Shown here one piece after another: positions 1-64,000 of a stretch of DNA of 64,000 bases; positions within the stretch are counted from its first letter, which is position 1; each line of letters begins with the position of its first letter. The stretch comes from Afifella marina DSM 2698 (lineage in GTDB: Bacteria > Pseudomonadota > Alphaproteobacteria > Rhizobiales > Afifellaceae), in contig NZ_FMVW01000001.1 in assembly GCF_900102695.1 (NCBI RefSeq), positions 62,001 to 126,000 of the forward strand. The letters run 5' to 3'. The notes under the pieces are model-generated. The model was not told the origin of the DNA and did not search any database. It was given only the letters and a program-made list of their open reading frames with translations. The translations under genes were made by a program, and so were the position numbers.

Positions 1-1350
1 GTCGCCTTCGCTGCGGTGCAATTCGTCAAGGTGCGAGGCGAGGAGGCTCGGACTGCGAATTCGCATCCGGCGATCGAGACACCGGCGCCCGCTCCGAAGG
101 AGACCGAAGTTCCAGGTGACGGGAGTTCGATCGTTCAGCCGAGCCCCGCGTCCGGCGAAGCGATGATGGAAGCCGGCAACGCCGCGCCTTTGCCTCGGCC
201 CGACCGGGAGACGGCCTTTTCGACGCGGCTCTCCGCTCTGCCGGGACTGAGCGCTCAAGAACTGACGCCCCCCGTACGCGCCAGCGCGCCGAAGCCTGAA
301 GCCGAGCAAGAGATGGCGCTCGACCGGACGCCGGAATCCTCGCCGCCCTTGGCGTCGGCGGAACCTGAAGACAACGAAATTTTTGCCGACGCCGAAGCGC
401 TGTCACAGACGGCCTCGATCACTCCGCCGCCATCTGCACAGGCGCAGACGTCCGCACCGATGGCACAAGGTCCGGCCGCCTCGCATCTGTCTACCCCTCT
501 GCCGGCGTCAATCGGCTCCGAAAAGCTCAGGCGTGCCGCCGAAACCGGAGTCACGGAGGCTCAGTTCGAAGTCGCCGTGCGCTATGCCGAAGGGCGTGGT
601 GTGGCGAGCGATCAGGCAACGGCGGTCGCCTGGTACGAGCGCGCCGCCCGCGGCGGCCTCGCACCGGCACAATACAGGCTCGGCTCGATCTACGAGAAGG
701 GACGCGGCGTTCCCAAGGACATCGACAAGGCTCTCAGCTGGTATGGCAAGGCGGCGGATGCCGGAAACGTGAAAGCCATGCACAATCTCGCCGTTCTTTA
801 CGCGGAGGGGGCGGACGGTGCCCCGGACCTGGAAAAAGCGGCTGATCTTTTTGAACGCGCCGCCGAACGGGGTGTACGCGACAGCCAGTTCAACATCGCG
901 GTTCTTTTCGCCCGCGGCCTGGGTGTCAAACAGGACCTTGTCGCAGCCTACAAATGGTTTGCCGTGGCCGCACGCTCGGGCGATCAGCAGGCGAAAAAAC
1001 GCCAGCAGGAAATCGCCGATGCGCTGCCGCAGGATCTCCTGCCGGAGGCGAAGAAGGCCGCCGAGACCTTCAAGGCCCTGCCGATCGATCCGCAGGCCAA
1101 CATGGTCTTCGCGCCTGAAAGCGGCTGGGGCGAGCATGTCGGCGAGAGTGTGAGCCTCAGTGGCCCCGACCTGGTGAAGCATACCCAGGATCTTCTCTCC
1201 CGAAAGGGTTACGATCCGGGCCCGGCAGACGGCATCTTCGGCAAGAAGACGCGCCAGGCAATTGCTTCGTTTCAAAAGGATAACGGCCTTTCCGTGACCG
1301 GTGAAATCGATACGGGCATCATTAAGGCGCTTGATGAAAAAGATATCTGA
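1..1350 (+). CDS. Sel1-repeat and peptidoglycan-binding protein, PodJ-like C-terminal part (5' partial)
   Basis: The reading frame is open from the first base, so the gene starts outside the window; the GTG at 16 is not a convincing start. The first residues (VAFAAVQFVK) look like the end of a membrane segment. A Pro/Ala-rich linker of about 150 residues follows, then four or so Sel1-type TPR repeats (visible residues about 170-345, with AEGRGV, EKGRGV, ARGLGV turns). The C-terminus is a peptidoglycan-binding domain 1 (about 390-444, with the GYDPGPADGIFGKKTRQAI core). This order (cytoplasmic coiled coil, membrane segment, periplasmic Sel1 repeats, PG-binding) is that of PodJ, a polar organelle development factor of alphaproteobacteria. 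Because the coiled-coil part is not visible, the PodJ assignment is an inference. A hairpin follows the stop. Confidence 0.8.
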   Translation, partial: VAFAAVQFVKVRGEEARTANSHPAIETPAPAPKETEVPGDGSSIVQPSPASGEAMMEAGNAAPLPRPDRETAFSTRLSALPGLSAQELTPPVRASAPKPEAEQEMALDRTPESSPPLASAEPEDNEIFADAEALSQTASITPPPSAQAQTSAPMAQGPAASHLSTPLPASIGSEKLRRAAETGVTEAQFEVAVRYAEGRGVASDQATAVAWYERAARGGLAPAQYRLGSIYEKGRGVPKDIDKALSWYGKAADAGNVKAMHNLAVLYAEGADGAPDLEKAADLFERAAERGVRDSQFNIAVLFARGLGVKQDLVAAYKWFAVAARSGDQQAKKRQQEIADALPQDLLPEAKKAAETFKALPIDPQANMVFAPESGWGEHVGESVSLSGPDLVKHTQDLLSRKGYDPGPADGIFGKKTRQAIASFQKDNGLSVTGEIDTGIIKALDEKDI

Positions 1351-1352
1351 AC

Positions 1353-1382
1353 CACCGTCTTGCGCTTCGTGAAGCGGCGGTG
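1353..1382 (+). terminator. Hairpin after the PodJ-like gene
   Basis: CACCG at 1353-1357 pairs with CGGTG at 1378-1382, and inside it CGCTTC (1363-1368) pairs with GAAGCG (1371-1376). It starts 3 bases after the stop codon. There is no T-run, so a rho-independent role is only plausible. Confidence 0.35.
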
Positions 1383-1439
1383 TTGAAGAGATCGCCCTAG
1401 ACCGAGCGAATTTCGCCGATAGCGACAGGACCGTCCTGC

Positions 1440-2366
1440 GTGCAGCTCTATCTCCCGATCGCTGAACTGACGGTCAACATCTTCGTCTATCTCGGGATGG
1501 GAGCGGCGGTCGGCTTCATTTCGGGCATGTTCGGCGTGGGTGGCGGCTTTCTCCTGACGCCGCTTTTGATCTTTTCCGGCATCAGTCCCGCCGTCGCCGT
1601 GGCGACCGTAACGCCGCAGATCGTCGCCTCGTCCACGTCGGCTGCGATCTCCTATTGGCGTCGGAGGATGATCGACCCGCAGTTGACGATGTTTCTCATC
1701 GTCGGCGGTGTCACGGGCTCATGGCTCGGGGTGCGGGTCTTCACCATGCTGCGCTCGCTGGGCCAGCTCGATGTCATCATCTCGCTGTCTTACGTCACCT
1801 TTCTGGGATTGATCGGCGGCCTGATGCTGCGCGAGGCGCTGCGCTCTTTCCTGCGCGCGCGGCGTGGCCGTCCTCCCAATCTGCGCCGAGGCCGTCACCA
1901 CAATTGGCTGCTTGGTCTGCCGTTCAAGGTTCGCTTCCGCCGCTCCAAACTCTATGTGAGCGTCATCCCGGTCATTCTTCTTGGCCTGTCGATCGGCTTC
2001 CTCGGCACCGTCCTCGGCATAGGTGGCGGCTTCATCATGGTGCCGGCACTGATTTACCTTCTGCGCGTGCCGAGTAACGTCGTCATTGGCACCTCTCTCG
2101 GCTACATCCTCTTCACGATGGCGCTCGCCACGGTGCTGCATTCGCTGGAGAACGGCGCCGTCGATTTGATGCTGGCCTGTCTTTTGATCGTCGGTGGCGT
2201 CGTCGGAGCACAGTTCGGGGCTCAGATCGGTCAGGCTATGCGCGGCGATCAGCTGCGTCTTTTCCTGGCGCTTCTGGTGCTCGCAGTGGCGCTCCGCTTC
2301 CTATTGAACCTGTTCCTGCCACCTGCGAGCCTTTATTCGATCGCCCTTTTGCAGGGGATCGGATGA
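1440..2366 (+). CDS. TauE/SafE family sulfite/organic-anion exporter
   Basis: This is a 308-residue integral membrane protein with the internal duplication of the TauE/SafE family: the motif GMFGVGGGFLLTPLL near residue 30 is echoed by LGIGGGFIMVPALI near residue 195. About eight hydrophobic helices are separated by one basic cytoplasmic loop (about residues 135-165, rich in Arg). The family exports sulfite, sulfoacetate or other small organosulfur anions from the inner membrane; the substrate here cannot be read from sequence. The start is GTG at 1440. The stop overlaps the next ATG by 4 bases, so the two genes are translationally coupled, and this pairing with a TIGR02186 protein suggests they work as a unit. 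Confidence 0.9.
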   Translation: MQLYLPIAELTVNIFVYLGMGAAVGFISGMFGVGGGFLLTPLLIFSGISPAVAVATVTPQIVASSTSAAISYWRRRMIDPQLTMFLIVGGVTGSWLGVRVFTMLRSLGQLDVIISLSYVTFLGLIGGLMLREALRSFLRARRGRPPNLRRGRHHNWLLGLPFKVRFRRSKLYVSVIPVILLGLSIGFLGTVLGIGGGFIMVPALIYLLRVPSNVVIGTSLGYILFTMALATVLHSLENGAVDLMLACLLIVGGVVGAQFGAQIGQAMRGDQLRLFLALLVLAVALRFLLNLFLPPASLYSIALLQGIG

Positions 2367-3124
2367 TGCGGTTCCTGCTCGCTCTCGCCCTTTTTTCCGG
2401 TCTCCTCGTCTGCGGCCCGGCTTCGGCGGAGAAGCTCGTCTCCACCCTGTCCGATGATGCCGTCGAGATCACCTCCAATTTCACCGGCTCCAACATCACG
2501 GTTTTTGGCGCGGTCGATGGCGCGAAGTCGGCCTCCGGCGAGCGCGATTATGAGGTGGCGATCGTCGTGGCGGGTCCGCAGATGCCGCTTGTCGTGCGCC
2601 GCAAGGGCCAGGTCGCCGGGATCTGGATCAACACGGCTTCTCGGGAATTCTACAATGTCCCGAGTTTCTACGTCATCCATATGAGCGAGAACTTGAACGA
2701 TGCGGCGAGCCAGCAGCTGCTCGCGCGCTACAAGTTGGATTTCGCCGATCTCGGTTTCTCGCGTGACGCAAGTTACACGCCGCAGGACGAGGCCTTCGCA
2801 AAAGCGCTGGTGGAGCTGAAGAAACAGAAGGAGCTCTTCGTGAAGCGCGGCGATGCGGTCACCTTCCTCGCCCCGAATGTCTTTCGCACCACCTTCCATC
2901 TGCCGTCGGCGATCCCGGTCGGCACGTATCACGTCTCCGTCTTCCTCTTTCGCCACGAAGAGCTGGTGGCGGCGGAAGTGCAAAGCCTGCTTGTCGAAAA
3001 GAGCGGCTTTTCCGATCGTATCGCCCGCTTTTCCACGGAGCAGCCGCTGCTTTACGGCCTTTTCGCCGTAATGGTGGCCGTCTTCACCGGCTGGATGGCC
3101 GGCATCATCTTCCGCCGCAACTGA
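2363..3124 (+). CDS. TIGR02186 family periplasmic/membrane protein
   Basis: A 253-residue protein with a signal peptide (cleavage after about residue 23, ...PASAEK), a periplasmic region that opens with the family-typical EITSNFTGSNITVFGA (about residues 32-48), and one transmembrane helix close to the C-terminus (about 231-249) followed by a short basic tail. This is the conserved alphaproteobacterial family TIGR02186, whose biochemical function is not established. It starts inside the stop codon of the TauE/SafE gene, so a role as accessory subunit of that exporter is a reasonable inference. Confidence 0.85.
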   Translation: MMRFLLALALFSGLLVCGPASAEKLVSTLSDDAVEITSNFTGSNITVFGAVDGAKSASGERDYEVAIVVAGPQMPLVVRRKGQVAGIWINTASREFYNVPSFYVIHMSENLNDAASQQLLARYKLDFADLGFSRDASYTPQDEAFAKALVELKKQKELFVKRGDAVTFLAPNVFRTTFHLPSAIPVGTYHVSVFLFRHEELVAAEVQSLLVEKSGFSDRIARFSTEQPLLYGLFAVMVAVFTGWMAGIIFRRN

Positions 3125-3269
3125 TCTTCCCCCCAACTGATCGTCCCCCAGAAGGCTCGCTACTGGGCCTGCTGAATCGCGCCGGCATATGAGATGAGCC
3201 GGCGAGGGCAGGCAGCGGCGAGAGTAAGGGCCGTCTGCGCCGCTCCCGCCGCCTTCGTGTTATCCGGCT

Positions 3270-4631
3270 TTATTCAGCCCGTGTGGCGGCGGCAGGTGCC
3301 TCTTCCTGGTACGCCTCACCTGTGTCCGCTGTCGGCGTTTGCGACCCGTCGGCGGCCCTATTGATCCCGCTTTGCTCGCGGGCGGCATTCTGCGAGGAGG
3401 CTGGTGCGTTCGTCAGCCTGGTCGGTTCCTGAGCGTTGAAGAAGGCGGCGACGGCCTTCATCTCCTCAGGTTCCAGCTGATGAGCGAGCTCGTCCATCGG
3501 TCCGTAATCGCCGGCATAGCCGCGTGCACCTTTCGCGAAGAGTTTCAGCTGGCTTTCGATGTAATTGGCGTATTGCCCATTGAGGTGCGGGAACAGGCGC
3601 GAGGTGAACTTCGTCTGCTCGTGGCACGACAGACAGGCGGGCACGTTGCGTTTTGGCACGCCGTTCTCTGCGATCGACCGGCCTTCGTCGATAAGTGTCG
3701 CATCGAGCGCCTCGGCGCCTGGCGAGCGGGTTTCCGGCAGCATGGAATAATAGGCCGACAGCGCCATGATCTGATTGTCGCTGAGCTGGGTGGCGACCGT
3801 GCGCATGAAGCCGCTGTGGCGGTCGCCGTGCGCGAAGGCTTCGAGTGTGCGGCGCAGATATTCCGGATCCTGCAGCGTCAGATTGGGGAAAGCACCAATT
3901 CCCCGCCCGAGCCCGTCCGCGCCATGACAGCGGCCGCACATCGACATCAAGGTGTCGTTCATGGCGAATTCTGTGAAGCCGGTCGCGGGCACGCTCGTGC
4001 GATGCGTGTGGGGGTCGGGCGTTTTCGTCTTCGAGCTCTCCTCCGTCGGTTCAAACTGGGTGAACTTCGCCGGGAGGCTCAGGTCGGTGATCTCGCCTTC
4101 CGTGCCGTAGGCGAGCTTGCGGTAGGTTTTGTAATCCATCTCCGGCAGCCGCCGCAGGAACGCGGCGACGGACCACGCCTCATCCTCCCGATCCGTATCG
4201 GTCCAAGAGGGCATGCCGGTGTATTTTGCGCCGTGGAGGACGATCCAGGCGAGCTCCTTGTCGGAGAATTCGCCAACCACCTCAGGCAGATATTGCGGTT
4301 GCGGCCGCTCCTGCAGCGCCATGACGTTTTGCCCGAGCCCTGGCGCTCCATGACAGCCGGCGCAAGCGTGACCGTAATGGCCGGCGCCCTGAACGACGCG
4401 CCATTCGGCCTCGAAATCGTCAGGCCGGGAAAGCTCGCTCGCATGCTGGGCGACCGAGCGTTCGAAGCTGAAGTGCAGAAGCTGCGCCCAGCCGGACGGA
4501 TGGGGGATCGACGCCGCGATATTGTACATTCCGGTGACGACGACGATGCCCGCAACGACGACGAGTGCGATGCCAGTCGACACGATCGGACCGAACCAGC
4601 CGAGTATGCCGTGCGGGAAAAAGCGTCTCAT
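3270..4631 (-). CDS. Membrane-anchored three-haem cytochrome c
   Basis: The 453-residue product has an N-terminal uncleaved-looking transmembrane helix (about residues 13-35) and three CxxCH haem-attachment motifs: C90AGCH94, C232GRCH236 and C333LSCH337. Likely distal methionines are in TGMPSW (about 140) and SGFMRT (about 276), so three cytochrome-c domains in tandem face the periplasm. The tail after about residue 420 is polar and low-complexity. I chose ATG 4631 because AGGGGA lies upstream and the protein then begins with basic residues before the helix; the frame is open further to 4730. Multi-haem proteins of this kind pass electrons between a periplasmic dehydrogenase and the respiratory chain, but no dehydrogenase or oxidase gene lies next to it, so its partner is unknown. 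Confidence 0.88.
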   Translation of the reverse strand: MRRFFPHGILGWFGPIVSTGIALVVVAGIVVVTGMYNIAASIPHPSGWAQLLHFSFERSVAQHASELSRPDDFEAEWRVVQGAGHYGHACAGCHGAPGLGQNVMALQERPQPQYLPEVVGEFSDKELAWIVLHGAKYTGMPSWTDTDREDEAWSVAAFLRRLPEMDYKTYRKLAYGTEGEITDLSLPAKFTQFEPTEESSKTKTPDPHTHRTSVPATGFTEFAMNDTLMSMCGRCHGADGLGRGIGAFPNLTLQDPEYLRRTLEAFAHGDRHSGFMRTVATQLSDNQIMALSAYYSMLPETRSPGAEALDATLIDEGRSIAENGVPKRNVPACLSCHEQTKFTSRLFPHLNGQYANYIESQLKLFAKGARGYAGDYGPMDELAHQLEPEEMKAVAAFFNAQEPTRLTNAPASSQNAAREQSGINRAADGSQTPTADTGEAYQEEAPAAATRAE

Positions 4632-4798
4632 AAGTTGTCCCCTGATCCTCTTGTGGTCATGAATCGGGGTGCTGAACACGCGAATGTGAATGAAGTTCAT
4701 TATCGCAGGTCCGGCGGACCCGGCACGCATCGTCGCAGCCTTCCCTGGGGGCTCGGTGCTTGGTGCTGAAGATTGCCGAGGCTAGCGAGAAAGCCCGC

Positions 4799-5518
4799 TC
4801 AATCTGGCCTGAGAGACGCCGGCGCGACGGGGTAGAGCCGGTCGGCGCCAACCAGGAAGGCGATGAAGCCGCGCCTGGCGAAAAGGCCGACGAAGGCGCG
4901 GTCGAGGACGTTGAGCCCGCCGGTCAGGACGCCGAAAGATGGCAGGATGAGCCGTGTGCCGTCTGTAACGAAGGCGCGCCTGCGCACGCTGCGTCCGCGC
5001 CGGGCAATTTTCCCGCAAGGGTGGAGATGTCCGGCGATCTCCCCTTGGGCGATCGCTTCTGTGGGTTCGTGTCGGAAGGTGAGACCGCTGTGCGAAAGCT
5101 CTGCGAGACAATCTCCCCCGAGGCCCGGCGGCGGAGCGGGGTCATGATTGCCGGCGATCCAGATCCACTCGCGTCCCGCCTGCAGCGCGGCGATCTTGCC
5201 GCGGTCGATCTCGGCGAGACGCTCGGGCCCGCCGCCATCGTGAAAGCTGTCGCCGAGGCAGATGACGGTCTTCGGTTTGCGTCGCAGGATCAGGTTGTGA
5301 AGGGCGGCAAGGGTCGCGGCGCTGTCATAGGGCGGCAAAAACGTGCGCCTGCGGCCGAAGGACGACGCCTTTTCCAGATGGAGGTCCGCCACGACCAGCA
5401 TGCGTGAGGCCGGGTCCCAGAGCGCCCCGGAAACATCGAGTACCAGCTCTCGCCCGGAAAGCGCGATACGCGTCTCAGGCAAGATCTCGTCTCTGTGAGA
5501 AGTCTCCGCCAGCGCCAA
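4799..5518 (-). CDS. pdeM: Ligase-associated DNA damage response phosphoesterase PdeM
   Basis: The 239-residue protein has all calcineurin-type metallophosphoesterase motifs in order: DLH (in VVADLHLEKAS, about 44-54), GDSFHDGG (about 89), GNHD (about 120) and GHLHP (about 165). The overall sequence fits the PdeM family, which is found with an ATP-dependent DNA ligase, an Lhr-like helicase and an MBL exonuclease in proteobacterial DNA-repair clusters. It lies downstream of the helicase on the same strand and its start overlaps the helicase 3' end by 44 bases, implying co-transcription. The nuclease or phosphodiesterase substrate in the cell is not settled by sequence. Confidence 0.9.
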   Translation of the reverse strand: MALAETSHRDEILPETRIALSGRELVLDVSGALWDPASRMLVVADLHLEKASSFGRRRTFLPPYDSAATLAALHNLILRRKPKTVICLGDSFHDGGGPERLAEIDRGKIAALQAGREWIWIAGNHDPAPPPGLGGDCLAELSHSGLTFRHEPTEAIAQGEIAGHLHPCGKIARRGRSVRRRAFVTDGTRLILPSFGVLTGGLNVLDRAFVGLFARRGFIAFLVGADRLYPVAPASLRPD

Positions 5519-8066
5519 AATCTGCCTCGCTGCCCATAGCCTCGCGCATTAGCTCCTCGGAGGCTTCGACCAGAAGATCCTCCTGCGCCTCGCCGAAGAC
5601 CGGCTCCCGGCCGATTTCCAGCATGGCCGGGATGGCAAGCGGTGAGACATGCGCAAGCCTTTGATGCACGATTCGCCCCTGGATGCGCGACAGCATTTCG
5701 CCGAGCCGACGGATGTCGAGAAGGCCGGTCGCGGCGTCCGCGCGGGTTGCCTTGAGCAGAATATGGTCGGGCTCGTGGCTTCGCAGCACGTCATAAATGA
5801 GGTCGGTGGAGATCGTCACCTGTCGCCCGCTCTTCTCTTCGCCGGGATGCCGACGCTCGATCAGCCCAGCGATGATGGCGCAATTGCGAAAGCTGCGTTT
5901 GAGGAGATAGCTCTCCGCCAGCCACTCCTCCAGATCGTCGCCCAGCATGTCTTCATCGAAGAGTTCGGTAAGGGTGGGCGTGCCCGCCGCAAACAGCGCG
6001 CCCATGTCGCGCAGCCCCCACACCGCGAGCGCATAATCGTTGGCGACGAAGCCGAGCGGCCGGGCGCGAGCCCGCTCCAGCCGTCGCGTCAACAGCATAC
6101 CGAGCGTCTGATGTGCGAGCCGCCCTTCGAAGGGATAGGCGACCATGTAGAATTTCGTCTCGCGCGGAAAAGTCTCGACGAGAAGCGCGTCTTTCGACGG
6201 CAGCACCGAGACTTCCCGCTGGATGGATAGCCAGTCGCGCACCTGGGCGGGCAGCTTCTCCCAATGGGCGGGATCGGCGAGCATCGCCCGCACGCCGGCG
6301 GCAAGATAGGTGCTCAGGGGAAACTTGCCCCCGGCATAGGAAGGGATCGCCGGGTCGTTGGCCTCGGCGCGTGTGACCAGCGCCTCGTTTTCGTGAATGC
6401 CGACGAAGGCGAGGACCTGGCCGGCGAACTGAAACGTGTCGCCTGGAACGAGCTGCTCGAGAAAATACTCCTCGATCTTGCCGAGAACGCGCCCTCCGCG
6501 CAGAATCGTTCCGGGGCGACCGTCCTTGCTGCCGCGTCTGGAGGCAAGCCGCACATTGAGCATCGGCGCCTCGACGATGGTGCCGAGATTGAGGCGGTAT
6601 TGCTGGGCGAGCTTCGGATGTGAAAGCGCCCACAGCCCGTCCTTGCGACGCCGGATCTTGGCGTAGCGCTCGTAACTTCTGAGCGCATACCCACCGGTTG
6701 CTACGAAATCCACCGCCTGCTCGAAATCCTCATAGCTGAGGCCACGATAGCTTTCTGCCGAACGCACCTCGTCATAGAGGGCCTCAAGGTCGAACGGCGC
6801 GGCGACGGCCATGCCGAGAATATGCTGGCACAAGACGTCGAGTGCGCCCGGCCTGAGCGGCGGCGTATCCTGGATGCCGGCTTCATTGGCTTCGAGCGCG
6901 GCCTGGCATTCCATCACCTCGAAGCGGTTCGAGGGGACCAGCAGCCCGCGCGACGGCTCGTCCATGCGATGGTTGGCGCGCCCGATCCTCTGGGCGAGAC
7001 GGCTTGCACCTTTCGGCGCACCGACATGAATGACGAGATCGACATCGCCCCAGTCGATGCCGAGATCGAGCGTCGAGGTGGCGACGACCGCACGCAGCGA
7101 GCCGGCTGCCATCGCGGCCTCCACCTTGCGCCGCTGACCGCGGTCGAGCGAGCCGTGATGCAGCGCAATCGGAAGGGCCTCCTCGTTGATGCGCCAGAGC
7201 TCGGAGAACAGCATCTCCGCTTGCCAGCGCGTATTGACGAAGACGAGCGTCATGCGGTGGCTCTGTATGGCCTCAAGCACTTCCGGCAGGGCGTAGCGCG
7301 CCGTATGCCCGGACCACGGGATGCGTGCCTCCGAATGCCGGATCGAAATCTCCGGAGGCGCGCCTTCGCCAACCACCACCATCTCGGCGAGATTGCGGGG
7401 CGCGTCAGGTTGCTGCTCCACGAGCCAGGCACGCAGATCGTCGGGGAAGGCGACGGTCGCTGAGAGGCCGATCGTCCTGAGGCCCGGCGCAAGCCTGCGA
7501 AGCCTCGCAAGCCCGAGCGCCAAAAGGTCGCCGCGCTTTGAAGGGGTCAAAGAGTGTAATTCGTCGAAGACGACCGTCGACAGGCGCGCGAAGAAGCGCT
7601 CCGCATCGCGTGAGGCGATCAAAAGTGCGACCTGCTCCGGTGTCGTCAGAAGGATGTCGGGAGGGCTGAGTTTCTGCCGCTGTCGCTTATGGGTGGGTGT
7701 ATCGCCGGTGCGCGTTTCCACCGTCAGGGGCAGTCCCATCTCGGCGACCGGCATGCCGAGATTGCGCTCGATATCGACGGCGAGTGCCTTCAACGGCGAG
7801 ACATAAAGGGTGTGCGGACCGATGAAATGTGATGAATTGCGCCTCTCGTGCGCTTGCGAAAGCTCGATGAGTGAGGGCAGAAAGCCCGCGAGCGTCTTGC
7901 CAGCGCCGGTCGGAGCGATCAAAAGCGACGAGGATCCCGCCCGTGCTTGCGCGATGAGCTCGAGCTGATGGGGGCGCGGCGCCCAACCCCGGTCGGCGAA
8001 CCATTGCTGGAAACGCTCCGGCAGGAGCCCGTCTTCGCCAGTGGGGATCGCAGCGGGTGCCGTCAT
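5475..8066 (-). CDS. Ligase-associated DEXH-box DNA helicase (Lhr-like)
   Basis: The 863-residue protein is an SF2 helicase. Motif I is APTGAGKT (about 55), motif II is DELH (about 170), motif III is SATV, and motifs V and VI are in ATSTLDLGIDWGDVD and QRIGRANHR. The large region after about residue 420 matches the C-terminal winged-helix and accessory domains of Lhr-type helicases. It is shorter than the 1,500-residue Lhr proteins, as expected for the ligase-associated group. The frame is open upstream to 8384, but MTAPAAIPTGEDG at 8066 is the likely start because homologous sequence begins just after it. It is transcribed divergently from the RHH/RAMA gene and upstream of pdeM, forming one half of the repair cassette. 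Confidence 0.92.
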   Translation of the reverse strand: MTAPAAIPTGEDGLLPERFQQWFADRGWAPRPHQLELIAQARAGSSSLLIAPTGAGKTLAGFLPSLIELSQAHERRNSSHFIGPHTLYVSPLKALAVDIERNLGMPVAEMGLPLTVETRTGDTPTHKRQRQKLSPPDILLTTPEQVALLIASRDAERFFARLSTVVFDELHSLTPSKRGDLLALGLARLRRLAPGLRTIGLSATVAFPDDLRAWLVEQQPDAPRNLAEMVVVGEGAPPEISIRHSEARIPWSGHTARYALPEVLEAIQSHRMTLVFVNTRWQAEMLFSELWRINEEALPIALHHGSLDRGQRRKVEAAMAAGSLRAVVATSTLDLGIDWGDVDLVIHVGAPKGASRLAQRIGRANHRMDEPSRGLLVPSNRFEVMECQAALEANEAGIQDTPPLRPGALDVLCQHILGMAVAAPFDLEALYDEVRSAESYRGLSYEDFEQAVDFVATGGYALRSYERYAKIRRRKDGLWALSHPKLAQQYRLNLGTIVEAPMLNVRLASRRGSKDGRPGTILRGGRVLGKIEEYFLEQLVPGDTFQFAGQVLAFVGIHENEALVTRAEANDPAIPSYAGGKFPLSTYLAAGVRAMLADPAHWEKLPAQVRDWLSIQREVSVLPSKDALLVETFPRETKFYMVAYPFEGRLAHQTLGMLLTRRLERARARPLGFVANDYALAVWGLRDMGALFAAGTPTLTELFDEDMLGDDLEEWLAESYLLKRSFRNCAIIAGLIERRHPGEEKSGRQVTISTDLIYDVLRSHEPDHILLKATRADAATGLLDIRRLGEMLSRIQGRIVHQRLAHVSPLAIPAMLEIGREPVFGEAQEDLLVEASEELMREAMGSEADFGAGGDFSQRRDLA

Positions 8067-8179
8067 GAGGATGAGTTTAGGCTTGGTGACGGCCAAGTCG
8101 AGCGGACCTGACGTTGCGTCGCGTCCCCCGCGGCGTCGAAAAGTTCCACAATGCCAAGATGCGGCTGCCGGGGGGAGGC

Positions 8180-8683
8180 ATGGCCAAGAAGAAGAAGGGC
8201 AGCAAGAAGAAGGACGAGGAGAGCCTCGCCACGATTGCTGTCGACATGGACGTGCACAAACGGATCGAAGGTGCACGCGAGGATTTCGAGGAGACGCAGA
8301 ACGCCATCCTCCGTCGCCTGCTCGGCCTTGACGGCCGCAGAGGAGGGGGTGCGCCTGTGGAAGAAAGCCTCGGCGAACGTGCACGCCGCGCCAAGGGCGG
8401 CGGCGCCAAGGAGGGCGGCTGGTCGAAGATCGGCCGTCACGGTCACGAGGTGTTTCTGCCGAACGGGACGACCCTCAGAGCCGCTTATGCGGGCCAGACG
8501 GTGGAAGGTGTCATCGTCGATGGCCACTGGGTCGTGAACGGCACGAGCTACAATTCTCCCTCCGCCGCGCTCATCGCGCATGTGCGCACCCGCGACGGCA
8601 AGAAGGTCAATCTCAACGGCTGGCGCATCTGGGAGGTGCGGCGGCCCGACGATGACCGCTGGCTGCGGCTCGGCGAGATTTAG
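8180..8683 (+). CDS. Ribbon-helix-helix plus RAMA-like domain protein of the repair cassette
   Basis: I do not recognise a named family for this 167-residue protein. After a Lys-rich start (MAKKKKGSKKKDEE) residues about 16-50 read TIAVDMDVHKRIEGAREDF...ILRRLLGL, which closely resembles the SeqA N-terminal ribbon-helix-helix. Residues about 85-160 contain HEVFLPNGTTLRAAY, a conserved SPSAA and NGWRIWEV, the pattern of the RAMA domain (restriction enzyme/adenine methylase associated, also at the C-terminus of CcrM-type methyltransferases). A DNA-binding dimer that senses DNA state is therefore an inference. It sits between the helicase (divergent, 113 bases away) and the exonuclease (74 bases downstream). 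ATG 8180 is the likely start; in-frame ATGs at 8114 and 8159 are alternatives, since the purine-rich stretch sits very close to 8180. Confidence 0.7.
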   Translation: MAKKKKGSKKKDEESLATIAVDMDVHKRIEGAREDFEETQNAILRRLLGLDGRRGGGAPVEESLGERARRAKGGGAKEGGWSKIGRHGHEVFLPNGTTLRAAYAGQTVEGVIVDGHWVVNGTSYNSPSAALIAHVRTRDGKKVNLNGWRIWEVRRPDDDRWLRLGEI

Positions 8684-8757
8684 GGGCAAGGCGTGAATGC
8701 TCCGCCACGGTGTGCCGGAGACATGGAAAACCTCGCCCGCACCCCTATCTCGGGCAG

Positions 8758-9768
8758 ATGCGCCCGACCGAACTTTTGTGCACCACGCCGAAAGGCCTTT
8801 ATTGCCCGCCGGGCGATTTCTACATCGATCCGACGCGTCCGGTGCCGCGCGCGCTCATCACCCACGGCCATGCCGACCATGCGCGTGCCGGCCATGGCGC
8901 CGTGATGGCGACGTCGCAGACCTTGAAGATCATGGCCGCCCGATATGGGGCCGATTTCGCCGCCGCGACGCAGGAGGCGAAGCTCGGCGAAGTGGTTGCC
9001 ATCAACGGCGCCTCCGTCAGCTTCCATCCAGCGGGTCACGTCCTGGGCTCGGCCCAGATCGCGGTTGAAAAGGACGGCTTCCGCGTCGTCGCTTCGGGCG
9101 ATTACAAACGTCGCAAGGATCCGACCTGTGCCGCCTTCGAGCCGGTCGCCTGCGATGTCTTCATCACCGAGGCGACCTTTGCTCTGCCGGTTTTCTGCCA
9201 TCCGGATGATCGCGGTGAGATCGCCAAGCTCATTCACTCCACCGAAGTCTTCCCCGAGCGCACCCATCTCGTCGGCGCCTATGCCCTCGGCAAGGCGCAG
9301 CGCGTCATCGGCCTGCTTCGTGAGGCCGGATACGACCGAACGATCTATATCCATGGCGCCCTAAAGAGTTTGTGCGATCTCTATCGCGAGGAGGGCGTCG
9401 ATCTCGGGCCGCTCGCTCCCGCGACCGTGGATACTGCGCGCAAAGGCGAGTTTGCCGGTGCCTTCGTGGTCTGCCCGCCCTCGGCGTTTTCCGATCGCTG
9501 GGCACGCCGTTTTCCCGATCCCCTCGCGTGTTTCGCGTCAGGCTGGATGATGATCCGCCAGCGGGCCCGACAGCGCGGCGTGGAACTGCCGCTCGTCATC
9601 TCCGATCATTGCGATTGGGGGGAGCTGTTGCAGACGATCGAAGAAATTGCGCCCGGCGAAGTGTGGATCACGCATGGCCGCGACGACGCGCTGTTGCGCT
9701 GGTGCGAGCTCAACGGCGTTGCTGCCCGCCCGCTGCATCTTGCGGGGTACGAGGACGAGCCCGATTGA
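8758..9768 (+). CDS. Ligase-associated DNA exonuclease (MBL / beta-CASP fold)
   Basis: This 336-residue metallo-beta-lactamase-fold nuclease carries HGHADHAR (motif 2, about residue 37), PAGHVLGSAQ (motif 3), ASGDYKRRKDPT (motif 4) and HCDWGEL plus ITHGRDD in the beta-CASP part. It corresponds to the exonuclease that accompanies the cisplatin-response type ATP-dependent DNA ligase in proteobacteria. ATG 8758 gives the start MRPTELLCTTPKGLYCPPGDF that is typical of the family; the frame stays open to 8710. It follows the RHH/RAMA gene on the same strand and converges with the GNAT gene three bases past its stop. Confidence 0.9.
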   Translation: MRPTELLCTTPKGLYCPPGDFYIDPTRPVPRALITHGHADHARAGHGAVMATSQTLKIMAARYGADFAAATQEAKLGEVVAINGASVSFHPAGHVLGSAQIAVEKDGFRVVASGDYKRRKDPTCAAFEPVACDVFITEATFALPVFCHPDDRGEIAKLIHSTEVFPERTHLVGAYALGKAQRVIGLLREAGYDRTIYIHGALKSLCDLYREEGVDLGPLAPATVDTARKGEFAGAFVVCPPSAFSDRWARRFPDPLACFASGWMMIRQRARQRGVELPLVISDHCDWGELLQTIEEIAPGEVWITHGRDDALLRWCELNGVAARPLHLAGYEDEPD

Positions 9769-9771
9769 GGC

Positions 9772-10335
9772 TCAGGCGGCCACGCCGGCAGGCTTCGGCT
9801 GCAGCAGGCTCAATGTCGCCTGGAACGCGCTTTCTGCGTCGTCGAGCGCTTCACCGTACCAGGAGAACGGATTGGCAAGTGGCGGTTCGAGCAGAGCGTC
9901 GACTTCACCTTCGTCATAAGTGAGACGGGCGCCGAGCTCGCGCGCGAGCTTCAGCATGCGCCGGTTCTCTTGCAGACAGAAGAGATGCAGCTGGCGAAAG
10001 CCGCGATTGCGGGCGAGCGTGAAGGTGCGCGCAAGAAGCGCCCGGCCGACGCCTCGCCCCTGCCAGGCCTCTTCGATGGCGAACGCGGCCTCGGCTTTGC
10101 CCGTCCATTCTTTGGTGAGCGGGTGCAGTTCCGCCGAGCCGCGGATAACGCCGTTGACGAAGTAGCCGAGGATCGTGGTGTCCAGATCCCAGGCTTCGCG
10201 AACATAATTCTGGATGCGCGCGTCGTTGACGGGGCCAGCAAAGCGCATACGCCGCGCCTCGGGGCCGAGACGACACAGATGCTCCGTGAAGAGCGCGGCC
10301 TCATACGGCCAGAGCTTGCGGATGTAAGCCGTCAT
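9772..10335 (-). CDS. GNAT family N-acetyltransferase
   Basis: The 187-residue product has a GNAT fold: the acetyl-CoA pyrophosphate-binding motif A is in EEAWQGRGVGRALLARTFTL (Q/R-x-x-G-x-G/A, about 95-115) and motif B follows in LHLFCLQENRRMLKLARELG. The N-terminus starts directly with the first strand and has no extra domain. The substrate cannot be predicted. It lies in the middle of the repair cassette on the opposite strand to the exonuclease and ligase, three bases from the exonuclease stop, and may be co-transcribed with the 66-residue gene upstream (22 bases apart). Confidence 0.85.
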   Translation of the reverse strand: MTAYIRKLWPYEAALFTEHLCRLGPEARRMRFAGPVNDARIQNYVREAWDLDTTILGYFVNGVIRGSAELHPLTKEWTGKAEAAFAIEEAWQGRGVGRALLARTFTLARNRGFRQLHLFCLQENRRMLKLARELGARLTYDEGEVDALLEPPLANPFSWYGEALDDAESAFQATLSLLQPKPAGVAA

Positions 10336-10357
10336 GCGACCTCTGCCAGGCAGGCCG

Positions 10358-10558
10358 TCAAAGCGGCCGGTGCGCGAGGTGATGGCGCTTCATCTCGCGA
10401 AGCTGCGACGGTCCGATGAGAAAGCCGGATTCCTGCTCGATGCGACGGATGGCTTCCGCCTCGCGCGCCCAAATGATCCAATTCAATGCGCGGCGAAACC
10501 GAGCGGGCACGTGGAGCCGGCCGGCGAAACTGAAAGAGCCGTGTGCGGCATGGGCCAT
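10358..10558 (-). CDS. Small basic conserved-looking protein, 66 residues
   Basis: Not a family I can name. The start at 10558 (MAHAAHGSFSFAGRLHVPAR) is supported by GGAAGGA at 10566-10572 on the same strand, seven bases upstream. The protein is basic, with an amphipathic helical centre (RRALNWIIWAREAEAIRRIEQE) and a polar C-terminus ending in LREMKRHHLAHRPL. There is no signal peptide or membrane helix. It is 22 bases upstream of the GNAT gene on the same strand, so the two probably share a promoter in the divergent region before the ligase. Confidence 0.6.
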   Translation of the reverse strand: MAHAAHGSFSFAGRLHVPARFRRALNWIIWAREAEAIRRIEQESGFLIGPSQLREMKRHHLAHRPL

Positions 10559-10861
10559 GATGCGATCCTTCCGGAGACGAAGCCGAGCCATATCGGGACG
10601 GCAACGGCGGCTGATGGACGACCCTAAGATGCGGTGGCTGCGGGCGTCTGCCAACCCGGTCTCTTGCAATGCAGCAGGATTGTTTTTGCATAGCACAATT
10701 GTCCATCAAGTGCCTGATGCGTCGGCACACTTGTGCTACTGAGGCGAGCTGTCGCAGGGCTTGCGAAGACTCGGTGATATTGCGCTGCAGCAACGGCTTT
10801 TAGGGGCCTGAAGACGCAACGCGTCGCTCGTCACCGTCACCTGGATGCCTATATTCGCGGC
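10559..10861. other. Divergent intergenic region between the 66-residue gene and DNA ligase
   Basis: About 300 bases hold the ribosome binding site GGAAGGA (minus strand, 10566-10572) of the small gene and presumably promoters for both directions. The AT-rich patch around 10680-10710 is a candidate promoter area. I see no SOS box, hairpin terminator or further reading frame with a ribosome binding site. Confidence 0.5.
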
Positions 10862-12490
10862 ATGCAGGCCTTTGCCGCCCTCCTCGACCGTCTCACCCTG
10901 ACGCCGCAGCGCAACGGCAAGATCAGGCTTCTCGTCGATTATCTGCGTCAGGTGAATGATCCCGATCGCGGTTACGCCGTTGCGGCGATCACCGGCGATC
11001 TCGACATCGTCTCGGTCAAGCCAGCGATGGTCCGCGTCTTGGTGGAGGAGCGGGTCGATCCCGTCCTCTTCGCGCTTTCCTATGATTATGTGGGCGACCT
11101 CGCTGAGACCGTCTCCCTGATCTGGCCGGGCGAGAGCGATCCCGGCGCATCGCTGCATCTCGCCGAGGTGGTAGAACGGCTCAGGGTCGCATCGCGCCTC
11201 GAAGGGCCGAAGCTCGTCGCCGGCTGGCTCGACGAACTCGATCCGAGCGGGCGTTACGCGCTTTTGAAGCTCATCACCGGCGGGCTTAGGATCGGCGTGA
11301 CGGCCCGCCTCGCGCGCCAGGCCTTGGCGGAATTCGGTGGTTGCCCGGCAACCGAGATCGAGGAGATGTGGCATGGCCTGAAGCCGCCTTACGCCGATCT
11401 GTTCGCCTTTCTGGAAGGGCGGGGAGAAAGGCCGCAATCCAAACAGAAGGTGCCCTTCCGGCCGGTGATGCTGGCAAGCGCCATTCAGGACGAGGATTTC
11501 GCGAAGCTCGAGCCGAGAGATTATGCGGCCGAGTGGAAGTGGGACGGGATTCGGATCCAGGCAGCGGCTTCAGGAGGAGAATGCCGGCTTTATTCCCGCA
11601 CCGGCGATGACATCTCCGGTGCCTTTCCCGACGTTTTGGAGCAGATGGACTTCGATGGCGCGATCGACGGCGAGCTCCTGGTGGCGCGGCAAGGCGAAGA
11701 GGGGATGGCGATCGCGCCCTTTTCGGATTTGCAGCAACGCCTCAACCGCAAGCGCGTGACGTCGAAGGCACTAAAGGATTATCCGGCCTTCATCCGGGCC
11801 TACGATCTCTTGCAGGAAGGCGACGAAGATCTCCGACCGCTTGCCTTCGCAGAACGGCGGCGCCGGCTTGAGGATTTCATCGCTCGTTTGTCCTCGCCGC
11901 GCATCGATATTTCTCCCCTCGTCGACTTCAGCGATTGGGACGAGCTTGCGCATCTTCGGGCCAACCCGCCCGCGGAGGGCCGCCTCGATGAAATCGCCGA
12001 AGGCCTGATGCTGAAGCGCTGGGACACCGCCTATGTGGCCGGGCGACCGAAAGGCCCCTGGTTCAAATGGAAGCGTGATCCCTTCCTGGTCGATGCCGTG
12101 CTCATGTATGCCCAGCGCGGCCACGGCCGCCGCTCCTCGTTTTATTCCGATTACACATTTGGCGTCTGGACAGCGGAGAAAGCCGAGGATGGAGAACTTG
12201 TCCCCGTCGGCAAGGCTTATTTCGGTTTCACGGATGAGGAGCTGAAGGAGCTCGACCGGTTCGTGCGCAACAACACGGTCGATCGCTTCGGCCCTGTGCG
12301 GGCGGTGCGGGCCGGGCCTGACGCCGGTCTCGTCCTCGAGGTGGCCTTCGAAGGCCTCGCCCGTTCCAGCCGCCACAAATCCGGCGTCGCCATGCGCTTT
12401 CCGCGCATCAGCCGTATCAGATGGGACAAGCCCGCTGCGGAGGCCGATCGTCTCGACGACCTGGAAAAACTGCTGCCGCAGCAGGTATAA
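10862..12490 (+). CDS. ATP-dependent DNA ligase, cisplatin damage response type
   Basis: The 542-residue protein has the three parts of an ATP-dependent ligase: an N-terminal DNA-binding domain (about 1-200), an adenylation domain with the catalytic lysine Lys226 in EWKWDGIR, further nucleotidyltransferase motifs (SRTGDDIS, DGELLV, EGLMLKRWD, and motif V in FKWKRDP), and an OB-fold C-terminus ending in a ligase-typical HKSGVAMRFPRISRIRWDK. It belongs to the family named for cisplatin damage response that is associated with an Lhr helicase, PdeM and an MBL exonuclease, all of which lie within 6 kb here. It lacks the polymerase and nuclease domains of LigD, so end-joining by itself is not implied. 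Confidence 0.93.
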   Translation: MQAFAALLDRLTLTPQRNGKIRLLVDYLRQVNDPDRGYAVAAITGDLDIVSVKPAMVRVLVEERVDPVLFALSYDYVGDLAETVSLIWPGESDPGASLHLAEVVERLRVASRLEGPKLVAGWLDELDPSGRYALLKLITGGLRIGVTARLARQALAEFGGCPATEIEEMWHGLKPPYADLFAFLEGRGERPQSKQKVPFRPVMLASAIQDEDFAKLEPRDYAAEWKWDGIRIQAAASGGECRLYSRTGDDISGAFPDVLEQMDFDGAIDGELLVARQGEEGMAIAPFSDLQQRLNRKRVTSKALKDYPAFIRAYDLLQEGDEDLRPLAFAERRRRLEDFIARLSSPRIDISPLVDFSDWDELAHLRANPPAEGRLDEIAEGLMLKRWDTAYVAGRPKGPWFKWKRDPFLVDAVLMYAQRGHGRRSSFYSDYTFGVWTAEKAEDGELVPVGKAYFGFTDEELKELDRFVRNNTVDRFGPVRAVRAGPDAGLVLEVAFEGLARSSRHKSGVAMRFPRISRIRWDKPAAEADRLDDLEKLLPQQV

Positions 12491-12527
12491 TCAATGATTG
12501 GTGTCTCGACGTATCGGCTTGCCATTC

Positions 12528-12541
12528 GGGTTTCGAAACCC
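12528..12541. repeat. Perfect 14-bp palindrome downstream of the ligase
   Basis: GGGTTTCGAAACCC is its own reverse complement. It lies 37 bases after the ligase stop and 36 bases before the DUF6460 start. It could be an operator or, with the loop-less stem, a weak pause site. Confidence 0.4.
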
Positions 12542-12577
12542 TAGCTCTCAGCCGATCGCACAAGAGGAGACGCGAGC

Positions 12578-12856
12578 ATGGCGGGCCGGATGACACGCTT
12601 CCTGGGCGATTCCCCATTTCGGGTCCTTCTTCGTCTCATCGTCCTGTCGGTGATCGTCGGCCTGGTGCTGTCGGTGCTCAACGTGCATCCGTTCGATATC
12701 TATTATTGGGCGGAGCGCTTCGTCATGCGCGTCTACCACATGGGTTTCGCCGTCTTTTCCGACGCCTTCGGCTACTTCCTCTTTGGCGCGCTCATTGTCG
12801 TCCCGATTTTCCTCGTCATGCGCCTGTTCTCTTTGATGGGCGGGCGCCGAGACTGA
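12578..12856 (+). CDS. DUF6460 small membrane protein
   Basis: A 92-residue protein with two transmembrane helices (about 15-35 and 62-85) separated by an aromatic loop (PFDIYYWAERFVMRVYHMGF). The opening RMTRFLGDSPFRVLLRL and the second helix YFLFGALIVVPIFLVMRL fit the DUF6460 family of alphaproteobacteria, which has no known function. AGGAGA lies about ten bases before the ATG. It stands alone between the ligase and the MATE gene. Confidence 0.8.
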   Translation: MAGRMTRFLGDSPFRVLLRLIVLSVIVGLVLSVLNVHPFDIYYWAERFVMRVYHMGFAVFSDAFGYFLFGALIVVPIFLVMRLFSLMGGRRD

Positions 12857-12952
12857 AACCTCGCGGACGCGTTCGCTCACGTCAAACGATCCGCGGAACA
12901 TATTGTGAACTTTTTAGTGGTTTCGCGGTCGACCGTTTGTTGTATGGCTTAG

Positions 12953-14350
12953 ATGATGAGCGAAACGAGCCCCGTCCCATCGCCTGAACAAGCAGGCGCC
13001 CCGACAAAGCCCGCGATGGAGCCCGCCCCAAAGCCTTTTGTGGTCAACAATCGGCTGGTTCTCGGCATCGCCGTGCCAATGACGCTCGCCTATCTTTCGG
13101 TGCCGCTCGCGGGGCTGGTGGATACGGCCGTGATCGGCCAGCTCGGAGATGCGGCGTTCATTGGCGGCATCGCGGTCGGCGCGATCATCCTCGACGTGAT
13201 CTTCACGACCCTCAATTTTCTGCGCTCGGGCACGACGGGCCTCGTCGCCCAGGCGTTTGGCGCCAACGATCGCAAGGAGGAGCAGGCGATCCTGGTGCGC
13301 GCGCTTCTGATCGCGCTTGTTGCCGGCCTCCTCATCATCCTTTTTCAGGTGCCGGTCACGCGTCTTGGCATCGTCGCCATGGATGTCGGACCGAATGTCG
13401 CCGATGCGACCTCCAACTATCTCCTAGTGCGCATTTGGGCCGCACCCTTCATGTTGGCGAACTACGCCTTGGTCGGCTGGGCGCTCGGCGTCGGCCGTTC
13501 CTTTCTGGTGCTGGCGCTGCAGACCGTACTGACGCTCACCAATATCGTCCTGTCGCTTCTCTTCGTGCTTGATTTTGGCTGGGGGGTCACCGGCGTCGCG
13601 GCGGCGTCGGTCATCGCCGAAATGGTGGCTTTTTTCGCTTTCCTGCCCTTCCTCATCCCGCATGTGAGCGGCGCACAGCGGCCATCCCTCAAGCGGGTTT
13701 TCGAAAAGGCGGGCTTCGCGCGGCTCATCGTCGTCAATCGCGACATCATGATCCGCTCCTTCTCGGTGCTCTTCGCTTTCGCCTTCTTTACCCGCCAGGG
13801 CGCGGCGCTCGGCGCGGTCACGCTTGCGGCCAATTCTGTGCTGATGCACTTCTTCCTGGTCGCCGGATATTTTCTCGATGGTTTTGCCAACGCAGCCGAA
13901 CAGCTCGTCGGACGTGCCGTCGGCGCGCGTTTTCCACCGGCCTTCGACCGCGCTGTCCGCCTCACGGTCGTCTGGGGCTTCGCCCTCGCGCTGTCGCTCG
14001 TCGGCCTTTACTTTCTCGCCGGAGGAACGCTGGTCGACATGATGACGACGTCGCAGGATGTGCGGGAAACGGCCCGGCTTTATCTTCCCTGGGCCTGCCT
14101 CACGCCGCTTGCCGGCGCACTCGCCTTCCAGATGGATGGCGTCTTCATCGGCGCCACCTGGTCGAAGGAGATGCGCAATATGATGCTCGCCTCCCTCGCC
14201 AGCTTTTTCGTCCTGTGTTTCGTCCTCATGCCGCCTTTCGGCAATCACGGTTTGTGGGCCGCGCTGCTCGTCTTCCTCGGACTGCGTGGTTTGACGCTCG
14301 CCTGGCGGCTCCCCGTGAAACGGCAGGGGATGGAGACGGCTACAATTTGA
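12953..14350 (+). CDS. MATE family multidrug efflux transporter
   Basis: The 465-residue protein has about twelve hydrophobic helices in two similar halves, beginning after a Pro-rich cytoplasmic tail of about 30 residues. The first half has VPMTLAYLSVPLAGLVDTAVIGQLGDAAFIGG, the usual MATE helix 1-2 pattern close to the DinF/NorM branch. These carriers expel cationic drugs or metabolites in exchange for sodium ions or protons; the substrate is unknown. No convincing Shine-Dalgarno precedes ATG 12953, and ATG 12956 is equally possible. It converges with pyrD. Confidence 0.88.
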   Translation: MMSETSPVPSPEQAGAPTKPAMEPAPKPFVVNNRLVLGIAVPMTLAYLSVPLAGLVDTAVIGQLGDAAFIGGIAVGAIILDVIFTTLNFLRSGTTGLVAQAFGANDRKEEQAILVRALLIALVAGLLIILFQVPVTRLGIVAMDVGPNVADATSNYLLVRIWAAPFMLANYALVGWALGVGRSFLVLALQTVLTLTNIVLSLLFVLDFGWGVTGVAAASVIAEMVAFFAFLPFLIPHVSGAQRPSLKRVFEKAGFARLIVVNRDIMIRSFSVLFAFAFFTRQGAALGAVTLAANSVLMHFFLVAGYFLDGFANAAEQLVGRAVGARFPPAFDRAVRLTVVWGFALALSLVGLYFLAGGTLVDMMTTSQDVRETARLYLPWACLTPLAGALAFQMDGVFIGATWSKEMRNMMLASLASFFVLCFVLMPPFGNHGLWAALLVFLGLRGLTLAWRLPVKRQGMETATI

Positions 14351-14378
14351 AGCGTTGCAGTGGCTGCGTTTTTGAAAG

Positions 14379-15467
14379 CTAGTCCTGCGGCGGCCAGGCA
14401 GCGGCCCAACGGGCTGTCTCGATGCCGCGGGCATCGCTGATTGCACTGAAATTGCGTTTGTCGAGCTCTTCCGAAAGCCCCGCCTTGATGCGCTGTGCGA
14501 AGCGCGGCCCTTCGAAGACGAAGCCTGTATAGACCTGAACGAGGTCGGCGCCTGCCACGAGTTTGGCCCAAGCGGAATGCGCGTCATGGATGCCGCCGAC
14601 GCCGATCAGCGGCAGCTTGGGCCCAGCGAGTTGGCGTGCGCGCGCCAGCATGGCTGTCGACGGATTGAAAAGTGGAAGGCCGGAAAGCCCGCCTTTTTCT
14701 TGCGCCAGTCGCCTCGCCTTGAGGGGCGGGCGCGCAATCGTGGTGTTGGAGATGATGAGCCCGCTCACGCCCATATCGACGCTGGTTTCGATGAGCGAGG
14801 CGAGCTGCTTCTCGGTGAGATCCGGCGCGATCTTGACGAGAAGCGGGACGCGCCGCGGCGACGGCACCGCCTCGCGCGCCTCCAGGCAGCGGCCGAGCAG
14901 CCGGTCGAAGGTACCCGCCTCCTGTAGGCCGCGCAGCCCCGGTGTATTGGGGGAGGAAATGTTGATGGTGAGCCAGCTCGCATGCTGGGCGAAGCGGCGA
15001 ATGCCGGCGACATAGTCGGCGGCGGGATCTTCTTGATCGCGGTTGGCGCCAATATTGACGCCGACGAGCCCGCCTCGGCCGCGCCGTTCTTCGAGGCGCT
15101 GGGCGATGGCCTCGTGGCCATCATTGTTGAAGCCCATGCGATTGATGATGGCGCGATCCGATGTCAGCCGGAACAGCCGTGGGCGCGGATTGCCGCTTTG
15201 CGGGCGCGGCGTCACGGTTCCGACCTCGATCGACCCGAAGCCGAGATTGAGAAGACCGTCGATGGCCTCCGCGTTTTTGTCAAAACCCGCGGCAAGACCA
15301 ACAGGATTGGCGAAGGAGAGACCGAAGAGGTTGACGGCGAGCTTGCCGTGCGCGTCGCGCTGGCGTCTGGTCCGCCCGAAGCGTTTGAGCATCGCGAAGG
15401 CGAGCGCATGGGCGCGCTCCGGCGGCAGAATGCGCATAAGCCCGGCGGCCATTTGATCCAGATTCAC
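14379..15467 (-). CDS. pyrD: Quinone-dependent dihydroorotate dehydrogenase
   Basis: The 362-residue protein oxidises dihydroorotate to orotate in pyrimidine synthesis and passes electrons to ubiquinone. FMN and substrate motifs are present: ANPVGLAAGFDKN (about 60-72), NRMGFNNDG (about 110-120), ISSPNTPGLRGLQ (about 170) and IGVGGI near residue 295. The catalytic serine that marks class 2 enzymes is in NISSPNTPG. The N-terminal helices needed for membrane and quinone contact are present. The start is GTG 15467, which overlaps the stop of the DUF952 gene (GTGA); the frame is open further upstream but only through that gene. Confidence 0.93.
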   Translation of the reverse strand: MNLDQMAAGLMRILPPERAHALAFAMLKRFGRTRRQRDAHGKLAVNLFGLSFANPVGLAAGFDKNAEAIDGLLNLGFGSIEVGTVTPRPQSGNPRPRLFRLTSDRAIINRMGFNNDGHEAIAQRLEERRGRGGLVGVNIGANRDQEDPAADYVAGIRRFAQHASWLTINISSPNTPGLRGLQEAGTFDRLLGRCLEAREAVPSPRRVPLLVKIAPDLTEKQLASLIETSVDMGVSGLIISNTTIARPPLKARRLAQEKGGLSGLPLFNPSTAMLARARQLAGPKLPLIGVGGIHDAHSAWAKLVAGADLVQVYTGFVFEGPRFAQRIKAGLSEELDKRNFSAISDARGIETARWAAAWPPQD

Positions 15468-15826
15468 GTGCTGCCCTCCGCCCGGATTTCCTCCGGCAGA
15501 CGGTGCCGCCCATCCTCGCCAAGCGGCAGGTCTTTCACCCACAAGACCGATGACAGTGGGAGGGGAACGTAAAGGTGCGGGAAGAGCGCGCCGCCGCGCG
15601 ACGGCTCCCATTTGAGCGAAGGGCCGAGCCGTTCCGCATCGACGGCGACGATCAGCAGATCGGCCTGACCGGCAAAATGCTGCGCCGCCGTTTCGCCGAC
15701 CTGCTCGGCGCTTGAGAAATGGATGAAGCCGTCGGCCTGGTCGACCGGAGCCCCGTCGAAGACGCCGGCCGCCTCGGCCTCGCACCACAGGGGCTTTGGC
15801 GCTATCTTGTAGATGAGATGCTGCAT
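15464..15826 (-). CDS. DUF952 domain protein
   Basis: The 120-residue protein begins HLIYKIAPKPLWCEAEAAG and contains ADGFIHFSSAEQV, the conserved core of DUF952, and WEPSRGGALFPHLYVPLPL near the C-terminus. The family is of unknown function and often lies directly upstream of pyrD in alphaproteobacteria, as here with a 4-base overlap. ATG 15826 and ATG 15838 are both possible starts; neither has a clear ribosome binding site. Confidence 0.82.
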   Translation of the reverse strand: MQHLIYKIAPKPLWCEAEAAGVFDGAPVDQADGFIHFSSAEQVGETAAQHFAGQADLLIVAVDAERLGPSLKWEPSRGGALFPHLYVPLPLSSVLWVKDLPLGEDGRHRLPEEIRAEGST

Positions 15827-15913
15827 TGCAGCCGCCATGATAACGAAGCTGCGCCGCGCCGAAAGCGGTGCCGTCGCCGCTGCGCCTTTGTGCACATCAA
15901 AAAGGACAGAGCC

Positions 15914-16402
15914 ATGCGTTCTCTTTCGCTTGCCGTCGTCTTCTTGATGGGCGTCGGCATCTCCTTGTCGGCCTTGGCGCCGGCGATTGCGGCCGAGCCG
16001 CCGCGCACGGCCAATGGCGTTACCGATCGCTCGACCGCCGAGCGTTATGTTTTCGTGCCGATTGAGAAGGGCGCCTTGCGTCTCGACACCAAAACGGGCG
16101 AGGTCTCGCGCTGCGAAGGCATGGGCGAGGGCGCCGTCTGCCGCCTCGTCGCTGATGAGCGGCTCGCCTATCGGGAGGAGATCAAGGCTTTGTCGCAACG
16201 CCTCGATGGGCTCGAGAGGAAGCTTGAGAGCCTCACCGCGACGCCGTCGTCTCCGCCTGCCTCCGAGCGCGACAACGAGAGGATGACGTCTGAGGAGCGG
16301 GAGAAGGTCGATCACTTTTTCGATCTCAGCGATCAGGTCATGCGCCGCTTCTTCGGAATGGTGAAAGAGCTGAAGCGCGATTTCAACGACGACCGCCTGT
16401 GA
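15914..16402 (+). CDS. Secreted hypothetical protein with coiled-coil segment
   Basis: No named family recognised. The 162-residue protein has a signal peptide (about residues 1-24, cleavage after ALAPAIAA), then a compact region with VFVPIEKGALRLDTKTGEVSRCE and VCRLVADERLAYREEI that resembles small periplasmic proteins of Rhizobiales. A charged helical segment with heptad character (about 85-110) and a polar tail (FFGMVKELKRDFNDDR) follow. Two cysteines (about 66 and 76) could form a disulfide. ATG 15914 has AAGGA about nine bases upstream, which fixes the start although the frame is open to 15719. Confidence 0.7.
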   Translation: MRSLSLAVVFLMGVGISLSALAPAIAAEPPRTANGVTDRSTAERYVFVPIEKGALRLDTKTGEVSRCEGMGEGAVCRLVADERLAYREEIKALSQRLDGLERKLESLTATPSSPPASERDNERMTSEEREKVDHFFDLSDQVMRRFFGMVKELKRDFNDDRL

Positions 16403-16433
16403 CGACATCCCGAAAGGAACAAGGACGAGCGCA

Positions 16434-16907
16434 ATGGCGGGATCACGCACACGCGATGTGAGCTTCGACGAGACGACCGAGACGATGGCTGCGCGCCTCG
16501 TCCAAAGCGGCCTCTCCCTACCGACGCGCGGTCAAGGCTTCATCGACATCACGGCCGAACTGCAGGAATGGCTGCGCGAGGCGGGAGCCCGGAGCGGACT
16601 TCTCTGTGTCTTCGTGCGGCATACCTCGGCGTCGCTCACCATCCAGGAAAACGCCGACCCTTCCGTGCAGACGGATCTTCTGACCGCACTCGACCGCCTG
16701 GCCCCGCAAAATGCCGGCTGGGTGCACGACACGGAGGGAGCGGACGATATGCCCGCCCATATCCGGACCATGCTGACCGATGTCTCCTTGACCGTCCCGG
16801 TCGAGGACGGCCGCCTCGCTCTCGGCACCTGGCAAGGCGTCTATCTCGTCGAGCATCGCACTCGCCCGCACAGGCGCAGTCTCAAGCTCGTTTATTTCGG
16901 CAGCTGA
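16434..16907 (+). CDS. yjbQ: YjbQ family protein (UPF0047)
   Basis: The 157-residue protein has the UPF0047 signature: FVRHTSASLTIQENADP (about 60-76), VHDTEGADDMPAHIRTML (about 98-116) and LGTWQGVYLVEHR near the end, with His and Glu residues that bind metal. Members can show a weak thiamine-phosphate synthase activity, and their main role is uncertain. AAGGAC lies before the ATG. It follows the secreted protein by 31 bases and its 3' end overlaps the convergent symporter gene by 16 bases. Confidence 0.9.
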   Translation: MAGSRTRDVSFDETTETMAARLVQSGLSLPTRGQGFIDITAELQEWLREAGARSGLLCVFVRHTSASLTIQENADPSVQTDLLTALDRLAPQNAGWVHDTEGADDMPAHIRTMLTDVSLTVPVEDGRLALGTWQGVYLVEHRTRPHRRSLKLVYFGS

Positions 16908-18790
16908 GATATTCGCTCAGAGGCTAACCGCAACAGCTCCTCCGGTTGGGCGATCTGTGCTTTGAGACGCCGTCCCCGCCGAGCCGCCAACGTTGTCGTC
17001 GGAACGAGAACGGAGGCCAGAATGAGGGTTGCCGTCGATGCCGCGATGGCGATGAAGGTCGAGCCAACGAGAGGAGTGCCGGCCTCGCTCAACGCCGCGA
17101 AAGCCTGAGGCTGCCATTCGTCACCGCTTGCCGCGCGCAGGTCGAAGCCGAACCGCTGCAGCATGAACAAGGTCAGAAGCGTGGCCGTTCCGGCGAGCAT
17201 GGAGAGCAGCGCCGGCAGCGGCCGCACATGGGGCGCGCGCGCCGTTGCGATGAGGACCGGCATGAGCCCCGCCGCGAGAAGGCCGAGCGCCAGAAAACCG
17301 AGATCGATCACCGCGCGGTTCGGCTCCAGCGCCCACGTCGCGGCAAGCCCGATCGCACCGAGCATTGTCAAACGTGCCGACAAAAGCCGCTTACCGACCG
17401 GCATATCGGGCATCAAAAGCTGGTGCTGGATATCATGGCTGGCGGTCCCGACGATTGCCATCAACAGCCCGCTTGCGCTCGACAACGCGGCGGCGACGGT
17501 GCCCGCGAAGATAAGGCTCGAAAAGGCGAAGGAGAGCCCTTCACGCTCCGCAAAGCTGATGATCATCGTCTCGCTGGCGAGGCGAATGTCGGAGAGGGAA
17601 AGACCGATCGTGTCCACGCGCGCGCCGCACGCCGCTCTGATCGCTTCGGGTGAGACGGCCGGCGCTCCGCACAGTGCAAGGCTGCCCGCCTGACCATGCG
17701 AAAACACCCAGTCCGGCAATGATTGCAGCGGCATGCCGACCACGTCGCGCAGCAGCTCGAGCAGGCTGAACGCGGCATAGGTCGGGGCTGTGACCAGAAA
17801 CAGGCCGGCAAAAAGGAGAAGCCAGCGTGAGCTGCGTCTCGCGCTGGCGGGGGACGGCGCCGTCAGATAGCGTTCAAGAACATGTGGTAGAGCCACGCTG
17901 CACAGGGCTGTGAACGCCAGCAATCCGGCAAGATCGGCTGGCCGGAAATATCCGAAGAGGGAGAGGCCTGCCGCTTCCGGTGCGGCGCGCGGATCGGCAC
18001 TTGCGATCGTGCGCACGGCGGAGGCCGCATCTCTCAAGGCGAGCTGTGGCAACGGCCAGCCGTAGCGCTCGGCGGCCGCGATCGTCACCGGCAGGAGGAA
18101 GGCGGCGAACATCACGATGAACTGTGCCGTCTGCGTCCATGTCGTGCTGCGCATGCCGCCGAGAATGAGCATCAGCGCGACGATCGCTGCGATTGTGCCG
18201 ACACCCCATCCGAAGGGTAGGCCGAGAAGGTTTTCTGTGACGCGGCCGCCCGTGTTGAAGATGACTGCAAGCAGCATGAAGCCCGTGGCTATGACGATGA
18301 GCGAGGCCGCAAGGCGTACCGACGGGCTGGCAAGCCGTCGCGCCAGAAAATCCGCTGTGCTGGTCGCGCCGCTCTGGCGCATGGGCGTGGCAAGGTAATA
18401 GCCGCCCGCTGCAAGGCCGATGAGCGCTCCGGCGACGATCGCCCACGCGGCTGCCCCCCAGGAACTGAAAGCCGCGCCGAGAAGCAGGAACCATGCGGTC
18501 GAAAGATAGGCCGCAGCGGCTGCCATGCCGTTGTAGCCTGCCGGCACGCTACCGCCGGCGAGAAAAAAGCCCTTGGCCTGCGTGCTGCCGGACGCAAGCC
18601 CGATGCCGACAAAGGCGATGAGCGATCCGGCCAAACAAACCATCCCGATCACCGCTTGCGGCAGGCCGAGCGCATCGAGCGCCATAAGCAGGAGGATCGA
18701 TCCCACCAGAACTGCGACAAAGAAGCCCCAGATGGTGCGTGCATAAGCCGTGAAGAAGTCAGTATCGATCGAATAAGGAAGGTGACTCAT
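16892..18790 (-). CDS. Sodium:solute symporter, ActP/acetate-permease-like
   Basis: The 632-residue membrane protein belongs to the sodium:solute symporter (SSS) family, with about thirteen helices. FFLAGGSVPAGYNGMAAAAAYLSTAW (about 74-98) is the helix-1 motif of the acetate-permease-like group, and GGMRSTTWTQTAQFIVMF is the typical helix-6 stretch. The protein is longer than ActP by an inserted loop (about 360-410) that contains two cysteines. It is divergent from the LuxR-type regulator and next to a hybrid kinase with an SSS sensor; that order matches acetate-responsive CrbS/CrbR loci, so import of a short-chain carboxylate is the likely job. Confidence 0.85.
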   Translation of the reverse strand: MSHLPYSIDTDFFTAYARTIWGFFVAVLVGSILLLMALDALGLPQAVIGMVCLAGSLIAFVGIGLASGSTQAKGFFLAGGSVPAGYNGMAAAAAYLSTAWFLLLGAAFSSWGAAAWAIVAGALIGLAAGGYYLATPMRQSGATSTADFLARRLASPSVRLAASLIVIATGFMLLAVIFNTGGRVTENLLGLPFGWGVGTIAAIVALMLILGGMRSTTWTQTAQFIVMFAAFLLPVTIAAAERYGWPLPQLALRDAASAVRTIASADPRAAPEAAGLSLFGYFRPADLAGLLAFTALCSVALPHVLERYLTAPSPASARRSSRWLLLFAGLFLVTAPTYAAFSLLELLRDVVGMPLQSLPDWVFSHGQAGSLALCGAPAVSPEAIRAACGARVDTIGLSLSDIRLASETMIISFAEREGLSFAFSSLIFAGTVAAALSSASGLLMAIVGTASHDIQHQLLMPDMPVGKRLLSARLTMLGAIGLAATWALEPNRAVIDLGFLALGLLAAGLMPVLIATARAPHVRPLPALLSMLAGTATLLTLFMLQRFGFDLRAASGDEWQPQAFAALSEAGTPLVGSTFIAIAASTATLILASVLVPTTTLAARRGRRLKAQIAQPEELLRLASERISQLPK

Positions 18791-19087
18791 GCTTCGATAC
18801 GCGCCTTTCTCGACACTTCACGAGGCTCCGATGCCCGCCGAACCCGCGGGTTTTCTGACGTTCCAGACATGTCTGAGATCGTTTATCGTTCGCTGGAAAC
18901 GTTGCAGCACGAACCCGATCCGTCTGCGGAATGAGAAGGATAGCCGGATTCGGCGCATCTCCCATGTCCCTTTTTGTCCTTCACCATGTGCGATAACAGG
19001 GTATGAAAAGGTTCTGTGCAATGCTTTTACGGCATTCATCCCGGCCAAATGGCGCCCTGCGCCCCTGTCCCCCAATTAGGTGACGGT
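18791..19087. other. Divergent intergenic region between symporter and response regulator
   Basis: About 297 bases with no convincing gene. It must carry promoters for both the symporter and the regulator. I see no clear inverted repeat. AGGTGA at 19078-19083 is a possible ribosome binding site for the TTG start of the regulator. Confidence 0.45.
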
Positions 19088-19750
19088 TTGAGCGATAGTC
19101 CTGTTTTTGTGATTGCAGACGATCACCCGTTGTTCCGCAATGCTTTGCGGAGCGCGATCCAATCCGCTTTTGCCGATGTTGAGATTATTGAGGCGGGTAC
19201 TCTCGATGAAGTCGCCGCAGCTCTCGATCGCATAGGTGAGGCCGACATCGTGCTCTTCGATCTGAAGATGCCCGGCGCACGCGGCTTCTCGGGGCTTATG
19301 TATCTGCGCGGTCAATATCCGGCGGCGCCGATTTGCATCATTTCCGCGATGGATGATCCGGCGACTGTGCGCAATGCGATCGGCCTTGGCGCCTCTGGCT
19401 TCATCTCCAAGTCGGCTTCTCTTGAAACGATTTCCGAAGCCATTCGCACGGTTCTGCGCGGCGAGCATTGGATTCCGGACGATCTCATCGGGGCCGAAAG
19501 CGATCGTGAAACGGCCGAGCTTCTGGAGCGTCTGCGCAGCCTGACCCCGCAACAGGTCCGCGTTCTGATGATGCTGGGCGAGGGGCTTCTCAACAAACAG
19601 ATCGCATACGAGCTTGGTGTCTCAGAGGCGACCGTCAAGGCGCATGTCTCCGCGATTCTGCAAAAGCTCGGCGTGGAGAACCGCACCAAGGCAGTGCTCG
19701 CGGCCGGCCGCATCGAAGCCGGCGAATGGCGCGGCGCGATCGAAGAATAG
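19088..19750 (+). CDS. LuxR/NarL-family response regulator, CrbR-like
   Basis: The 220-residue protein has a receiver domain (about 1-120, with acidic pair in IADDHPLF, the phospho-acceptor Asp in VLFDLKMPG and the Lys in FISKSAS) and a LuxR-type helix-turn-helix (about 150-205, LTPQQVRVLMMLGEGLLNKQIAYELGVSEATVKAHVSAIL). It is the probable partner of the adjacent convergent kinase. Relatives such as CrbR, AgmR and ErcR activate acetyl-CoA synthetase and alcohol or acetate use genes. I chose TTG 19088 because AGGTGA precedes it and the protein then begins LSDSPVFVIADDH, as relatives do; ATGs at 19016 and 19049 are alternatives. Confidence 0.85.
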   Translation: MSDSPVFVIADDHPLFRNALRSAIQSAFADVEIIEAGTLDEVAAALDRIGEADIVLFDLKMPGARGFSGLMYLRGQYPAAPICIISAMDDPATVRNAIGLGASGFISKSASLETISEAIRTVLRGEHWIPDDLIGAESDRETAELLERLRSLTPQQVRVLMMLGEGLLNKQIAYELGVSEATVKAHVSAILQKLGVENRTKAVLAAGRIEAGEWRGAIEE

Positions 19751-19790
19751 TGGGGGCTCGCAGCAGGGCCGAACTTGTTCCGCCGAGAGC

Positions 19791-22700
19791 TTATTCTGCC
19801 GCCACGGGCGCGGGTTTGCATTGCGCCATCAAGGCGCGTAGCGCGGCAGGCTTCAGCGGCTTGTTGAGTATCCTGACGCCGGCCTTCATCGCGGCCTGGC
19901 GCACCTCTTCGGAGCGGTCTGCGGTGATCAGGATCGCCGGTATGGTTCGGCTCAACTTCCAGCGCATGTCGGTAACGACGCTGAGCCCGTCGCTCTCATC
20001 GAGATGATAGTCGATGAGGATGAGGTCGGGCAGCGTGCGCTCTTGCTGCAACAATGCCATCCCCTCCCGCATATTGCTGGCTGTCAGTGGGGTCGAGCCC
20101 CAGCCGGCGAGAAGCGCCGCCATGCCGGATAGAATTTTGTCGTCATTGTCGATGCAAAGCACGGTGAGCCCGGAGACCGATCCCGGCGGTGGCGCGGGAG
20201 GAGCGCCTTCGTTCGTTTCCTTAGGAACGGCGATTGCCAGCGGCACCGTTACGGAAAAATGCGTCCCCTTTCCAACGACCGATTGCAGACGCACTTCGGC
20301 TCCGAGAACCCGCCCGAGCCGCTGCACGATCGAAAGACCGAGACCGAGACCGTGAGCGACCTTGGCTCCGGCATCGAGACGCCGGAACTCATGGTAGATC
20401 ACCTCTTGATCTGAGAAGGGAATCCCGATGCCCGTATCGAGGATCTCGATGGAGACCATGGCGTTCTTGCGCCGGCAGCCGACGACCACCCGGCCGGAAG
20501 CGCAGTATTTGATCGCGTTGGAGACGAGGTTGCGCAGGAGACGTCCAAGCAGCGACGGATCGCTCGTCACCGAAAGGGATGTCGGTAAAATCCGAAATTC
20601 GAGACCTTTCTCCCGCGCCATGGGCTCGAACTCGACGCGGATCTGATCGAACAATTTACGCAGATTAAAGGGCCTGAGCTCGGGTGTAATCGCGCCTGTA
20701 TCGAGACGCGAGAGGTCGAGGACGGCGCGGAAAATCTCCTCCACGGAATCGAGCGAGGCTTCGAGGTCGCGCACAAGAGGGGCTGCCGGGAGATCTTTCG
20801 TGCGGTCCGAAAGCGCGGTCGCGTAAAGCCGTGCCGCATTGAGCGGCTGCAAAATGTCGTGTCCGGCCGCTGCAATAAAGCGCGTCTTGGAGATATTGGC
20901 TTCCTGCGCGGCCGCACTCGCTTTCTTTAAGGCCTCGTTGATGCGGGTGAGCTCGGCGGTGCGTTCTTCCACCCGCCGCTCGAGATTGGATTTCGCCATT
21001 TCGAGCGCCCGTTTGCTCTCCACCTCTTCGGTCACGTCGGAGAAGGTAAGCGCAATGCCGCCATCGGACATGCGGCGGGTTTCGATGCGGATGACGCTAT
21101 CGGTCGCCGGGTGACGCGATACGAAGGGTTGCAGCCTTGAGACGAGCGCATGCATGCGCTGATCGGCGAGCCGGTCCGGATCGCCTTCGCCGAGGAAGCC
21201 GATGCGTGCCGTATGGCGCAGAACATCGCGGAGCGAGACGCCGACCTGACCGAACTCGATTGGCAGATGCATGATCTGACGGAAAGGCCGGTTCCATGCG
21301 ATGAGAGCCAAATCCCGGTCAAAGACAGCGATGCCCTGACGCATATGGTCGAGCACGCTTTGCAGGAGGTCGCGATTGTAATGCAGCGCTTCCGTGGCAT
21401 CGTCGAGCAGCTGGTGCGCTTCGCGCGTCGAGGGATCGCTGCGCTTGAGAAGGAGCGACATGACGAGACGGGAGGAGGCCGCACCGATGGCCGACCCGAG
21501 AAGCTGTTCGGCGAAGCGGACCGCTTGGTGGTCGACTGGCTCGCTGAGATCGGTCGAGCGACCCGTCGCCTGCTCCATATTGGCGAACGAGCGTGATGTA
21601 CGCTCCTGGCCGAGATATCGCGCCACCGTCTCCTTCAGGTCTCCGTAGGTGACATGTGTGCGCAAAGGCTTGAGTGCCGGTGTCGGCCCCATCTCGGAGG
21701 GGACGAAGATTTTCGCCTGCAGGCGCTCGATCGCCTCTGGCGCGCGCGCCAGAGAAACGAGGATCATCAAGGCGCAATTGACGCTGATGCTCCAGAAGAC
21801 GCCGTGCGAAAGTGGATCGAGGTGGAGACCGAACATCGCCTGCGGCCGGAGCCATGCGATTCCGAATGGGCCCGGATTGAGAAATCCCTCGCCGATGAGG
21901 CCCGCTTGAACGAATGTCGGCAGGAGCAGCGTATAGGTCCAGATCACGAGCCCCGAGGTCATGCCGGCGATGGCGCCGCGGGAGGTAATCCGCCGCGATA
22001 GAAGTCCCCCGAAGAAGGCGGGTGCGAGCTGTGCGACGGCTGCGAAGGCGAGAAGGCCGATCGAGGCAAGCGCTGCCGTGCCGGCCGCCCGGTAATACGC
22101 GTAGCTGCACAACAAGATGACGGTGATCGCGATGCGGCGGACAGCCAGGATAAAGCGAGACATGTCATCGCGCTGGCGCGTTTGCTTCCGTTTCAGATAG
22201 GCCGGAAGCACGATCTCGTTGGAGATCATGATGGCAAGCGCCACGCAGCCGACGATGACCATGGCGGTTGCCGCGGAGAGCCCGCCCAGAAAAACGACCA
22301 AGGCGACGATCGGGAAATCCGCGCGGTGTGGGAGTTCCAGGACGAAAAGGTCGGCATCGACGGAGGAACCGAAGGCGATCAGGCCTGCGATCGCAATGGG
22401 AACCACGAAGATATTGATGGCGACGAGATAGGCTGGAAACAGCCAGCGTGCGCGTTCGAGCTCGGCGAGGGAGTTGTTTTCCACGACTGTGATGTGGAAT
22501 TGCCGCGGCAACAGGATCGCAGCGGTGAAGGCGATCGCCGTCATCGCCACCCATTCGCCCCCGACGAGGCCGTTTGAGACCATTGTTTGGACTTCCCGGC
22601 TTTCCACGGCGAGTGCGTAAAGCTCCGAGGGTCCCCCAAACAGGAAGAAGACGACGAAGATGCCGGCAATTAGGAAGGCGATGAGCTTGACTACCGCCTC

Positions 22701-23294
22701 CCAGGCAACGGCCAGCATCATCCCATGCTGGTGCTCCGTCGCGTCGGCATGGCGGGTGCCGAAGAGGATGGCGAAGATTGCCAGTACCACGGCGATGATG
22801 AAGGCCGTATCGCCGAGAAGGGGAAGCGCTTCGGCCGCATCCTCGCCGAGCTCCGGAACCATGGTGGAGATGGAAGACGAGATCGCCTTCAGCTGCAGGG
22901 CCACATAGGGAATGACGCCGATGACGGAAATGAGCGTCGCGACGACTGCGACGGCCTGGCTCTTGCCGTAGCGGGCCCCCAGAAAGTCGGCGACGGAAGT
23001 GATGCGCTCTTCCTTCGACAGAGCCACGATCCGCCGCAGGATCGGAAAGCCGAAGGTGAACATCAGGATGGGGCCGATATAGATCGGCAGAAAGCCGAGG
23101 CCCGAATGCGAGGCGAGGCCAACCGAACCGAAGAACGTCCACGATGTGCAATAGACGGACAAAGCGAGGGCAAAGAGGTTCGGACGCGCGCTCGCTCCAG
23201 TCCGCTGCACGCGCCGATCGCCGTAAGATGCGATGGCGAACAGCGCGCCGATATAGACAATCGCGGCCAGGACGGCGATGAGACCGTTGTTCAT
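19791..23294 (-). CDS. Hybrid histidine kinase with sodium/solute-symporter-like sensor (CrbS/CbrA type)
   Basis: The 1,167-residue protein has, in order: an SSS-like module of about thirteen helices (about 1-500), a linker, a PAS-like domain (about 640-760), a coiled coil, a HisKA domain with phospho-acceptor His812 in FIAAAGHDILQPL, an HATPase domain (N box in NAIKYCASG, G1 in ILDTGIGIP, G2 in HGLGLGLSIV) and a C-terminal receiver domain whose phospho-acceptor is Asp1095 in LIDYHLDES. The layout is that of CrbS and CbrA, in which the transporter-like part senses or carries the substrate. It faces the LuxR regulator with about 40 bases between the stops, and a separate symporter lies beyond it. 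Confidence 0.92.
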   Translation of the reverse strand: MNNGLIAVLAAIVYIGALFAIASYGDRRVQRTGASARPNLFALALSVYCTSWTFFGSVGLASHSGLGFLPIYIGPILMFTFGFPILRRIVALSKEERITSVADFLGARYGKSQAVAVVATLISVIGVIPYVALQLKAISSSISTMVPELGEDAAEALPLLGDTAFIIAVVLAIFAILFGTRHADATEHQHGMMLAVAWEAVVKLIAFLIAGIFVVFFLFGGPSELYALAVESREVQTMVSNGLVGGEWVAMTAIAFTAAILLPRQFHITVVENNSLAELERARWLFPAYLVAINIFVVPIAIAGLIAFGSSVDADLFVLELPHRADFPIVALVVFLGGLSAATAMVIVGCVALAIMISNEIVLPAYLKRKQTRQRDDMSRFILAVRRIAITVILLCSYAYYRAAGTAALASIGLLAFAAVAQLAPAFFGGLLSRRITSRGAIAGMTSGLVIWTYTLLLPTFVQAGLIGEGFLNPGPFGIAWLRPQAMFGLHLDPLSHGVFWSISVNCALMILVSLARAPEAIERLQAKIFVPSEMGPTPALKPLRTHVTYGDLKETVARYLGQERTSRSFANMEQATGRSTDLSEPVDHQAVRFAEQLLGSAIGAASSRLVMSLLLKRSDPSTREAHQLLDDATEALHYNRDLLQSVLDHMRQGIAVFDRDLALIAWNRPFRQIMHLPIEFGQVGVSLRDVLRHTARIGFLGEGDPDRLADQRMHALVSRLQPFVSRHPATDSVIRIETRRMSDGGIALTFSDVTEEVESKRALEMAKSNLERRVEERTAELTRINEALKKASAAAQEANISKTRFIAAAGHDILQPLNAARLYATALSDRTKDLPAAPLVRDLEASLDSVEEIFRAVLDLSRLDTGAITPELRPFNLRKLFDQIRVEFEPMAREKGLEFRILPTSLSVTSDPSLLGRLLRNLVSNAIKYCASGRVVVGCRRKNAMVSIEILDTGIGIPFSDQEVIYHEFRRLDAGAKVAHGLGLGLSIVQRLGRVLGAEVRLQSVVGKGTHFSVTVPLAIAVPKETNEGAPPAPPPGSVSGLTVLCIDNDDKILSGMAALLAGWGSTPLTASNMREGMALLQQERTLPDLILIDYHLDESDGLSVVTDMRWKLSRTIPAILITADRSEEVRQAAMKAGVRILNKPLKPAALRALMAQCKPAPVAAE

Positions 23295-23500
23295 ATTCCT
23301 TCCCGCGGGACGACGGATCTTGGTTGTGTCATCTGGACATGATCATAGGCATGGAGACGAAGGCACGACAGGGGGCAAAGATCGCTGCCGAAGTGCCGGC
23401 GCGTTCGGCTTTCCCGGGGGCGGGGCTCTGCAAAATTCTGTCGCGGTCCATGCTCACAAGATGAGTTGACGCCAGGTGAGGCCGGGTGCACCCATAGTAT

Positions 23501-24844
23501 ATGAACGAGCAACCGACCTACTTCTCCCGCAACCGGCCAATCAGCCTCGAGCACCATTGGCTTCCCTTCACCCCTAACCGCGATTTCCGGACCGATCCGC
23601 GTTTGATCGCGCGCGCCGAGGGCATGTATTACTACACGCCCGATGATCGCCCCGTCCTCGACATGAGCGGCGCCTTGTGGTGTTCGCATCTCGGACACGG
23701 ACGCAAAGAAATCGGCCAGGCCATCGCCGAGCAATTCCCGGTCCTTGATTACGCGCCGAGTTTCGGCTTCGGCCACACGATTTCCTTTGAACTCGCCGAT
23801 CGCCTCTCCGCCATCCTGCCAGAGGGTCTCGGCCATATCCTCTTCACCAATTCCGGCTCTGAATCCTGCGATACGGCGATAAAAGTCGCTTATGCTTATC
23901 ACCATGCGCGCGGGCAGAGCGGCCGCAAGAAGATCATTGGCCGCCAGAAAGGCTATCATGGTGTGGGCTTCGGCGGTCTTTCCGCCGGCGGCATCACCGC
24001 CAACCGCACGGCCTTCGGCTCCTGGCTGCCGGCCGATCATCTGCGCCACACGCATCTGCCGCAGAAGAATGCCTTCACCCGCGGCCTGCCCGAGCACGGT
24101 GTAGAGCTTGCCGAAGAACTGGCCGAACTCATCGCTTTCCACGACGCTTCCACGGTCGCGGCCGTCGTCGTCGAGCCGGTGATCGGTGCTGGCGGTGTCT
24201 ATCTGCCGCCGAAAGGGTATCTGAAGCGGCTGCGTGAGATCTGCGATCAGACCGGCGTCCTTCTCATCCTCGACGAGGTCATCACCGGGTTCGGCCGCCT
24301 CGGCTCTCCCTTCGCTTCGCAGGAATTCGACGTAAAGCCCGACATCACGACGATGGCAAAAGGTCTGACTGCCGCGACGGTCCCGATGGGTGCGGTCGCC
24401 GTCGCAGACTTCGTCCATGACGAGATCATGGCGCGCGGCCCCGAAGGCGGTGTCGAGCTCCTGCACGGCTATACGTATTCGGCGCATCCGCTCGCCTGCG
24501 CGGCCTCGATCGCTTGCCTCGACGTTTATGAGCGCGAAAACCTTCTGACCCGCGCCTCGGGTCCGGCGGGCGATGCTCTGGGCGATGCGCTCTTCAGCCT
24601 GCGCGACCTGCCGGAAGTCGTTGATATCCGTCATTACGGCTTTATCGGCGCCGTCGAGTTCCGTCCGGGCGAAAAACCCGGCAAGCGGGGGCAGGCGATC
24701 TTCAAGGCTTGCTGGAACGAAGGCTTGATGGTCCGTGCCTTGGGCGACATTATTGCTGTTTCGCCGCCGCTCGTGATCGAGCAAGATCATGTCGGCGAAT
24801 TTGCTGAGAAATTCCGGCGGGCGGTGGAAACGACGCTCGCCTGA
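23501..24844 (+). CDS. Class III PLP-dependent aminotransferase (beta-alanine/omega-amino acid:pyruvate type)
   Basis: The 447-residue enzyme has the class III fold: TNSGSESCDTAIKVAYAYH (about 114-132) binds PLP phosphate, LILDEVITGFGRLG (about 252-265) holds the PLP-nitrogen Asp, and Lys287 in TMAKGLTAATVPMGA forms the Schiff base. The N-terminus EHHWLPFTPNRDF and the DMSGALWCSHLGHG motif are those of beta-alanine:pyruvate or omega-amino-acid transaminases, though the exact amine donor is not certain. The SDR gene follows 34 bases after the stop, suggesting one operon. Confidence 0.88.
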   Translation: MNEQPTYFSRNRPISLEHHWLPFTPNRDFRTDPRLIARAEGMYYYTPDDRPVLDMSGALWCSHLGHGRKEIGQAIAEQFPVLDYAPSFGFGHTISFELADRLSAILPEGLGHILFTNSGSESCDTAIKVAYAYHHARGQSGRKKIIGRQKGYHGVGFGGLSAGGITANRTAFGSWLPADHLRHTHLPQKNAFTRGLPEHGVELAEELAELIAFHDASTVAAVVVEPVIGAGGVYLPPKGYLKRLREICDQTGVLLILDEVITGFGRLGSPFASQEFDVKPDITTMAKGLTAATVPMGAVAVADFVHDEIMARGPEGGVELLHGYTYSAHPLACAASIACLDVYERENLLTRASGPAGDALGDALFSLRDLPEVVDIRHYGFIGAVEFRPGEKPGKRGQAIFKACWNEGLMVRALGDIIAVSPPLVIEQDHVGEFAEKFRRAVETTLA

Positions 24845-24878
24845 GGGGGCCATACGGCCCCCTGAAGGAGAGGCCGTG

Positions 24879-25784
24879 ATGGACGACAGGACGATCGACA
24901 AGCCGGGTGAGTGCCCGGCACACGCCGCGCCCACGGAGACACGCCCTCCGGAAGGCTGTCCTGCCCATGCTCACGATGCGCCAGCCGAACCTACGGCGGA
25001 CGCACCTGCCGTGTGCCCGGTGGACCATACCGCGCTTGCCGCCGATCAGGGCTTGCGCCCGATCGTGGCCGTCACCGGTGCAAGTCGTGGCATCGGACAC
25101 GCCATCGTGCGCAAGTTCTATGATGAGAACTGGGAGGTCTACACCCTCTCCCGCACGCCGTTCTCGCGCGTCTGTCCGTGGGCGGAAGGCTATGTCCGCC
25201 ACATTGAGGTCGATCTCTCCGATCCGAAGTCGATCCAGTACGCGATCGATCAGCTGCGCGAACGCGTCGGCGAGAAGGGCCTGACGGCGCTCGTCAACAA
25301 TGCCGGCATCTCGCCCAAGAACACCGAAGGCGGCCGGCTCGGAGCTGCGGAGACGCCGCTCGAAATCTGGCGCGATGTCCATATGGTCAATTTCATCGCT
25401 CCGGCCGTGCTGGTGCAGGGGCTGCGCGAGCCGCTGAGGCGTGCCAATGGCGCTGTCGTCAACATCACCTCGATCGCCGGCTTCCGCATCCATCCTTTCG
25501 CTGGTGCCGCCTATGCGACCTCGAAGGCCGCGCTTTCAGCGCTGACCCGCGAACTTGCCCATGAGCTCGCCGCCTCCGGTATCCGCGTCAATGCCGTCGC
25601 ACCGGGCGAGATCATGACCTCTATCCTGTCGCCTGGCACCGACGAGGTGGTGGAGCGAGACGTGCCGATGCGCCGCATCGGCGATCCGAAGGAAGTAGCG
25701 GAAGTCGTGCATTTCCTGTGCTCGCAGGCCGCCTCCTACGTCATCGGGGCGGAGATCAACATCGACGGCGGTCAGCATCTTTAG
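24879..25784 (+). CDS. SDR family oxidoreductase with Cys-Pro/His-rich N-terminal extension
   Basis: The 301-residue protein has a normal short-chain dehydrogenase core from about residue 60: TGASRGIGHA (66-75) binds NAD(P)H, NNAGIS (about 140), NITSIAG carries the catalytic serine, and YATSK the Tyr and Lys. The first 58 residues are unusual: three motifs, C12PAH15, C27PAHAH32 and C46PVDH50, are set in an Ala/Pro/Thr-rich linker and could bind metal or haem. GAAGGAGAGG precedes the ATG at 24879; the frame is open upstream through the end of the aminotransferase, which argues against an earlier start. It is followed by ggt after 7 bases. Confidence 0.87.
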   Translation: MDDRTIDKPGECPAHAAPTETRPPEGCPAHAHDAPAEPTADAPAVCPVDHTALAADQGLRPIVAVTGASRGIGHAIVRKFYDENWEVYTLSRTPFSRVCPWAEGYVRHIEVDLSDPKSIQYAIDQLRERVGEKGLTALVNNAGISPKNTEGGRLGAAETPLEIWRDVHMVNFIAPAVLVQGLREPLRRANGAVVNITSIAGFRIHPFAGAAYATSKAALSALTRELAHELAASGIRVNAVAPGEIMTSILSPGTDEVVERDVPMRRIGDPKEVAEVVHFLCSQAASYVIGAEINIDGGQHL

Positions 25785-25791
25785 GCCGGCC

Positions 25792-27573
25792 ATGATCGCT
25801 CCGGTCTCGACCCTGCACGGTCTTGTCCGCGCAGGGCTTGTCGCTTGCGTCTGTCTTGCGCTGCTGTCTGTCGCTGCGGCGCAGGACGTCTCGGATCGCA
25901 TCCAGCCGGAGCTTGCCACGCCGGTGGCGGAGCCCGCGACGGCCCCGGTTGACGCGAAGGACTGGATGGTGGCGGCAGCCAATCCGCTCGCCGCCGAAGC
26001 CGGCGCCGAGATCCTCAAGCAGGGCGGCAGTGCCATCGACGCGATGGTGGCGGTGCAGCTCGTTCTCGGCCTTGTCGAGCCGCAATCCTCCGGTCTCGGC
26101 GGCGGCGCTTTCCTGCTTTACTGGGATGCCGGCGCGAAGAAACTCTCAACGCTCGACGGCCGCGAAACGGCGCCCTCGGCCGCAACGCCCGAACTCTTTC
26201 TGGGCGACGACGGAGAGCCGCTTGAGTTCTTCGATGCGGTCATCGGCGGGCGTTCCGTCGGCGTCCCTGGCACACCGAGGCTTCTGGAAGATGCGCACAA
26301 GCGCTGGGGGAAGCTTTCCTGGCCGGACCTGTTTCAGCCCGCGATCCGGCTTGCCGAAGACGGGTTTCCGGTTTCGCCGCGCCTTGCCGGCCTCGTTGCT
26401 GAAGAAGCCGACAGCCTTGCCCGTCAGGAGGCGGCGAAAACCTATTTTCTCGACGATCTCTCGTCCGCCCTTTCCGGCGACGGTCGCCTCAAGAACGAGG
26501 CCTATGGCGCAACGCTCAAGCTCCTCGCGGAGAAGGGGGCGGATGCCTTTTATGAAGGCCCGGTCGCGGAAGACATCATCGCCGCCATTCGCCGCTTCGA
26601 TGCCAATCCGGGCGTCATGCGACTACAGGATCTCGAAAATTACGAGGTGAAGGCGCGCGATCCGGTCTGTGTCGCCTACCGCGTCTATCAGGTCTGCGGC
26701 ATGGGCCCGCCATCTTCCGGTGGTGTGACAGTCGGCCAGATCCTGGGCCTGCTGGCGCCTTACGATCTTGTCGCGCTCGGGCCCGAAAGCGTTGCCGCCT
26801 GGCGCCTGATCGGCGACGCCTCCCGTCTCGCCTTCGCCGATCGCGGCCGCTATCTCGCCGATACGGATTTCGTGCCTGCGCCGGTCAAGGGTCTTCTCGA
26901 TCCGGCCTATATGAAGGAACGGGCGAAGCTGCTGGAAGGCGAGGCGCGTCTCAAGACGGCCGAGCCCGGCGAGCCGCAATGGGACCATGCCTTCAATTAT
27001 GTCGACGATCAGGCGATCGAGTTTCCTTCGACCAGCCATTTCGTCATCGTCGATCGTGACGGCAATGTCGTCTCCATGACGACGACGATCGAGAATGGCT
27101 TCGGCTCGCGCTTGATGGTGCGCGGCTTTCTCCTGAACAACGAGCTCACGGATTTTTCCTTCAAGAGCCATGAGGACGGGCGTCCGGTGGCGAACCGCGT
27201 GGAGCCGGGCAAGCGGCCGCGATCTTCCATGGCGCCCACCATCGTTTTCCGCGACGGCGCGCCGGTATTGGCGATCGGCTCGCCGGGCGGTAGCCGCATC
27301 ATCGGCTATGTCGCCGAGGCGCTGATCGGCATTCTCGATTGGGGCATGGACGTGCAAGAGGCAACCGCCCTGCCGCATGCCGTCAATCGCTTCGGCACCT
27401 TCGATCTGGAGGCCGGCACTTCTGCGGAGGATCTGCAGGAGGGGCTTGAAGCACTCGGCTACGCGGTCGAGACGCGCGACCTCAATTCCGGCCTGCATGC
27501 GATCGCCATCGGGGAAGACGGGCTCTCCGGCGGTGCCGATCCGCGCCGCGAAGGGGTCGCGATCGGGGAGTGA
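25792..27573 (+). CDS. ggt: Gamma-glutamyltransferase
   Basis: The 593-residue precursor has a signal peptide (about residues 1-32) and the N-terminal nucleophile fold of GGT. The self-cleavage and catalytic threonine is Thr414 in PSTSHFVIVD. Substrate residues include DGRETAP near residue 122, GSRLMV near 440, and GSPGGSRII near 500. The enzyme hydrolyses glutathione and gamma-glutamyl compounds in the periplasm. It lies seven bases after the SDR gene, so it probably shares its transcript. Hairpins follow the stop. Confidence 0.93.
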   Translation: MIAPVSTLHGLVRAGLVACVCLALLSVAAAQDVSDRIQPELATPVAEPATAPVDAKDWMVAAANPLAAEAGAEILKQGGSAIDAMVAVQLVLGLVEPQSSGLGGGAFLLYWDAGAKKLSTLDGRETAPSAATPELFLGDDGEPLEFFDAVIGGRSVGVPGTPRLLEDAHKRWGKLSWPDLFQPAIRLAEDGFPVSPRLAGLVAEEADSLARQEAAKTYFLDDLSSALSGDGRLKNEAYGATLKLLAEKGADAFYEGPVAEDIIAAIRRFDANPGVMRLQDLENYEVKARDPVCVAYRVYQVCGMGPPSSGGVTVGQILGLLAPYDLVALGPESVAAWRLIGDASRLAFADRGRYLADTDFVPAPVKGLLDPAYMKERAKLLEGEARLKTAEPGEPQWDHAFNYVDDQAIEFPSTSHFVIVDRDGNVVSMTTTIENGFGSRLMVRGFLLNNELTDFSFKSHEDGRPVANRVEPGKRPRSSMAPTIVFRDGAPVLAIGSPGGSRIIGYVAEALIGILDWGMDVQEATALPHAVNRFGTFDLEAGTSAEDLQEGLEALGYAVETRDLNSGLHAIAIGEDGLSGGADPRREGVAIGE

Positions 27574-27635
27574 ACTGGCCTCACCGTTTTTTGCTTTGCC
27601 TCGAACGCTCCTGTCGCGCTCTCAAGGTGCAATGA

Positions 27636-27649
27636 GGGAGTTCGCTCCC
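27636..27649. terminator. GGGAG-TTCG-CTCCC hairpin after ggt
   Basis: A 5-bp stem with a stable TTCG tetraloop lies 62 bases after the ggt stop. No T-run follows. Confidence 0.35.
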
Positions 27650-27679
27650 GAAAGCCATCATGCACGGCCCGGGCACAGG

Positions 27680-27704
27680 CTCTCCCACCTCCCATAAGGG
27701 AGAG
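27680..27704. repeat. RIME-like hairpin fragment between ggt and the ABC operon
   Basis: CTCTCCC (27680-27686) pairs with GGGAGAG (27698-27704) across an 11-base loop. The same CTCTCCCC...GGGGAGAG theme recurs in the repeats near 38.6 and 47.9 kb, so this looks like a partial copy of that repeat family. Confidence 0.4.
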
Positions 27705-27763
27705 GCGACGCAAAAGGCTCAGCCCGGCCCGCAAGGAATGGCACGGGAGAAAGATAGAACGCC

Positions 27764-28975
27764 ATGTCCAGGATATTCGCCGCTGTCTTCGCGCTGATCT
27801 TTGCAGCGACCGCCCATGCAGAGTCGCCCGATCCTGAGAACTGGGAGGCCGTGCTTGCCGAAGCGAAGGGCGAGACCGTCTATTTCCATGCCTGGGGCGG
27901 CGAGACCCGCATCAATGCCTACATCGCCTGGGCTGCCGGCGAGGTCAAAGAGCGCTTTGGCGTGACGCTGAAGCAGGTGAAGGTCGCCGACACCGCCAAT
28001 GTCGTCTCCAAGATCGTTGCGGAAAAGGCGGCCGGGCGCGATGAGAATGGCACCGTGGATCTCGTCTGGATCAATGGTGAGAATTTTGTCTCTCTGAAAG
28101 AGGCGGGTCTCCTGCTCGACCGCCCCTGGGCGACGAAGCTGCCGAACTACCGCTTCGTGGATGAGGAGGGAAAACCCACGGTCAAGACTGATTTCACCGT
28201 GCCGACCGACGGGCTCGAAGCGCCATGGGGCATGGCGAAGCTTGTCTTCTTCTACGATACGGCGCGCCTGGAAAATCCGCCGAAATCCATGCCGGCTCTC
28301 CTGGAATGGGCGAAGGCCAATCCCGGTCGTTTCACCTATCCGCAGCCGCCCGACTTTCTCGGTTCCACTTTTCTGAAACAGGCGCTCTACGAGCTTGCTC
28401 CCGATCCCGAAGTGCTGATGCAGGCGGCCGATGACGAGACCTTCGCCCGCCAGACGAAGCCGCTCTTTGCGTTCCTCGACGAACTCCATCCGCTTCTCTG
28501 GCGGCAGGGGCGCGCTTTCCCTCAGAATTACGGGACGTTGCGCCGACTTCTCGCCGATAGCGAGGTCGATATCACCTTTGCCTTCAATCCGGCAGATGCC
28601 TCAAGCGCCATTGCGGCCCACGAATTGCCGGACACGGTGAGAAGCTATGTTCCGGAGGCGGGATCGATCGCCAATTCGCATTTCCTGGCGATCCCGTTCA
28701 ACGCCAATGCCAAGGCGGGTGCCATGGTCGTTGCGAATTTCCTGATGTCGCCGGAGGCGCAGGCCCGCAAGCAGGACCCGAATGTCTGGGGGGATCCGAC
28801 GGTCCTCGATGTCGATGCCCTGCCGCAGGAGGATCGTGCCCGCTTTGATGCGCTCGACCTCGGCGTTGCCACCCTGCCACCGGAAGACCTCGGCAAGGCG
28901 CTTCCCGAACCGCATGCAAGCTGGATGGAGCGGCTGGAGACAGAATGGGCGCGGCGCTACAGAGCTGGCCAATAA
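27764..28975 (+). CDS. ynjB: ABC transporter substrate-binding protein, YnjB family
   Basis: The 403-residue protein has a signal peptide (about 1-19, cut after AHA) and the extracellular solute-binding fold. WEAVLAEAKGETVYFHAWGGETRINAYI at the start of the mature protein and VDLVWINGENFVSLKE (about 97-112) are characteristic of YnjB-type binding proteins. Members are found with YnjC and YnjD but their substrate is unproven; similarity to thiamine- and iron-binding proteins is remote. The permease gene starts inside its 3' end (31-base overlap). Confidence 0.85.
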   Translation: MSRIFAAVFALIFAATAHAESPDPENWEAVLAEAKGETVYFHAWGGETRINAYIAWAAGEVKERFGVTLKQVKVADTANVVSKIVAEKAAGRDENGTVDLVWINGENFVSLKEAGLLLDRPWATKLPNYRFVDEEGKPTVKTDFTVPTDGLEAPWGMAKLVFFYDTARLENPPKSMPALLEWAKANPGRFTYPQPPDFLGSTFLKQALYELAPDPEVLMQAADDETFARQTKPLFAFLDELHPLLWRQGRAFPQNYGTLRRLLADSEVDITFAFNPADASSAIAAHELPDTVRSYVPEAGSIANSHFLAIPFNANAKAGAMVVANFLMSPEAQARKQDPNVWGDPTVLDVDALPQEDRARFDALDLGVATLPPEDLGKALPEPHASWMERLETEWARRYRAGQ

Positions 28976-30693
28976 TACCGACTCAACAGAAGCTGGAGCG
29001 GCCGCGATCGCGGCTGATCGCTTTTCCGATTGCGGTTCTCGCGCTTCTGGTGCTGCCGGTGGTCGCCGGCCTCCTCGGTGCGGCGCTGCCGGCGTTCGGC
29101 TATCTCCCCGTTCTCGGGCTTGAGGATTTCTCTCTCGAGCCCTTCGTCGCACTTGTTGGCGCGCCCGGCATTGGTGTCTCCCTCGCCCTCAGCCTGTGCG
29201 CGGGTCTGTGCACGACGACTCTTGCCTTCCTGGTGGTGATGGGCTTTGTCGCCGCCTGGCATGGGACGCGGGTCTTTCGCGTCTTTCGGCGCCTGATTGC
29301 GCCGCTCCTGTCTGTCCCGCATGCGGCGGCGGCTTTCGGGCTCGCCTTTCTGATTGCGCCCTCCGGCCTTCTGATGCGGGCTTTGTCCCCCTGGCCGAGC
29401 GGTTTCGCGCGGCCGCCGGACTGGCTGATCGTGCATGATCCGGCTGGGCTTGCGATGACGGCGGGCCTTGTCGTGAAAGAGATCCCTTTCCTCTTCCTGA
29501 TGGCCCTCGCGGCCCTTCCGCAGGTCGAGGCGGAGCCGCGTCTCAACATGGCCCGGGCGCTCGGCTACGGCCGCGTCGCGGCCTTTCTTTTCTCCGTTCT
29601 GCCGCCGCTCTACGCCCAGCTCCGTCTGCCGATCTTCGCCATCATCGCCTATGCCTGTTCCGTCGTCGATGTCGCTTTGATTCTCGGGCCGACGACACCG
29701 GCCCCCCTCGCTGTGCGCATCCTGGAATGGCAGGCGGATCCTGACCTGTCCCTGCGTAGCCTCGCGGCTGCCGGCGCGTTGGCGCAGTTTGCGCTCGCCT
29801 CTTTCGCTATTTGCCTATGGCTTGCTCTCGAATGGCTCGTCGCCCGAATTGGAGCGAAGCTGATGGCGTCGGGTCATCGCTTTCGCCGTGACGGGCTTGT
29901 CCGCCATCTGGCCGGGGCAACGATGAGCCTTGCCGCCGGTCTCGTCCTCGCCGGTCTCGCCACGCTGGCGCTTTGGTCAATCGCCGGCTTTTGGGCTTTC
30001 CCGGATATCTGGCCGAATGCGCTGACCTTTGACACCTGGCGCAGCGTGATCGCGACGCTGGGCGGGCCTCTCGACAACGCCCTTTTGATCGCCGGGCTCT
30101 CCTCCGTCCTGGCCGTCGTTCTTGCTCTCGGTGCGCTGGAATATGAGACTCGCACCGGCGGAACGACGACGACGCGAGCGCTGGTCGCGCTTTATCTACC
30201 GCTTCTCGTGCCGCAGATCGCATTTCTCTTCGGCCTCGACATGCTCCTCGTCTCGCTGCGCCTCGACGGCTGGCTTTTGGCCGTCGTCCTCGCCCATCTC
30301 GTCTTTGTTTTCCCGTATGTGCTTCTTTCGCTGTCGCAGCCCTGGCATGCGCTTGATCCGCGCTACGCTTTGATCGCGCGAAGTCTCGGACGCAGTGCCG
30401 ATGCCGTCTTCTGGAGGATCCGCCTGCCGATGCTGTCTCGTGCGATCGCGACCGCGACGGCGCTCGGCTTCGCCGTTTCGATTTCGCTTTATCTGCCGAC
30501 GCTCCTGATCGGTGCCGGGCGCTGGCCGACCGTGACGACTGAGGCCGTGGCCCTGTCGTCGGGTGGCGATCGGCGCATCACGGCTGCGACCGCGCTCGTT
30601 CAGGCCTTTCTCCCGTTCCTGGGCTTCGGACTTGCTGCCATGCTTCCCGCCTTGCTTTTTCGCCGCCGCGCGGCCATGCGTGCGGGCGGATGA
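28945..30693 (+). CDS. ynjC: ABC transporter permease, YnjC family (duplicated)
   Basis: The 582-residue protein carries two binding-protein-dependent transport modules of about six helices each. The first EAA-type loop is in MARALGYGRVAAFLF (about residue 200) and the second in YALIARSLGRSADAVFWRI (about 472), the points where the ATPase docks. A single-chain fused permease is usual in this family. ATG 28945 has GGAGA upstream and sits inside the end of the binding-protein gene; the ATPase gene begins 4 bases before its stop. Confidence 0.85.
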   Translation: MGAALQSWPIIPTQQKLERPRSRLIAFPIAVLALLVLPVVAGLLGAALPAFGYLPVLGLEDFSLEPFVALVGAPGIGVSLALSLCAGLCTTTLAFLVVMGFVAAWHGTRVFRVFRRLIAPLLSVPHAAAAFGLAFLIAPSGLLMRALSPWPSGFARPPDWLIVHDPAGLAMTAGLVVKEIPFLFLMALAALPQVEAEPRLNMARALGYGRVAAFLFSVLPPLYAQLRLPIFAIIAYACSVVDVALILGPTTPAPLAVRILEWQADPDLSLRSLAAAGALAQFALASFAICLWLALEWLVARIGAKLMASGHRFRRDGLVRHLAGATMSLAAGLVLAGLATLALWSIAGFWAFPDIWPNALTFDTWRSVIATLGGPLDNALLIAGLSSVLAVVLALGALEYETRTGGTTTTRALVALYLPLLVPQIAFLFGLDMLLVSLRLDGWLLAVVLAHLVFVFPYVLLSLSQPWHALDPRYALIARSLGRSADAVFWRIRLPMLSRAIATATALGFAVSISLYLPTLLIGAGRWPTVTTEAVALSSGGDRRITAATALVQAFLPFLGFGLAAMLPALLFRRRAAMRAGG

Positions 30694-31355
30694 CCTCAGC
30701 TCCCGAAGCAACCGATGCCCTGACCCTTTCGCAGGTGAGGATCAGCCTCGCGGGCCGGCTCCTTCTGTCTGTCGACAAGACGATCCGCCCAGGCGAGGTC
30801 CTGACCGTGATGGGGCCCTCGGGCTCCGGGAAATCGACGCTTCTTGCGTTTGCTGCCGGTTTTCTCGATCCGATTTTTGCGGTTGAAGGGCGGGTGCTTT
30901 TGGCCGGCGAAGACGTGACCCGCCGGCCTGCAGAAGCCCGCCAGATGGGCCTTCTCTTTCAAGATCCTTTGCTTTTTCCGCACTTGTCCGTTGCCGGCAA
31001 CCTTCTCTTCGGCCTGCGGCCGGGCTCCTCCCGTGAGGCGCGTCAGGACACCGTGTCGGCCGCCCTTGCGGAGGTGGGGCTCGAGGGCATGGAAGGCCGC
31101 GACCCGGCAACACTCTCCGGTGGCCAGAGAGCACGCATCGCGCTTCTTCGCACGCTCCTGTCGCGCCCACGCGCGCTCCTCCTCGACGAGCCGTTTTCGA
31201 AGCTCGATGTGGCCCTGCGCGATCAGATGCGTCGGCTCGTCTTCGATGAGGCCGGCAAACGCAATCTCCCGGTCCTTCTGGTGACGCATGATCGCCAGGA
31301 TGCCGAGGCCGCTGGGGGGCCGGTCATCGAGCTGGGTGGGACGAGCGACGAATGA
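30690..31355 (+). CDS. ynjD: ABC transporter ATP-binding protein, YnjD family
   Basis: The 221-residue ATPase has Walker A GPSGSGKST (about 42-50), a Q-loop in LLFQDPLLFPH, the signature LSGGQRARIALLRTLL, Walker B LLLDEPFSKLD and the switch His in VTHDRQ. The short length and sequence fit YnjD. It overlaps the permease stop by 4 bases and the hrpB start by 4 bases, so the importer and the helicase share one transcript. Confidence 0.87.
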   Translation: MTSAPEATDALTLSQVRISLAGRLLLSVDKTIRPGEVLTVMGPSGSGKSTLLAFAAGFLDPIFAVEGRVLLAGEDVTRRPAEARQMGLLFQDPLLFPHLSVAGNLLFGLRPGSSREARQDTVSAALAEVGLEGMEGRDPATLSGGQRARIALLRTLLSRPRALLLDEPFSKLDVALRDQMRRLVFDEAGKRNLPVLLVTHDRQDAEAAGGPVIELGGTSDE

Positions 31356-33811
31356 ATGCCTTGCGTCTGCCGGTCGAGGAAGCGCTTCCCGCGCTGTTTG
31401 ACGCGCTGCGCGTGCCGGGTGCGGCCGTCCTCATTGCTCCAACCGGCGCCGGCAAGACGACGCGTGTGCCGCTCGCGGTTCTTGAGGAGGGGCTGGCGGG
31501 CACGGGCAAGATCATCGTTGTTGAGCCGCGCCGGCTTGCCGCGCGTGCCGCCGCCTCCCGCATGGCAAAAATGCTCGGCGAAGAGGTGGGCCAGACCGTC
31601 GGCTACCGCGTGCGCATGGAAAGCCGCATCTCCCGCACGACCCGCATCGAACTCGTCACGGGCGGCGTTTTCGTGCGCATGATCCTCGACGATCCGGGCC
31701 TTGAGGGGATCGGTGCCATTCTCTTCGATGAGGTGCATGAGCGCTCGATCGATGCCGATCTCGGTGTGGCGCTGGCGCTGGATGCCCGCTCCGCGCTGCG
31801 TCCCGATGTGAAGCTCTGCGCCATGTCGGCGACTGTCGACGGGGCGCGCTTTTCCGCGCTTTTCGGTGATGCGCCGGTGGTGGAGGGCGCCGGCCGCCTC
31901 TTTCCTGTCGACACCCGCTATCTCGGGCAGTCTCCCAACAGACGGGCCGAAGACGGCGTGGAAGCCGCGATCCTGCAGGCCTTGCGCGAGGAGGAGGGGA
32001 GCGTGCTCGCCTTTCTGCCTGGCCAGGCGGAGATCCTGCGCCTTGCCGACCGGCTTGCCGGCAAGGTTGGGGCGCATGTCGATCTCGCGCCGCTTTACGG
32101 CGCCCTCGACTTGAAAGACCAGGACAGAGCGGTGCGTCCCGCAGCTGCCGGCCGCCGCAAGGTGGTGTTGGCGACGTCCATTGCCGAGACGTCGCTGACG
32201 ATCGAGGGCGTGCGCATTGTCGTCGACAGCGGCCTGTCGCGGCGTCCGCGCTATGATCCGGGCTCGGGCCTCACGCGGCTTGAGACGGTGCGGGTGTCGC
32301 GCGCGGCCGCCGATCAGCGCCGCGGCCGGGCGGGTCGCACCGAGCCGGGCCTCTGCTTTCGGCTGTGGGACGAGCCGCAGAATGCCGGGCTCATGCCCTT
32401 CGACAGGCCGGAAATCCTGGAGGCGGAGCTCTCCGCCTTTGTGCTGTCGCTTCTCTCCTGGGGCGTGCGTGAGCCCGAAGCGCTCGCCTGGCTCGATCCG
32501 CCGCCGCAGGCGGCGTTTTCGGAGGCGATGGAGCTTCTTGGCCGTCTCGGCGCGATCGACCGCTCGGGCCTATTGTCCGAGCACGGCAAGGCGCTGGCGA
32601 CGTTCCCGCTCGCCCCGCGCCTGGCCCATATGATCCTCCTGGCGGCCGAAAACGGCGCGGCGTGGGAAGCCGCCGAGATCGCAGTTCTTGTGTCTGAACA
32701 AGGACTTGGCGGGCGTTCCAGCGACCTTCACCATCGCCTTTCCGTCGTGCGCGGCGCGCGCGGCGGGCGGGGGGCGAAGGCGCGCGAGGCGGCGAAGCGC
32801 TGGGCGCGGCTGGCGGAGGAGACAGTGGGGCGAAAACCGCGAGAGGGGGCGACCTCGGCCGGGCTGCATCTTGCCGCCGCATGGCCGGAAAGGATCGCGA
32901 AATCGCGAGGACCGGGCGGCCGCTTTTTGATGGCGAACGGTCGCGGCGCCTATCTCGATGAGGGCGATCCCCTTGCTGCAGAAGAGTTTTTGGCGATCGC
33001 CGAAGTCCAGGGCGGCGGCGCCGATGCACGCATTCTGCTCGCCGCACCGCTGACGCGCGGCGAAATTGAGGCGGCTTTCGAGATTTCAGAAGACGATGAG
33101 TTTTCTTATGATTCGGCGGCGGATCGCATCAATGCCCGCCGCGTGCGTCGGCTTGGCGCGCTGGTCATTTCCGCTAAGCCATTGAAATCATTCGATCCGG
33201 AAAAAGCGGCGGCGCTTCTCGCCGAGGCCGCGCTGAAGCGGGGACTGGAGGCTCTGCCCTGGCCCGAAGAAACCCGACAAATATTTGATCGCATTGCCTT
33301 TTTGCGCCGGCATGAGGGCGACGCCTGGCCCGATCTTTCCGATAAAGCGCTCGCCGAACGCGCCGAGGAATGGCTCCTGCCTTTGGCGGGGACAAGTCTC
33401 TCGCTCGGCGGAATCAGCCGAGACTCGGTCAAAGAGGCGACTCAACCGCTGATTCCGTGGTCCAAGCTCCAAGAGCTCGATCGCAAGGCGCCGGCGACGT
33501 TTGTGGCGCCATCCGGCCGCGAGGTCGCGATCGATTATTCCGGAGACACGCCGACGGTCGCGATCACGCCGCAGAACCTTTTTTCGCTCGATGTACATCC
33601 GAGGATTTTGGACGGCCGCCTGCCGCTCACTTTCGAGCTTTTATCCCCGGCCGGGCGGCCGATGCAGGTGACCCAGGATCTCCCCGGCTTCTGGCGCGGC
33701 TCGTGGCGCGATGTGCGCGCGGAGATGCGCGGCCGCTATCTGAAACACGACTGGCCGGAAGACCCGGCGACAGCTGCGCCTTCGACCGGCGCCAAACGGC
33801 GCAAGAGCTGA
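31352..33811 (+). CDS. hrpB: ATP-dependent helicase HrpB
   Basis: The 819-residue DEAH-box helicase shows motif I APTGAGKTTRVPLAVL (about 29-44), motif II DEVHERS (about 127), motif III MSATVDG, motif V IAETSLTIEGVRIVVDSG and motif VI QRRGRAGRTEPG, then the HrpB-specific C-terminal domain ending near DVHPRILDGRLPLTFELLSP. HrpB is close to the RNA helicases of the HrpA/DHX group; its cellular role is not well known. The start overlaps the ynjD stop (ATGA), an arrangement that is probably incidental. Confidence 0.93.
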   Translation: MNALRLPVEEALPALFDALRVPGAAVLIAPTGAGKTTRVPLAVLEEGLAGTGKIIVVEPRRLAARAAASRMAKMLGEEVGQTVGYRVRMESRISRTTRIELVTGGVFVRMILDDPGLEGIGAILFDEVHERSIDADLGVALALDARSALRPDVKLCAMSATVDGARFSALFGDAPVVEGAGRLFPVDTRYLGQSPNRRAEDGVEAAILQALREEEGSVLAFLPGQAEILRLADRLAGKVGAHVDLAPLYGALDLKDQDRAVRPAAAGRRKVVLATSIAETSLTIEGVRIVVDSGLSRRPRYDPGSGLTRLETVRVSRAAADQRRGRAGRTEPGLCFRLWDEPQNAGLMPFDRPEILEAELSAFVLSLLSWGVREPEALAWLDPPPQAAFSEAMELLGRLGAIDRSGLLSEHGKALATFPLAPRLAHMILLAAENGAAWEAAEIAVLVSEQGLGGRSSDLHHRLSVVRGARGGRGAKAREAAKRWARLAEETVGRKPREGATSAGLHLAAAWPERIAKSRGPGGRFLMANGRGAYLDEGDPLAAEEFLAIAEVQGGGADARILLAAPLTRGEIEAAFEISEDDEFSYDSAADRINARRVRRLGALVISAKPLKSFDPEKAAALLAEAALKRGLEALPWPEETRQIFDRIAFLRRHEGDAWPDLSDKALAERAEEWLLPLAGTSLSLGGISRDSVKEATQPLIPWSKLQELDRKAPATFVAPSGREVAIDYSGDTPTVAITPQNLFSLDVHPRILDGRLPLTFELLSPAGRPMQVTQDLPGFWRGSWRDVRAEMRGRYLKHDWPEDPATAAPSTGAKRRKS

Positions 33812-33827
33812 GCCCGCGCGATGCGCT

Positions 33828-34853
33828 CTAACGCCAGCGGCGGCGGTCGAGCGGCACGGAGAATCTTTCGGGCGCCCGTGCGAAGGCGGCAAGGCCGGTG
33901 AGTGCCGGCTGCTCGGCCGTGACGAGGCGCGTCGGGATCTGCCGCATCAGGTTTTCATGCGGATATTTCGCCTCGAAGGCGCGGCGGAATTCGCCCTCTT
34001 TGAGGAGAAGCGCGATGCGCGGCGCGATGCCGCCGGCGATGAAGACGCCGCCCGTCGCCATGAAGACGAGGGCAAGGTCGCCCGCGACGCGCCCGAGCAG
34101 GCGGCAATAGAGCGTCATCGTGGCGAGCGCGAGCGGATCCTCGCCGCCAAGTGCCGCATTCGTCACTTCCGCCGGTGTCGACAAGGATGCGGCAAGCCCG
34201 CGCGCGGCGGCCACAGCCCGGTAAAGCCTCGGAATGCCGCGCCCGGCCAAAAGCGCCTCGGCGGAGATGCGCCCGCCCTCCTTTTCGATATGCGGCCAGA
34301 TCGGAAATTCGTCGTCGGCATCCGGCCCGAGTGCCACATGCCCGCCTTCGCCCGGCACCGGCGTCCACAGGCTCGAAGCGTAGACGAGGCCGGCGACACC
34401 GAGCCCGGTGCCGGGGCCGAGAACGACGCGGCAATTCTCTTCCGGCGCGAGCTCCGGCCCGATCGCCTCCGTCGTCATGCCGGGATCGTCGAGGGCGGAG
34501 ATCGCCAGCGCCTGCGCCTCGAAATCGTTGAGAAGCGCGACGTCCTCGATGTCGGTTGCCACCATCACGTCGCGCGGGCGGATGATCCATTCGGCATTGG
34601 TGAGATCGACCTCGTCGCCGTCGATCGGCCCGGCGAGCGCAAAGAGTGCCGAACGCGGCCGGATGTCGGTCTTGGCGAGGACCGCCGCACGGACGGCGCT
34701 TTCGATGTTGGGAAAGTCGCCGGTGCGGACCGGTGCGAAATGGAGCACCTCCTCGTCCCTGCCGGGGAGAAGCGCAAAGCGGGCATTGGTGCCGCCGATA
34801 TCGCCGAGAAGGACGGGAAAGGCGAGTGTTTCGATCTTGTGGGAAGACGCCAT
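33828..34853 (-). CDS. glk: Glucokinase
   Basis: The 341-residue protein is a bacterial-type glucokinase of the ROK-unrelated Glk family: GDIGGTNARFAL (about 17-28) binds phosphate, GPGTGLGVAGL (about 143) and EGGHVALGP follow, and a C-terminal helix bundle starts at GGVFIAGGI. It phosphorylates glucose with ATP in the cytoplasm. ATG 34853 gives the family-typical start MASSHKIETLAFPVLLGD; the frame is open to 34895. It is divergent from the BMP-type binding-protein gene and converges with hrpB after 16 bases. Confidence 0.92.
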   Translation of the reverse strand: MASSHKIETLAFPVLLGDIGGTNARFALLPGRDEEVLHFAPVRTGDFPNIESAVRAAVLAKTDIRPRSALFALAGPIDGDEVDLTNAEWIIRPRDVMVATDIEDVALLNDFEAQALAISALDDPGMTTEAIGPELAPEENCRVVLGPGTGLGVAGLVYASSLWTPVPGEGGHVALGPDADDEFPIWPHIEKEGGRISAEALLAGRGIPRLYRAVAAARGLAASLSTPAEVTNAALGGEDPLALATMTLYCRLLGRVAGDLALVFMATGGVFIAGGIAPRIALLLKEGEFRRAFEAKYPHENLMRQIPTRLVTAEQPALTGLAAFARAPERFSVPLDRRRWR

Positions 34854-34875
34854 ATCGAACCTGGATGTGCCTGAT

Positions 34876-34896
34876 AAAGGAGGTGCAACGCACATG
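34876..34896 (+). promoter_or_regulatory. Strong Shine-Dalgarno before an out-of-frame upstream ORF
   Basis: AAAGGAGGTG at 34876-34885 precedes an ATG at 34894 that opens a 59-codon frame ending at 35073, overlapping the start of the binding-protein gene (34970) in another frame. It may be a leader ORF or chance. Confidence 0.3.
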
Positions 34897-34969
34897 AGCC
34901 CATGTCAATCTGAGGCCCATGGCAACCTGGGCGGCAAAGCCGCCAGCGAAGACTTCAAGGGAGAACGGA

Positions 34970-35992
34970 ATGGGTCTCATGCGGTTCGCGACCGGCGCTT
35001 TTGCAGCATGCGCCATGGCGATATCAGCCGGCCATGCGCTGGCGCAGGAGGTGAAGCCGGCGATCGTCTATGATCTCGGCGGCAAATTCGACAAGAGCTT
35101 CAACGAGGCGGCGCATATCGGCGCGGAACGCTTCAAGGAAGAGACCGGCACCGATTACCGCGACTTCGAATTGCAGAACGATTCGCAGCGTGAGCAGGCG
35201 CTCCGCCGTTTCGCCCAGCGCGGTTTCGACCCGGTCATCGGCATCGGCTTCTCGCAGGCCCAGGCGATCGAAAAGGTGGCGGAGGAATATCCCGACACGA
35301 AATTCGCCATCATCGATGCCGTCGTCGACGAGCCGAATGTGCGCTCCATCGTCTTCAAGGAGCATGAGGGCTCCTATCTCGTCGGCATGCTGGCGGCGAT
35401 GGCCTCAAAAACCGGCAAGATCGGCTTCATCGGTGGCATGGACATTCCGCTCATCCGCAAGTTCGAATGCGGCTATGTCGAAGGCGCCAAGGCCGTGAAC
35501 CCCGATATCGAGATCTACGCCAACATGACCGGCACGACGGGCGCGGCCTGGAACGATCCGGTGAAGGGCGGCGAGCTTGCCAAGAGCCAGTTCGACCGCG
35601 GCGCCGACGTCGTCTATCACGCCGCCGGCGGCACCGGCATCGGCGTGCTGCAGGCGGCAGCGGATGCCGGCAAGCTCGGCATCGGCGTCGATTCCAACCA
35701 GAACATGCTGCATCCGGGCTCGGTTCTGACCTCGATGGTGAAGCGCGTCGACAACGCCGTCTATAAGGCGTTCGAGGACGTTCAGAACGGCGTCTCGATG
35801 GAAGAATGGGGCGGCGTGCAGAACCTCGGCCTCGCCGAAGACGGCGTCGCCTGGGCGCTCGATGAGTCCAACAAAGACCTCATCACCGACGAGATGAAGA
35901 CCAAGGTGGAAGAAGCGTCGAAAGAGATCACCTCGGGTGAGATCAAGGTGCACGATTACATGTCGGACAATTCGTGCCCTGCGATGAAGTAA
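34970..35992 (+). CDS. BMP family nucleoside ABC transporter substrate-binding protein
   Basis: The 340-residue protein has a signal peptide (about 1-24, cut after ALAQ) and the basic membrane protein (BmpA/Med) fold. DLGGKFDKSFNEAAHIGAERF (about 34-54) and VVYHAAGGTGIGVLQAA (about 207-223) are the ligand-pocket segments. Binding proteins of this type capture purine and pyrimidine nucleosides. The rest of the importer lies 3.4 kb downstream with nucleoside-catabolic enzymes. ATG 34970 follows AAGGGAGA; the frame is open to 34919. Confidence 0.9.
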   Translation: MGLMRFATGAFAACAMAISAGHALAQEVKPAIVYDLGGKFDKSFNEAAHIGAERFKEETGTDYRDFELQNDSQREQALRRFAQRGFDPVIGIGFSQAQAIEKVAEEYPDTKFAIIDAVVDEPNVRSIVFKEHEGSYLVGMLAAMASKTGKIGFIGGMDIPLIRKFECGYVEGAKAVNPDIEIYANMTGTTGAAWNDPVKGGELAKSQFDRGADVVYHAAGGTGIGVLQAAADAGKLGIGVDSNQNMLHPGSVLTSMVKRVDNAVYKAFEDVQNGVSMEEWGGVQNLGLAEDGVAWALDESNKDLITDEMKTKVEEASKEITSGEIKVHDYMSDNSCPAMK

Positions 35993-36058
35993 ACGCGGGG
36001 TGCGCGGATCTTAGGATTGGCGACTTCCCACTTGCTTCAAACCGGCTAAGATCAGCCC

Positions 36059-36769
36059 ATGGACGCGCGTGTATCTGAAAAGGTGAGCGGCTTTCCGTTC
36101 GGGATCGGGGCCTATTCGGCGCCTGAAGCCGCGCGTCTTTTGAAGACCTCGCCGGCCAAGATCCGCCGCTGGCTTTCCGGCTACAGCTATCGTCGCGACG
36201 GCCTTCGCCGCGACGTACCGCCTTTGTGGGAACCGGAATTGGCGGAGTTCGACGAAGCTCTGGAGCTCGGTTTCCGTGATCTCGTCGAGTTGCGCTTCGT
36301 CAAAGCGTTTCTGGATGCCGGTCTCGGCTTGAAGACTATCCGCACGTGCCTCGGACGGGCGCAGGAGATCGTCGGCGACACGCACGCCTTTTCGACGCGG
36401 CGTTTCCGGACGGATGGTGAGACCATTTTTCTGCAATCGCTTCGCGAGAGCGGGGGGGCGGAGCTTCTCGACCTGAAGAAGGGGCAATATGCCTTCGGCC
36501 GGATCGTGGAGCGCACCTTCAAGGACCTCGATCTCAAAGACGAGACCGTCGTGCGGTGGCGGCCGTTTCGCGGCAAGGGCTCCATCGTCATCGATCCGGA
36601 GCGCTCTTTCGGCAAGCCGATCACTGCCGCTTCCGGCGTGCCGACCGCGGCCCTTGCCGATGCGGTCGAGGCCGAGGGCTCGGTGAAGCGGGTGGCGCAT
36701 CTTTTCGAGGTGGCGCCCGAGGTCGTCCGCGATGCCGTCCGCTTCGAGCAAGACCTGAAGGCGGCGTGA
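36059..36769 (+). CDS. DUF433-like antitoxin with N-terminal helix-turn-helix, VapB45-like
   Basis: The 236-residue protein begins with a MerR-like winged helix region (SAPEAARLLKTSPAKIRRWLSG, about 20-41) followed by a long central domain and a C-terminal DUF433-type segment (about 175-233, with VAHLFEVAPEVVRDAVRFE). Length and order fit VapB45 (about 239 residues). The stop overlaps the GTG start of the PIN-like gene by 4 bases, which supports a type II toxin-antitoxin pair in which this is the DNA-binding antitoxin. The identification is by overall resemblance and gene order only. Confidence 0.72.
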   Translation: MDARVSEKVSGFPFGIGAYSAPEAARLLKTSPAKIRRWLSGYSYRRDGLRRDVPPLWEPELAEFDEALELGFRDLVELRFVKAFLDAGLGLKTIRTCLGRAQEIVGDTHAFSTRRFRTDGETIFLQSLRESGGAELLDLKKGQYAFGRIVERTFKDLDLKDETVVRWRPFRGKGSIVIDPERSFGKPITAASGVPTAALADAVEAEGSVKRVAHLFEVAPEVVRDAVRFEQDLKAA

Positions 36770-37167
36770 AGGTTCTGATCGACGAGAACCTTCCTCCGGC
36801 GCTCGCTCGCGCCCTCAACGAAATTCTCTCTCCCGATCACGAGGTGCAGCATCTTCGGCAGCTTTTCCCACCAGCCACGAGCGATCGGCACTGGATCGAG
36901 GAGCTGAGTGCACAGGGGCGTTGGGTGGTGATTTCGGGTGACCGGCGGATAACCCGAACGCAGGCCGAGCGTTACGCCTTTCGCAATTCGAGGCTCGTCG
37001 GCTTTTTTCTCTCCCGCGCCCTCACCAAGGCGAAGACCATAAAACAAATGGAAAGATTGCTGGCGCTTTGGGAGACGATTGAAACGCAGGCGGCCATCGT
37101 GGAAGGAGGGGCGATGTTCGAGCTTCCGATGAAGAGCACGCGTCTGCGGCAGATCAAGGAACGGTGA
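36766..37167 (+). CDS. DUF5615-like PIN-fold toxin, VapC45-like
   Basis: The 133-residue protein starts VKVLIDENLPPALARAL, the typical first strand and helix of DUF5615 PIN-like proteins, with acidic residues Asp/Glu at positions 6-7. VVISGDRRITRTQAERYAF (about 52-70) adds the second conserved Asp. In type II systems such proteins act as RNases held in check by the upstream gene. The GTG at 36766 overlaps the antitoxin stop. The 3' end runs into the start of the CAP-domain gene. Confidence 0.72.
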   Translation: MKVLIDENLPPALARALNEILSPDHEVQHLRQLFPPATSDRHWIEELSAQGRWVVISGDRRITRTQAERYAFRNSRLVGFFLSRALTKAKTIKQMERLLALWETIETQAAIVEGGAMFELPMKSTRLRQIKER

Positions 37168-37175
37168 GATATTCG

Positions 37176-37664
37176 ATGCGCAGCTTCATTCTCGTTGTCA
37201 CGCTTCTTCTTGCCGCCTGTGCCGGGCCGTCCGAAACGTTTCAGGCGCGCAATGTGCCGGTCGATGTGGCGGCGATGCGGGCGATGGTGACGGAGTATCG
37301 GGCGCGCCACGGGCTCGGGCCGGTGAGCGTGTCGCCGCGCTTGAACGTGGTCGCCGAACGCCAGGCGCTGGCGATGGCGCGGAAAAACGACATCAGCCAT
37401 ACGGTGGCCGGGAAATTGCCGAAGCGGGTGGCGGCCGTCGGCTATGATTGGGGCGCGATCGCGGAAAACCTCGGCGGCGGCTACAAAAGCGAGGCCGCAG
37501 CGTTCCAGGGCTGGGTCGCCTCGCCGGGGCATGAGAAGAATTTGCGCAACGCCTATGTGACGGAGATCGGCTTCGCCGGCGCGGTGGCGCCTTCGGCGCG
37601 CTCCGGCGGGTTCTATGCGCTGATTTTGGGAACCGAGCGCGAGCCGCGGCAGGCGATGCGGTAG
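37176..37664 (+). CDS. CAP-domain (SCP-like) lipoprotein
   Basis: The 162-residue protein has a lipoprotein signal (SFILVVTLLLAACAG, lipobox Cys about residue 15) and a CAP/SCP domain with RHGLGPVSVSPRLNVVAERQALAMA, HTVAGKLPKRVAAVGY, AENLGGG, and WVASPGHEKNLRN, the regular motif order of bacterial CAP proteins. The metal-binding His and Glu residues are present. The molecular function of such bacterial proteins is poorly known. ATG 37176 lies nine bases past the PIN gene stop; GTG 37164, which overlaps that stop, is the alternative. Confidence 0.85.
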   Translation: MRSFILVVTLLLAACAGPSETFQARNVPVDVAAMRAMVTEYRARHGLGPVSVSPRLNVVAERQALAMARKNDISHTVAGKLPKRVAAVGYDWGAIAENLGGGYKSEAAAFQGWVASPGHEKNLRNAYVTEIGFAGAVAPSARSGGFYALILGTEREPRQAMR

Positions 37665-37769
37665 GGGTTTCGCCGATCTCGTTTGGTCAAGGATCTCCCC
37701 CCGAGGAACACAGGGGGCGGGGACAAGAACTCCGATCGCTGGCGCTGAAATTTGCAGCCTCTTCGGGTC

Positions 37770-38186
37770 TCATCGGGCCTTGTCGGAAACTTTCCGCGGG
37801 CGGCCGCCTTTCTTGCCGTTTTCGCGTGCTGCGGCGGCTTTTGCTGGCGAGCGGGACCGGCCACCCTTCTGCTGCATGTATCGCGCCGTGCCGAAGATGC
37901 CGGCCATCAGGCCGGGAATGGTGAAATCGACGTCGAGCTTCTCCCAATGCAAGCCGGTGGTGCCCAAAAGTTCGACCTCGGCGAGGTCGTCGTCGGAGGC
38001 CTCTTCCAGACCCTGCAAAGAGCGCGCCGGCACCATGAAGGCGGAGCCGTTTTCGAACTCGACGAGGATGCGGCCGGACGGGCGATCGTAGCGCACGCTT
38101 TTGGGCGTCGGCCGGCCGGCCGCCTCGGCTTTGGCGCGGCGTGTGGCCGCCTCGCGTTCGGCGTCGGAGAATTCGAACTCAGCCAT
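37770..38186 (-). CDS. DUF2442 protein with AT-hook-like C-terminus
   Basis: The 138-residue protein has a DUF2442 domain (about 30-95): SVRYDRPSGRILVEFENGS, ARSLQGLEEASDDDLAEVELL and LHWEKLDVDFTIPGLMAGIFG are its conserved blocks. The last 30 residues are Lys/Arg/Ala-rich and contain GGRPRKV, an AT-hook-like core, so the protein may bind DNA. Its start overlaps the stop of the DUF4160 gene by 8 bases. DUF2442 and DUF4160 genes are often paired and are suspected toxin-antitoxin partners, but this is not proven. Confidence 0.83.
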   Translation of the reverse strand: MAEFEFSDAEREAATRRAKAEAAGRPTPKSVRYDRPSGRILVEFENGSAFMVPARSLQGLEEASDDDLAEVELLGTTGLHWEKLDVDFTIPGLMAGIFGTARYMQQKGGRSRSPAKAAAARENGKKGGRPRKVSDKAR

Positions 38187-38409
38187 GGATGTCTCTCCAT
38201 CTTTCCCTGAGGGCGGCCTGGTGACGGACGATGAGCGTCGCGACCTTGCGCAGCTCGCCCTTCGTCATCGTCGTTTCGATGAGGCGTGGGGTGGCGCCGG
38301 AAATATCGATCTTCGCCATGCCGTGGCCGAACACATGCACATGCGCCGGTTCATGGTCGTCGGTATAGATGACAACGCGGAACGCGCCGGAGCGCAGCAC
38401 GGTGACCAT
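38179..38409 (-). CDS. DUF4160 protein
   Basis: The 76-residue protein has the full DUF4160 pattern: RVVIYTDDHEPAHVHVFGHGMAKI-type block (about 10-33, with H-x-H-V), a short helix and LIVRHQAALRERW near the end. Function unknown. It is upstream of and overlaps the DUF2442 gene by 8 bases, with the start at 38409, and the repeat-rich region lies just upstream. Confidence 0.83.
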   Translation of the reverse strand: MVTVLRSGAFRVVIYTDDHEPAHVHVFGHGMAKIDISGATPRLIETTMTKGELRKVATLIVRHQAALRERWRDIHG

Positions 38410-38555
38410 GCTGCAGGATAAACCGATCTTGTTGGGTTTTCAACGCGTCGGCCTTCCATCAGAGATGATGCCCGCCTTTCGGCTTGAGCCGTTTTTGTGT
38501 CCAGCTCGTTCGGAGGCAACGGCACATGCCATCCCGCAAGCGGCAGACGCCTTTC

Positions 38556-38692
38556 CTCGCCCCTCTGGGGAGAGGTGCCCGCGCAGCGGGCGGTGAGGGG
38601 TGGCGCTGCCGCGGGCTCTGAGGCGAATTGCGAGATCACCCCTCTTCCGGCGCCTTCGGCGCCACCTTCTCCCCACAGGGGAGAAGAACCCC
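38556..38692. repeat. RIME-like palindromic element, copy A
   Basis: Two hairpins on the left (CTC/GAG around 38558-38574; CCCGC-GCA-GCGGG at 38578-38590) and two on the right (GGCGCC-TTC-GGCGCC at 38649-38663; CTCCCC-ACA-GGGGAG at 38669-38683). The two halves flank a 50-base core that recurs almost unchanged in copy B. Confidence 0.65.
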
Positions 38693-38750
38693 AATCGCCT
38701 GCTCCCGCGCGAAATAAGAGATCACTCTCACTCGAAACGCGTCGGGTTAT

Positions 38751-38877
38751 GCCGGCGCAGCGGGCGGTGAGGGGGGTGCTGCTGCGGGCTCTGAGGCGAA
38801 TTGAGAGGTCACCCCTCGTCCGGCGCCTTCGGCGCCACCTTCTCCGCCAAGGAACAAAGGGGTGGGGGGAAGAACAC
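38751..38877. repeat. RIME-like palindromic element, copy B
   Basis: Shares with copy A the strings GCGCAGCGGGCGGTGAGGGG, GCGGGCTCTGAGGCGAATTG and CACCCCTC, and the GGCGCC-TTC-GGCGCC hairpin. The left end (CTC/GAG) is lost and the right end is altered (TCTCCGCCAAGGAACAAAGGGG). It is probably a diverged duplicate of copy A. Confidence 0.65.
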
Positions 38878-39188
38878 CCGATCGCTGGTGCCCGTGCTTG
38901 GAGATCGGCCGTGGCGCGCGAAAACCTGACGTAGCGGCAGCCGAAAAACCTGACGCTGCGGCAGGGGAAAAAGCCGGGTTTCAGGCGCTCGTGACGGGTG
39001 ATTTCGGCGTGCAAGCGGCGGCCGGGCGTGCCAGGATGGCCGAAAGCCGTCCCATCCGGCCATGTTCCGGCCTGCCACGCGTTTTGTCCTGCATGAATTT
39101 CAGAACGGACCGACCCGACACAGACGATCCGCAAGCAAAGGCCGCCCGGCCGAAAGGCGGCGGCGAAGCCGCATCGGTTCGGATGAGC

Positions 39189-39308
39189 AAGGTTCGAGCC
39201 GGCAAGGTGCGGGCCGGCAGGGTTCATGCAACGGGGGGTCGGGCCGGCAGGGTCCGTGCAACGGGCGTTCGGGCGGGCAAGATTCGGGCAACGAGAGTTC
39301 GCGCGGCG
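39189..39308 (+). repeat. 15-bp tandem repeat, eight units
   Basis: Eight direct units of exactly 15 bases begin at 39189, 39204, 39219, 39234, 39249, 39264, 39279 and 39294. Each is a variant of RRGGTTCGGGCCGGC or RRGGTTCGTGCAACG; the two versions alternate in units 3-7, giving a 30-base second order. In one forward frame the units read as five-residue blocks (KVRAG, KVRAG, RVHAT, GGRAG, RVRAT, GVRAG, KIRAT, RVRAA). Confidence 0.8.
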
Positions 39309-39420
39309 GCGACCCTGGTGGCAAGAACCCGCGCAGCCAGGGCTTGCCCGGGCGGAGGTCCCGAGGGCAGAAAGCCGGCGGCCCATGAGACGGCCCACAA
39401 CGCATCTGGGGGTGGGGCCG

Positions 39421-41067
39421 ATGATGTCTGGTGATGAGGTGCCGGGCCGGATGCCGGGCGAGCTCGACATGCAGGCGCCCGCGGCGATCGCGCTGTCCGG
39501 CATCAGCAAGAGTTTCGGCGCGGTCCAGGCCAACCGCGACATCGATCTTCTCGTCGAGGAAGGCACGATCCACGGCATCGTCGGTGAGAACGGGGCCGGC
39601 AAATCGACGCTGATGTCGATCCTCTACGGGTTTTACGAGGCCGATTCCGGCGACATTTTCGTGCGCGGCGAGAAGCGGAAAATCACCTCGCCGGACGATG
39701 CCATCAAGGCCGGCATCGGCATGGTGCATCAGCATTTCATGCTGGTCGACAATTTTACGGTTCTGGAAAACGTCATCCTCGGGGCGGAGGGCGGCACGCT
39801 GTTGAAGGCGGGCGTGAGCCGGGCGCGTGCGGAATTGAAACGGCTCGAACGCGAATACGAGCTGCAGGTCGATCCCGACGCCGTCGTCGGCGATCTGCCG
39901 GTCGGGCTGCAGCAGCGCGTGGAGATCCTGAAGGCGCTGTTTCGCGGCGCCGACACGCTCATTCTCGACGAGCCGACGGGCGTTCTGACGCCGTCGGAGG
40001 CCGATCACCTCTTCCGCATCCTTCGCCAGCTGAAGAGCCAGGGAAAGACGGTGATTTTGATCACCCACAAGCTCCGCGAGATCATGGCGATCACGGACAA
40101 TGTCTCGATCATGCGCCGCGGCGAGATCGTGGCGACGCTCGAGACTGCCGAGACGACGCCGGAACAGCTCGCCGAGCTGATGGTCGGCCGGCATGTGCTC
40201 TTGCGCGTCGAAAAGGGCGAGGCGGCGCCGGGGGCGCCGCTGTTGACGGTGACAAACCTCTCCGTCGTCGACGGCAACGGCGTGGCGCGGGTGTCGGACG
40301 TGTCGTTTGAGGTGCGCGCCGGCGAGATCGTCGGCATTGCCGGCGTCTCCGGCAACGGCCAGTCGGAGCTTCTGGAGGCCCTGTCGGGCATCCGTCCCGC
40401 GACCTCGGGCGAAATCCGGCTCGCAGACGGCGAGGATCTCGCCCGCCGCGCCGATCCGGCGATGCGGCGGCGTTCCAAGCTCGCGCATGTGCCGGAGGAT
40501 CGCCACCGCATGGGCCTCGTCATGGGCTTTGAGGAAAACGAGAACGCCATTTTGGGCTATCACCGCGACAAGGCCTATGGGCGCGGTGTCTTTCTCGACC
40601 GGAGCGCGATAGAGGCGGAAGCGCGCGAGAAGATGCAGCAATACGACATCCGCCCGCCCGACCCGCGGCTGAAAACGGCGAATTTCTCCGGCGGCAACCA
40701 GCAGAAGATCGTGCTCGCCCGCGAGATGGAGCGCGATCCCGACGTGCTTCTCGTCGGCCAGCCGACCAGAGGCGTCGATATCGGCGCCATCGAGTTCATC
40801 CACCACCAGCTCGTGGCGATGCGCGACGCGGGCAAGGCGATCCTCCTCGTCTCCGTCGAACTCGACGAGATCCGCGCGCTGTCGGACCGCATCCTTGTGA
40901 TGTTCTCCGGCAAGATCGTCGGCGAGCGCGGGCCCCAGGCCTCCGAAGGCGAACTCGGCCTGATGATGGCGGGCGTGACGCCGGAGGAGGGTGAAGGGGA
41001 GAGCGCTGAGGAAGCTCAAGCGGAGGGCGAAATGGGCCGCGCGAGCGCAGCGGAGCCAAAAGCATGA
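39421..41067 (+). CDS. Nucleoside ABC transporter, duplicated ATP-binding protein
   Basis: The 548-residue ATPase has two ABC modules. The first has Walker A GENGAGKST, a variant signature LPVGLQQRVEIL, and LILDEPTGVLTP. The second has a degenerate Walker A (VSGNGQSELLEAL), a canonical signature FSGGNQQKIVLARE and LLVGQPTRGVD, as in sugar and nucleoside importers of the RbsA/YufO type. It energises uptake with the BMP binding protein and the two permeases. Starts at 39385, 39421, 39424 and 39469 are possible; I chose 39421, where GGGGTGGGG precedes. Its stop overlaps the first permease by 4 bases. Confidence 0.88.
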   Translation: MMSGDEVPGRMPGELDMQAPAAIALSGISKSFGAVQANRDIDLLVEEGTIHGIVGENGAGKSTLMSILYGFYEADSGDIFVRGEKRKITSPDDAIKAGIGMVHQHFMLVDNFTVLENVILGAEGGTLLKAGVSRARAELKRLEREYELQVDPDAVVGDLPVGLQQRVEILKALFRGADTLILDEPTGVLTPSEADHLFRILRQLKSQGKTVILITHKLREIMAITDNVSIMRRGEIVATLETAETTPEQLAELMVGRHVLLRVEKGEAAPGAPLLTVTNLSVVDGNGVARVSDVSFEVRAGEIVGIAGVSGNGQSELLEALSGIRPATSGEIRLADGEDLARRADPAMRRRSKLAHVPEDRHRMGLVMGFEENENAILGYHRDKAYGRGVFLDRSAIEAEAREKMQQYDIRPPDPRLKTANFSGGNQQKIVLAREMERDPDVLLVGQPTRGVDIGAIEFIHHQLVAMRDAGKAILLVSVELDEIRALSDRILVMFSGKIVGERGPQASEGELGLMMAGVTPEEGEGESAEEAQAEGEMGRASAAEPKA

Positions 41068-42203
41068 GCGCGCCGTTCCAAAAGCTGCCGACATGGGTCG
41101 AGGTCGGCGTCATCCCGCTCGTCAATGTCGTCGTGGCCTTCCTGGTCGCGGGCCTCGTCGTGCTCTTCATCGGCGAGAACCCGCTCGAAGCGGTAAAAAT
41201 CCTGATCTGGGGGGCGCTCGGCTTCGGCGAGGGCGTCGGCTTCACGCTCTTTTATACGACGAACTTCATCTTCACCGGCCTCGCAGTCGCCGTCGCCTTC
41301 CATGCCGGGCTTTTCAATATCGGCGGCGAGGGCCAGGCCTATCTCGGCGGCCTCGGCGTCGCGGTCGCGGCCTTGGCGCTCGACCGCTATGTGCCTTGGT
41401 GGGTGACACTGCCGGTCGCGACGGTCCTGGCCGCGCTCTTCGGCGCCGCCTGGGCGCTCATTCCGGCCTATCTGCAGGCAAAGCGCGGCAGCCACATCGT
41501 CATCACGACGATCATGTTCAACTTCATCGCCTCTTCGCTGATGGTCTGGCTCCTCGTCGACCATCTGTCGCCGGTCGGCTCCATGCAGCCGGAAACCCGC
41601 ACCTTCGAGGCGGGCGGCACGCTGCCGGAACTCGGTGGGCTCTTCCATCTCTTCGGCGCGGATATGGGGGCGGCGCCCGCCAATATCTCGATTTTCGTCG
41701 CGCTCGCGGCCTGCGTCTTCGTCTATTATTTCATCTGGCGCACGAAGATCGGCTACGAGATCCGCGCCACGGGCCTCAATCCGACGGCTGCCGTCTATGC
41801 CGGCATTTCGACGGTCAAGATCACCATCGTCACCATGCTCGTCTCCGGCGGGCTTGCCGGGCTGATGGCTTTGAACCCGGTGATGGGCGACCAGCAGCGG
41901 CTGCAGATCGATTTCGTCCAGGGCGCGGGCTTCGTCGGCATCGCGGTCGCGCTGATGGGGCGTGCGCATCCCGTCGGCGTGGTGCTCGCGGCGTTTCTCT
42001 TCGGCATGCTTTATCAGGGGGGCGCGGAGCTCGCCTTCGACATGCCGACGATCTCGCGCGACATGATCGTCGTCATCCAGGCGCTCGTCATTCTCTTTGC
42101 CGGCGCGCTCGAACACATGTTCCGGCCGGGGATCGGGCGGGCGTTTGCGTTGATGTCGACGAGCCAGCGCGAGCGCGTCGTGGCCGAGGAGGAGAGGTCG
42201 TGA
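41064..42203 (+). CDS. Nucleoside ABC transporter permease 1
   Basis: The 379-residue membrane protein has about nine helices and fits the BPD_transp_2 fold: FTGLAVAVAFHAGLFNIGGEGQAYLGGLG (about 70-98) is the family signature and IGYEIRATGLNPTAAVYAGIS (about 228-248) is the loop that contacts the ATPase. The first cytoplasmic tail is short. It corresponds to YufP/NupP-type permeases for nucleosides. The start overlaps the ATPase stop. Confidence 0.9.
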   Translation: MSAPFQKLPTWVEVGVIPLVNVVVAFLVAGLVVLFIGENPLEAVKILIWGALGFGEGVGFTLFYTTNFIFTGLAVAVAFHAGLFNIGGEGQAYLGGLGVAVAALALDRYVPWWVTLPVATVLAALFGAAWALIPAYLQAKRGSHIVITTIMFNFIASSLMVWLLVDHLSPVGSMQPETRTFEAGGTLPELGGLFHLFGADMGAAPANISIFVALAACVFVYYFIWRTKIGYEIRATGLNPTAAVYAGISTVKITIVTMLVSGGLAGLMALNPVMGDQQRLQIDFVQGAGFVGIAVALMGRAHPVGVVLAAFLFGMLYQGGAELAFDMPTISRDMIVVIQALVILFAGALEHMFRPGIGRAFALMSTSQRERVVAEEERS

Positions 42204-42237
42204 GGCGGGGGAGAGTGCGAGCCGGAGGGAGGCCGAG

Positions 42238-43206
42238 ATGGATCTGACCACGATCGTCCTCATCCTGGATTCCTCGGTACGGCTCGCAACGCCGCTGCTT
42301 CTCGCCTGTCTTGCCGGGCTTTATTCGGAACGCTCCGGCATTTTCGATATCGGCCTGGAAGGCAAGATGCTGGCCGGTGCGTTCTTTGCGGCGGCCGCCG
42401 CCTATTGGACGGGCTCCGCCTGGCTCGGGCTTCTGGCTGCGATCGCGGCTTCGATCGTGCTGGCGCTGGTGCATGGCTTTGCCTCCATCACCCAGCGCGG
42501 CAATCAGATCGTCTCGGGCGTCGCAATCAACTTTCTCGCCGCCGGCATGACGGCGCTCTTGGGCCAGGCCTGGTTTTCGCAAGGCGGGCGCACGCCGCAG
42601 CTCGGGGCCGACGCGCGCTTCGGAGCGATCACTCTGCCGGGGGCTGAGGCGCTGCGCGACGTGCCGGTCGTGGGCGAGATCTATTACGAGCTCATTTCCG
42701 GGCACAATCTCATCGTTTATGTCGCGTTCCTGATGGTGCCGCTCACCTGGTGGGTGCTCTTCCGTACGCGCTTCGGACTGAGGCTGCGCGCCGTCGGGCA
42801 GAACCCGGCGGCGGTCGATACGGCGGGTGTTTCCGTCCCCTTCCTGCGCTACCGGGCCGTCGTCATCTGCGGCATTCTGACGGGGATCGCCGGTGCCTAT
42901 CTCGCGATCGCGCAATCGGCGGGCTTCATCGTCAACATGTCGGCCGGCAAGGGCTATATCGCGCTCGCCGCCCTGATCTTCGCCAAATGGCGCCCCTGGC
43001 CGGCGATGGGCGCCTGTTTCCTCTTCGGGTTTCTCGATGCCGTGTCGATCCGCCTGCAGGGCGCCAACGTGCCGGTGATCGGCGAGGTGCCGGTGCAGTT
43101 CATGCAGGCGCTCCCGTATATCTTGACCGTCATCCTGCTCGCAGGCTTCATCGGCCGCGCAGTGCCGCCGAAGGCCGGCGGCATCCCTTATGTGAAGGAG
43201 CGCTAG
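42238..43206 (+). CDS. Nucleoside ABC transporter permease 2
   Basis: The 322-residue membrane protein has about nine helices with TPLLLACLAGLYSERSGIFDIGLEGKML (about 18-44) and FGLRLRAVGQNPAAVDTAGVS (about 178-198), the family signatures of YufQ/NupQ permeases. It pairs with the previous permease as a heterodimer in the inner membrane. ATG 42238 follows GGAGGGAGGCC. Cdd starts one base after the stop. Confidence 0.9.
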   Translation: MDLTTIVLILDSSVRLATPLLLACLAGLYSERSGIFDIGLEGKMLAGAFFAAAAAYWTGSAWLGLLAAIAASIVLALVHGFASITQRGNQIVSGVAINFLAAGMTALLGQAWFSQGGRTPQLGADARFGAITLPGAEALRDVPVVGEIYYELISGHNLIVYVAFLMVPLTWWVLFRTRFGLRLRAVGQNPAAVDTAGVSVPFLRYRAVVICGILTGIAGAYLAIAQSAGFIVNMSAGKGYIALAALIFAKWRPWPAMGACFLFGFLDAVSIRLQGANVPVIGEVPVQFMQALPYILTVILLAGFIGRAVPPKAGGIPYVKER

Positions 43207-43207
43207 A

Positions 43208-43597
43208 ATGGCGCGCGATCTTTTCGAGGCGGCGCGGAAGGCGATGCTGAACGCGCATGCCCCCTATTCGGATTTTCCCGTCGGAGCGGCGCTGCGCACC
43301 GCAAGCGGCAAGATTTTCGTCGGCGCCAATGTGGAGAATGCGAGTTTTCCGGAAGGCTGGTGCGCGGAGACCTCCGCGATCGCGGCGATGGTCGCGGCCG
43401 GCGAACGCGAGATCGCCGAAATCGCCATTCTCGCCGCCAAGATGCCACGCATCACGCCCTGCGGCGGTTGCCGCCAGCGGCTGCGCGAATTCGGCACCGA
43501 AGAGACGCTCGTGCATCTCTGCGATGCGACGGGCCCCGTCGCCTATGCGTCGCTCGGCACGCTCCTGCCGCTCGCTTTCGATCTGGACGAGGAATGA
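43208..43597 (+). CDS. cdd: Cytidine deaminase
   Basis: The 129-residue enzyme is of the homotetrameric type. NVENASFPEGWCAETSAI (about 39-56) has the Cys and catalytic Glu, and PCGGCRQRL (about 82-90) has the other two zinc cysteines. It deaminates cytidine and deoxycytidine to uridine forms. Its place between nucleoside permeases and phosphorylases shows a salvage and catabolic role. Confidence 0.93.
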   Translation: MARDLFEAARKAMLNAHAPYSDFPVGAALRTASGKIFVGANVENASFPEGWCAETSAIAAMVAAGEREIAEIAILAAKMPRITPCGGCRQRLREFGTEETLVHLCDATGPVAYASLGTLLPLAFDLDEE

Positions 43598-44403
43598 TGA
43601 GAGCCGAGACGATTGCAAAGACCATTGCCGATCGCGCCGGCATGGCGCCGAAGGCGGCGATCGTTCTGGGCTCCGGCCTGTCGGGCCTGACGGGCAAGCT
43701 CCAGGATGCCGTGGCGATCCCCTATGCGGAGCTCGACGGCTTTCCGCGGCCCTCCGTCTCCGGCCATGCCGGAGAGCTCGTGATCGGAATTTTGGGGCGC
43801 ACGCCGGTGGCGCTGATGGCCGGGCGGTCGCATTTTTATGAGCATGGCCGCGCCGACGTGATGCGCCCGGCGCTCGGGACGCTCAAAGCTCTCGGCGTCG
43901 AAACGCTGATTTTGACCAATGCGGCCGGCAGCCTGCGGGAAGACATGCCGCCGGGCTCGCTGATGCAGATCACCGACCATATCAGCCTTCTCGGCGCCAA
44001 TCCCTTGATCGGCGAGGCCTCCGACCAGCGCTTCGTCGGCATGACGGAGGCCTATGACCGGGTGCTGATCGGCGATTTCCGGATCGCGGCCGAAGAGGCG
44101 CGCCGTGAGATCGCCGAAGGCGTCTATATGTGGGTGAGCGGGCCGTCCTTCGAGACGCCGGCGGAAATCCGTGCCGCCCGCATTCTGGGTGCCGATGCGA
44201 TCGGCATGTCGACCGTGCCGGAGGTCATCCTGGCGCGCTTTCTCGGGCTTCGCGTCGCGGCCTTTTCCGTCATCACCAATTATGCGGCCGGCATGACCGG
44301 GCGCGAGCTTTCGCATGAGGAGACGAAGACCGTGGCACCGCTCGGGGGAGAGAAGCTTGAGGCGATCTTGATGCGGCATTTCTCCGGGGAGGGGGCGAGA
44401 TGA
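43597..44403 (+). CDS. Purine-nucleoside phosphorylase
   Basis: The 268-residue enzyme belongs to the trimeric PNP/MTAP group: VLGSGLSGL (about 24-32), GHAGELVIG, AGRSHFYEHG and LILTNAAGSL (phosphate and base pocket), SGPSFETPAEIR (about 180-191) and ADAIGMSTVPEVILARF (about 196-212). It cleaves purine nucleosides to base and ribose-1-phosphate. The start is at 43597 or three bases earlier, overlapping the cdd stop; deoA starts inside its stop. Confidence 0.92.
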   Translation: MRAETIAKTIADRAGMAPKAAIVLGSGLSGLTGKLQDAVAIPYAELDGFPRPSVSGHAGELVIGILGRTPVALMAGRSHFYEHGRADVMRPALGTLKALGVETLILTNAAGSLREDMPPGSLMQITDHISLLGANPLIGEASDQRFVGMTEAYDRVLIGDFRIAAEEARREIAEGVYMWVSGPSFETPAEIRAARILGADAIGMSTVPEVILARFLGLRVAAFSVITNYAAGMTGRELSHEETKTVAPLGGEKLEAILMRHFSGEGAR

Positions 44404-45716
44404 GTTTTCTGCCGCAGGAAATCATCCGCAACAAGCGCGACGGCGCCGCGCTGAGCGCCGACGAGATCACGTTTTTCGTGCAGGGGCTGACGGACGGCAT
44501 CGTCACCGAAGGACAGGTGGCGGCGCTCGCCATGGCCGTTTTCTTCCGCGGCATGGACGAGGCCGAGATCGTGGCGCTGACGCAGGCGATGACCCGCTCC
44601 GGCGACGTTCTGACCTGGCCGGAGGCGGACGCGCCCATCCTCGACAAGCATTCGACCGGCGGCATCGGCGACAATGTCTCCTTGATGCTGGCCCCGATCG
44701 TGGCGGCCTGCGGCGGGCTGGTGCCGATGATTTCCGGGCGCGGGCTCGGCCATACCGGCGGCACGCTCGACAAGCTCGATTCCATTCCGGGTTATAAGAC
44801 GCAGCCGGATCTTGCGACCTTCCGCAAGGTGGTGGCGGAGGCGGGCTGCGCCATCATCGGTCAGACCGGCGATCTCGCCCCGGCCGACAAGCGTTTTTAC
44901 GGCATCCGCGACGTGACGGCGACGGTGGAATCGGTGCCGCTGATCACCGCCTCGATCCTGTCGAAGAAGCTCGCCGCCGGGCTTTCCGGCCTCGTCCTCG
45001 ACGTGAAGACGGGCACCGGCGCCTTCATGGCCGATCCGGCCGATGCGCATCGTCTCGCCGAAAGCCTGGTGACGGTCGCAAAGGGGGCGGGGCTTCCCGC
45101 AGCCGCGCTCATCACCGACATGAACGAGCCGCTCGCTTCGGCCGCCGGCAATGCGGTCGAGGTGCAGAATGCCGTCGATTTCCTGACCTGCCGGCATCGC
45201 GACCGGCGGCTCGAAAAGGTCACCATCGCGCTTTCCGGCGAGATGCTGAGGCTGGGCGGCCTTTCGCCCACCGCCGAGGCGGGCGAGGAGATGGCGTGGG
45301 CGGCGCTTGCGAACGGGGCGGCGGCGGAGCGCTTCCAGAAGATGGTGAGCACGCTCGGCGGGCCGGCGGATTTCGTCGAAAATCCGGAACGCCATCTGCC
45401 GAAAGCGCCTTTTGCGCGCATGGTCGGCTCCGCCAGCACCGGCTATGTCGAGGCGATCGACACACGCGCCATCGGCGTCGCCGTGGTGACGCTCGGCGGC
45501 GGCAGGCGACGGGCTGAAGATGCGATCGACCATGCCGTCGGCGTGACGCAGCTTGCCGCGATCGGCGACGAGGTGGGGCCGGATCATCCGCTGGCGCTCG
45601 TCCATGCCCGCGACGAAGAGGCGTTCGCCGATGCCGCGCATGCGATCAGGCGCGCCTACCGCATCGCCGAGACACCGGTTTCGGCCAATCCCCTGATTGT
45701 CGAAAGGCTGCAATGA
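44400..45716 (+). CDS. deoA: Thymidine phosphorylase
   Basis: The 438-residue enzyme has the thymidine phosphorylase signature ([20 protein letters not shown], about 113-132) and the phosphate-binding [13 protein letters not shown] (about 82-94). Substrate contacts fall in [16 protein letters not shown] and [10 protein letters not shown]. It releases thymine or uracil and deoxyribose-1-phosphate. Four-base overlaps on both sides put it in one operon with the purine phosphorylase and deoB. Confidence 0.94.
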
Positions 45717-46936
45717 TGGCCCGCGGTTTCTTTCTGGTGATGGATTCCGTCGGCATCGGCGGGGCGAAGGACGCAGCCGAATTTGGTGATGAAGGTGCGA
45801 ACACGCTCGGCCATATCGCCGAATGTTGCGCCAACGGCGAAGCCGACCGCGCCGGCCTGCGGCAGGGGCCGCTCACCATCCCGAACATGAACCGGCTGGG
45901 TCTCGGCCGGGCCGCGGAGGCGGCGTCGGGCGCCTATCCGGCGGGGCTTGAGCATGTCGCAGAACCTGAGGCGATCTGGGGTTTCGCCCGCGAACGCTCG
46001 CGCGGCAAGGACACGACGACGGGCCATTGGGAACTCGCCGGCTGCCCGTTGCGCGAGGCCTGGGGTTATTTTCCGGCCGAAGAGCCGGCCTTTCCGGCCG
46101 AGTTGACCGAGGCGCTGATCGCGCAAGCGGGGCTGCCCGGCATTCTCGGCAACACCCATGCCTCCGGCACGGCGATCATCGCCGAACTCGGCGAGGAGCA
46201 TGTGAAGACCGGCAAGCCGATCTGCTACACCTCGGCCGACAGCGTCTTTCAGATCGCCGCGCATGAGGAGGCTTTCGGGCTCGAACGCCTTTATGAGACC
46301 TGCCGGATCGCGAGAAAGCTTTGCGACCCGTACCGCATTGGGCGGGTGATCGCGCGCCCCTTTAAGGGCGACGGCGCGGAAAGTTTCGCGCGCACCGGCA
46401 ACCGGCGGGATTTTTCCGTGCCGCCGCCGGCGCGCACGCTCCTCGACGAGGCGAAGGAGGCGGGCCGCGACGTCTGGGCGATCGGAAAAATCTCCGACAT
46501 TTTTGCAGGTCACGGCGTGACGCAGACGCTGAAGGCGCCGGAGAACGAGAGCCAGTTCGACAAGACGCTGGAGGCGGCGCGTGCGGCCAAGGACGGCGAT
46601 CTCATCGTCACCAACTTCATCGATTTCGACCAGATTTACGGCCACCGGCGCGATACGGCCGGCTATGCGGCGGCACTCGAAGCCTTTGACCGGCGCCTGC
46701 CGGAGCTCTTTGCGCTTCTGAAGCCGGGCGATCTCGTCATCCTGACGGCCGATCACGGCAACGATCCGACCTGGACAGGCACCGATCACACACGTGAAAC
46801 AGTGCCGGTTCTGGCCTTCGGGCCGGGGATCGAAGGGCGCCGGGCGGGCGAGCTTTCGACCTATGCTGATGTCGGCCAGACGCTGTCGGCGCATCTTGCC
46901 CTGCCGCCTCTTGCCGCGGGCGCGAGCCTGATCTGA
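45713..46936 (+). CDS. deoB: Phosphopentomutase
   Basis: The 407-residue protein has the alkaline-phosphatase-like fold: the first metal Asp in [13 protein letters not shown] (about 9-21), [11 protein letters not shown] with the phospho-threonine region (about 97-108), an internal cap domain, and the later metal ligands in [14 protein letters not shown] and [19 protein letters not shown]. It converts ribose-1-phosphate to ribose-5-phosphate, linking the phosphorylases to the pentose pathway. It overlaps deoA by 4 bases. Confidence 0.93.
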
Positions 46937-46984
46937 GGCGATTTCGCCGGTGAATATCGTCGTCCGGTTCCAGGCTGCGGGTTG

Positions 46985-47018
46985 ACCTTGGTGCCGTGAC
47001 CCATTTCACCCAAGGTGA
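46985..47018 (+). promoter_or_regulatory. Hairpin in the deoB-upp gap
   Basis: ACCTTGG near 46985-46991 pairs with CCAAGGT near 47010-47016, extended by TG/CA with one bulge. It lies 43 bases before the upp start. It could be a terminator for the deo genes or a leader element of upp. Confidence 0.35.
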
Positions 47019-47060
47019 GACAGAAGCCGCCGACGAACGACAGACGAGAAGGAGAGGGGC

Positions 47061-47705
47061 GTGGACGCTTCAACGAGACGGGATGTGACGGTCGTCGATC
47101 ATCCGATGGTCCAGCACAAGCTGACGATCATGCGCGACAAGGCCACGTCCACGGCGAGTTTCCGCCGTCTGTTGCGCGAGATTGCAGCACTTTTGACCTA
47201 TGAGGCGACGCGCGACCTGGAATTGACGACGACGACCATCGAGACGCCGCTCGCCACCATGGAAGCGCCGACCTTGGCCGGCAAGAAGCTCGTCTTCGCC
47301 TCCATCCTGCGCGCCGGCAACGGCCTTCTGGAAGGCATGCTCGATCTGGTGCCGGCCGCCCGCGTCGCCCATGTCGGTCTCTACCGCGATCCTGAAACGC
47401 TGCAGCCGGTGGAATATTACTTCAAGGCGCCGGAAGATCTGCACGAGCGTGTCGTCATCGCCGTCGATCCGATGCTGGCGACGGCGAATTCCGCGATCGC
47501 CGCGATCCGGGGGCTCAAGGAGCGCGGGGCGAAGGACATCCGCTTCGTCTGCCTGCTGGCTGCGCCCGAAGGTGTGGAGCGCTTCCGCGCCGCCCATCCC
47601 GACGTGCCTGTGGTGACGGCCGCGATCGACAGCCATTTGAACGATCACGGCTATATCCTGCCCGGCCTCGGCGATGCCGGCGACCGCATGTACGGGACGA
47701 AATAG
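47061..47705 (+). CDS. upp: Uracil phosphoribosyltransferase
   Basis: The 214-residue enzyme has the PRPP loop [19 protein letters not shown] (about 132-150), the flexible segment [13 protein letters not shown] and the C-terminal uracil-binding [29 protein letters not shown]. It turns uracil and PRPP into UMP, completing pyrimidine salvage from the phosphorylases. The start is GTG with AAGGAGAGG before it. It may have its own promoter in the 124-base gap. Confidence 0.94.
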
Positions 47706-47796
47706 GGGTTTTCTGCGAGTTGCCTGCTGGCCGCTCTTCATCTCGCCTTGAGGATGACGACCGCATCTGACGCAAGGGCGTTGCAGCGGGCTCCAG

Positions 47797-47936
47797 TTCT
47801 TCTCCCCTTTTGGGGAGAAGTTGGCGGGCGAAGCCCGCCGGATGAGGGGTGGTCTTCCATCCCGCGCCGAGATCCGTTCTTCGTCCACCCCTCACCGCCC
47901 GCTTCGCGGGCACCTCTCCCCAGAAGGGGAGAGGAA
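47797..47936. repeat. RIME-like palindromic element, copy C, between upp and phoB
   Basis: Left half: CTTCTCCCC-TTTT-GGGGAGAAG (47799-47820) and GGCGGGC-GAA-GCCCGCC (47823-47839). Right half: CCGCCCGC-TTC-GCGGG (near 47896-47911) and CCTCTCCCC-AGAA-GGGGAGAGG (near 47913-47935). The halves flank a 50-base core. It sits between convergent genes and may act as a two-way terminator. Confidence 0.65.
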
Positions 47937-47968
47937 TGGAGCCTGCTGCGCGGATTGTCCCGAAAAAA

Positions 47969-48670
47969 TCAGGTCGTGACGAACTGCTCGTTGAGGGCGT
48001 AGCCGGCGCCGCGCACCGTGCGGATCGGGTCGCGCATGCGGCCGCGGTTGATCGCCTTTCTGAGGCGGCCGACATGCACATCGACGGTGCGTTCGTCGAC
48101 ATAGACGTCGCGGCCCCAGACGCCGTTCAAGAGCTGCTCGCGGGTGAAGACGCGGCCCGGGCTGCGCATCAGGAATTCCAGAAGCCGGAATTCCGTCGGC
48201 CCGAGATGGATCTCGCGGCCCCCGCGGAAGACGCGGAAGGTGCCGCGGTCGAGTTCGAGATCGCCGGCGGCGAGCTTGTCGGCGACCATTTCCGGGCGCG
48301 TGCGGCGCAGGAGCGCTTTCACGCGGGCCATCAGCTCGGGCACCGAGAAGGGTTTGACGACATAATCGTCGGCACCGGTGGCAAGGCCGCGGATGCGCTC
48401 GTCTTCCTCGCCGCGCGCCGTCAGCATGATGACGGGGAGTTTTGCGGTCGCCTCGCGCATTCTGATGCGGCGGCAGAGTTCGATGCCGGAGAGGCCCGGC
48501 AGCATCCAATCGAGAACGAGGAGGTCCGGCGCCTCTTCCAGAAGGCGCAATTCCGCATCGTCACCGCGCCCCACCGTGTCGACGGAATATCCTTCCGCCT
48601 CCAGGTTGTAGCGCAGAAGCAGCGTCAGCGGTTCTTCATCCTCGACGACGAGAATCCGGGGCACCTGCAT
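47969..48670 (-). CDS. phoB: Phosphate regulon response regulator PhoB
   Basis: The 233-residue OmpR-family regulator has a receiver domain (acidic pair in VVEDEEPL, phospho-acceptor Asp in LVLDWMLPG about residue 54, Lys in YVVKPFSVPEL) and a winged-helix C-terminus with LGPTEFRLLEFLMRSPGRVFTREQL and YVDERTVDVHVGRLRKA, the PhoB pattern. It should bind the Pho box upstream of pstS. It lies 11 bases after phoU. No phoR kinase gene adjoins it. Confidence 0.93.
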   Translation of the reverse strand: MQVPRILVVEDEEPLTLLLRYNLEAEGYSVDTVGRGDDAELRLLEEAPDLLVLDWMLPGLSGIELCRRIRMREATAKLPVIMLTARGEEDERIRGLATGADDYVVKPFSVPELMARVKALLRRTRPEMVADKLAAGDLELDRGTFRVFRGGREIHLGPTEFRLLEFLMRSPGRVFTREQLLNGVWGRDVYVDERTVDVHVGRLRKAINRGRMRDPIRTVRGAGYALNEQFVTT

Positions 48671-48681
48671 GGCTCACTCCG

Positions 48682-49368
48682 TCAACCCGCGGACGGCGCA
48701 GTCGCCGCGCGTTCCATCTGTTTGCCGGTGACGAGATAGGTGATCGTCTCGGCGATGTTGGTGGCGTGGTCGCCGATCCGCTCGATGTTCTTGGCACAGA
48801 AGAGAAGATGCGTGCACATGCCGATATTGCGCGGATCTTCCATCATGTAGGTGAGCATCTCGCGAAACAGCGACACATACATGGCGTCGATCTCGTCGTC
48901 GGAGCGCCACACCGAGATCGCCTTCTGCACGTCGCGCGAGCCATAGGCGTCGAGCACGTCCTTGAGCTGGCGCAGGCCGAGGCTTGCGAGATGCTCCACA
49001 CCGCGGCGAAGCTGGTGGTTCATCCGCTGGTCTTCGATGGCGAGCGCGCGCTTGGCGATGTTCTTGCCGAGATCGCCGACGCGTTCCAGATCGTGCGAGA
49101 TGCGGATCGCGGCGACGGTTTCGCGGAGATCCTGGGCCATCGGCTGGCGCTTGGCGATGACGAGGATCGCCCGCTCTTCGATCTGGTAGTGCATCTGGTT
49201 GATCTGGCGGTCGCCGAGGATGACGTCCTGGGCGAGCTGCGAATTGGTGCTCAACAGCGCATTCACAGCATCGTCGAGTTGCTGTTCGACGAGGCCGCCC
49301 ATTTCGGCGATGGAGCGGGCGAGTTCCCGCAATTCCTCGTCATAGGAAGTGACGATATGTTCAGACAC
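48682..49368 (-). CDS. phoU: Phosphate transport regulator PhoU
   Basis: The 228-residue protein is two repeats of the PhoU three-helix bundle. The metal-binding signatures are in SHDLERVGDLGKNIAKRA (about 95-112) and NIERIGDHATNIAETI (about 195-210). It couples the Pst transporter to PhoR/PhoB signalling. The GTG at 49368 gives the start VSEHIVTSYDEEL. A longer frame continues into pstB in a wrong phase. Confidence 0.93.
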   Translation of the reverse strand: MSEHIVTSYDEELRELARSIAEMGGLVEQQLDDAVNALLSTNSQLAQDVILGDRQINQMHYQIEERAILVIAKRQPMAQDLRETVAAIRISHDLERVGDLGKNIAKRALAIEDQRMNHQLRRGVEHLASLGLRQLKDVLDAYGSRDVQKAISVWRSDDEIDAMYVSLFREMLTYMMEDPRNIGMCTHLLFCAKNIERIGDHATNIAETITYLVTGKQMERAATAPSAG

Positions 49369-49388
49369 GGGGCTCGTTCCTCTCCCGG

Positions 49389-50228
49389 TTAGCCGAAGCG
49401 GCCGGTGATGTAGTCCTGGGTGCGTTTGTCGGTCGGGTTGGTGAACATCATGTCCGTCGGCCCCTCCTCGACGAGATAACCAAGATGGAACATCGCGGTA
49501 CGCTGCGACACGCGGGCCGCCTGCTGCATCGAATGGGTGACGATGACGATCGTATAGTTTTCGCGCAATTCGTCGATCAGCTCTTCCACCTTGGCGGTGG
49601 CGATCGGGTCGAGCGCGGAGCACGGCTCGTCCATCAAGATGACTTCCGGGTTCACGGCGATCGCGCGGGCGATGCAAAGGCGCTGCTGTTGGCCGCCGGA
49701 GAGGCCGGTGCCGGGTTCGTCGAGCCGGTCCTTGACCTCGTTGAAGAGGCCGGCGCGCTGCAGGCTCGTTGCGACGATCTCTTCGAGGTCGCGCTTGGCG
49801 GAGGCAAGGCCATGAATGCGCGGCCCGTAGGCGACGTTCTCGAAGATCGATTTCGGGAACGGGTTGGGCTTCTGGAAGACCATGCCGACGCGGGCCCTGA
49901 GCTCCACGACATCGAGTGCCTTGTCGTAGATGTTTTCGCCGTCGAGCGTGATGTGGCCGGAGACGCGGGCGATGTCGATCGTGTCGTTCATCCGGTTGAG
50001 GCATCGAAGGAAGGTCGATTTTCCGCAGCCGGACGGGCCGATCAGCGAGATGACCTGATTTTCCGGCACGTCGAGATCGACGTCGAACAGGGCCTGCTTG
50101 TCGGCGTAATGGACGGACACTTTCTCGGCGCGCATTTTCGGCACGGCTGCACTCTCCTGCGGCACTTCGGGCGGTGCTTTCGTCGCCGTGGCTTTGGCCG
50201 CGCTCGGGCTATGGCTGATATCGTTCAT
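49389..50228 (-). CDS. pstB: Phosphate ABC transporter ATP-binding protein PstB
   Basis: The 279-residue ATPase has Walker [20 protein letters not shown] (about 64-82), [16 protein letters not shown] (about 183-198) and [21 protein letters not shown], all PstB-specific in detail. An N-terminal tail of about 25 Ala/Pro-rich residues precedes the core. It energises phosphate uptake by PstCA. It lies between phoU and pstA in the usual order. Confidence 0.95.
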
Positions 50229-50243
50229 GGCGAATTCTCCCAG

Positions 50244-51614
50244 TTACCAGCGCCGCTCGATGCGCTGGCGCAGCAGGATCGCGATCGCGTTGAGGCTGAT
50301 CATCAGACCAAGCAAGACGATGATAGCGGCATTTGTGCGGGCTTCGAAAAAGTTGAAGTTCTCGTTGCCCTGCCAGAGGTAGATCTGCACGGGCAGCGCC
50401 GTCGCCTGATCCATCGGGCTCGACGGCACGCTCGCCACGAAGGCGTTCATGCCGATGAGAAGCAGCGGCGCGGTCTCGCCGAGCGCCTGGGCGACGCCGA
50501 TGATGGTCGCCGTCAAAATGCCCGGAATGGCGAGCGGCAGGACGTGGTGGAAGACCATCTGCGTGCGTGAGGCACCGAGCCCGAGCGCCGCTTCGCGGAT
50601 CGACGGCGGAATCGCGCGCAAGGTACCGCGGGTGGCGATGATGATCGTCGGCAGCGTCATCAAGGTGAGGACGAGACCGCCGACGAGCGGCGCCGACAGG
50701 GGCAGATGCATCCAGTTGATGAAGATCGAGGCGCCGAGGAGGCCGAAGACGATCGACGGCACGGCGGCGAGGTTGTTGATGTTGACCTCGATGAAATCGG
50801 TGAAGCGGTTCGTCGGCGCGAATTCTTCCAGATAGATAGCGCTGGCGACGCCGATCGGGACCGCCAGCATGATGACGACGAGCATCATGTAGAGCGAGCC
50901 CATGAAGGCGCCGGCGAGACCGGCCGAGGCCGGCGAGGAGCGCGAATCGACGTTGAAGAAGATGCCGGTATTGAAGCTTTGGGTGATGACGCCCTTTTCC
51001 GCGAGCGCATCGGCAATCTCCTGCTCGCCGGGCGAGAGCTGCTGACGGCTTTGCCCGAGCGAACGGTCGATGTTGCCTTTGAGCCAATTGTCGACATTGG
51101 CGTCGGCGAGAAGATCGACGTCGATCGTCTGGCCGATGAGGCTCGGATCTTCGAGCACCATGTCGCGCAGGGCATAGCGTTCGCCGCTCGCGACGATGCC
51201 GACGATATCGCGGGTCTTCGCGTCGGCGAGATCGGCCGGCAGGACGCCGCGCACGGCCTTTTCCAGGATCTTGTTCCAGCTGACGCGGGCAAGAGCGCGC
51301 CGCCAATCGGTCAGCTCGGCCTCGAACTCGGCCGGGTTCTGGCCGGCCTTTTGGACGGGCGGCGGCCCGACGTCGATGACGTCGGCATTGAGCGAGATTT
51401 GAAGATGCAGCGTCGATTGCCAGAAGGCCGGCATGCCCTTGAAGAGGACGGAGCCGAAGAGCACCGCCACCATGGCGAGGGCGGCAAAGACCGCGGCAAG
51501 GCCGATCATCTGAAACCGGCGTTCTTGCGCGTGACGTCTCTTGAGGCCCGCGCGCACGGCGCCGAGCTGATTGTCGACGGGTGCCGAAGCGGAGGCGGTG
51601 TCGGTCGCGCTCAT
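50244..51614 (-). CDS. pstA: Phosphate ABC transporter permease PstA
   Basis: The 456-residue protein has one N-terminal helix, a long periplasmic domain (about 70-210) and five or six helices with REAALGLGASRTQMVFHHVLPLAIPGI, the EAA-type loop that contacts PstB. The long N-terminal insertion makes it larger than the 300-residue enteric PstA and is usual in alphaproteobacteria. It overlaps the pstC stop by 4 bases. Confidence 0.92.
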   Translation of the reverse strand: MSATDTASASAPVDNQLGAVRAGLKRRHAQERRFQMIGLAAVFAALAMVAVLFGSVLFKGMPAFWQSTLHLQISLNADVIDVGPPPVQKAGQNPAEFEAELTDWRRALARVSWNKILEKAVRGVLPADLADAKTRDIVGIVASGERYALRDMVLEDPSLIGQTIDVDLLADANVDNWLKGNIDRSLGQSRQQLSPGEQEIADALAEKGVITQSFNTGIFFNVDSRSSPASAGLAGAFMGSLYMMLVVIMLAVPIGVASAIYLEEFAPTNRFTDFIEVNINNLAAVPSIVFGLLGASIFINWMHLPLSAPLVGGLVLTLMTLPTIIIATRGTLRAIPPSIREAALGLGASRTQMVFHHVLPLAIPGILTATIIGVAQALGETAPLLLIGMNAFVASVPSSPMDQATALPVQIYLWQGNENFNFFEARTNAAIIVLLGLMISLNAIAILLRQRIERRW

Positions 51615-52984
51615 TCGTACTGCTCCCGATATTTGCGGACGATGTAGAGCGCCACGACGTTGAGGCCGAGCGTCATGATGAAAAGCGTGAGGCCGAGGGC
51701 GAAGGCGACGAGCGATTGCGGGCTGGCGAAATCGGTGTCGCCCGTCAGCTGATTGACGATCGAGACGGTGACACTGGTGCTCGGCTCGAACGGGTTGAAG
51801 CGCAGAACCGGCGAATTGCCGGCGGCGAGCACCACGATCATGGTTTCGCCGATGGCGCGGCTGACGGCGAGAAGAAAGGCGCCGACGATGCCGGGCAGCG
51901 CCGCCGGCAGGATGACGCGCTTGATCGTCTCAGAGCGCGTGGCGCCCAATCCGAGCGAGCCGTCGCGCATCGAGGCGGGCACCTGCGTGATGATGTCGTC
52001 GGAGAGCGAGGAGATGAACGGGATGATCATCACGCCCATGACGGCGCCGGCCGTGAAGGCGCTGGTGGCGCTGATGTCGAGGCCGACGGCGGCGCCGAGA
52101 TCGGCGAAGAAGGGACCCGCGACGGTGAGCGCGAAGACGCCGTAGACGATCGTCGGAATGCCGGCGAGGATTTCGATGATCGGCTTGGCGATGTTGCGCA
52201 GATGCGAGGAGGCGTATTCGGCCATGTAGATGGCCGTCATCAGCCCGATCGGCAGCGCCACGAGGATGGCGATGGCGCTGATCATCAAGGTGCCGACGAG
52301 AAGCGGCAGGAGGCCGAAATCGCCCTGGCCGGCGCCGACGGAAGAAAAGCGCGGGTTCCAGACCGTTCCGAAGAAGAAGTCGAGCGGATTGACGAAGCCG
52401 AAGAAGCGCACCGCTTCGCCGAGAAGCGAGGCGACGATGCCGACGGTCGTCATGATGGCGACGGCGGAGCACAGAAGCAGGAGAACGCGGATGACGCGCT
52501 CCACCTCGTTGCGGGCGCGCAGCCGCGGCGTGATGCGGCGCAGCGTATAGACGAGGCCTGCGACGGCCGAGGACGCCACGAGCGCGACGAGGGCGAAATT
52601 CCAGATCGCGTGATAGGTGCCGAGCCGCGTCGCCGCGACGTTCTCGTAGGGTCTGGCTTCGCCGACGATGCCGAAGCCGGTGGCGATCTGGTGGATGCGC
52701 TGCATGACGCCGCGCAATTCGTGGGTCGGCAGGTCGCGCACTTCCGGCGGCAGGGCCGACAAAATCACGTAGCGGGTGATGACGGGTTCAAAGAGCCCGA
52801 AAACGATGATCACCGCGAGAGCGGGAATGGCGCACCAGATGGCGACGAGGAGCCCGTGATAGGCGGGACGGGAATGGGGGCGGACCTCCGAACGGCCCGT
52901 CACTTTGCGGTAGCGGCCGAGCGCCACCTGATAGCCGAGCGCCATCAGGGCAAGCAGGATACCGACGATTATGAGATCACTCAC
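51611..52984 (-). CDS. pstC: Phosphate ABC transporter permease PstC
   Basis: The 457-residue protein has a short N-terminal helix, a periplasmic region and a C-terminal permease module with the EAA-type loop SLGLGATRSETIKRVILPAALPGI (about 357-380). The GTG start at 52984, VSDLIIVGILLALM, follows GAGAGGT; the frame continues open to 53182 but without a better start. The extended N-terminal part is normal for the alphaproteobacterial form. A strong hairpin stands between pstS and this gene. Confidence 0.92.
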   Translation of the reverse strand: MSDLIIVGILLALMALGYQVALGRYRKVTGRSEVRPHSRPAYHGLLVAIWCAIPALAVIIVFGLFEPVITRYVILSALPPEVRDLPTHELRGVMQRIHQIATGFGIVGEARPYENVAATRLGTYHAIWNFALVALVASSAVAGLVYTLRRITPRLRARNEVERVIRVLLLLCSAVAIMTTVGIVASLLGEAVRFFGFVNPLDFFFGTVWNPRFSSVGAGQGDFGLLPLLVGTLMISAIAILVALPIGLMTAIYMAEYASSHLRNIAKPIIEILAGIPTIVYGVFALTVAGPFFADLGAAVGLDISATSAFTAGAVMGVMIIPFISSLSDDIITQVPASMRDGSLGLGATRSETIKRVILPAALPGIVGAFLLAVSRAIGETMIVVLAAGNSPVLRFNPFEPSTSVTVSIVNQLTGDTDFASPQSLVAFALGLTLFIMTLGLNVVALYIVRKYREQYE

Positions 52985-53090
52985 GAACAGACCTCTCGTT
53001 GCGCGCTCGCGCTGAGCGAACCGGAAGCGCGATGCCTTTTGTCTCTTGCCGTCATGGCCATGTCGCGGGGAGAGGGAACGAAGATAGCCG

Positions 53091-53127
53091 ACAAAAGAAG
53101 GGCGGAGCGTGTTGTCACGCTCCGCCC
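53091..53127 (-). terminator. Strong hairpin between pstS and pstC
   Basis: Read on the coding (minus) strand, GGGCGGAGCGTG pairs perfectly with CACGCTCCGCCC across the loop ACAA (12-bp stem, 53100-53127), followed by TTCTTTTGT. It begins about 9 bases past the pstS stop. A partial terminator or a 3'-end stabiliser would let pstS be made in excess of pstCAB. Confidence 0.75.
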
Positions 53128-53135
53128 CTATCAGA

Positions 53136-54182
53136 TTAGCCCTGCAGGTCGGAAGCCGAGAGCGTCTTTTCGTCCTCGACATTCTGACGCTGAGTCTCGA
53201 GCTCCTTTTCCGGAGCCGGGATCATGCCGGCCTCTTCGAGGCGACCGCCGGAGCCGGCCATGTCGTCGGAGAGGAAGAACTCGGCATAGTCCTTGATGCC
53301 CGGGATGACGCCGATGTGCTCGCCCTTGATGTAGAAGAACAGCGGGCGGGAGACCGGGTAGTCGCCGGAGGCGATCGTGTCGATGCTCGGCTCGACGCCC
53401 GACATCGTGGCGACCTTCAGCTTGTCGCGGTTCTGGTCGTAGAAGGAGAGGCCGAAGACGCCCATCGTGTTGTCGTTGGCTTCAAGGCGCGCCAGCGTCT
53501 CGGTGTAGTCGCCCGAGATCTCCGTGACGCGGTCCTGACGGAAGTTGAGGCAGGTCGCCTTCATCTCGTCTTCGCTCATCTCCGGAAGACCGGCTTCCTC
53601 GCAGCCCGGGAGAACGACCTTCTCCTCGAAGACTTCGCGCGTGCCGTGATTGCCGGCCGGGATGGCGAGCTGGATTTCCTGATCCGGCAGGGAGGAATCG
53701 ATGTCGCTCCAGCTGGTGTAGGGATTGTCGACCATCTTGCCGTCCTGCGGCACCTTGGCGGCGAGCGCCTTGTAGACGTCGATCGGCTTCAGGGCGAAGT
53801 TGTCCTTGTCGGCATTGGTGGCGAAGACGATGCCGTCATAGCCGATGCGGACTTCGATGATCTTCTTGACGCCGGCTTCGTTGCACGCCTCGATTTCGGA
53901 CGGCTTGATGCGGCGCGAAGCGTTGGCGATGTCGATGGTGTTTTCACCGACGCCCTGGCAGAACTGGCGCAGGCCGCCCGAGGAGCCGCCGGAGCCGACG
54001 ACCGGGGTGTTGAAGTCCGGATAGGCGTTGCCGAATTCTTCCGCCACGATGGAGGCGAAAGGCAGCACGGTGGACGAACCGGCGATCTGGATCGTGTCAC
54101 GGGACTGGGCGTTGGCAGCGCCGGCCGAGAAGGCGGCGCCTACGGCCAGCGCCGCGACACCAGCGAGAAGCTTGTAAGTCAC
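53136..54182 (-). CDS. pstS: Phosphate ABC transporter substrate-binding protein PstS
   Basis: The 347-residue protein has a signal peptide (about 1-26, cut after AANAQ) and the PstS fold: IQIAGSSTVLPFASIVAEEF (about 31-50) and VVGSGGSSGGLRQFCQG (about 60-76) bind phosphate. Mature length fits the alphaproteobacterial group. The start is GTG 54182, preceded by GGGAGA; the frame runs on to 54224. A Pho box lies about 100 bases upstream and a hairpin directly after the stop. Confidence 0.94.
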   Translation of the reverse strand: MTYKLLAGVAALAVGAAFSAGAANAQSRDTIQIAGSSTVLPFASIVAEEFGNAYPDFNTPVVGSGGSSGGLRQFCQGVGENTIDIANASRRIKPSEIEACNEAGVKKIIEVRIGYDGIVFATNADKDNFALKPIDVYKALAAKVPQDGKMVDNPYTSWSDIDSSLPDQEIQLAIPAGNHGTREVFEEKVVLPGCEEAGLPEMSEDEMKATCLNFRQDRVTEISGDYTETLARLEANDNTMGVFGLSFYDQNRDKLKVATMSGVEPSIDTIASGDYPVSRPLFFYIKGEHIGVIPGIKDYAEFFLSDDMAGSGGRLEEAGMIPAPEKELETQRQNVEDEKTLSASDLQG

Positions 54183-54276
54183 TGAGATATCTCCCTGTTT
54201 TGCTTCGTGAGAAAGCATGGCCATGCAGCGATGACCGGGGCCTTCCTAGGCGTCGGGCGAAACAGGTTTGTGAAAT

Positions 54277-54298
54277 TAGTATGACACTTGAATGACAC
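54277..54298 (-). promoter_or_regulatory. Pho box upstream of pstS
   Basis: On the minus strand GTGTCATTCAA is followed by GTGTCATACTA: two direct 7-base repeats (GTGTCAT) with 11-base spacing, close to the PhoB consensus CTGTCAT-N4-CTGTCAC. A weaker third half (TTTCAC) follows. It lies about 95-115 bases before the pstS start. Confidence 0.85.
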
Positions 54299-54414
54299 TC
54301 GGGCCGAGGCGGGGCGGAAATCGTTTCCCCGGGACAGGGAAGGCGGCGACGGGAGCCGGCGCAAAGCCCGGAAATCCGCGGCTGCGGGCGGGGCGAGAAG
54401 GCTGGTGATCTTGG

Positions 54415-57400
54415 TTAATGGAAATCGCGCGTTTTCACTTTAATGCCGCCGTCGAATCTGAGGTCGGGAATGAAGATGTCGCGGCCGCGCATGCCCATGG
54501 CCTTCACGTCGCGGGAATCCGGCCCGCCGCCGGACTTCGCCTGATCGGCGCGGCTGCGCTGGAAGGGGAAGGGCGCCTCGCGCTCGCCGACCTTTTTCAA
54601 GAGGTCGGAGAGATCGATGAGCTGATCGGCGACGATATGGGTGACCTCGCCCTCGCGTTGCAGGCGGCCGCGGCAGGCGATCATGCCGGCCGACAGGACG
54701 ATGCGCCGCTGCCGCTCGAAGAGCTTCGGCCAGACGATGAGATTGGCATGGCCCGTCTCGTCTTCGATGGTGATGAACATGACGCCCTTGGCGCTGCCCG
54801 GGCGCTGGCGCACCAGGACGAGGCCGGCGATGGTCACGAAGCGTCCCTCCCGGAGCGTGCCGAGAGCGGCTGTCGGGACGATGCGCCGGCGTGCGAGATC
54901 CTCCCGGAGGAAGGCGACCGGGTGCCGGCGCAGGCTCAATCCCGTCGCGGCATAATCTTCCACCACTTCGCGCCCGGGCTTCATCGCCTGCAGGGCGATG
55001 GCGGGCTCGTTGCCCTCCGGCCGGATCTTCTCCTCGCGCGCATCGGCGGCGGCAAAGAGCGGCAGCGGACTGTCGGCCAAAGCGCGGATCTCCCACAGCG
55101 CCTGGCGCCGGGAGAGGCCGATGGATGAAAAGGCGTCGGCTTCGGCAAGCCGCTCCAGCGCCGCCACCGGCAGCCCGGCCCGCCGCCAGATTTCCTCCAG
55201 GCTCTGATAGGGGCGATGGCGGGCGGCGAGAAGCGCTGCGCCGTCCTTGTTGGCCAATCCCTTGGCAAGCCGCAGCCCGAGGCGCACGGCAAAGCGGCCC
55301 TCCACGCCTTCGAGCGGCTCAAGCGTGGAATCCCAGCGGCTGTCGTTGACGGAGATGGGGCGCACCTCGACGCCATGCGCGCGGGCATCGCGCACGAGCT
55401 GAGCGGGGGCATAAAAGCCCATCGGCTGGCTGTTGAGGATCGCCGCAAGAAAGACGTCGGGATGATGGCATTTCACCCAGGAGCTCGCATAAGCGAGAAG
55501 CGCGAAGGACGCCGCGTGGCTCTCGGGAAAGCCATAAGAGCCGAAGCCTTCGATCATCTTGAAGGCGCGCTCGGTGAAATCCGGGTCGTAGCCGCGTTCG
55601 CACATGCCGGTAATGAATTTGTCGCGAAAAGCGCTGACCCCGCCGGTGAATTTGAAGGTGGCCATGGAGCGGCGGAGCTGATCGGCCTCAGACGGGGTGA
55701 AGCCGGCGCAATGGACGGCAAGCGACATCGCCTGTTCCTGAAAGAGCGGCACGCCGAGGGTCTTGCCGAGAACGCGTTGAAATTCTGGCGTCGGATAGGA
55801 GGGCGTCTCCTTGCCCTCGCGACGGCGCAGATAAGGATGCACCATCTCGCCCTGGATCGGGCCCGGACGCACGATGGCGATCTGGATGGTGAGATCGTAG
55901 AGGTTTTTCGCCTTGAGGCGCGGCGACATCGCCATCTGGGCGCGGCTTTCGATCTGAAAGACGCCCATCGTGTCGGCATGGCCGATCATTTCGTAGACGG
56001 CCTCCTCCTCTGCAGGGACGGTGGCGATGTCGAGATCGCGCCCGCAATGGTCCTTCAGAAGATCGAAGGCGCGGCGCAGGCAGCCGAGCATGCCGAGCCC
56101 CAGAACATCGACCTTCATGAAGCCTAGAATGTCGATGTCGTCCTTGTCCCATTCGACGATCTGACGGTCGGCCATCGCGGCGGGCTCGATCGGAACGAGC
56201 GTGTCGAGCCGGTCTTCGGTCAAGACGAAGCCGCCCGGATGCTGCGACAGATGCCGGGGAAAACCGATCAGCGCCTTGGCGAGCTTCAAGGTGAGCTGGA
56301 GCCGGTAATCGCTGCCATTGAGATTGAGATCGGCGACATGGCGCTCTTCGACGCCTTCCTTGCTCCAGCCCCAGATCTGCGAGGAAAGGGCGGCGGTCAC
56401 GTCCTCGGTGAGGCCGAGCGCCTTGCCGACCTCGCGCACGGCACCCTTGGAGCGGTAGCGGATGACGGTGGCGCAGAGGGCGGAGCGGTGCCGCCCATAG
56501 GTTTCGTAGATCCACTGGATCACCTCCTCGCGCCGCTCATGCTCGAAATCGACGTCGATGTCGGGGGGCTCGCCGCGGTCGCGCGACACGAAGCGCTCGA
56601 AGAGAAGGTCGTTGCGCTCCGGATCGATGGAGGTGATGCCGAGCGCGAAGCAGACGGCGGAATTGGCGGCACTGCCGCGACCCTGGCAGAGGATGCCCTT
56701 GGAGCGGGCGAAGCGCACGATGGAATGGACGGTGAGGAAATAAGGCGCGTAATTGAGCTCCGCGACGAGATTAAGCTCATGGGTGAGCTGGGCTTCGACC
56801 TTTTCCGGCACGCCGCCCGGAAAGCGCCATTGCGCCCCCTCCCAGGTGAGTTTGGTGAGCGCTTCCTGCGGCGTGAGGCCGGGGATCGAGACCTCCGCCG
56901 GATATTGATATTTGAGTTCGTCGAGCGAGAAGCGGCAGGCGGCGGCGATTTCGAGGCTTCTTGCGAGCGCCTGCGGGTAGGCGGAGAAAAGCCGCGCCAT
57001 CTCTTCCGGCGGCTTCAGATGGCGCTCCGCGAAGGGCTCGCGGCGAAAGCCGAGCTCATCGATGGTGACGCCTTCGCGGATCGAGGTGACGACATCCTGC
57101 AGGATGCGCCGTTCCGGCGCGTGATAGAGGACGTCGTTGGTGGCGACCGGCGCCACTTTGGCCCGCTCCGCCATGGCGACGAGCGCGGCAAGACGCGCCG
57201 CATCGTTCGGCCGGCGGCGCAAAGTGAGGGCGAGCGAGGCATCGGCGCCGAAGGTTTCCTTGAGCCAGGCAAGACGGGCGGCGAGTTCCGCATCCGCCAT
57301 ATCCGGAATGAGCGTCGCCATCTGGCCTTCGCCGAAGGCCGCCACCTCCTCCGCCGTGACCACGCAGCCGCCCTTGCCGGCGCGTTTCTTGCCGAGGCTG

Positions 57401-57684
57401 AGGAGCTGGCAGAGCCGCGCATAGGCGGCCCGGTCGCGCGGATAGAGAAGAAGCGGCATGCCGCAGGCGAGATCGAGCCGGCAGCCGACGATGAGGCGCA
57501 CGCCCGTCGTCTTCGCGGCCTGATGGGCGCGCACCATGCCGGCGAGCGAGCCGCGATCGGTGAGCGCCAGCGCCGGAAGGCCGAGACGCGCCGCCTCGGC
57601 GAACAATTCCTCCGGATGCGAGGCGCCGCGCAGGAAGGAGAAATTCGAGGTCGCCTGCAGCTCGGCATAAGGGGGGGTGCTCAT
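54415..57684 (-). CDS. dnaE2: Error-prone DNA polymerase DnaE2
   Basis: The 1,089-residue polymerase begins with a PHP domain ([22 protein letters not shown], about 6-27) and has the C-family active-site aspartates in [20 protein letters not shown] (about 370-389) and the [19 protein letters not shown] block. The [27 protein letters not shown] segment and a C-terminal OB-fold follow. DnaE2 makes SOS translesion synthesis with ImuA and ImuB. The ATG at 57684 overlaps the imuB stop; the frame is open upstream through imuB. Confidence 0.95.
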
Positions 57685-59246
57685 GCGAAGAAGCCGTGCA
57701 GATACCAGCGCTGAGGGCGGCCGCCCACCTCCTCGCGAAACAGCCAGAAGCGCTGGCCGGCCTCGTCCTCGACCTGGAAATAATCGCGGGCGAGCGCGAT
57801 CTCGCCGGGGGCGCGCCACCATTCGCCGAAAATCCGCTCCGGCCCGTCGGCGCGGCAGATGCGGTGGCGCCGCCCCTGCCAGATGAAGAGGGCGGGCGGA
57901 TAATCGGGTAAAAGCGCGATCACCTCGACGGGCATCGGATCGGGCAGAAGCCGCGCCGGACGCGGCCAGTCGCGCAGCCAATTTTCCGGCCGCGGCGTCT
58001 CCGTCCTGGGTTTCGGGGCAAGGGCCGCGACCCGGCGCACAGAGCGTTCCGGCCAGTCGCTTTCGACGGGCGCCGTGCGGTAGATGCGGCCCGCGCCGAG
58101 CCGGTTGGCGAGACGGTCGACGAGGGTGGAAAGATCGGGCTCCTGCGGCCGGCCGTAAAGCTCGGACGCGATCTGCTCGGGCAGGAGCGGGCGCGTGAGG
58201 GGGGCGGCGAGAAGGACTTTCTCCACGCCGAGCCCGCAATCGAGGCCGGCAAGCTTTTCGCAGATGAGGCGCGCCATATGCTCTGGTGCGCGATTGGGCT
58301 TTGCCATGCGCACCGAGACGATGCTGGTGCTGCGGTCGAGCCGCGTCACGTGAAAATCGAGCCGTCTCGCCCCGTGCTGGCGCGCTTCCAGGGCGGCCGC
58401 GAGATCTGAGCAGAGCCGTTCCACCGCCTGGGCGAGCCCCTCCGCCGTGATGACCGGTTCCACGAAGGAGAGTTTCGCGGAGACGAGCTCGGGCGGGATG
58501 AGGGGGACGAGCGGCTCGCGCGACAGGCCGAGTGCCTGGTCGAGGCGCAGGAACACGTCATGGCCGAAGCGGCGGGTGATCGGCGCGCGCTTGGCGCCGA
58601 TGAGGTCGCCGATCCGCTCAAAGCCGAGCCGGCGCAAAGCCTGCGGCGTCTCCGGCGGCAGGCGCAAAGCCTCCACCGGCAAGGGGGCGAGCGCGCGCTT
58701 GAGGCTTTCCGTTTCGGCGATGCGGGAGCAGTCGGGCGCGGCAAAGCGGGCGAGCGCATGTGCGGCGCCGACGCTTCCGGCAAGCGCCAGCCTTGCCGTC
58801 AGACCCCGGCGGGCAAGACAGCTGGCGAGATCGGCAAGAAGGTTTTCCTCGCCTTCGTCCGGATTGCGGCTCTGCCCTTCTGTCCTTGCCGCAAAAAGAT
58901 GCGTGCAGCCGGTGACATCGAGAAGAAGCCCATCCGGCGGGGCGGGCGCAACGACGGGGCTGTAGCGGGCAAGGCACCAGGCGGCGAGTTTTGCAAGGCC
59001 ATGGGCGTCGGCCCTTGGCGCATGGTCGCGCAGGATGAGACCGGGCAGGAGCAGCTGCGCCTGCGTCGCCGCCATGCCGGGTTTCAGCCCATGCGCGAAG
59101 GCTTTCGCATCGACGGCGGCGACAAGGCGCTGGGCGCCGATGCGCGTCGTCAAAGCGAGAGGCGCCTCAGGCGGCAGATCGGTCGAGGTGAGGCGCATCC
59201 GCTCCGTCGCGAAGAAGGGCAGATACACCGAGACGACCCGTGCCAT
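57681..59246 (-). CDS. imuB: Y-family polymerase-like protein ImuB
   Basis: The 520-residue protein has the Y-family fold ([11 protein letters not shown], near the start; little-finger region about 240-350) but, as usual for ImuB, acidic residues of the polymerase site are absent. The C-terminus ([20 protein letters not shown], and [19 protein letters not shown]) is the ImuB tail that recruits ImuA and the beta clamp. The start [10 protein letters not shown] at 59246 is the usual one; the frame reaches 59306. It overlaps imuA by 80 bases and dnaE2 by 4. Confidence 0.94.
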
Positions 59247-60072
59247 CGCAGGCCTCCGTGATGAAGCTCGCCGGATCGGCGCCCCGGCAGCGCATGAGAT
59301 CGACACGCCAGCGCCCGCGCCCGATGCCGGCGACAGGATTGGCGGCAGAAGACGAGGGCATCGGCGGCAGCGAGGGAGCGGAACGGATCCGCCAGCGCGT
59401 GGCGGCGGCCGTGGGCTCCGCCCCCGTCTGACGATGCGGCCGCAGGAGGGTGAAGGCCGTCACGCCCTCGCTTTCGGCGGCAAGCTGCAGGCGCCTGGAC
59501 GCGGTGAGGCCGAGCCGCGCCACCTCGCCGACGACGGCGGCAAGCCCCGGATGCTGCAGCCCCTCTTCCATGGCGGCGAGCACGTCGCGCTCGTGCCAGG
59601 TTTCGGCATAGATCACCCGGTCCGGGTCGAGACCGGCGGCCGCAAGGCTCGGGGTGAAGAGATCGCGCGCCTTGAGGCACCAAAGGACAGGGCCGGAGAG
59701 GCGGGCGAGAAGGCCGGCCAGAAACAAGGTGGCGGCGGCGATATCTTCCGCGCCGCCATTCCCGCCAGGATTTTCGAACCCGCTCATTCCGCTCGTTCTG
59801 GTTGTCCCGGTTTTCTTCGTTCTCTCAGGCTCTTGGCGGTCGATCGGGACGGCCCGCCCGCCCCAGATCTCGTGCAGGGCGCCAAGCCGCAATCCCCCCT
59901 CCGGCAGATGCGAATCGATCGCCTCCGCCTCGAAGGCGAGCGCCGGCGCATCCGGGCGCGCCCCGGCCTCCAGCGCGCCCACTTCGCGGCGCAGCTCTTT
60001 GAGAACGGTCGCGCGCCAGCCCGCTCCCGACTCCTTGTCGTGTTGTGCTCCGACCATAGAGATTGGGATCAT
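59167..60072 (-). CDS. imuA: Mutasome protein ImuA (RecA-like)
   Basis: The 301-residue protein (296 if begun at the second ATG, 60057) is related to the RecA/SulA-like ImuA family: LRREVGALEAGA near the start, LHEIWGGRA, LFLAGLLARLSGPVLWC, and RVIYAETWHERDVLAAMEEGL (about 153-173). It helps ImuB and DnaE2 reach damaged forks. The SOS box sits at 60073-60087, touching the first possible ATG, so the message may be leaderless or start inside. Confidence 0.9.
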   Translation of the reverse strand: MIPISMVGAQHDKESGAGWRATVLKELRREVGALEAGARPDAPALAFEAEAIDSHLPEGGLRLGALHEIWGGRAVPIDRQEPERTKKTGTTRTSGMSGFENPGGNGGAEDIAAATLFLAGLLARLSGPVLWCLKARDLFTPSLAAAGLDPDRVIYAETWHERDVLAAMEEGLQHPGLAAVVGEVARLGLTASRRLQLAAESEGVTAFTLLRPHRQTGAEPTAAATRWRIRSAPSLPPMPSSSAANPVAGIGRGRWRVDLMRCRGADPASFITEACDGTGRLGVSALLRDGADAPHLDRSAA

Positions 60073-60087
60073 GTTCCTATTTTGTTC
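60073..60087 (-). promoter_or_regulatory. SOS (LexA) box of the imuA-imuB-dnaE2 operon
   Basis: GTTC-CTATTTT-GTTC on the plus strand is a perfect match to the alphaproteobacterial LexA site GTTC-N7-GTTC. It directly abuts the first ATG of imuA. Confidence 0.88.
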
Positions 60088-60371
60088 CTATGGATTCCCG
60101 AGATGGCGAAGAGAGTCAAGGCGCGTCTGTGGCGAGGCGCTGTGAAGAGAGGAAGAGAATGGGGGCGGTAAAATTCCCATCTGCCGCGGCCCGCTGGAAA
60201 GCTTCGCAAAAGCTCAGATGACGAGAATGTGAAGCTGTCTATGAACTATTCCATGCGCCGGACGTTCTTGGAGGCGAAGATACAGAAAAGGCGCAGGCTA
60301 GTGCTAAACGCTTTTCAATTTATTGAAATATAAGTCGTTGATCGGTCACAAGGCGGAAATGAAGCATCCAT
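60088..60371. other. Divergent region between imuA and the EAL gene
   Basis: About 284 bases without a gene. The imuA half holds the promoter with its LexA box; the right half must hold the promoter of the EAL gene. It is more AT-rich near 60300-60340. I see no other site. Confidence 0.45.
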
Positions 60372-62159
60372 ATGGCTGCCGATGAAAAAGAAGAAGCGCG
60401 TCTGCGCGCGCTTCGCGAGCTCAATCTTTTGGACACGGCGCCGAGCGAAAGCTTCGACCGCATCACCCGCCTTGCGGCGCAATTTTTCGAGACGCCGATT
60501 TCGGCGGTTTCTCTCACAGACGTCGATCGGCAATGGTTCAAGTCGCGGGTGGGCTGTGGCCCCCAAATCCCGCGCGAGCATGCCCCTTGCGCCGAGGTGA
60601 CGCGCGCGGGCGACGTGCTCGTCGTCTCCGATCTCGCCCAGGATCCGCGCTTCAACAAGGGCGTGCTCGTGGAAAACGGCGTGCGCTTTTATGCGGGCGC
60701 GCCGCTCGTCACCAAAGAGGGGTTCACGCTCGGCTCCATGTGCGTCCTCGACACCGTTCCCCGTGAGATTGGGCAGGACGACGAGAAGGCGCTCTGCGAC
60801 CTTGCGGCCATGGTCATGACGCAGATCGAGATGCAGCATGCCTTCGGTCGCATCGATCCCGTTAGCGGCCTGCCCAATCGCATGCAATTCACTGAAAATC
60901 TCGAGGATATGGCGCGCGATTTCGCCGGCGAGCGGCGGCTGGCGATCCTTCTCGATCTTGCGCCGCCGAACCAGATCGTCCAGGCGCTACGGGTTCTGGG
61001 GCCGACCTATCTCGACGATCTGATGCGCCTGTCAGTCGAGGGCGTGCGCAATCTGAAGGTCGAGGGCCATACGGTCTATCAGGTGGGCGGAGCCCAGCTT
61101 CTCGCCGTGATCGGCGATGCGGACGAAGAAAGGGTCGAGGTCGAACTCGTCAAGCGGCTCAACATGCTCGCCGATTTCAGTCGCGGCAGGAGGGCGGCCA
61201 GCCTGAGCCACATGGCCTGCGGTATCGCTCCCTTTGTGCTCGGCGAGGCCGAGGCCAGCGACGTTCTGCGCGCCGCGCATCACGCCGCGCAAGACGCCCG
61301 TGAAAGCGACCGGGTCGTCGGTATTTATTCGGCGGCGACCGACGAAGAGCACAAACGCCGCTATGCCCTGATCGCCGCCTTGCGCGAGCTTCTGGAGAGG
61401 GGCGGTGACGGAGAGCTGTCCCTCGTCTACCAGCCGCGCATCGATTTGAAGACCGGCCGGTGTTATGGCGCCGAAGCTCTGTTGCGCTGGGATCACCCCG
61501 AATACGGGTCCGTGTCCCCGGCCGAATTCATTCCGCTCGCCGAACAGACGGATCTCATGCGTCCGCTCACGTCGTGGGTGAAGCTCCGGGCCATTGCCCA
61601 GCTGCGCGCCTGGCGCGACGAAGGCTACGATCTGCGCGTTTCCATCAACGTCTCAGCCGCCAATCTGGAGGAGGAGGAGTTCGGTCTCCGTCTCGCCAGC
61701 GTGCTTGCCGAGAACGGCGTCTCGCCGTCGTGCCTGGAGATCGAGTTCACCGAGAGCACCTTCATCTCCAACCGCCGCCGCGTGGTGAAGAACCTGACCG
61801 ACATCCGCGAGCTCGGCGTCGTCTGCGCCATCGACGATTTCGGCACCGGCTATTCGACCTTCTCCTATCTGCACGATTTCCCGGCCGACATCATCAAGAT
61901 CGACCAGACGTTCATCCGCAAGCTGGAGCCGGGAAGCCGGGGGTCCGTTCTGGTGCAGAGCCTCATTCATATGGCCGGTGCGCTTGGCTACCGGGTCGTG
62001 GCGGAAGGCGTGGAGACGCAGGATGTCGCCGATTTTCTGATCGAGGCGGGCTGCCATGAAGGCCAGGGCTATCTGTTTTCCCGGCCCCTGCCGCCGGAGG
62101 CTTTCGCCGATTGGCTCAAAAGCCATGCGGCGGAGCGGCTGGAGGGATACGCCGCCTGA
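60372..62159 (+). CDS. GAF / degenerate GGDEF / EAL cyclic-di-GMP protein
   Basis: The 595-residue cytosolic protein has a GAF domain (about 15-150), a GGDEF-like domain (about 155-320) whose active-site loop is degenerate (VGGAQLLAV in place of GGDEF), and an EAL domain (about 340-585). The EAL catalytic set is intact: E368 in EALLRW, Asn in SINVSA, Glu in EFTES, the Asp pair in DDFGTGYS, Lys in IKIDQ, Glu in EGVET and Gln in GQGYLFSRP, so phosphodiesterase activity is likely. The GAF domain probably controls it. An autotransporter gene converges on it. Confidence 0.9.
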   Translation: MAADEKEEARLRALRELNLLDTAPSESFDRITRLAAQFFETPISAVSLTDVDRQWFKSRVGCGPQIPREHAPCAEVTRAGDVLVVSDLAQDPRFNKGVLVENGVRFYAGAPLVTKEGFTLGSMCVLDTVPREIGQDDEKALCDLAAMVMTQIEMQHAFGRIDPVSGLPNRMQFTENLEDMARDFAGERRLAILLDLAPPNQIVQALRVLGPTYLDDLMRLSVEGVRNLKVEGHTVYQVGGAQLLAVIGDADEERVEVELVKRLNMLADFSRGRRAASLSHMACGIAPFVLGEAEASDVLRAAHHAAQDARESDRVVGIYSAATDEEHKRRYALIAALRELLERGGDGELSLVYQPRIDLKTGRCYGAEALLRWDHPEYGSVSPAEFIPLAEQTDLMRPLTSWVKLRAIAQLRAWRDEGYDLRVSINVSAANLEEEEFGLRLASVLAENGVSPSCLEIEFTESTFISNRRRVVKNLTDIRELGVVCAIDDFGTGYSTFSYLHDFPADIIKIDQTFIRKLEPGSRGSVLVQSLIHMAGALGYRVVAEGVETQDVADFLIEAGCHEGQGYLFSRPLPPEAFADWLKSHAAERLEGYAA

Positions 62160-62239
62160 GGGCTGCGCTGACGCCTCTGGCGCCCTGGCCGATTCCCCCA
62201 GGAACGCCCGGCAAGAACGTTCGGCGGAAACGCCCCTCT

Positions 62240-64000
62240 CTAAAACCGCATCGAAAAACTGCCGTTGAAATCGTGGCGGTGGCCTTCGGCGGCGAACTCG
62301 CCGTCGTAGGAGAAGGACAGCATCGCCATTTCGGCGACCGCGACGGAGAGCGAGGCCCCGAGAAGCGCCGCGTCGGCGGCAACCGGCGCGGCTTGCGTCG
62401 CAAAGCCCGGACCGCCGGCCACGAAGCGCAGGTTCGCGGCGGGTGCGAGGTCGCCCTCCGCATGGCGCCAGCCGGCATGTCCGGCCACAACGGCAAGCCG
62501 GCCGCCGGGAAGCGTGAAGAGGCTCGAGGCGCGCAGGCCGAGTGTGGAGAAGAGGAGGTTCTGGCTTTCCAGATCTCCGGCAAGCCCTGCCACGTCTCCC
62601 GTCTCCGAAATCTCGTCGCCGTCGACATGCAGGAAGGCGAGGCCGGCAAAGGGCTCGATGGCAAGGGCGGCGAGCGAGGTCTCGTAGCTCACCTCGCCGA
62701 AGACCTGGCCTGTCCGGTTCCAGTCATCGGCGCGCTCGCGTTCGGCGAATTCGCCGATGACGACGTCGCGCGTCGTCTCGATATGGTTGAACGTATAGGC
62801 GGCTCCGCCCGTCAGGCCGAAAGCGCCGATGTTGCGGCCGCCGTAAAGGGCCGCGCCATAGCTGTCGACGACGGCGTTCGCGCCATCGCGTCCGTTAAGC
62901 GAGGCGCGCCCGATGACGACGGCGCTGCCGAGACGCCAGGCCGAGCCGACCATATTGTCGAGACCGGCGATGAGCCCGCCTTCCTTGACCGAGTAGCCTG
63001 ACCTGCCGGTTTCAGCCGAGAAAGTCCCCCAGCTGCCATAGGCCTTCGCCCAAATGTTGCGGCGTGCGCCGCGTGGTTCGCGGCCGGTGTTCTGACCGGC
63101 GGCATAGGAGAGCGCCGCGCTCGCCGGGGCTTCGAGGAGATCCTCGCCCGTATAGGCGAGCGGGGAAAAGCGCGAGGGTGTCTCATCGCGCAAAGCCGTC
63201 CGCAGGCGCGCTCCGACGGCATCGCGCAGGAAGCGGCCCTGTTCCACGACGGCGCGGCGCGCGGCGCCATGCACCTGTCCGGACAGGTCGCTGTAGGCGG
63301 CTTCGGCAGCCGCGGTATCGGGCGAAAGCAGGAGGGCGTCGTAAAGCGCGTTGCCGGCACCGAGGCTTTCGGCCGCCGCGGCGACGGCACGCTGGTCGGC
63401 ACGGGTGGCGGCATCCTGAAAAGCGACGTCATTGCGCGTGACCGCAAGCGACAGGGCACCGCTCTCGTAATCGAGCGCGAGATCGAGGAAGAGCCGGCTC
63501 GTCGCAAGGAGCGTGTCGAAGCGGCCGGTGACGCCCTCGCGTGCCGTCAGGAGCGTGTAATGTCCGGGGCCGCGCGCGCCGGACAAAGCGAGGCTGCCGC
63601 CCGCGATGACGGCCTGGCCGGCGACATCGACACGGTCGCTCGACCCGTCGGTGGCGAGCTCGGCGGCATAGGTCGAACCGGAGGCGAGGGTGAGATCGCC
63701 ATCGACCGACAAGGTGCCGATCCCGTCGGCTCCTGGCGAGAGCGTGCCGCCCGCACCGACCCGTGTCGTGCCGACGCGGCCGGTGCCGCCGAGAAGACCG
63801 TTGTCGCCGACTTGAAGCGTGCCGGCGAGGGAAGCTCCGCTGCCGGCCTCCTCGCCGACGAGCAGGCGCGCATTGCGGATGTCCGTCGTGCCGGTGAAAT
63901 CGGAGGAATCCCCGGTCAGGATCGTCGTGCCGGAGAGAACTTTGACCGTGCCGTTGCCGGTAAGAGCCGTGTCGAGCCTGTAATCTGGGTCGGAATGGTT
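62240..64000 (-). CDS. Autotransporter outer-membrane protein, C-terminal part (5' partial)
   Basis: The frame stays open to the right edge, so only the last 586 residues are seen; the passenger N-terminus and signal peptide lie outside the window. The visible passenger has repetitive beta-helix sequence (LTGNGTVKVLSG, TGTTDIRNARLLVG, SLAGTLQVGDNGLLGGTG). Near residue 310 of the visible part begins the barrel domain, with ARRNIWAKAYGSWGTF, and the chain ends SFSMRF with an aromatic C-terminal residue as outer-membrane barrels do. Reading it as starting at the TTG near 63712 would be wrong, because the passenger continues upstream in frame. It may be an adhesin. Confidence 0.88.
   Translation of the reverse strand, partial: NHSDPDYRLDTALTGNGTVKVLSGTTILTGDSSDFTGTTDIRNARLLVGEEAGSGASLAGTLQVGDNGLLGGTGRVGTTRVGAGGTLSPGADGIGTLSVDGDLTLASGSTYAAELATDGSSDRVDVAGQAVIAGGSLALSGARGPGHYTLLTAREGVTGRFDTLLATSRLFLDLALDYESGALSLAVTRNDVAFQDAATRADQRAVAAAAESLGAGNALYDALLLSPDTAAAEAAYSDLSGQVHGAARRAVVEQGRFLRDAVGARLRTALRDETPSRFSPLAYTGEDLLEAPASAALSYAAGQNTGREPRGARRNIWAKAYGSWGTFSAETGRSGYSVKEGGLIAGLDNMVGSAWRLGSAVVIGRASLNGRDGANAVVDSYGAALYGGRNIGAFGLTGGAAYTFNHIETTRDVVIGEFAERERADDWNRTGQVFGEVSYETSLAALAIEPFAGLAFLHVDGDEISETGDVAGLAGDLESQNLLFSTLGLRASSLFTLPGGRLAVVAGHAGWRHAEGDLAPAANLRFVAGGPGFATQAAPVAADAALLGASLSVAVAEMAMLSFSYDGEFAAEGHRHDFNGSFSMRF

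Follow-up and report, generated by a model that had tools for sequence, protein, structure and literature searches.

The ligase-associated cassette and the gene in its divergent gap

The window, i.e., the whole stretch of 64,000 nucleotides from Afifella marina DSM 2698 analysed here, carries a ligase-associated DNA repair cassette in which all four members of the named set (Lhr-Core, MPE, EXO and LIG) are present, clustered and matched above cut-off by the equivalog models TIGR04120 to TIGR04123. The link between Lhr-Core and MPE is reported as conserved in bacteria, with 276 of 319 genomes showing it (PMC8301817). What is extra here with respect to the named cassette is a gene in the divergent gap, whose product joins a ribbon-helix-helix (RHH) of the SeqA type to a RAMA domain and is referred to below as RHH-RAMA. 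The features of the locus are as follows:

4799..5518, minus strand: ligase-associated endonuclease PdeM (MPE); TIGR04123, 212.6 bits against a cut-off of 150
5475..8066, minus strand: ligase-associated DEXH (Lhr-Core) helicase; TIGR04121, 1113 bits against a cut-off of 850
8067..8179, no strand: divergent intergenic region common to the helicase and RHH-RAMA genes, 113 nt
8180..8683, plus strand: gene of the RHH-RAMA protein (167 aa), with a start that all seven aligned carriers keep
8180..8230, plus strand: lysine-rich N-terminal tail, 17 aa with seven K+R
8231..8332, plus strand: SeqA_N-type ribbon-helix-helix, residues 18-51
8387..8443, plus strand: linker motif RAK[GS]GGA..GGW[SA]KI.R[HF]G of the Afifellaceae copies, residues 70-88
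8393..8680, plus strand: RAMA domain, spanning approximately residues 72-167 and including the NGWxxW motif; Pfam core at 96-153
8758..9768, plus strand: ligase-associated MBL exonuclease, 74 nt downstream of the RHH-RAMA gene; TIGR04122, 484.8 bits against a cut-off of 325
9772..10335, minus strand: GNAT acetyltransferase (Pfam), between exonuclease and ligase
10862..12490, plus strand: ATP-dependent DNA ligase of the cassette; TIGR04120, 826 bits against a cut-off of 400

The initial annotation had placed the gene between the divergent helicase and the MBL exonuclease, at 74 nt from the latter, and the curated models for both neighbours (TIGR04121 and TIGR04122) confirm this placement. The distance between RHH-RAMA and the exonuclease is similarly short in six of the seven carriers (7-104 nt) and reaches 439 nt in one. 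The position of the gene, first on the exonuclease side, suggests that the two are co-expressed; a consensus scan, which is weak evidence, found neither a promoter-like site nor a plus-strand terminator-like site in 7950-8850, and no sigma-70-like promoter in the divergent gap. The GNAT acetyltransferase was found in four of six compared carrier loci, all of them from Afifella, and the loci of two other carrier genera gave no match to it.

The RHH-RAMA gene is real and under purifying selection. The open reading frame list and its translation give a product of 167 residues, and a further in-frame ATG is present in the window 21 nt upstream of the chosen start. In pairwise comparisons with four relatives, dN/dS lies at 0.06-0.26, close to the values of PdeM (0.08-0.29) and above those of the helicase (0.05-0.17). 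Two traits mark the Afifellaceae proteins. The first is the basic N-terminal tail, which measures 15-23 residues with 5-8 lysines or arginines in all seven copies, as compared with 2-11 residues and 0-2 such positions in the 25 rows measured from elsewhere (that of phage RHph_X2_26 left out), these lengths depending on start codons picked by hand, with a possible start further upstream in G167 that would give a longer basic tail. The second is the linker motif, with 13 of its 19 positions invariant among the seven sequences, which is not kept in the 11 remaining rows of an 18-row alignment.

Domain architecture

Both domains, the SeqA-type RHH and the RAMA module, are real, with the window protein alone falling below the Pfam cut-offs: RAMA is matched at residues 96-153 with E=1.2e-4 (22.4 bits, cut-off 35.2), and SeqA_N at residues 18-51 with E=0.0027 (17.4 bits, cut-off 23). 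The assignment becomes firmer across the family. When the members of an alignment of 18 full-length sequences, seven of which are close Afifellaceae orthologues, were each scanned with Pfam at E<=0.1, RAMA was matched by 16 (best 4.5e-8) and SeqA_N by 12 (best 1.2e-6), the other matches being DUF4357 and DUF2924 in six each, DUF7557 in three, VAPB_antitox in two and DUF2483 in one. A profile built from these 18 relatives found a match at E<=1e-4 in 28 of 349 genomes of the phylum; 15 of the matching frames were read, and the eight SeqA-looking ones, when scanned with Pfam, all carried PF17206 and PF03925 far above cut-off, so that the RHH-RAMA profile retrieves true SeqA. Moreover, the top PDB sequence matches are the SeqA structures 3fmt (E 0.0014) and 1xrx (E 0.0023). 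Neither NCBIfam nor PHROGs gave a match for the protein, no methylase domain was matched in Pfam or NCBIfam, and PADLOC returned partial matches to its PDC-S14 models across residues 46-159.

Structural comparison points the same way. The second AlphaFold model, built with 11 sequences, is only fair (pLDDT 72.5, pTM 0.50), and Foldseek with two models gave no match at E<=0.001, SeqA 3fmt_B appearing at a non-significant E of 2.2 (probability 0.77). When the 999 top chains from Foldseek were realigned with VIA-align, the RAMA domain of MPND ranked first and second against model residues 71-167 (7YDW, Z 5.4 over 75 residues at 3.2 A; 7YDT, Z 5.2 over 78 residues at 4.0 A), the next row having a Z of 3.4, and the SeqA N-terminal domain 1xrx gave a Z of 3.0, with 33 of 35 residues aligned and 33% identity. 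These Z values are modest, and since a Z below 8 may reflect a common arrangement, the structural comparison backs up the sequence evidence and cannot stand alone. CcrM (6PBD) was absent among the best 50 of the 999 rows and may stand lower in the ranking, and hhalign of 12 family members against 16 CcrM-type RAMA domains aligned 27 columns, i.e., the NGWxxW end only, with a probability of 67%. The two domains proposed in the initial annotation thus hold up: the profile matches, below cut-off for the single protein, gain strength across the relatives and in the retrieval of SeqA, and MPND leads the structural ranking, even though Foldseek returned nothing significant.

With respect to SeqA (PF17206; 1XRX, 3FMT), the RHH belongs to the same sequence family, and the difference lies in what follows it: SeqA has the C-terminal domain PF03925, whereas RHH-RAMA has the RAMA module in that place, and PF03925 was not matched by the window protein in Pfam and does not appear among the listed matches of the 18 relatives. 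In SeqA, the N-terminal RHH oligomerises into dimers or filaments, and it is the separate C-terminal domain that reads hemimethylated GATC. The earlier statement that a SeqA-type RHH reads methylated DNA was therefore inaccurate, as the reading domain is the one not found here. RAMA match and NGWxxW motif are common to RHH-RAMA and the known RAMA proteins (PF18755; the C-terminal domain of CcrM, and MPND in 7YDT and 7YDW), but the protein is devoid of a methylase, MPN or nuclease domain and has its RAMA joined to an RHH. DUF2924 and DUF4357, the names given to three plasmid relatives, are each matched by six of the 18 relatives; the window protein has no match to either at E<=1, and the names are silent on the RHH.

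The RAMA domain of CcrM contacts DNA phosphates through Ser315, His317, Asn330, Trp332 and Arg350 (PMC6787082), and the roles of N330, W332 and R350 in phosphate contact have been described together with mutants (PMC6787082, PMC10359602). Among 33 aligned RHH-RAMA rows, the position of N330 is occupied by N in 28 and by D in five, the equivalent of W332 is kept in 32 and that of W335 in all 33, with both the N330 and W332 equivalents present in all seven Afifellaceae proteins. In contrast to CcrM, the Arg350 equivalent is missing from every Afifellaceae copy (it is R in 21 of the 33 rows), and no position could be aligned to S315 or H317, so that contact with DNA may be weaker or different.

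Distribution and history

The gene was found in seven of 11 Afifellaceae genomes, five from the genus of the window and two from further genera; the relatives include Afifella pfennigii and Afifella sp. IM 167 (GTDB contigs). In all seven carriers, i.e., six compared loci plus the window, it occupies the same slot between helicase and exonuclease, and in six of them the gap between these two genes was measured at 644-1035 nt. Two Afifellaceae genomes without the gene, G007 and G010, have helicase and exonuclease 100 and 81 nt apart, respectively; in G005 they are on separate contigs, and in G008 no exonuclease match was found. Two non-carriers have long gaps of 1035 and 752 nt, which are occupied by other or doubtful frames. 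As the gene is missing where helicase and exonuclease stay side by side (G007 and G010), it is dispensable to the cassette.

A search for the exonuclease at E<=1e-40 succeeded in 149 of the 249 genomes examined from the order, and inspection of 35 exonuclease loci with 1.5 kb of flank gave an RHH-RAMA match in six, all Afifellaceae, and in none of the other 29. Co-localisation with the cassette is thus strict within Afifellaceae and not seen outside it. Across 397 genomes from the order, an early family profile gave matches in 14 (E<=0.001), seven of them Afifellaceae; the others comprise three full-length proteins (G365, G167 and G218), sited elsewhere than the cassette, and four partial ones. 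In the class, 12 of 337 genomes matched, namely that of the window, four more with full-length proteins (G594, G412, G540 and G424) and seven with partial matches, the partial matches of both searches being left out of the full-length set. The neighbourhood survey envisaged at the outset therefore has a split outcome, and the same applies to the proposal of a component beyond the named four genes, which stands for seven of 11 genomes of one family, through a single gain to judge from the trees, and fails at 29 of 35 exonuclease loci. A role as a general fifth member of the cassette was rejected on this distribution.

In the RHH-RAMA tree, the seven Afifellaceae copies form one clade (100/100) on a stem of 1.29. 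In the helicase tree, from which G008 is missing, G006, a carrier, falls into a group with two non-carriers, G007 and G010 (99/98), which G005, also a non-carrier, joins at the next level (93/93), so that the simplest history is one gain followed by at least two losses. These trees indicate that RHH-RAMA was captured once by the Afifellaceae ancestor and later lost in some lineages. As the copies form one clade with one gain, the seven carriers count as one event.

A somewhat similar gene was noted in another family, in genome G295 (L076:6971-7441, contig C105), the C-terminal half of its product resembling RHH-RAMA proteins in BLAST, with no RHH. On one side of it are the ligase-associated helicase and PdeM, as a pair, and on the other a gene related to that at 12578-12856 of the window; this is the same syntenic interval, in a genome that gave no exonuclease match over cut-off. 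The idea of a special tie to the Afifellaceae copies did not hold: BLAST gives it no preference, the RHH is missing, no Pfam match was obtained at E<=0.01, and the gene was found in one of 15 genomes of that family.

Relatives on phages, plasmids and beside methylases

Plasmids of Rhodovastum, Variovorax, Rhizobium and Azonexus carry full-length relatives, as do a Rhizobium phage, IMG/VR contigs and scattered genomes. Two Rhodococcus plasmid records gave weak matches, and Sinorhizobium a partial one. Viral contigs scanned with the window protein itself gave no match, and the viral relatives were recovered through diverged subgroups of the family. In six contigs (L131, L132, L136, L137, L143 and L144), the RHH-RAMA gene has a phage terminase, portal or tape-measure gene nearby, as revealed by Pfam searches of selected neighbours.

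A DNA methylase or restriction gene adjoins or encloses RHH-RAMA in six of 26 loci from outside Afifellaceae. For instance, an N6/N4 methylase lies 47 nt downstream of it in L145 and in its near-copy L146 (7980-9274 in each). In L130, a BsuBI/PstI-type restriction gene adjoins it, with an Eco57I-type methylase beyond. The neighbour is an N-6 methylase with S subunit in Rhizobium sp. 007 and a D12 adenine methylase in phage RHph_X2_26. Finally, in G167 (L070:8088-9687) the gene lies on the opposite strand inside a methylase-type gene, with the N-terminal methylase part on one side and, downstream, an Mrr-type part on the other. By a motif count, methylases make up four of 51 immediate neighbours and three of 328 other genes of the same loci (one-sided Fisher p=0.0075), a figure given as computed, in which the loci are not fully independent (L145 and L146 being near-copies at the gene) and the methylase that GenBank annotates upstream of RHH-RAMA in RHph_X2_26 is scored as far owing to a spurious frame. 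In the other 20 of the 26 loci, no methylase or restriction neighbour was seen by motif and partial Pfam searches, some contigs ending close by. Genes in unannotated loci were called with a custom script, some of whose calls are wrong.

Three observations on individual loci can be added. L145 and L146 are phage-like contigs in which RHH-RAMA and the N6/N4 methylase look like an operon pair. At the start of a contig of G594 (L072:41-1205), the gene is bracketed by duplicate 3' ends of a moeB-type-looking gene, identical at 227 of 260 positions at an offset of 905, which may denote mobility or an assembly artefact. The neighbours of the G365 and G424 genes, uvrD and polA, respectively, were set aside as evidence of a link to repair, and the 'MTase/RM neighbour' label of the RHH-RAMA tree was likewise given no weight.

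Possible functions

The explanation we tentatively prefer, to which we give somewhat less than an even chance, is that RHH-RAMA is an oligomeric, mostly sequence-nonspecific binder of duplex DNA, domesticated beside the repair enzymes as an accessory. The combination of a SeqA-type RHH with a backbone-binding RAMA suggests a multivalent, mostly nonspecific DNA clamp. The RAMA domains of CcrM and MPND are described as holding the duplex by its backbone, with no base contacts and no sequence specificity (PMC6787082, PMC9963953). The RHH would pair two chains, or more as in SeqA, each chain's RAMA head would hold duplex DNA in the manner of CcrM and MPND, and the resulting assembly might clamp or bridge DNA with little regard to sequence. 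It belongs to a family that occurs as an accessory gene on phages and plasmids and in scattered genomes, in some cases next to methylase or restriction genes, from which one copy would have entered the divergent gap of the cassette in an Afifellaceae ancestor. This copy carries there a lysine-rich tail and a conserved linker, and purifying selection has maintained it. The protein is probably expressed together with the exonuclease, and perhaps with the ligase, and may bind or organise the DNA on which the cassette enzymes work. In favour of this explanation are the evidence for both domains, the kept equivalents of N330, W332 and W335, the tail, the purifying selection, the common slot and single clade of the carriers, the short distance to the exonuclease in most of them, and the lack of a clear operator. 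Against it stand the absence of the gene from G007 and G010, the missing Arg350 equivalent in Afifellaceae, the sub-cut-off Pfam scores of the window protein, the modest structural matches and short hhalign alignment, and the 439-nt distance to the exonuclease in one carrier. The ligase-associated cassette gains a candidate accessory protein in one family.

The main rival, less probable but with a real share of the likelihood, is a local transcription regulator, which as the first gene of the exonuclease side would bind the shared promoter region and control both arms of the cassette as well as itself. The gene occupies the divergent gap itself, with 113 nt to the start of the helicase gene and 74 nt to that of the exonuclease, and keeps this place in all seven carriers; VAPB_antitox, matched by two of the 18 relatives, is an antitoxin model of the RHH type, and many RHH proteins are repressors. 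The gap itself argues against this rival. Between 8067 and 8179, a single 9-nt inverted pair was found, which is imperfect and widely spaced, and the alignment of the gaps of the seven carriers revealed no obvious common palindrome and poor conservation between genera. The window's gap has no GANTC or LexA-like box, and across the carriers GATC and LexA-like sites gave nothing consistent. Besides, the strand residues of the RHH are SeqA-like (TIEID/TIAVD) and serve oligomerisation in SeqA, and RAMA is reported as sequence-nonspecific, as mentioned above. A role as DNA-state sensor or regulator of the cassette, as put forward in the initial annotation, is possible, with no clear operator, consistent GANTC or LexA-like box in the gap.

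That the gene is a leftover passenger of a mobile element, of the phage moron type, which landed in the gap with no connection to cassette function, is unlikely. The occurrence of the same architecture near the phage genes named above, on plasmids and in scattered genomes, and the two or more losses in Afifellaceae on the simplest history, would agree with such an origin. However, purifying selection about as strong as that on PdeM, a single old acquisition kept in place across three genera, and the conserved tail and linker speak against it.

The most interesting rival, and an improbable one, is a SeqA-like reader of adenine methylation in a CcrM-methylated genome, in which RAMA heads carried on RHH oligomers would detect GANTC methylated on one or both strands, or related DNA states, and would thereby point the repair enzymes to newly made DNA. 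In its favour, the SeqA N-terminal domain is paired here with the DNA-binding module of CcrM-type methylases; 240 of the 249 genomes searched in the order, that of the window included, have a RAMA match, the three that were checked all being methylase-RAMA proteins; the SeqA C-terminal domain was found in none of 150 genomes of the order, with a positive E. coli control; relatives adjoin adenine or N6/N4 methylases; and RAMA has been proposed as a reader of modified bases (PMC11037411, PMC12839542, PMC9963953). On the other hand, CcrM's RAMA makes phosphate contacts only and the CcrM structure is described as unchanged on hemimethylated DNA (PMC6787082), a 6mA preference of the MPND RAMA was not confirmed in one study (PMC9963953), GANTC is missing from the promoter gap of five of the seven carriers, two having single sites, and both the narrow distribution in the order and the 20 loci with no visible methylase or restriction neighbour fit such a reader poorly. 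At least as improbable is the wider proposal that, where SeqA is missing, RHH-RAMA is its analogue, with the same RHH and a methylase-family head recognising the state of adenine methylation, which would couple this signal to Lhr, EXO, LIG and PdeM in Afifellaceae and work alongside the elements' own methylases in phages and plasmids. On a small scale, RHH-RAMA could serve to test whether adenine methylation is read by RAMA.

In the text available from the open-licence literature (including PMC9963953, PMC11037411, PMC12839542 and PMC12707154), the pairing of a SeqA-type RHH with RAMA was not found described, and fusions of RAMA with nucleases and with DUF3780 are noted there (PMC11037411, PMC12839542). 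Plasmid records name the RHH-RAMA genes hypothetical, DUF2924 or DUF4357. In G461 (L062:1474-2853), a RAMA-type domain forms the C-terminus of a longer protein, the visible N-terminal part of which looks, by eye, like a helicase or endonuclease.
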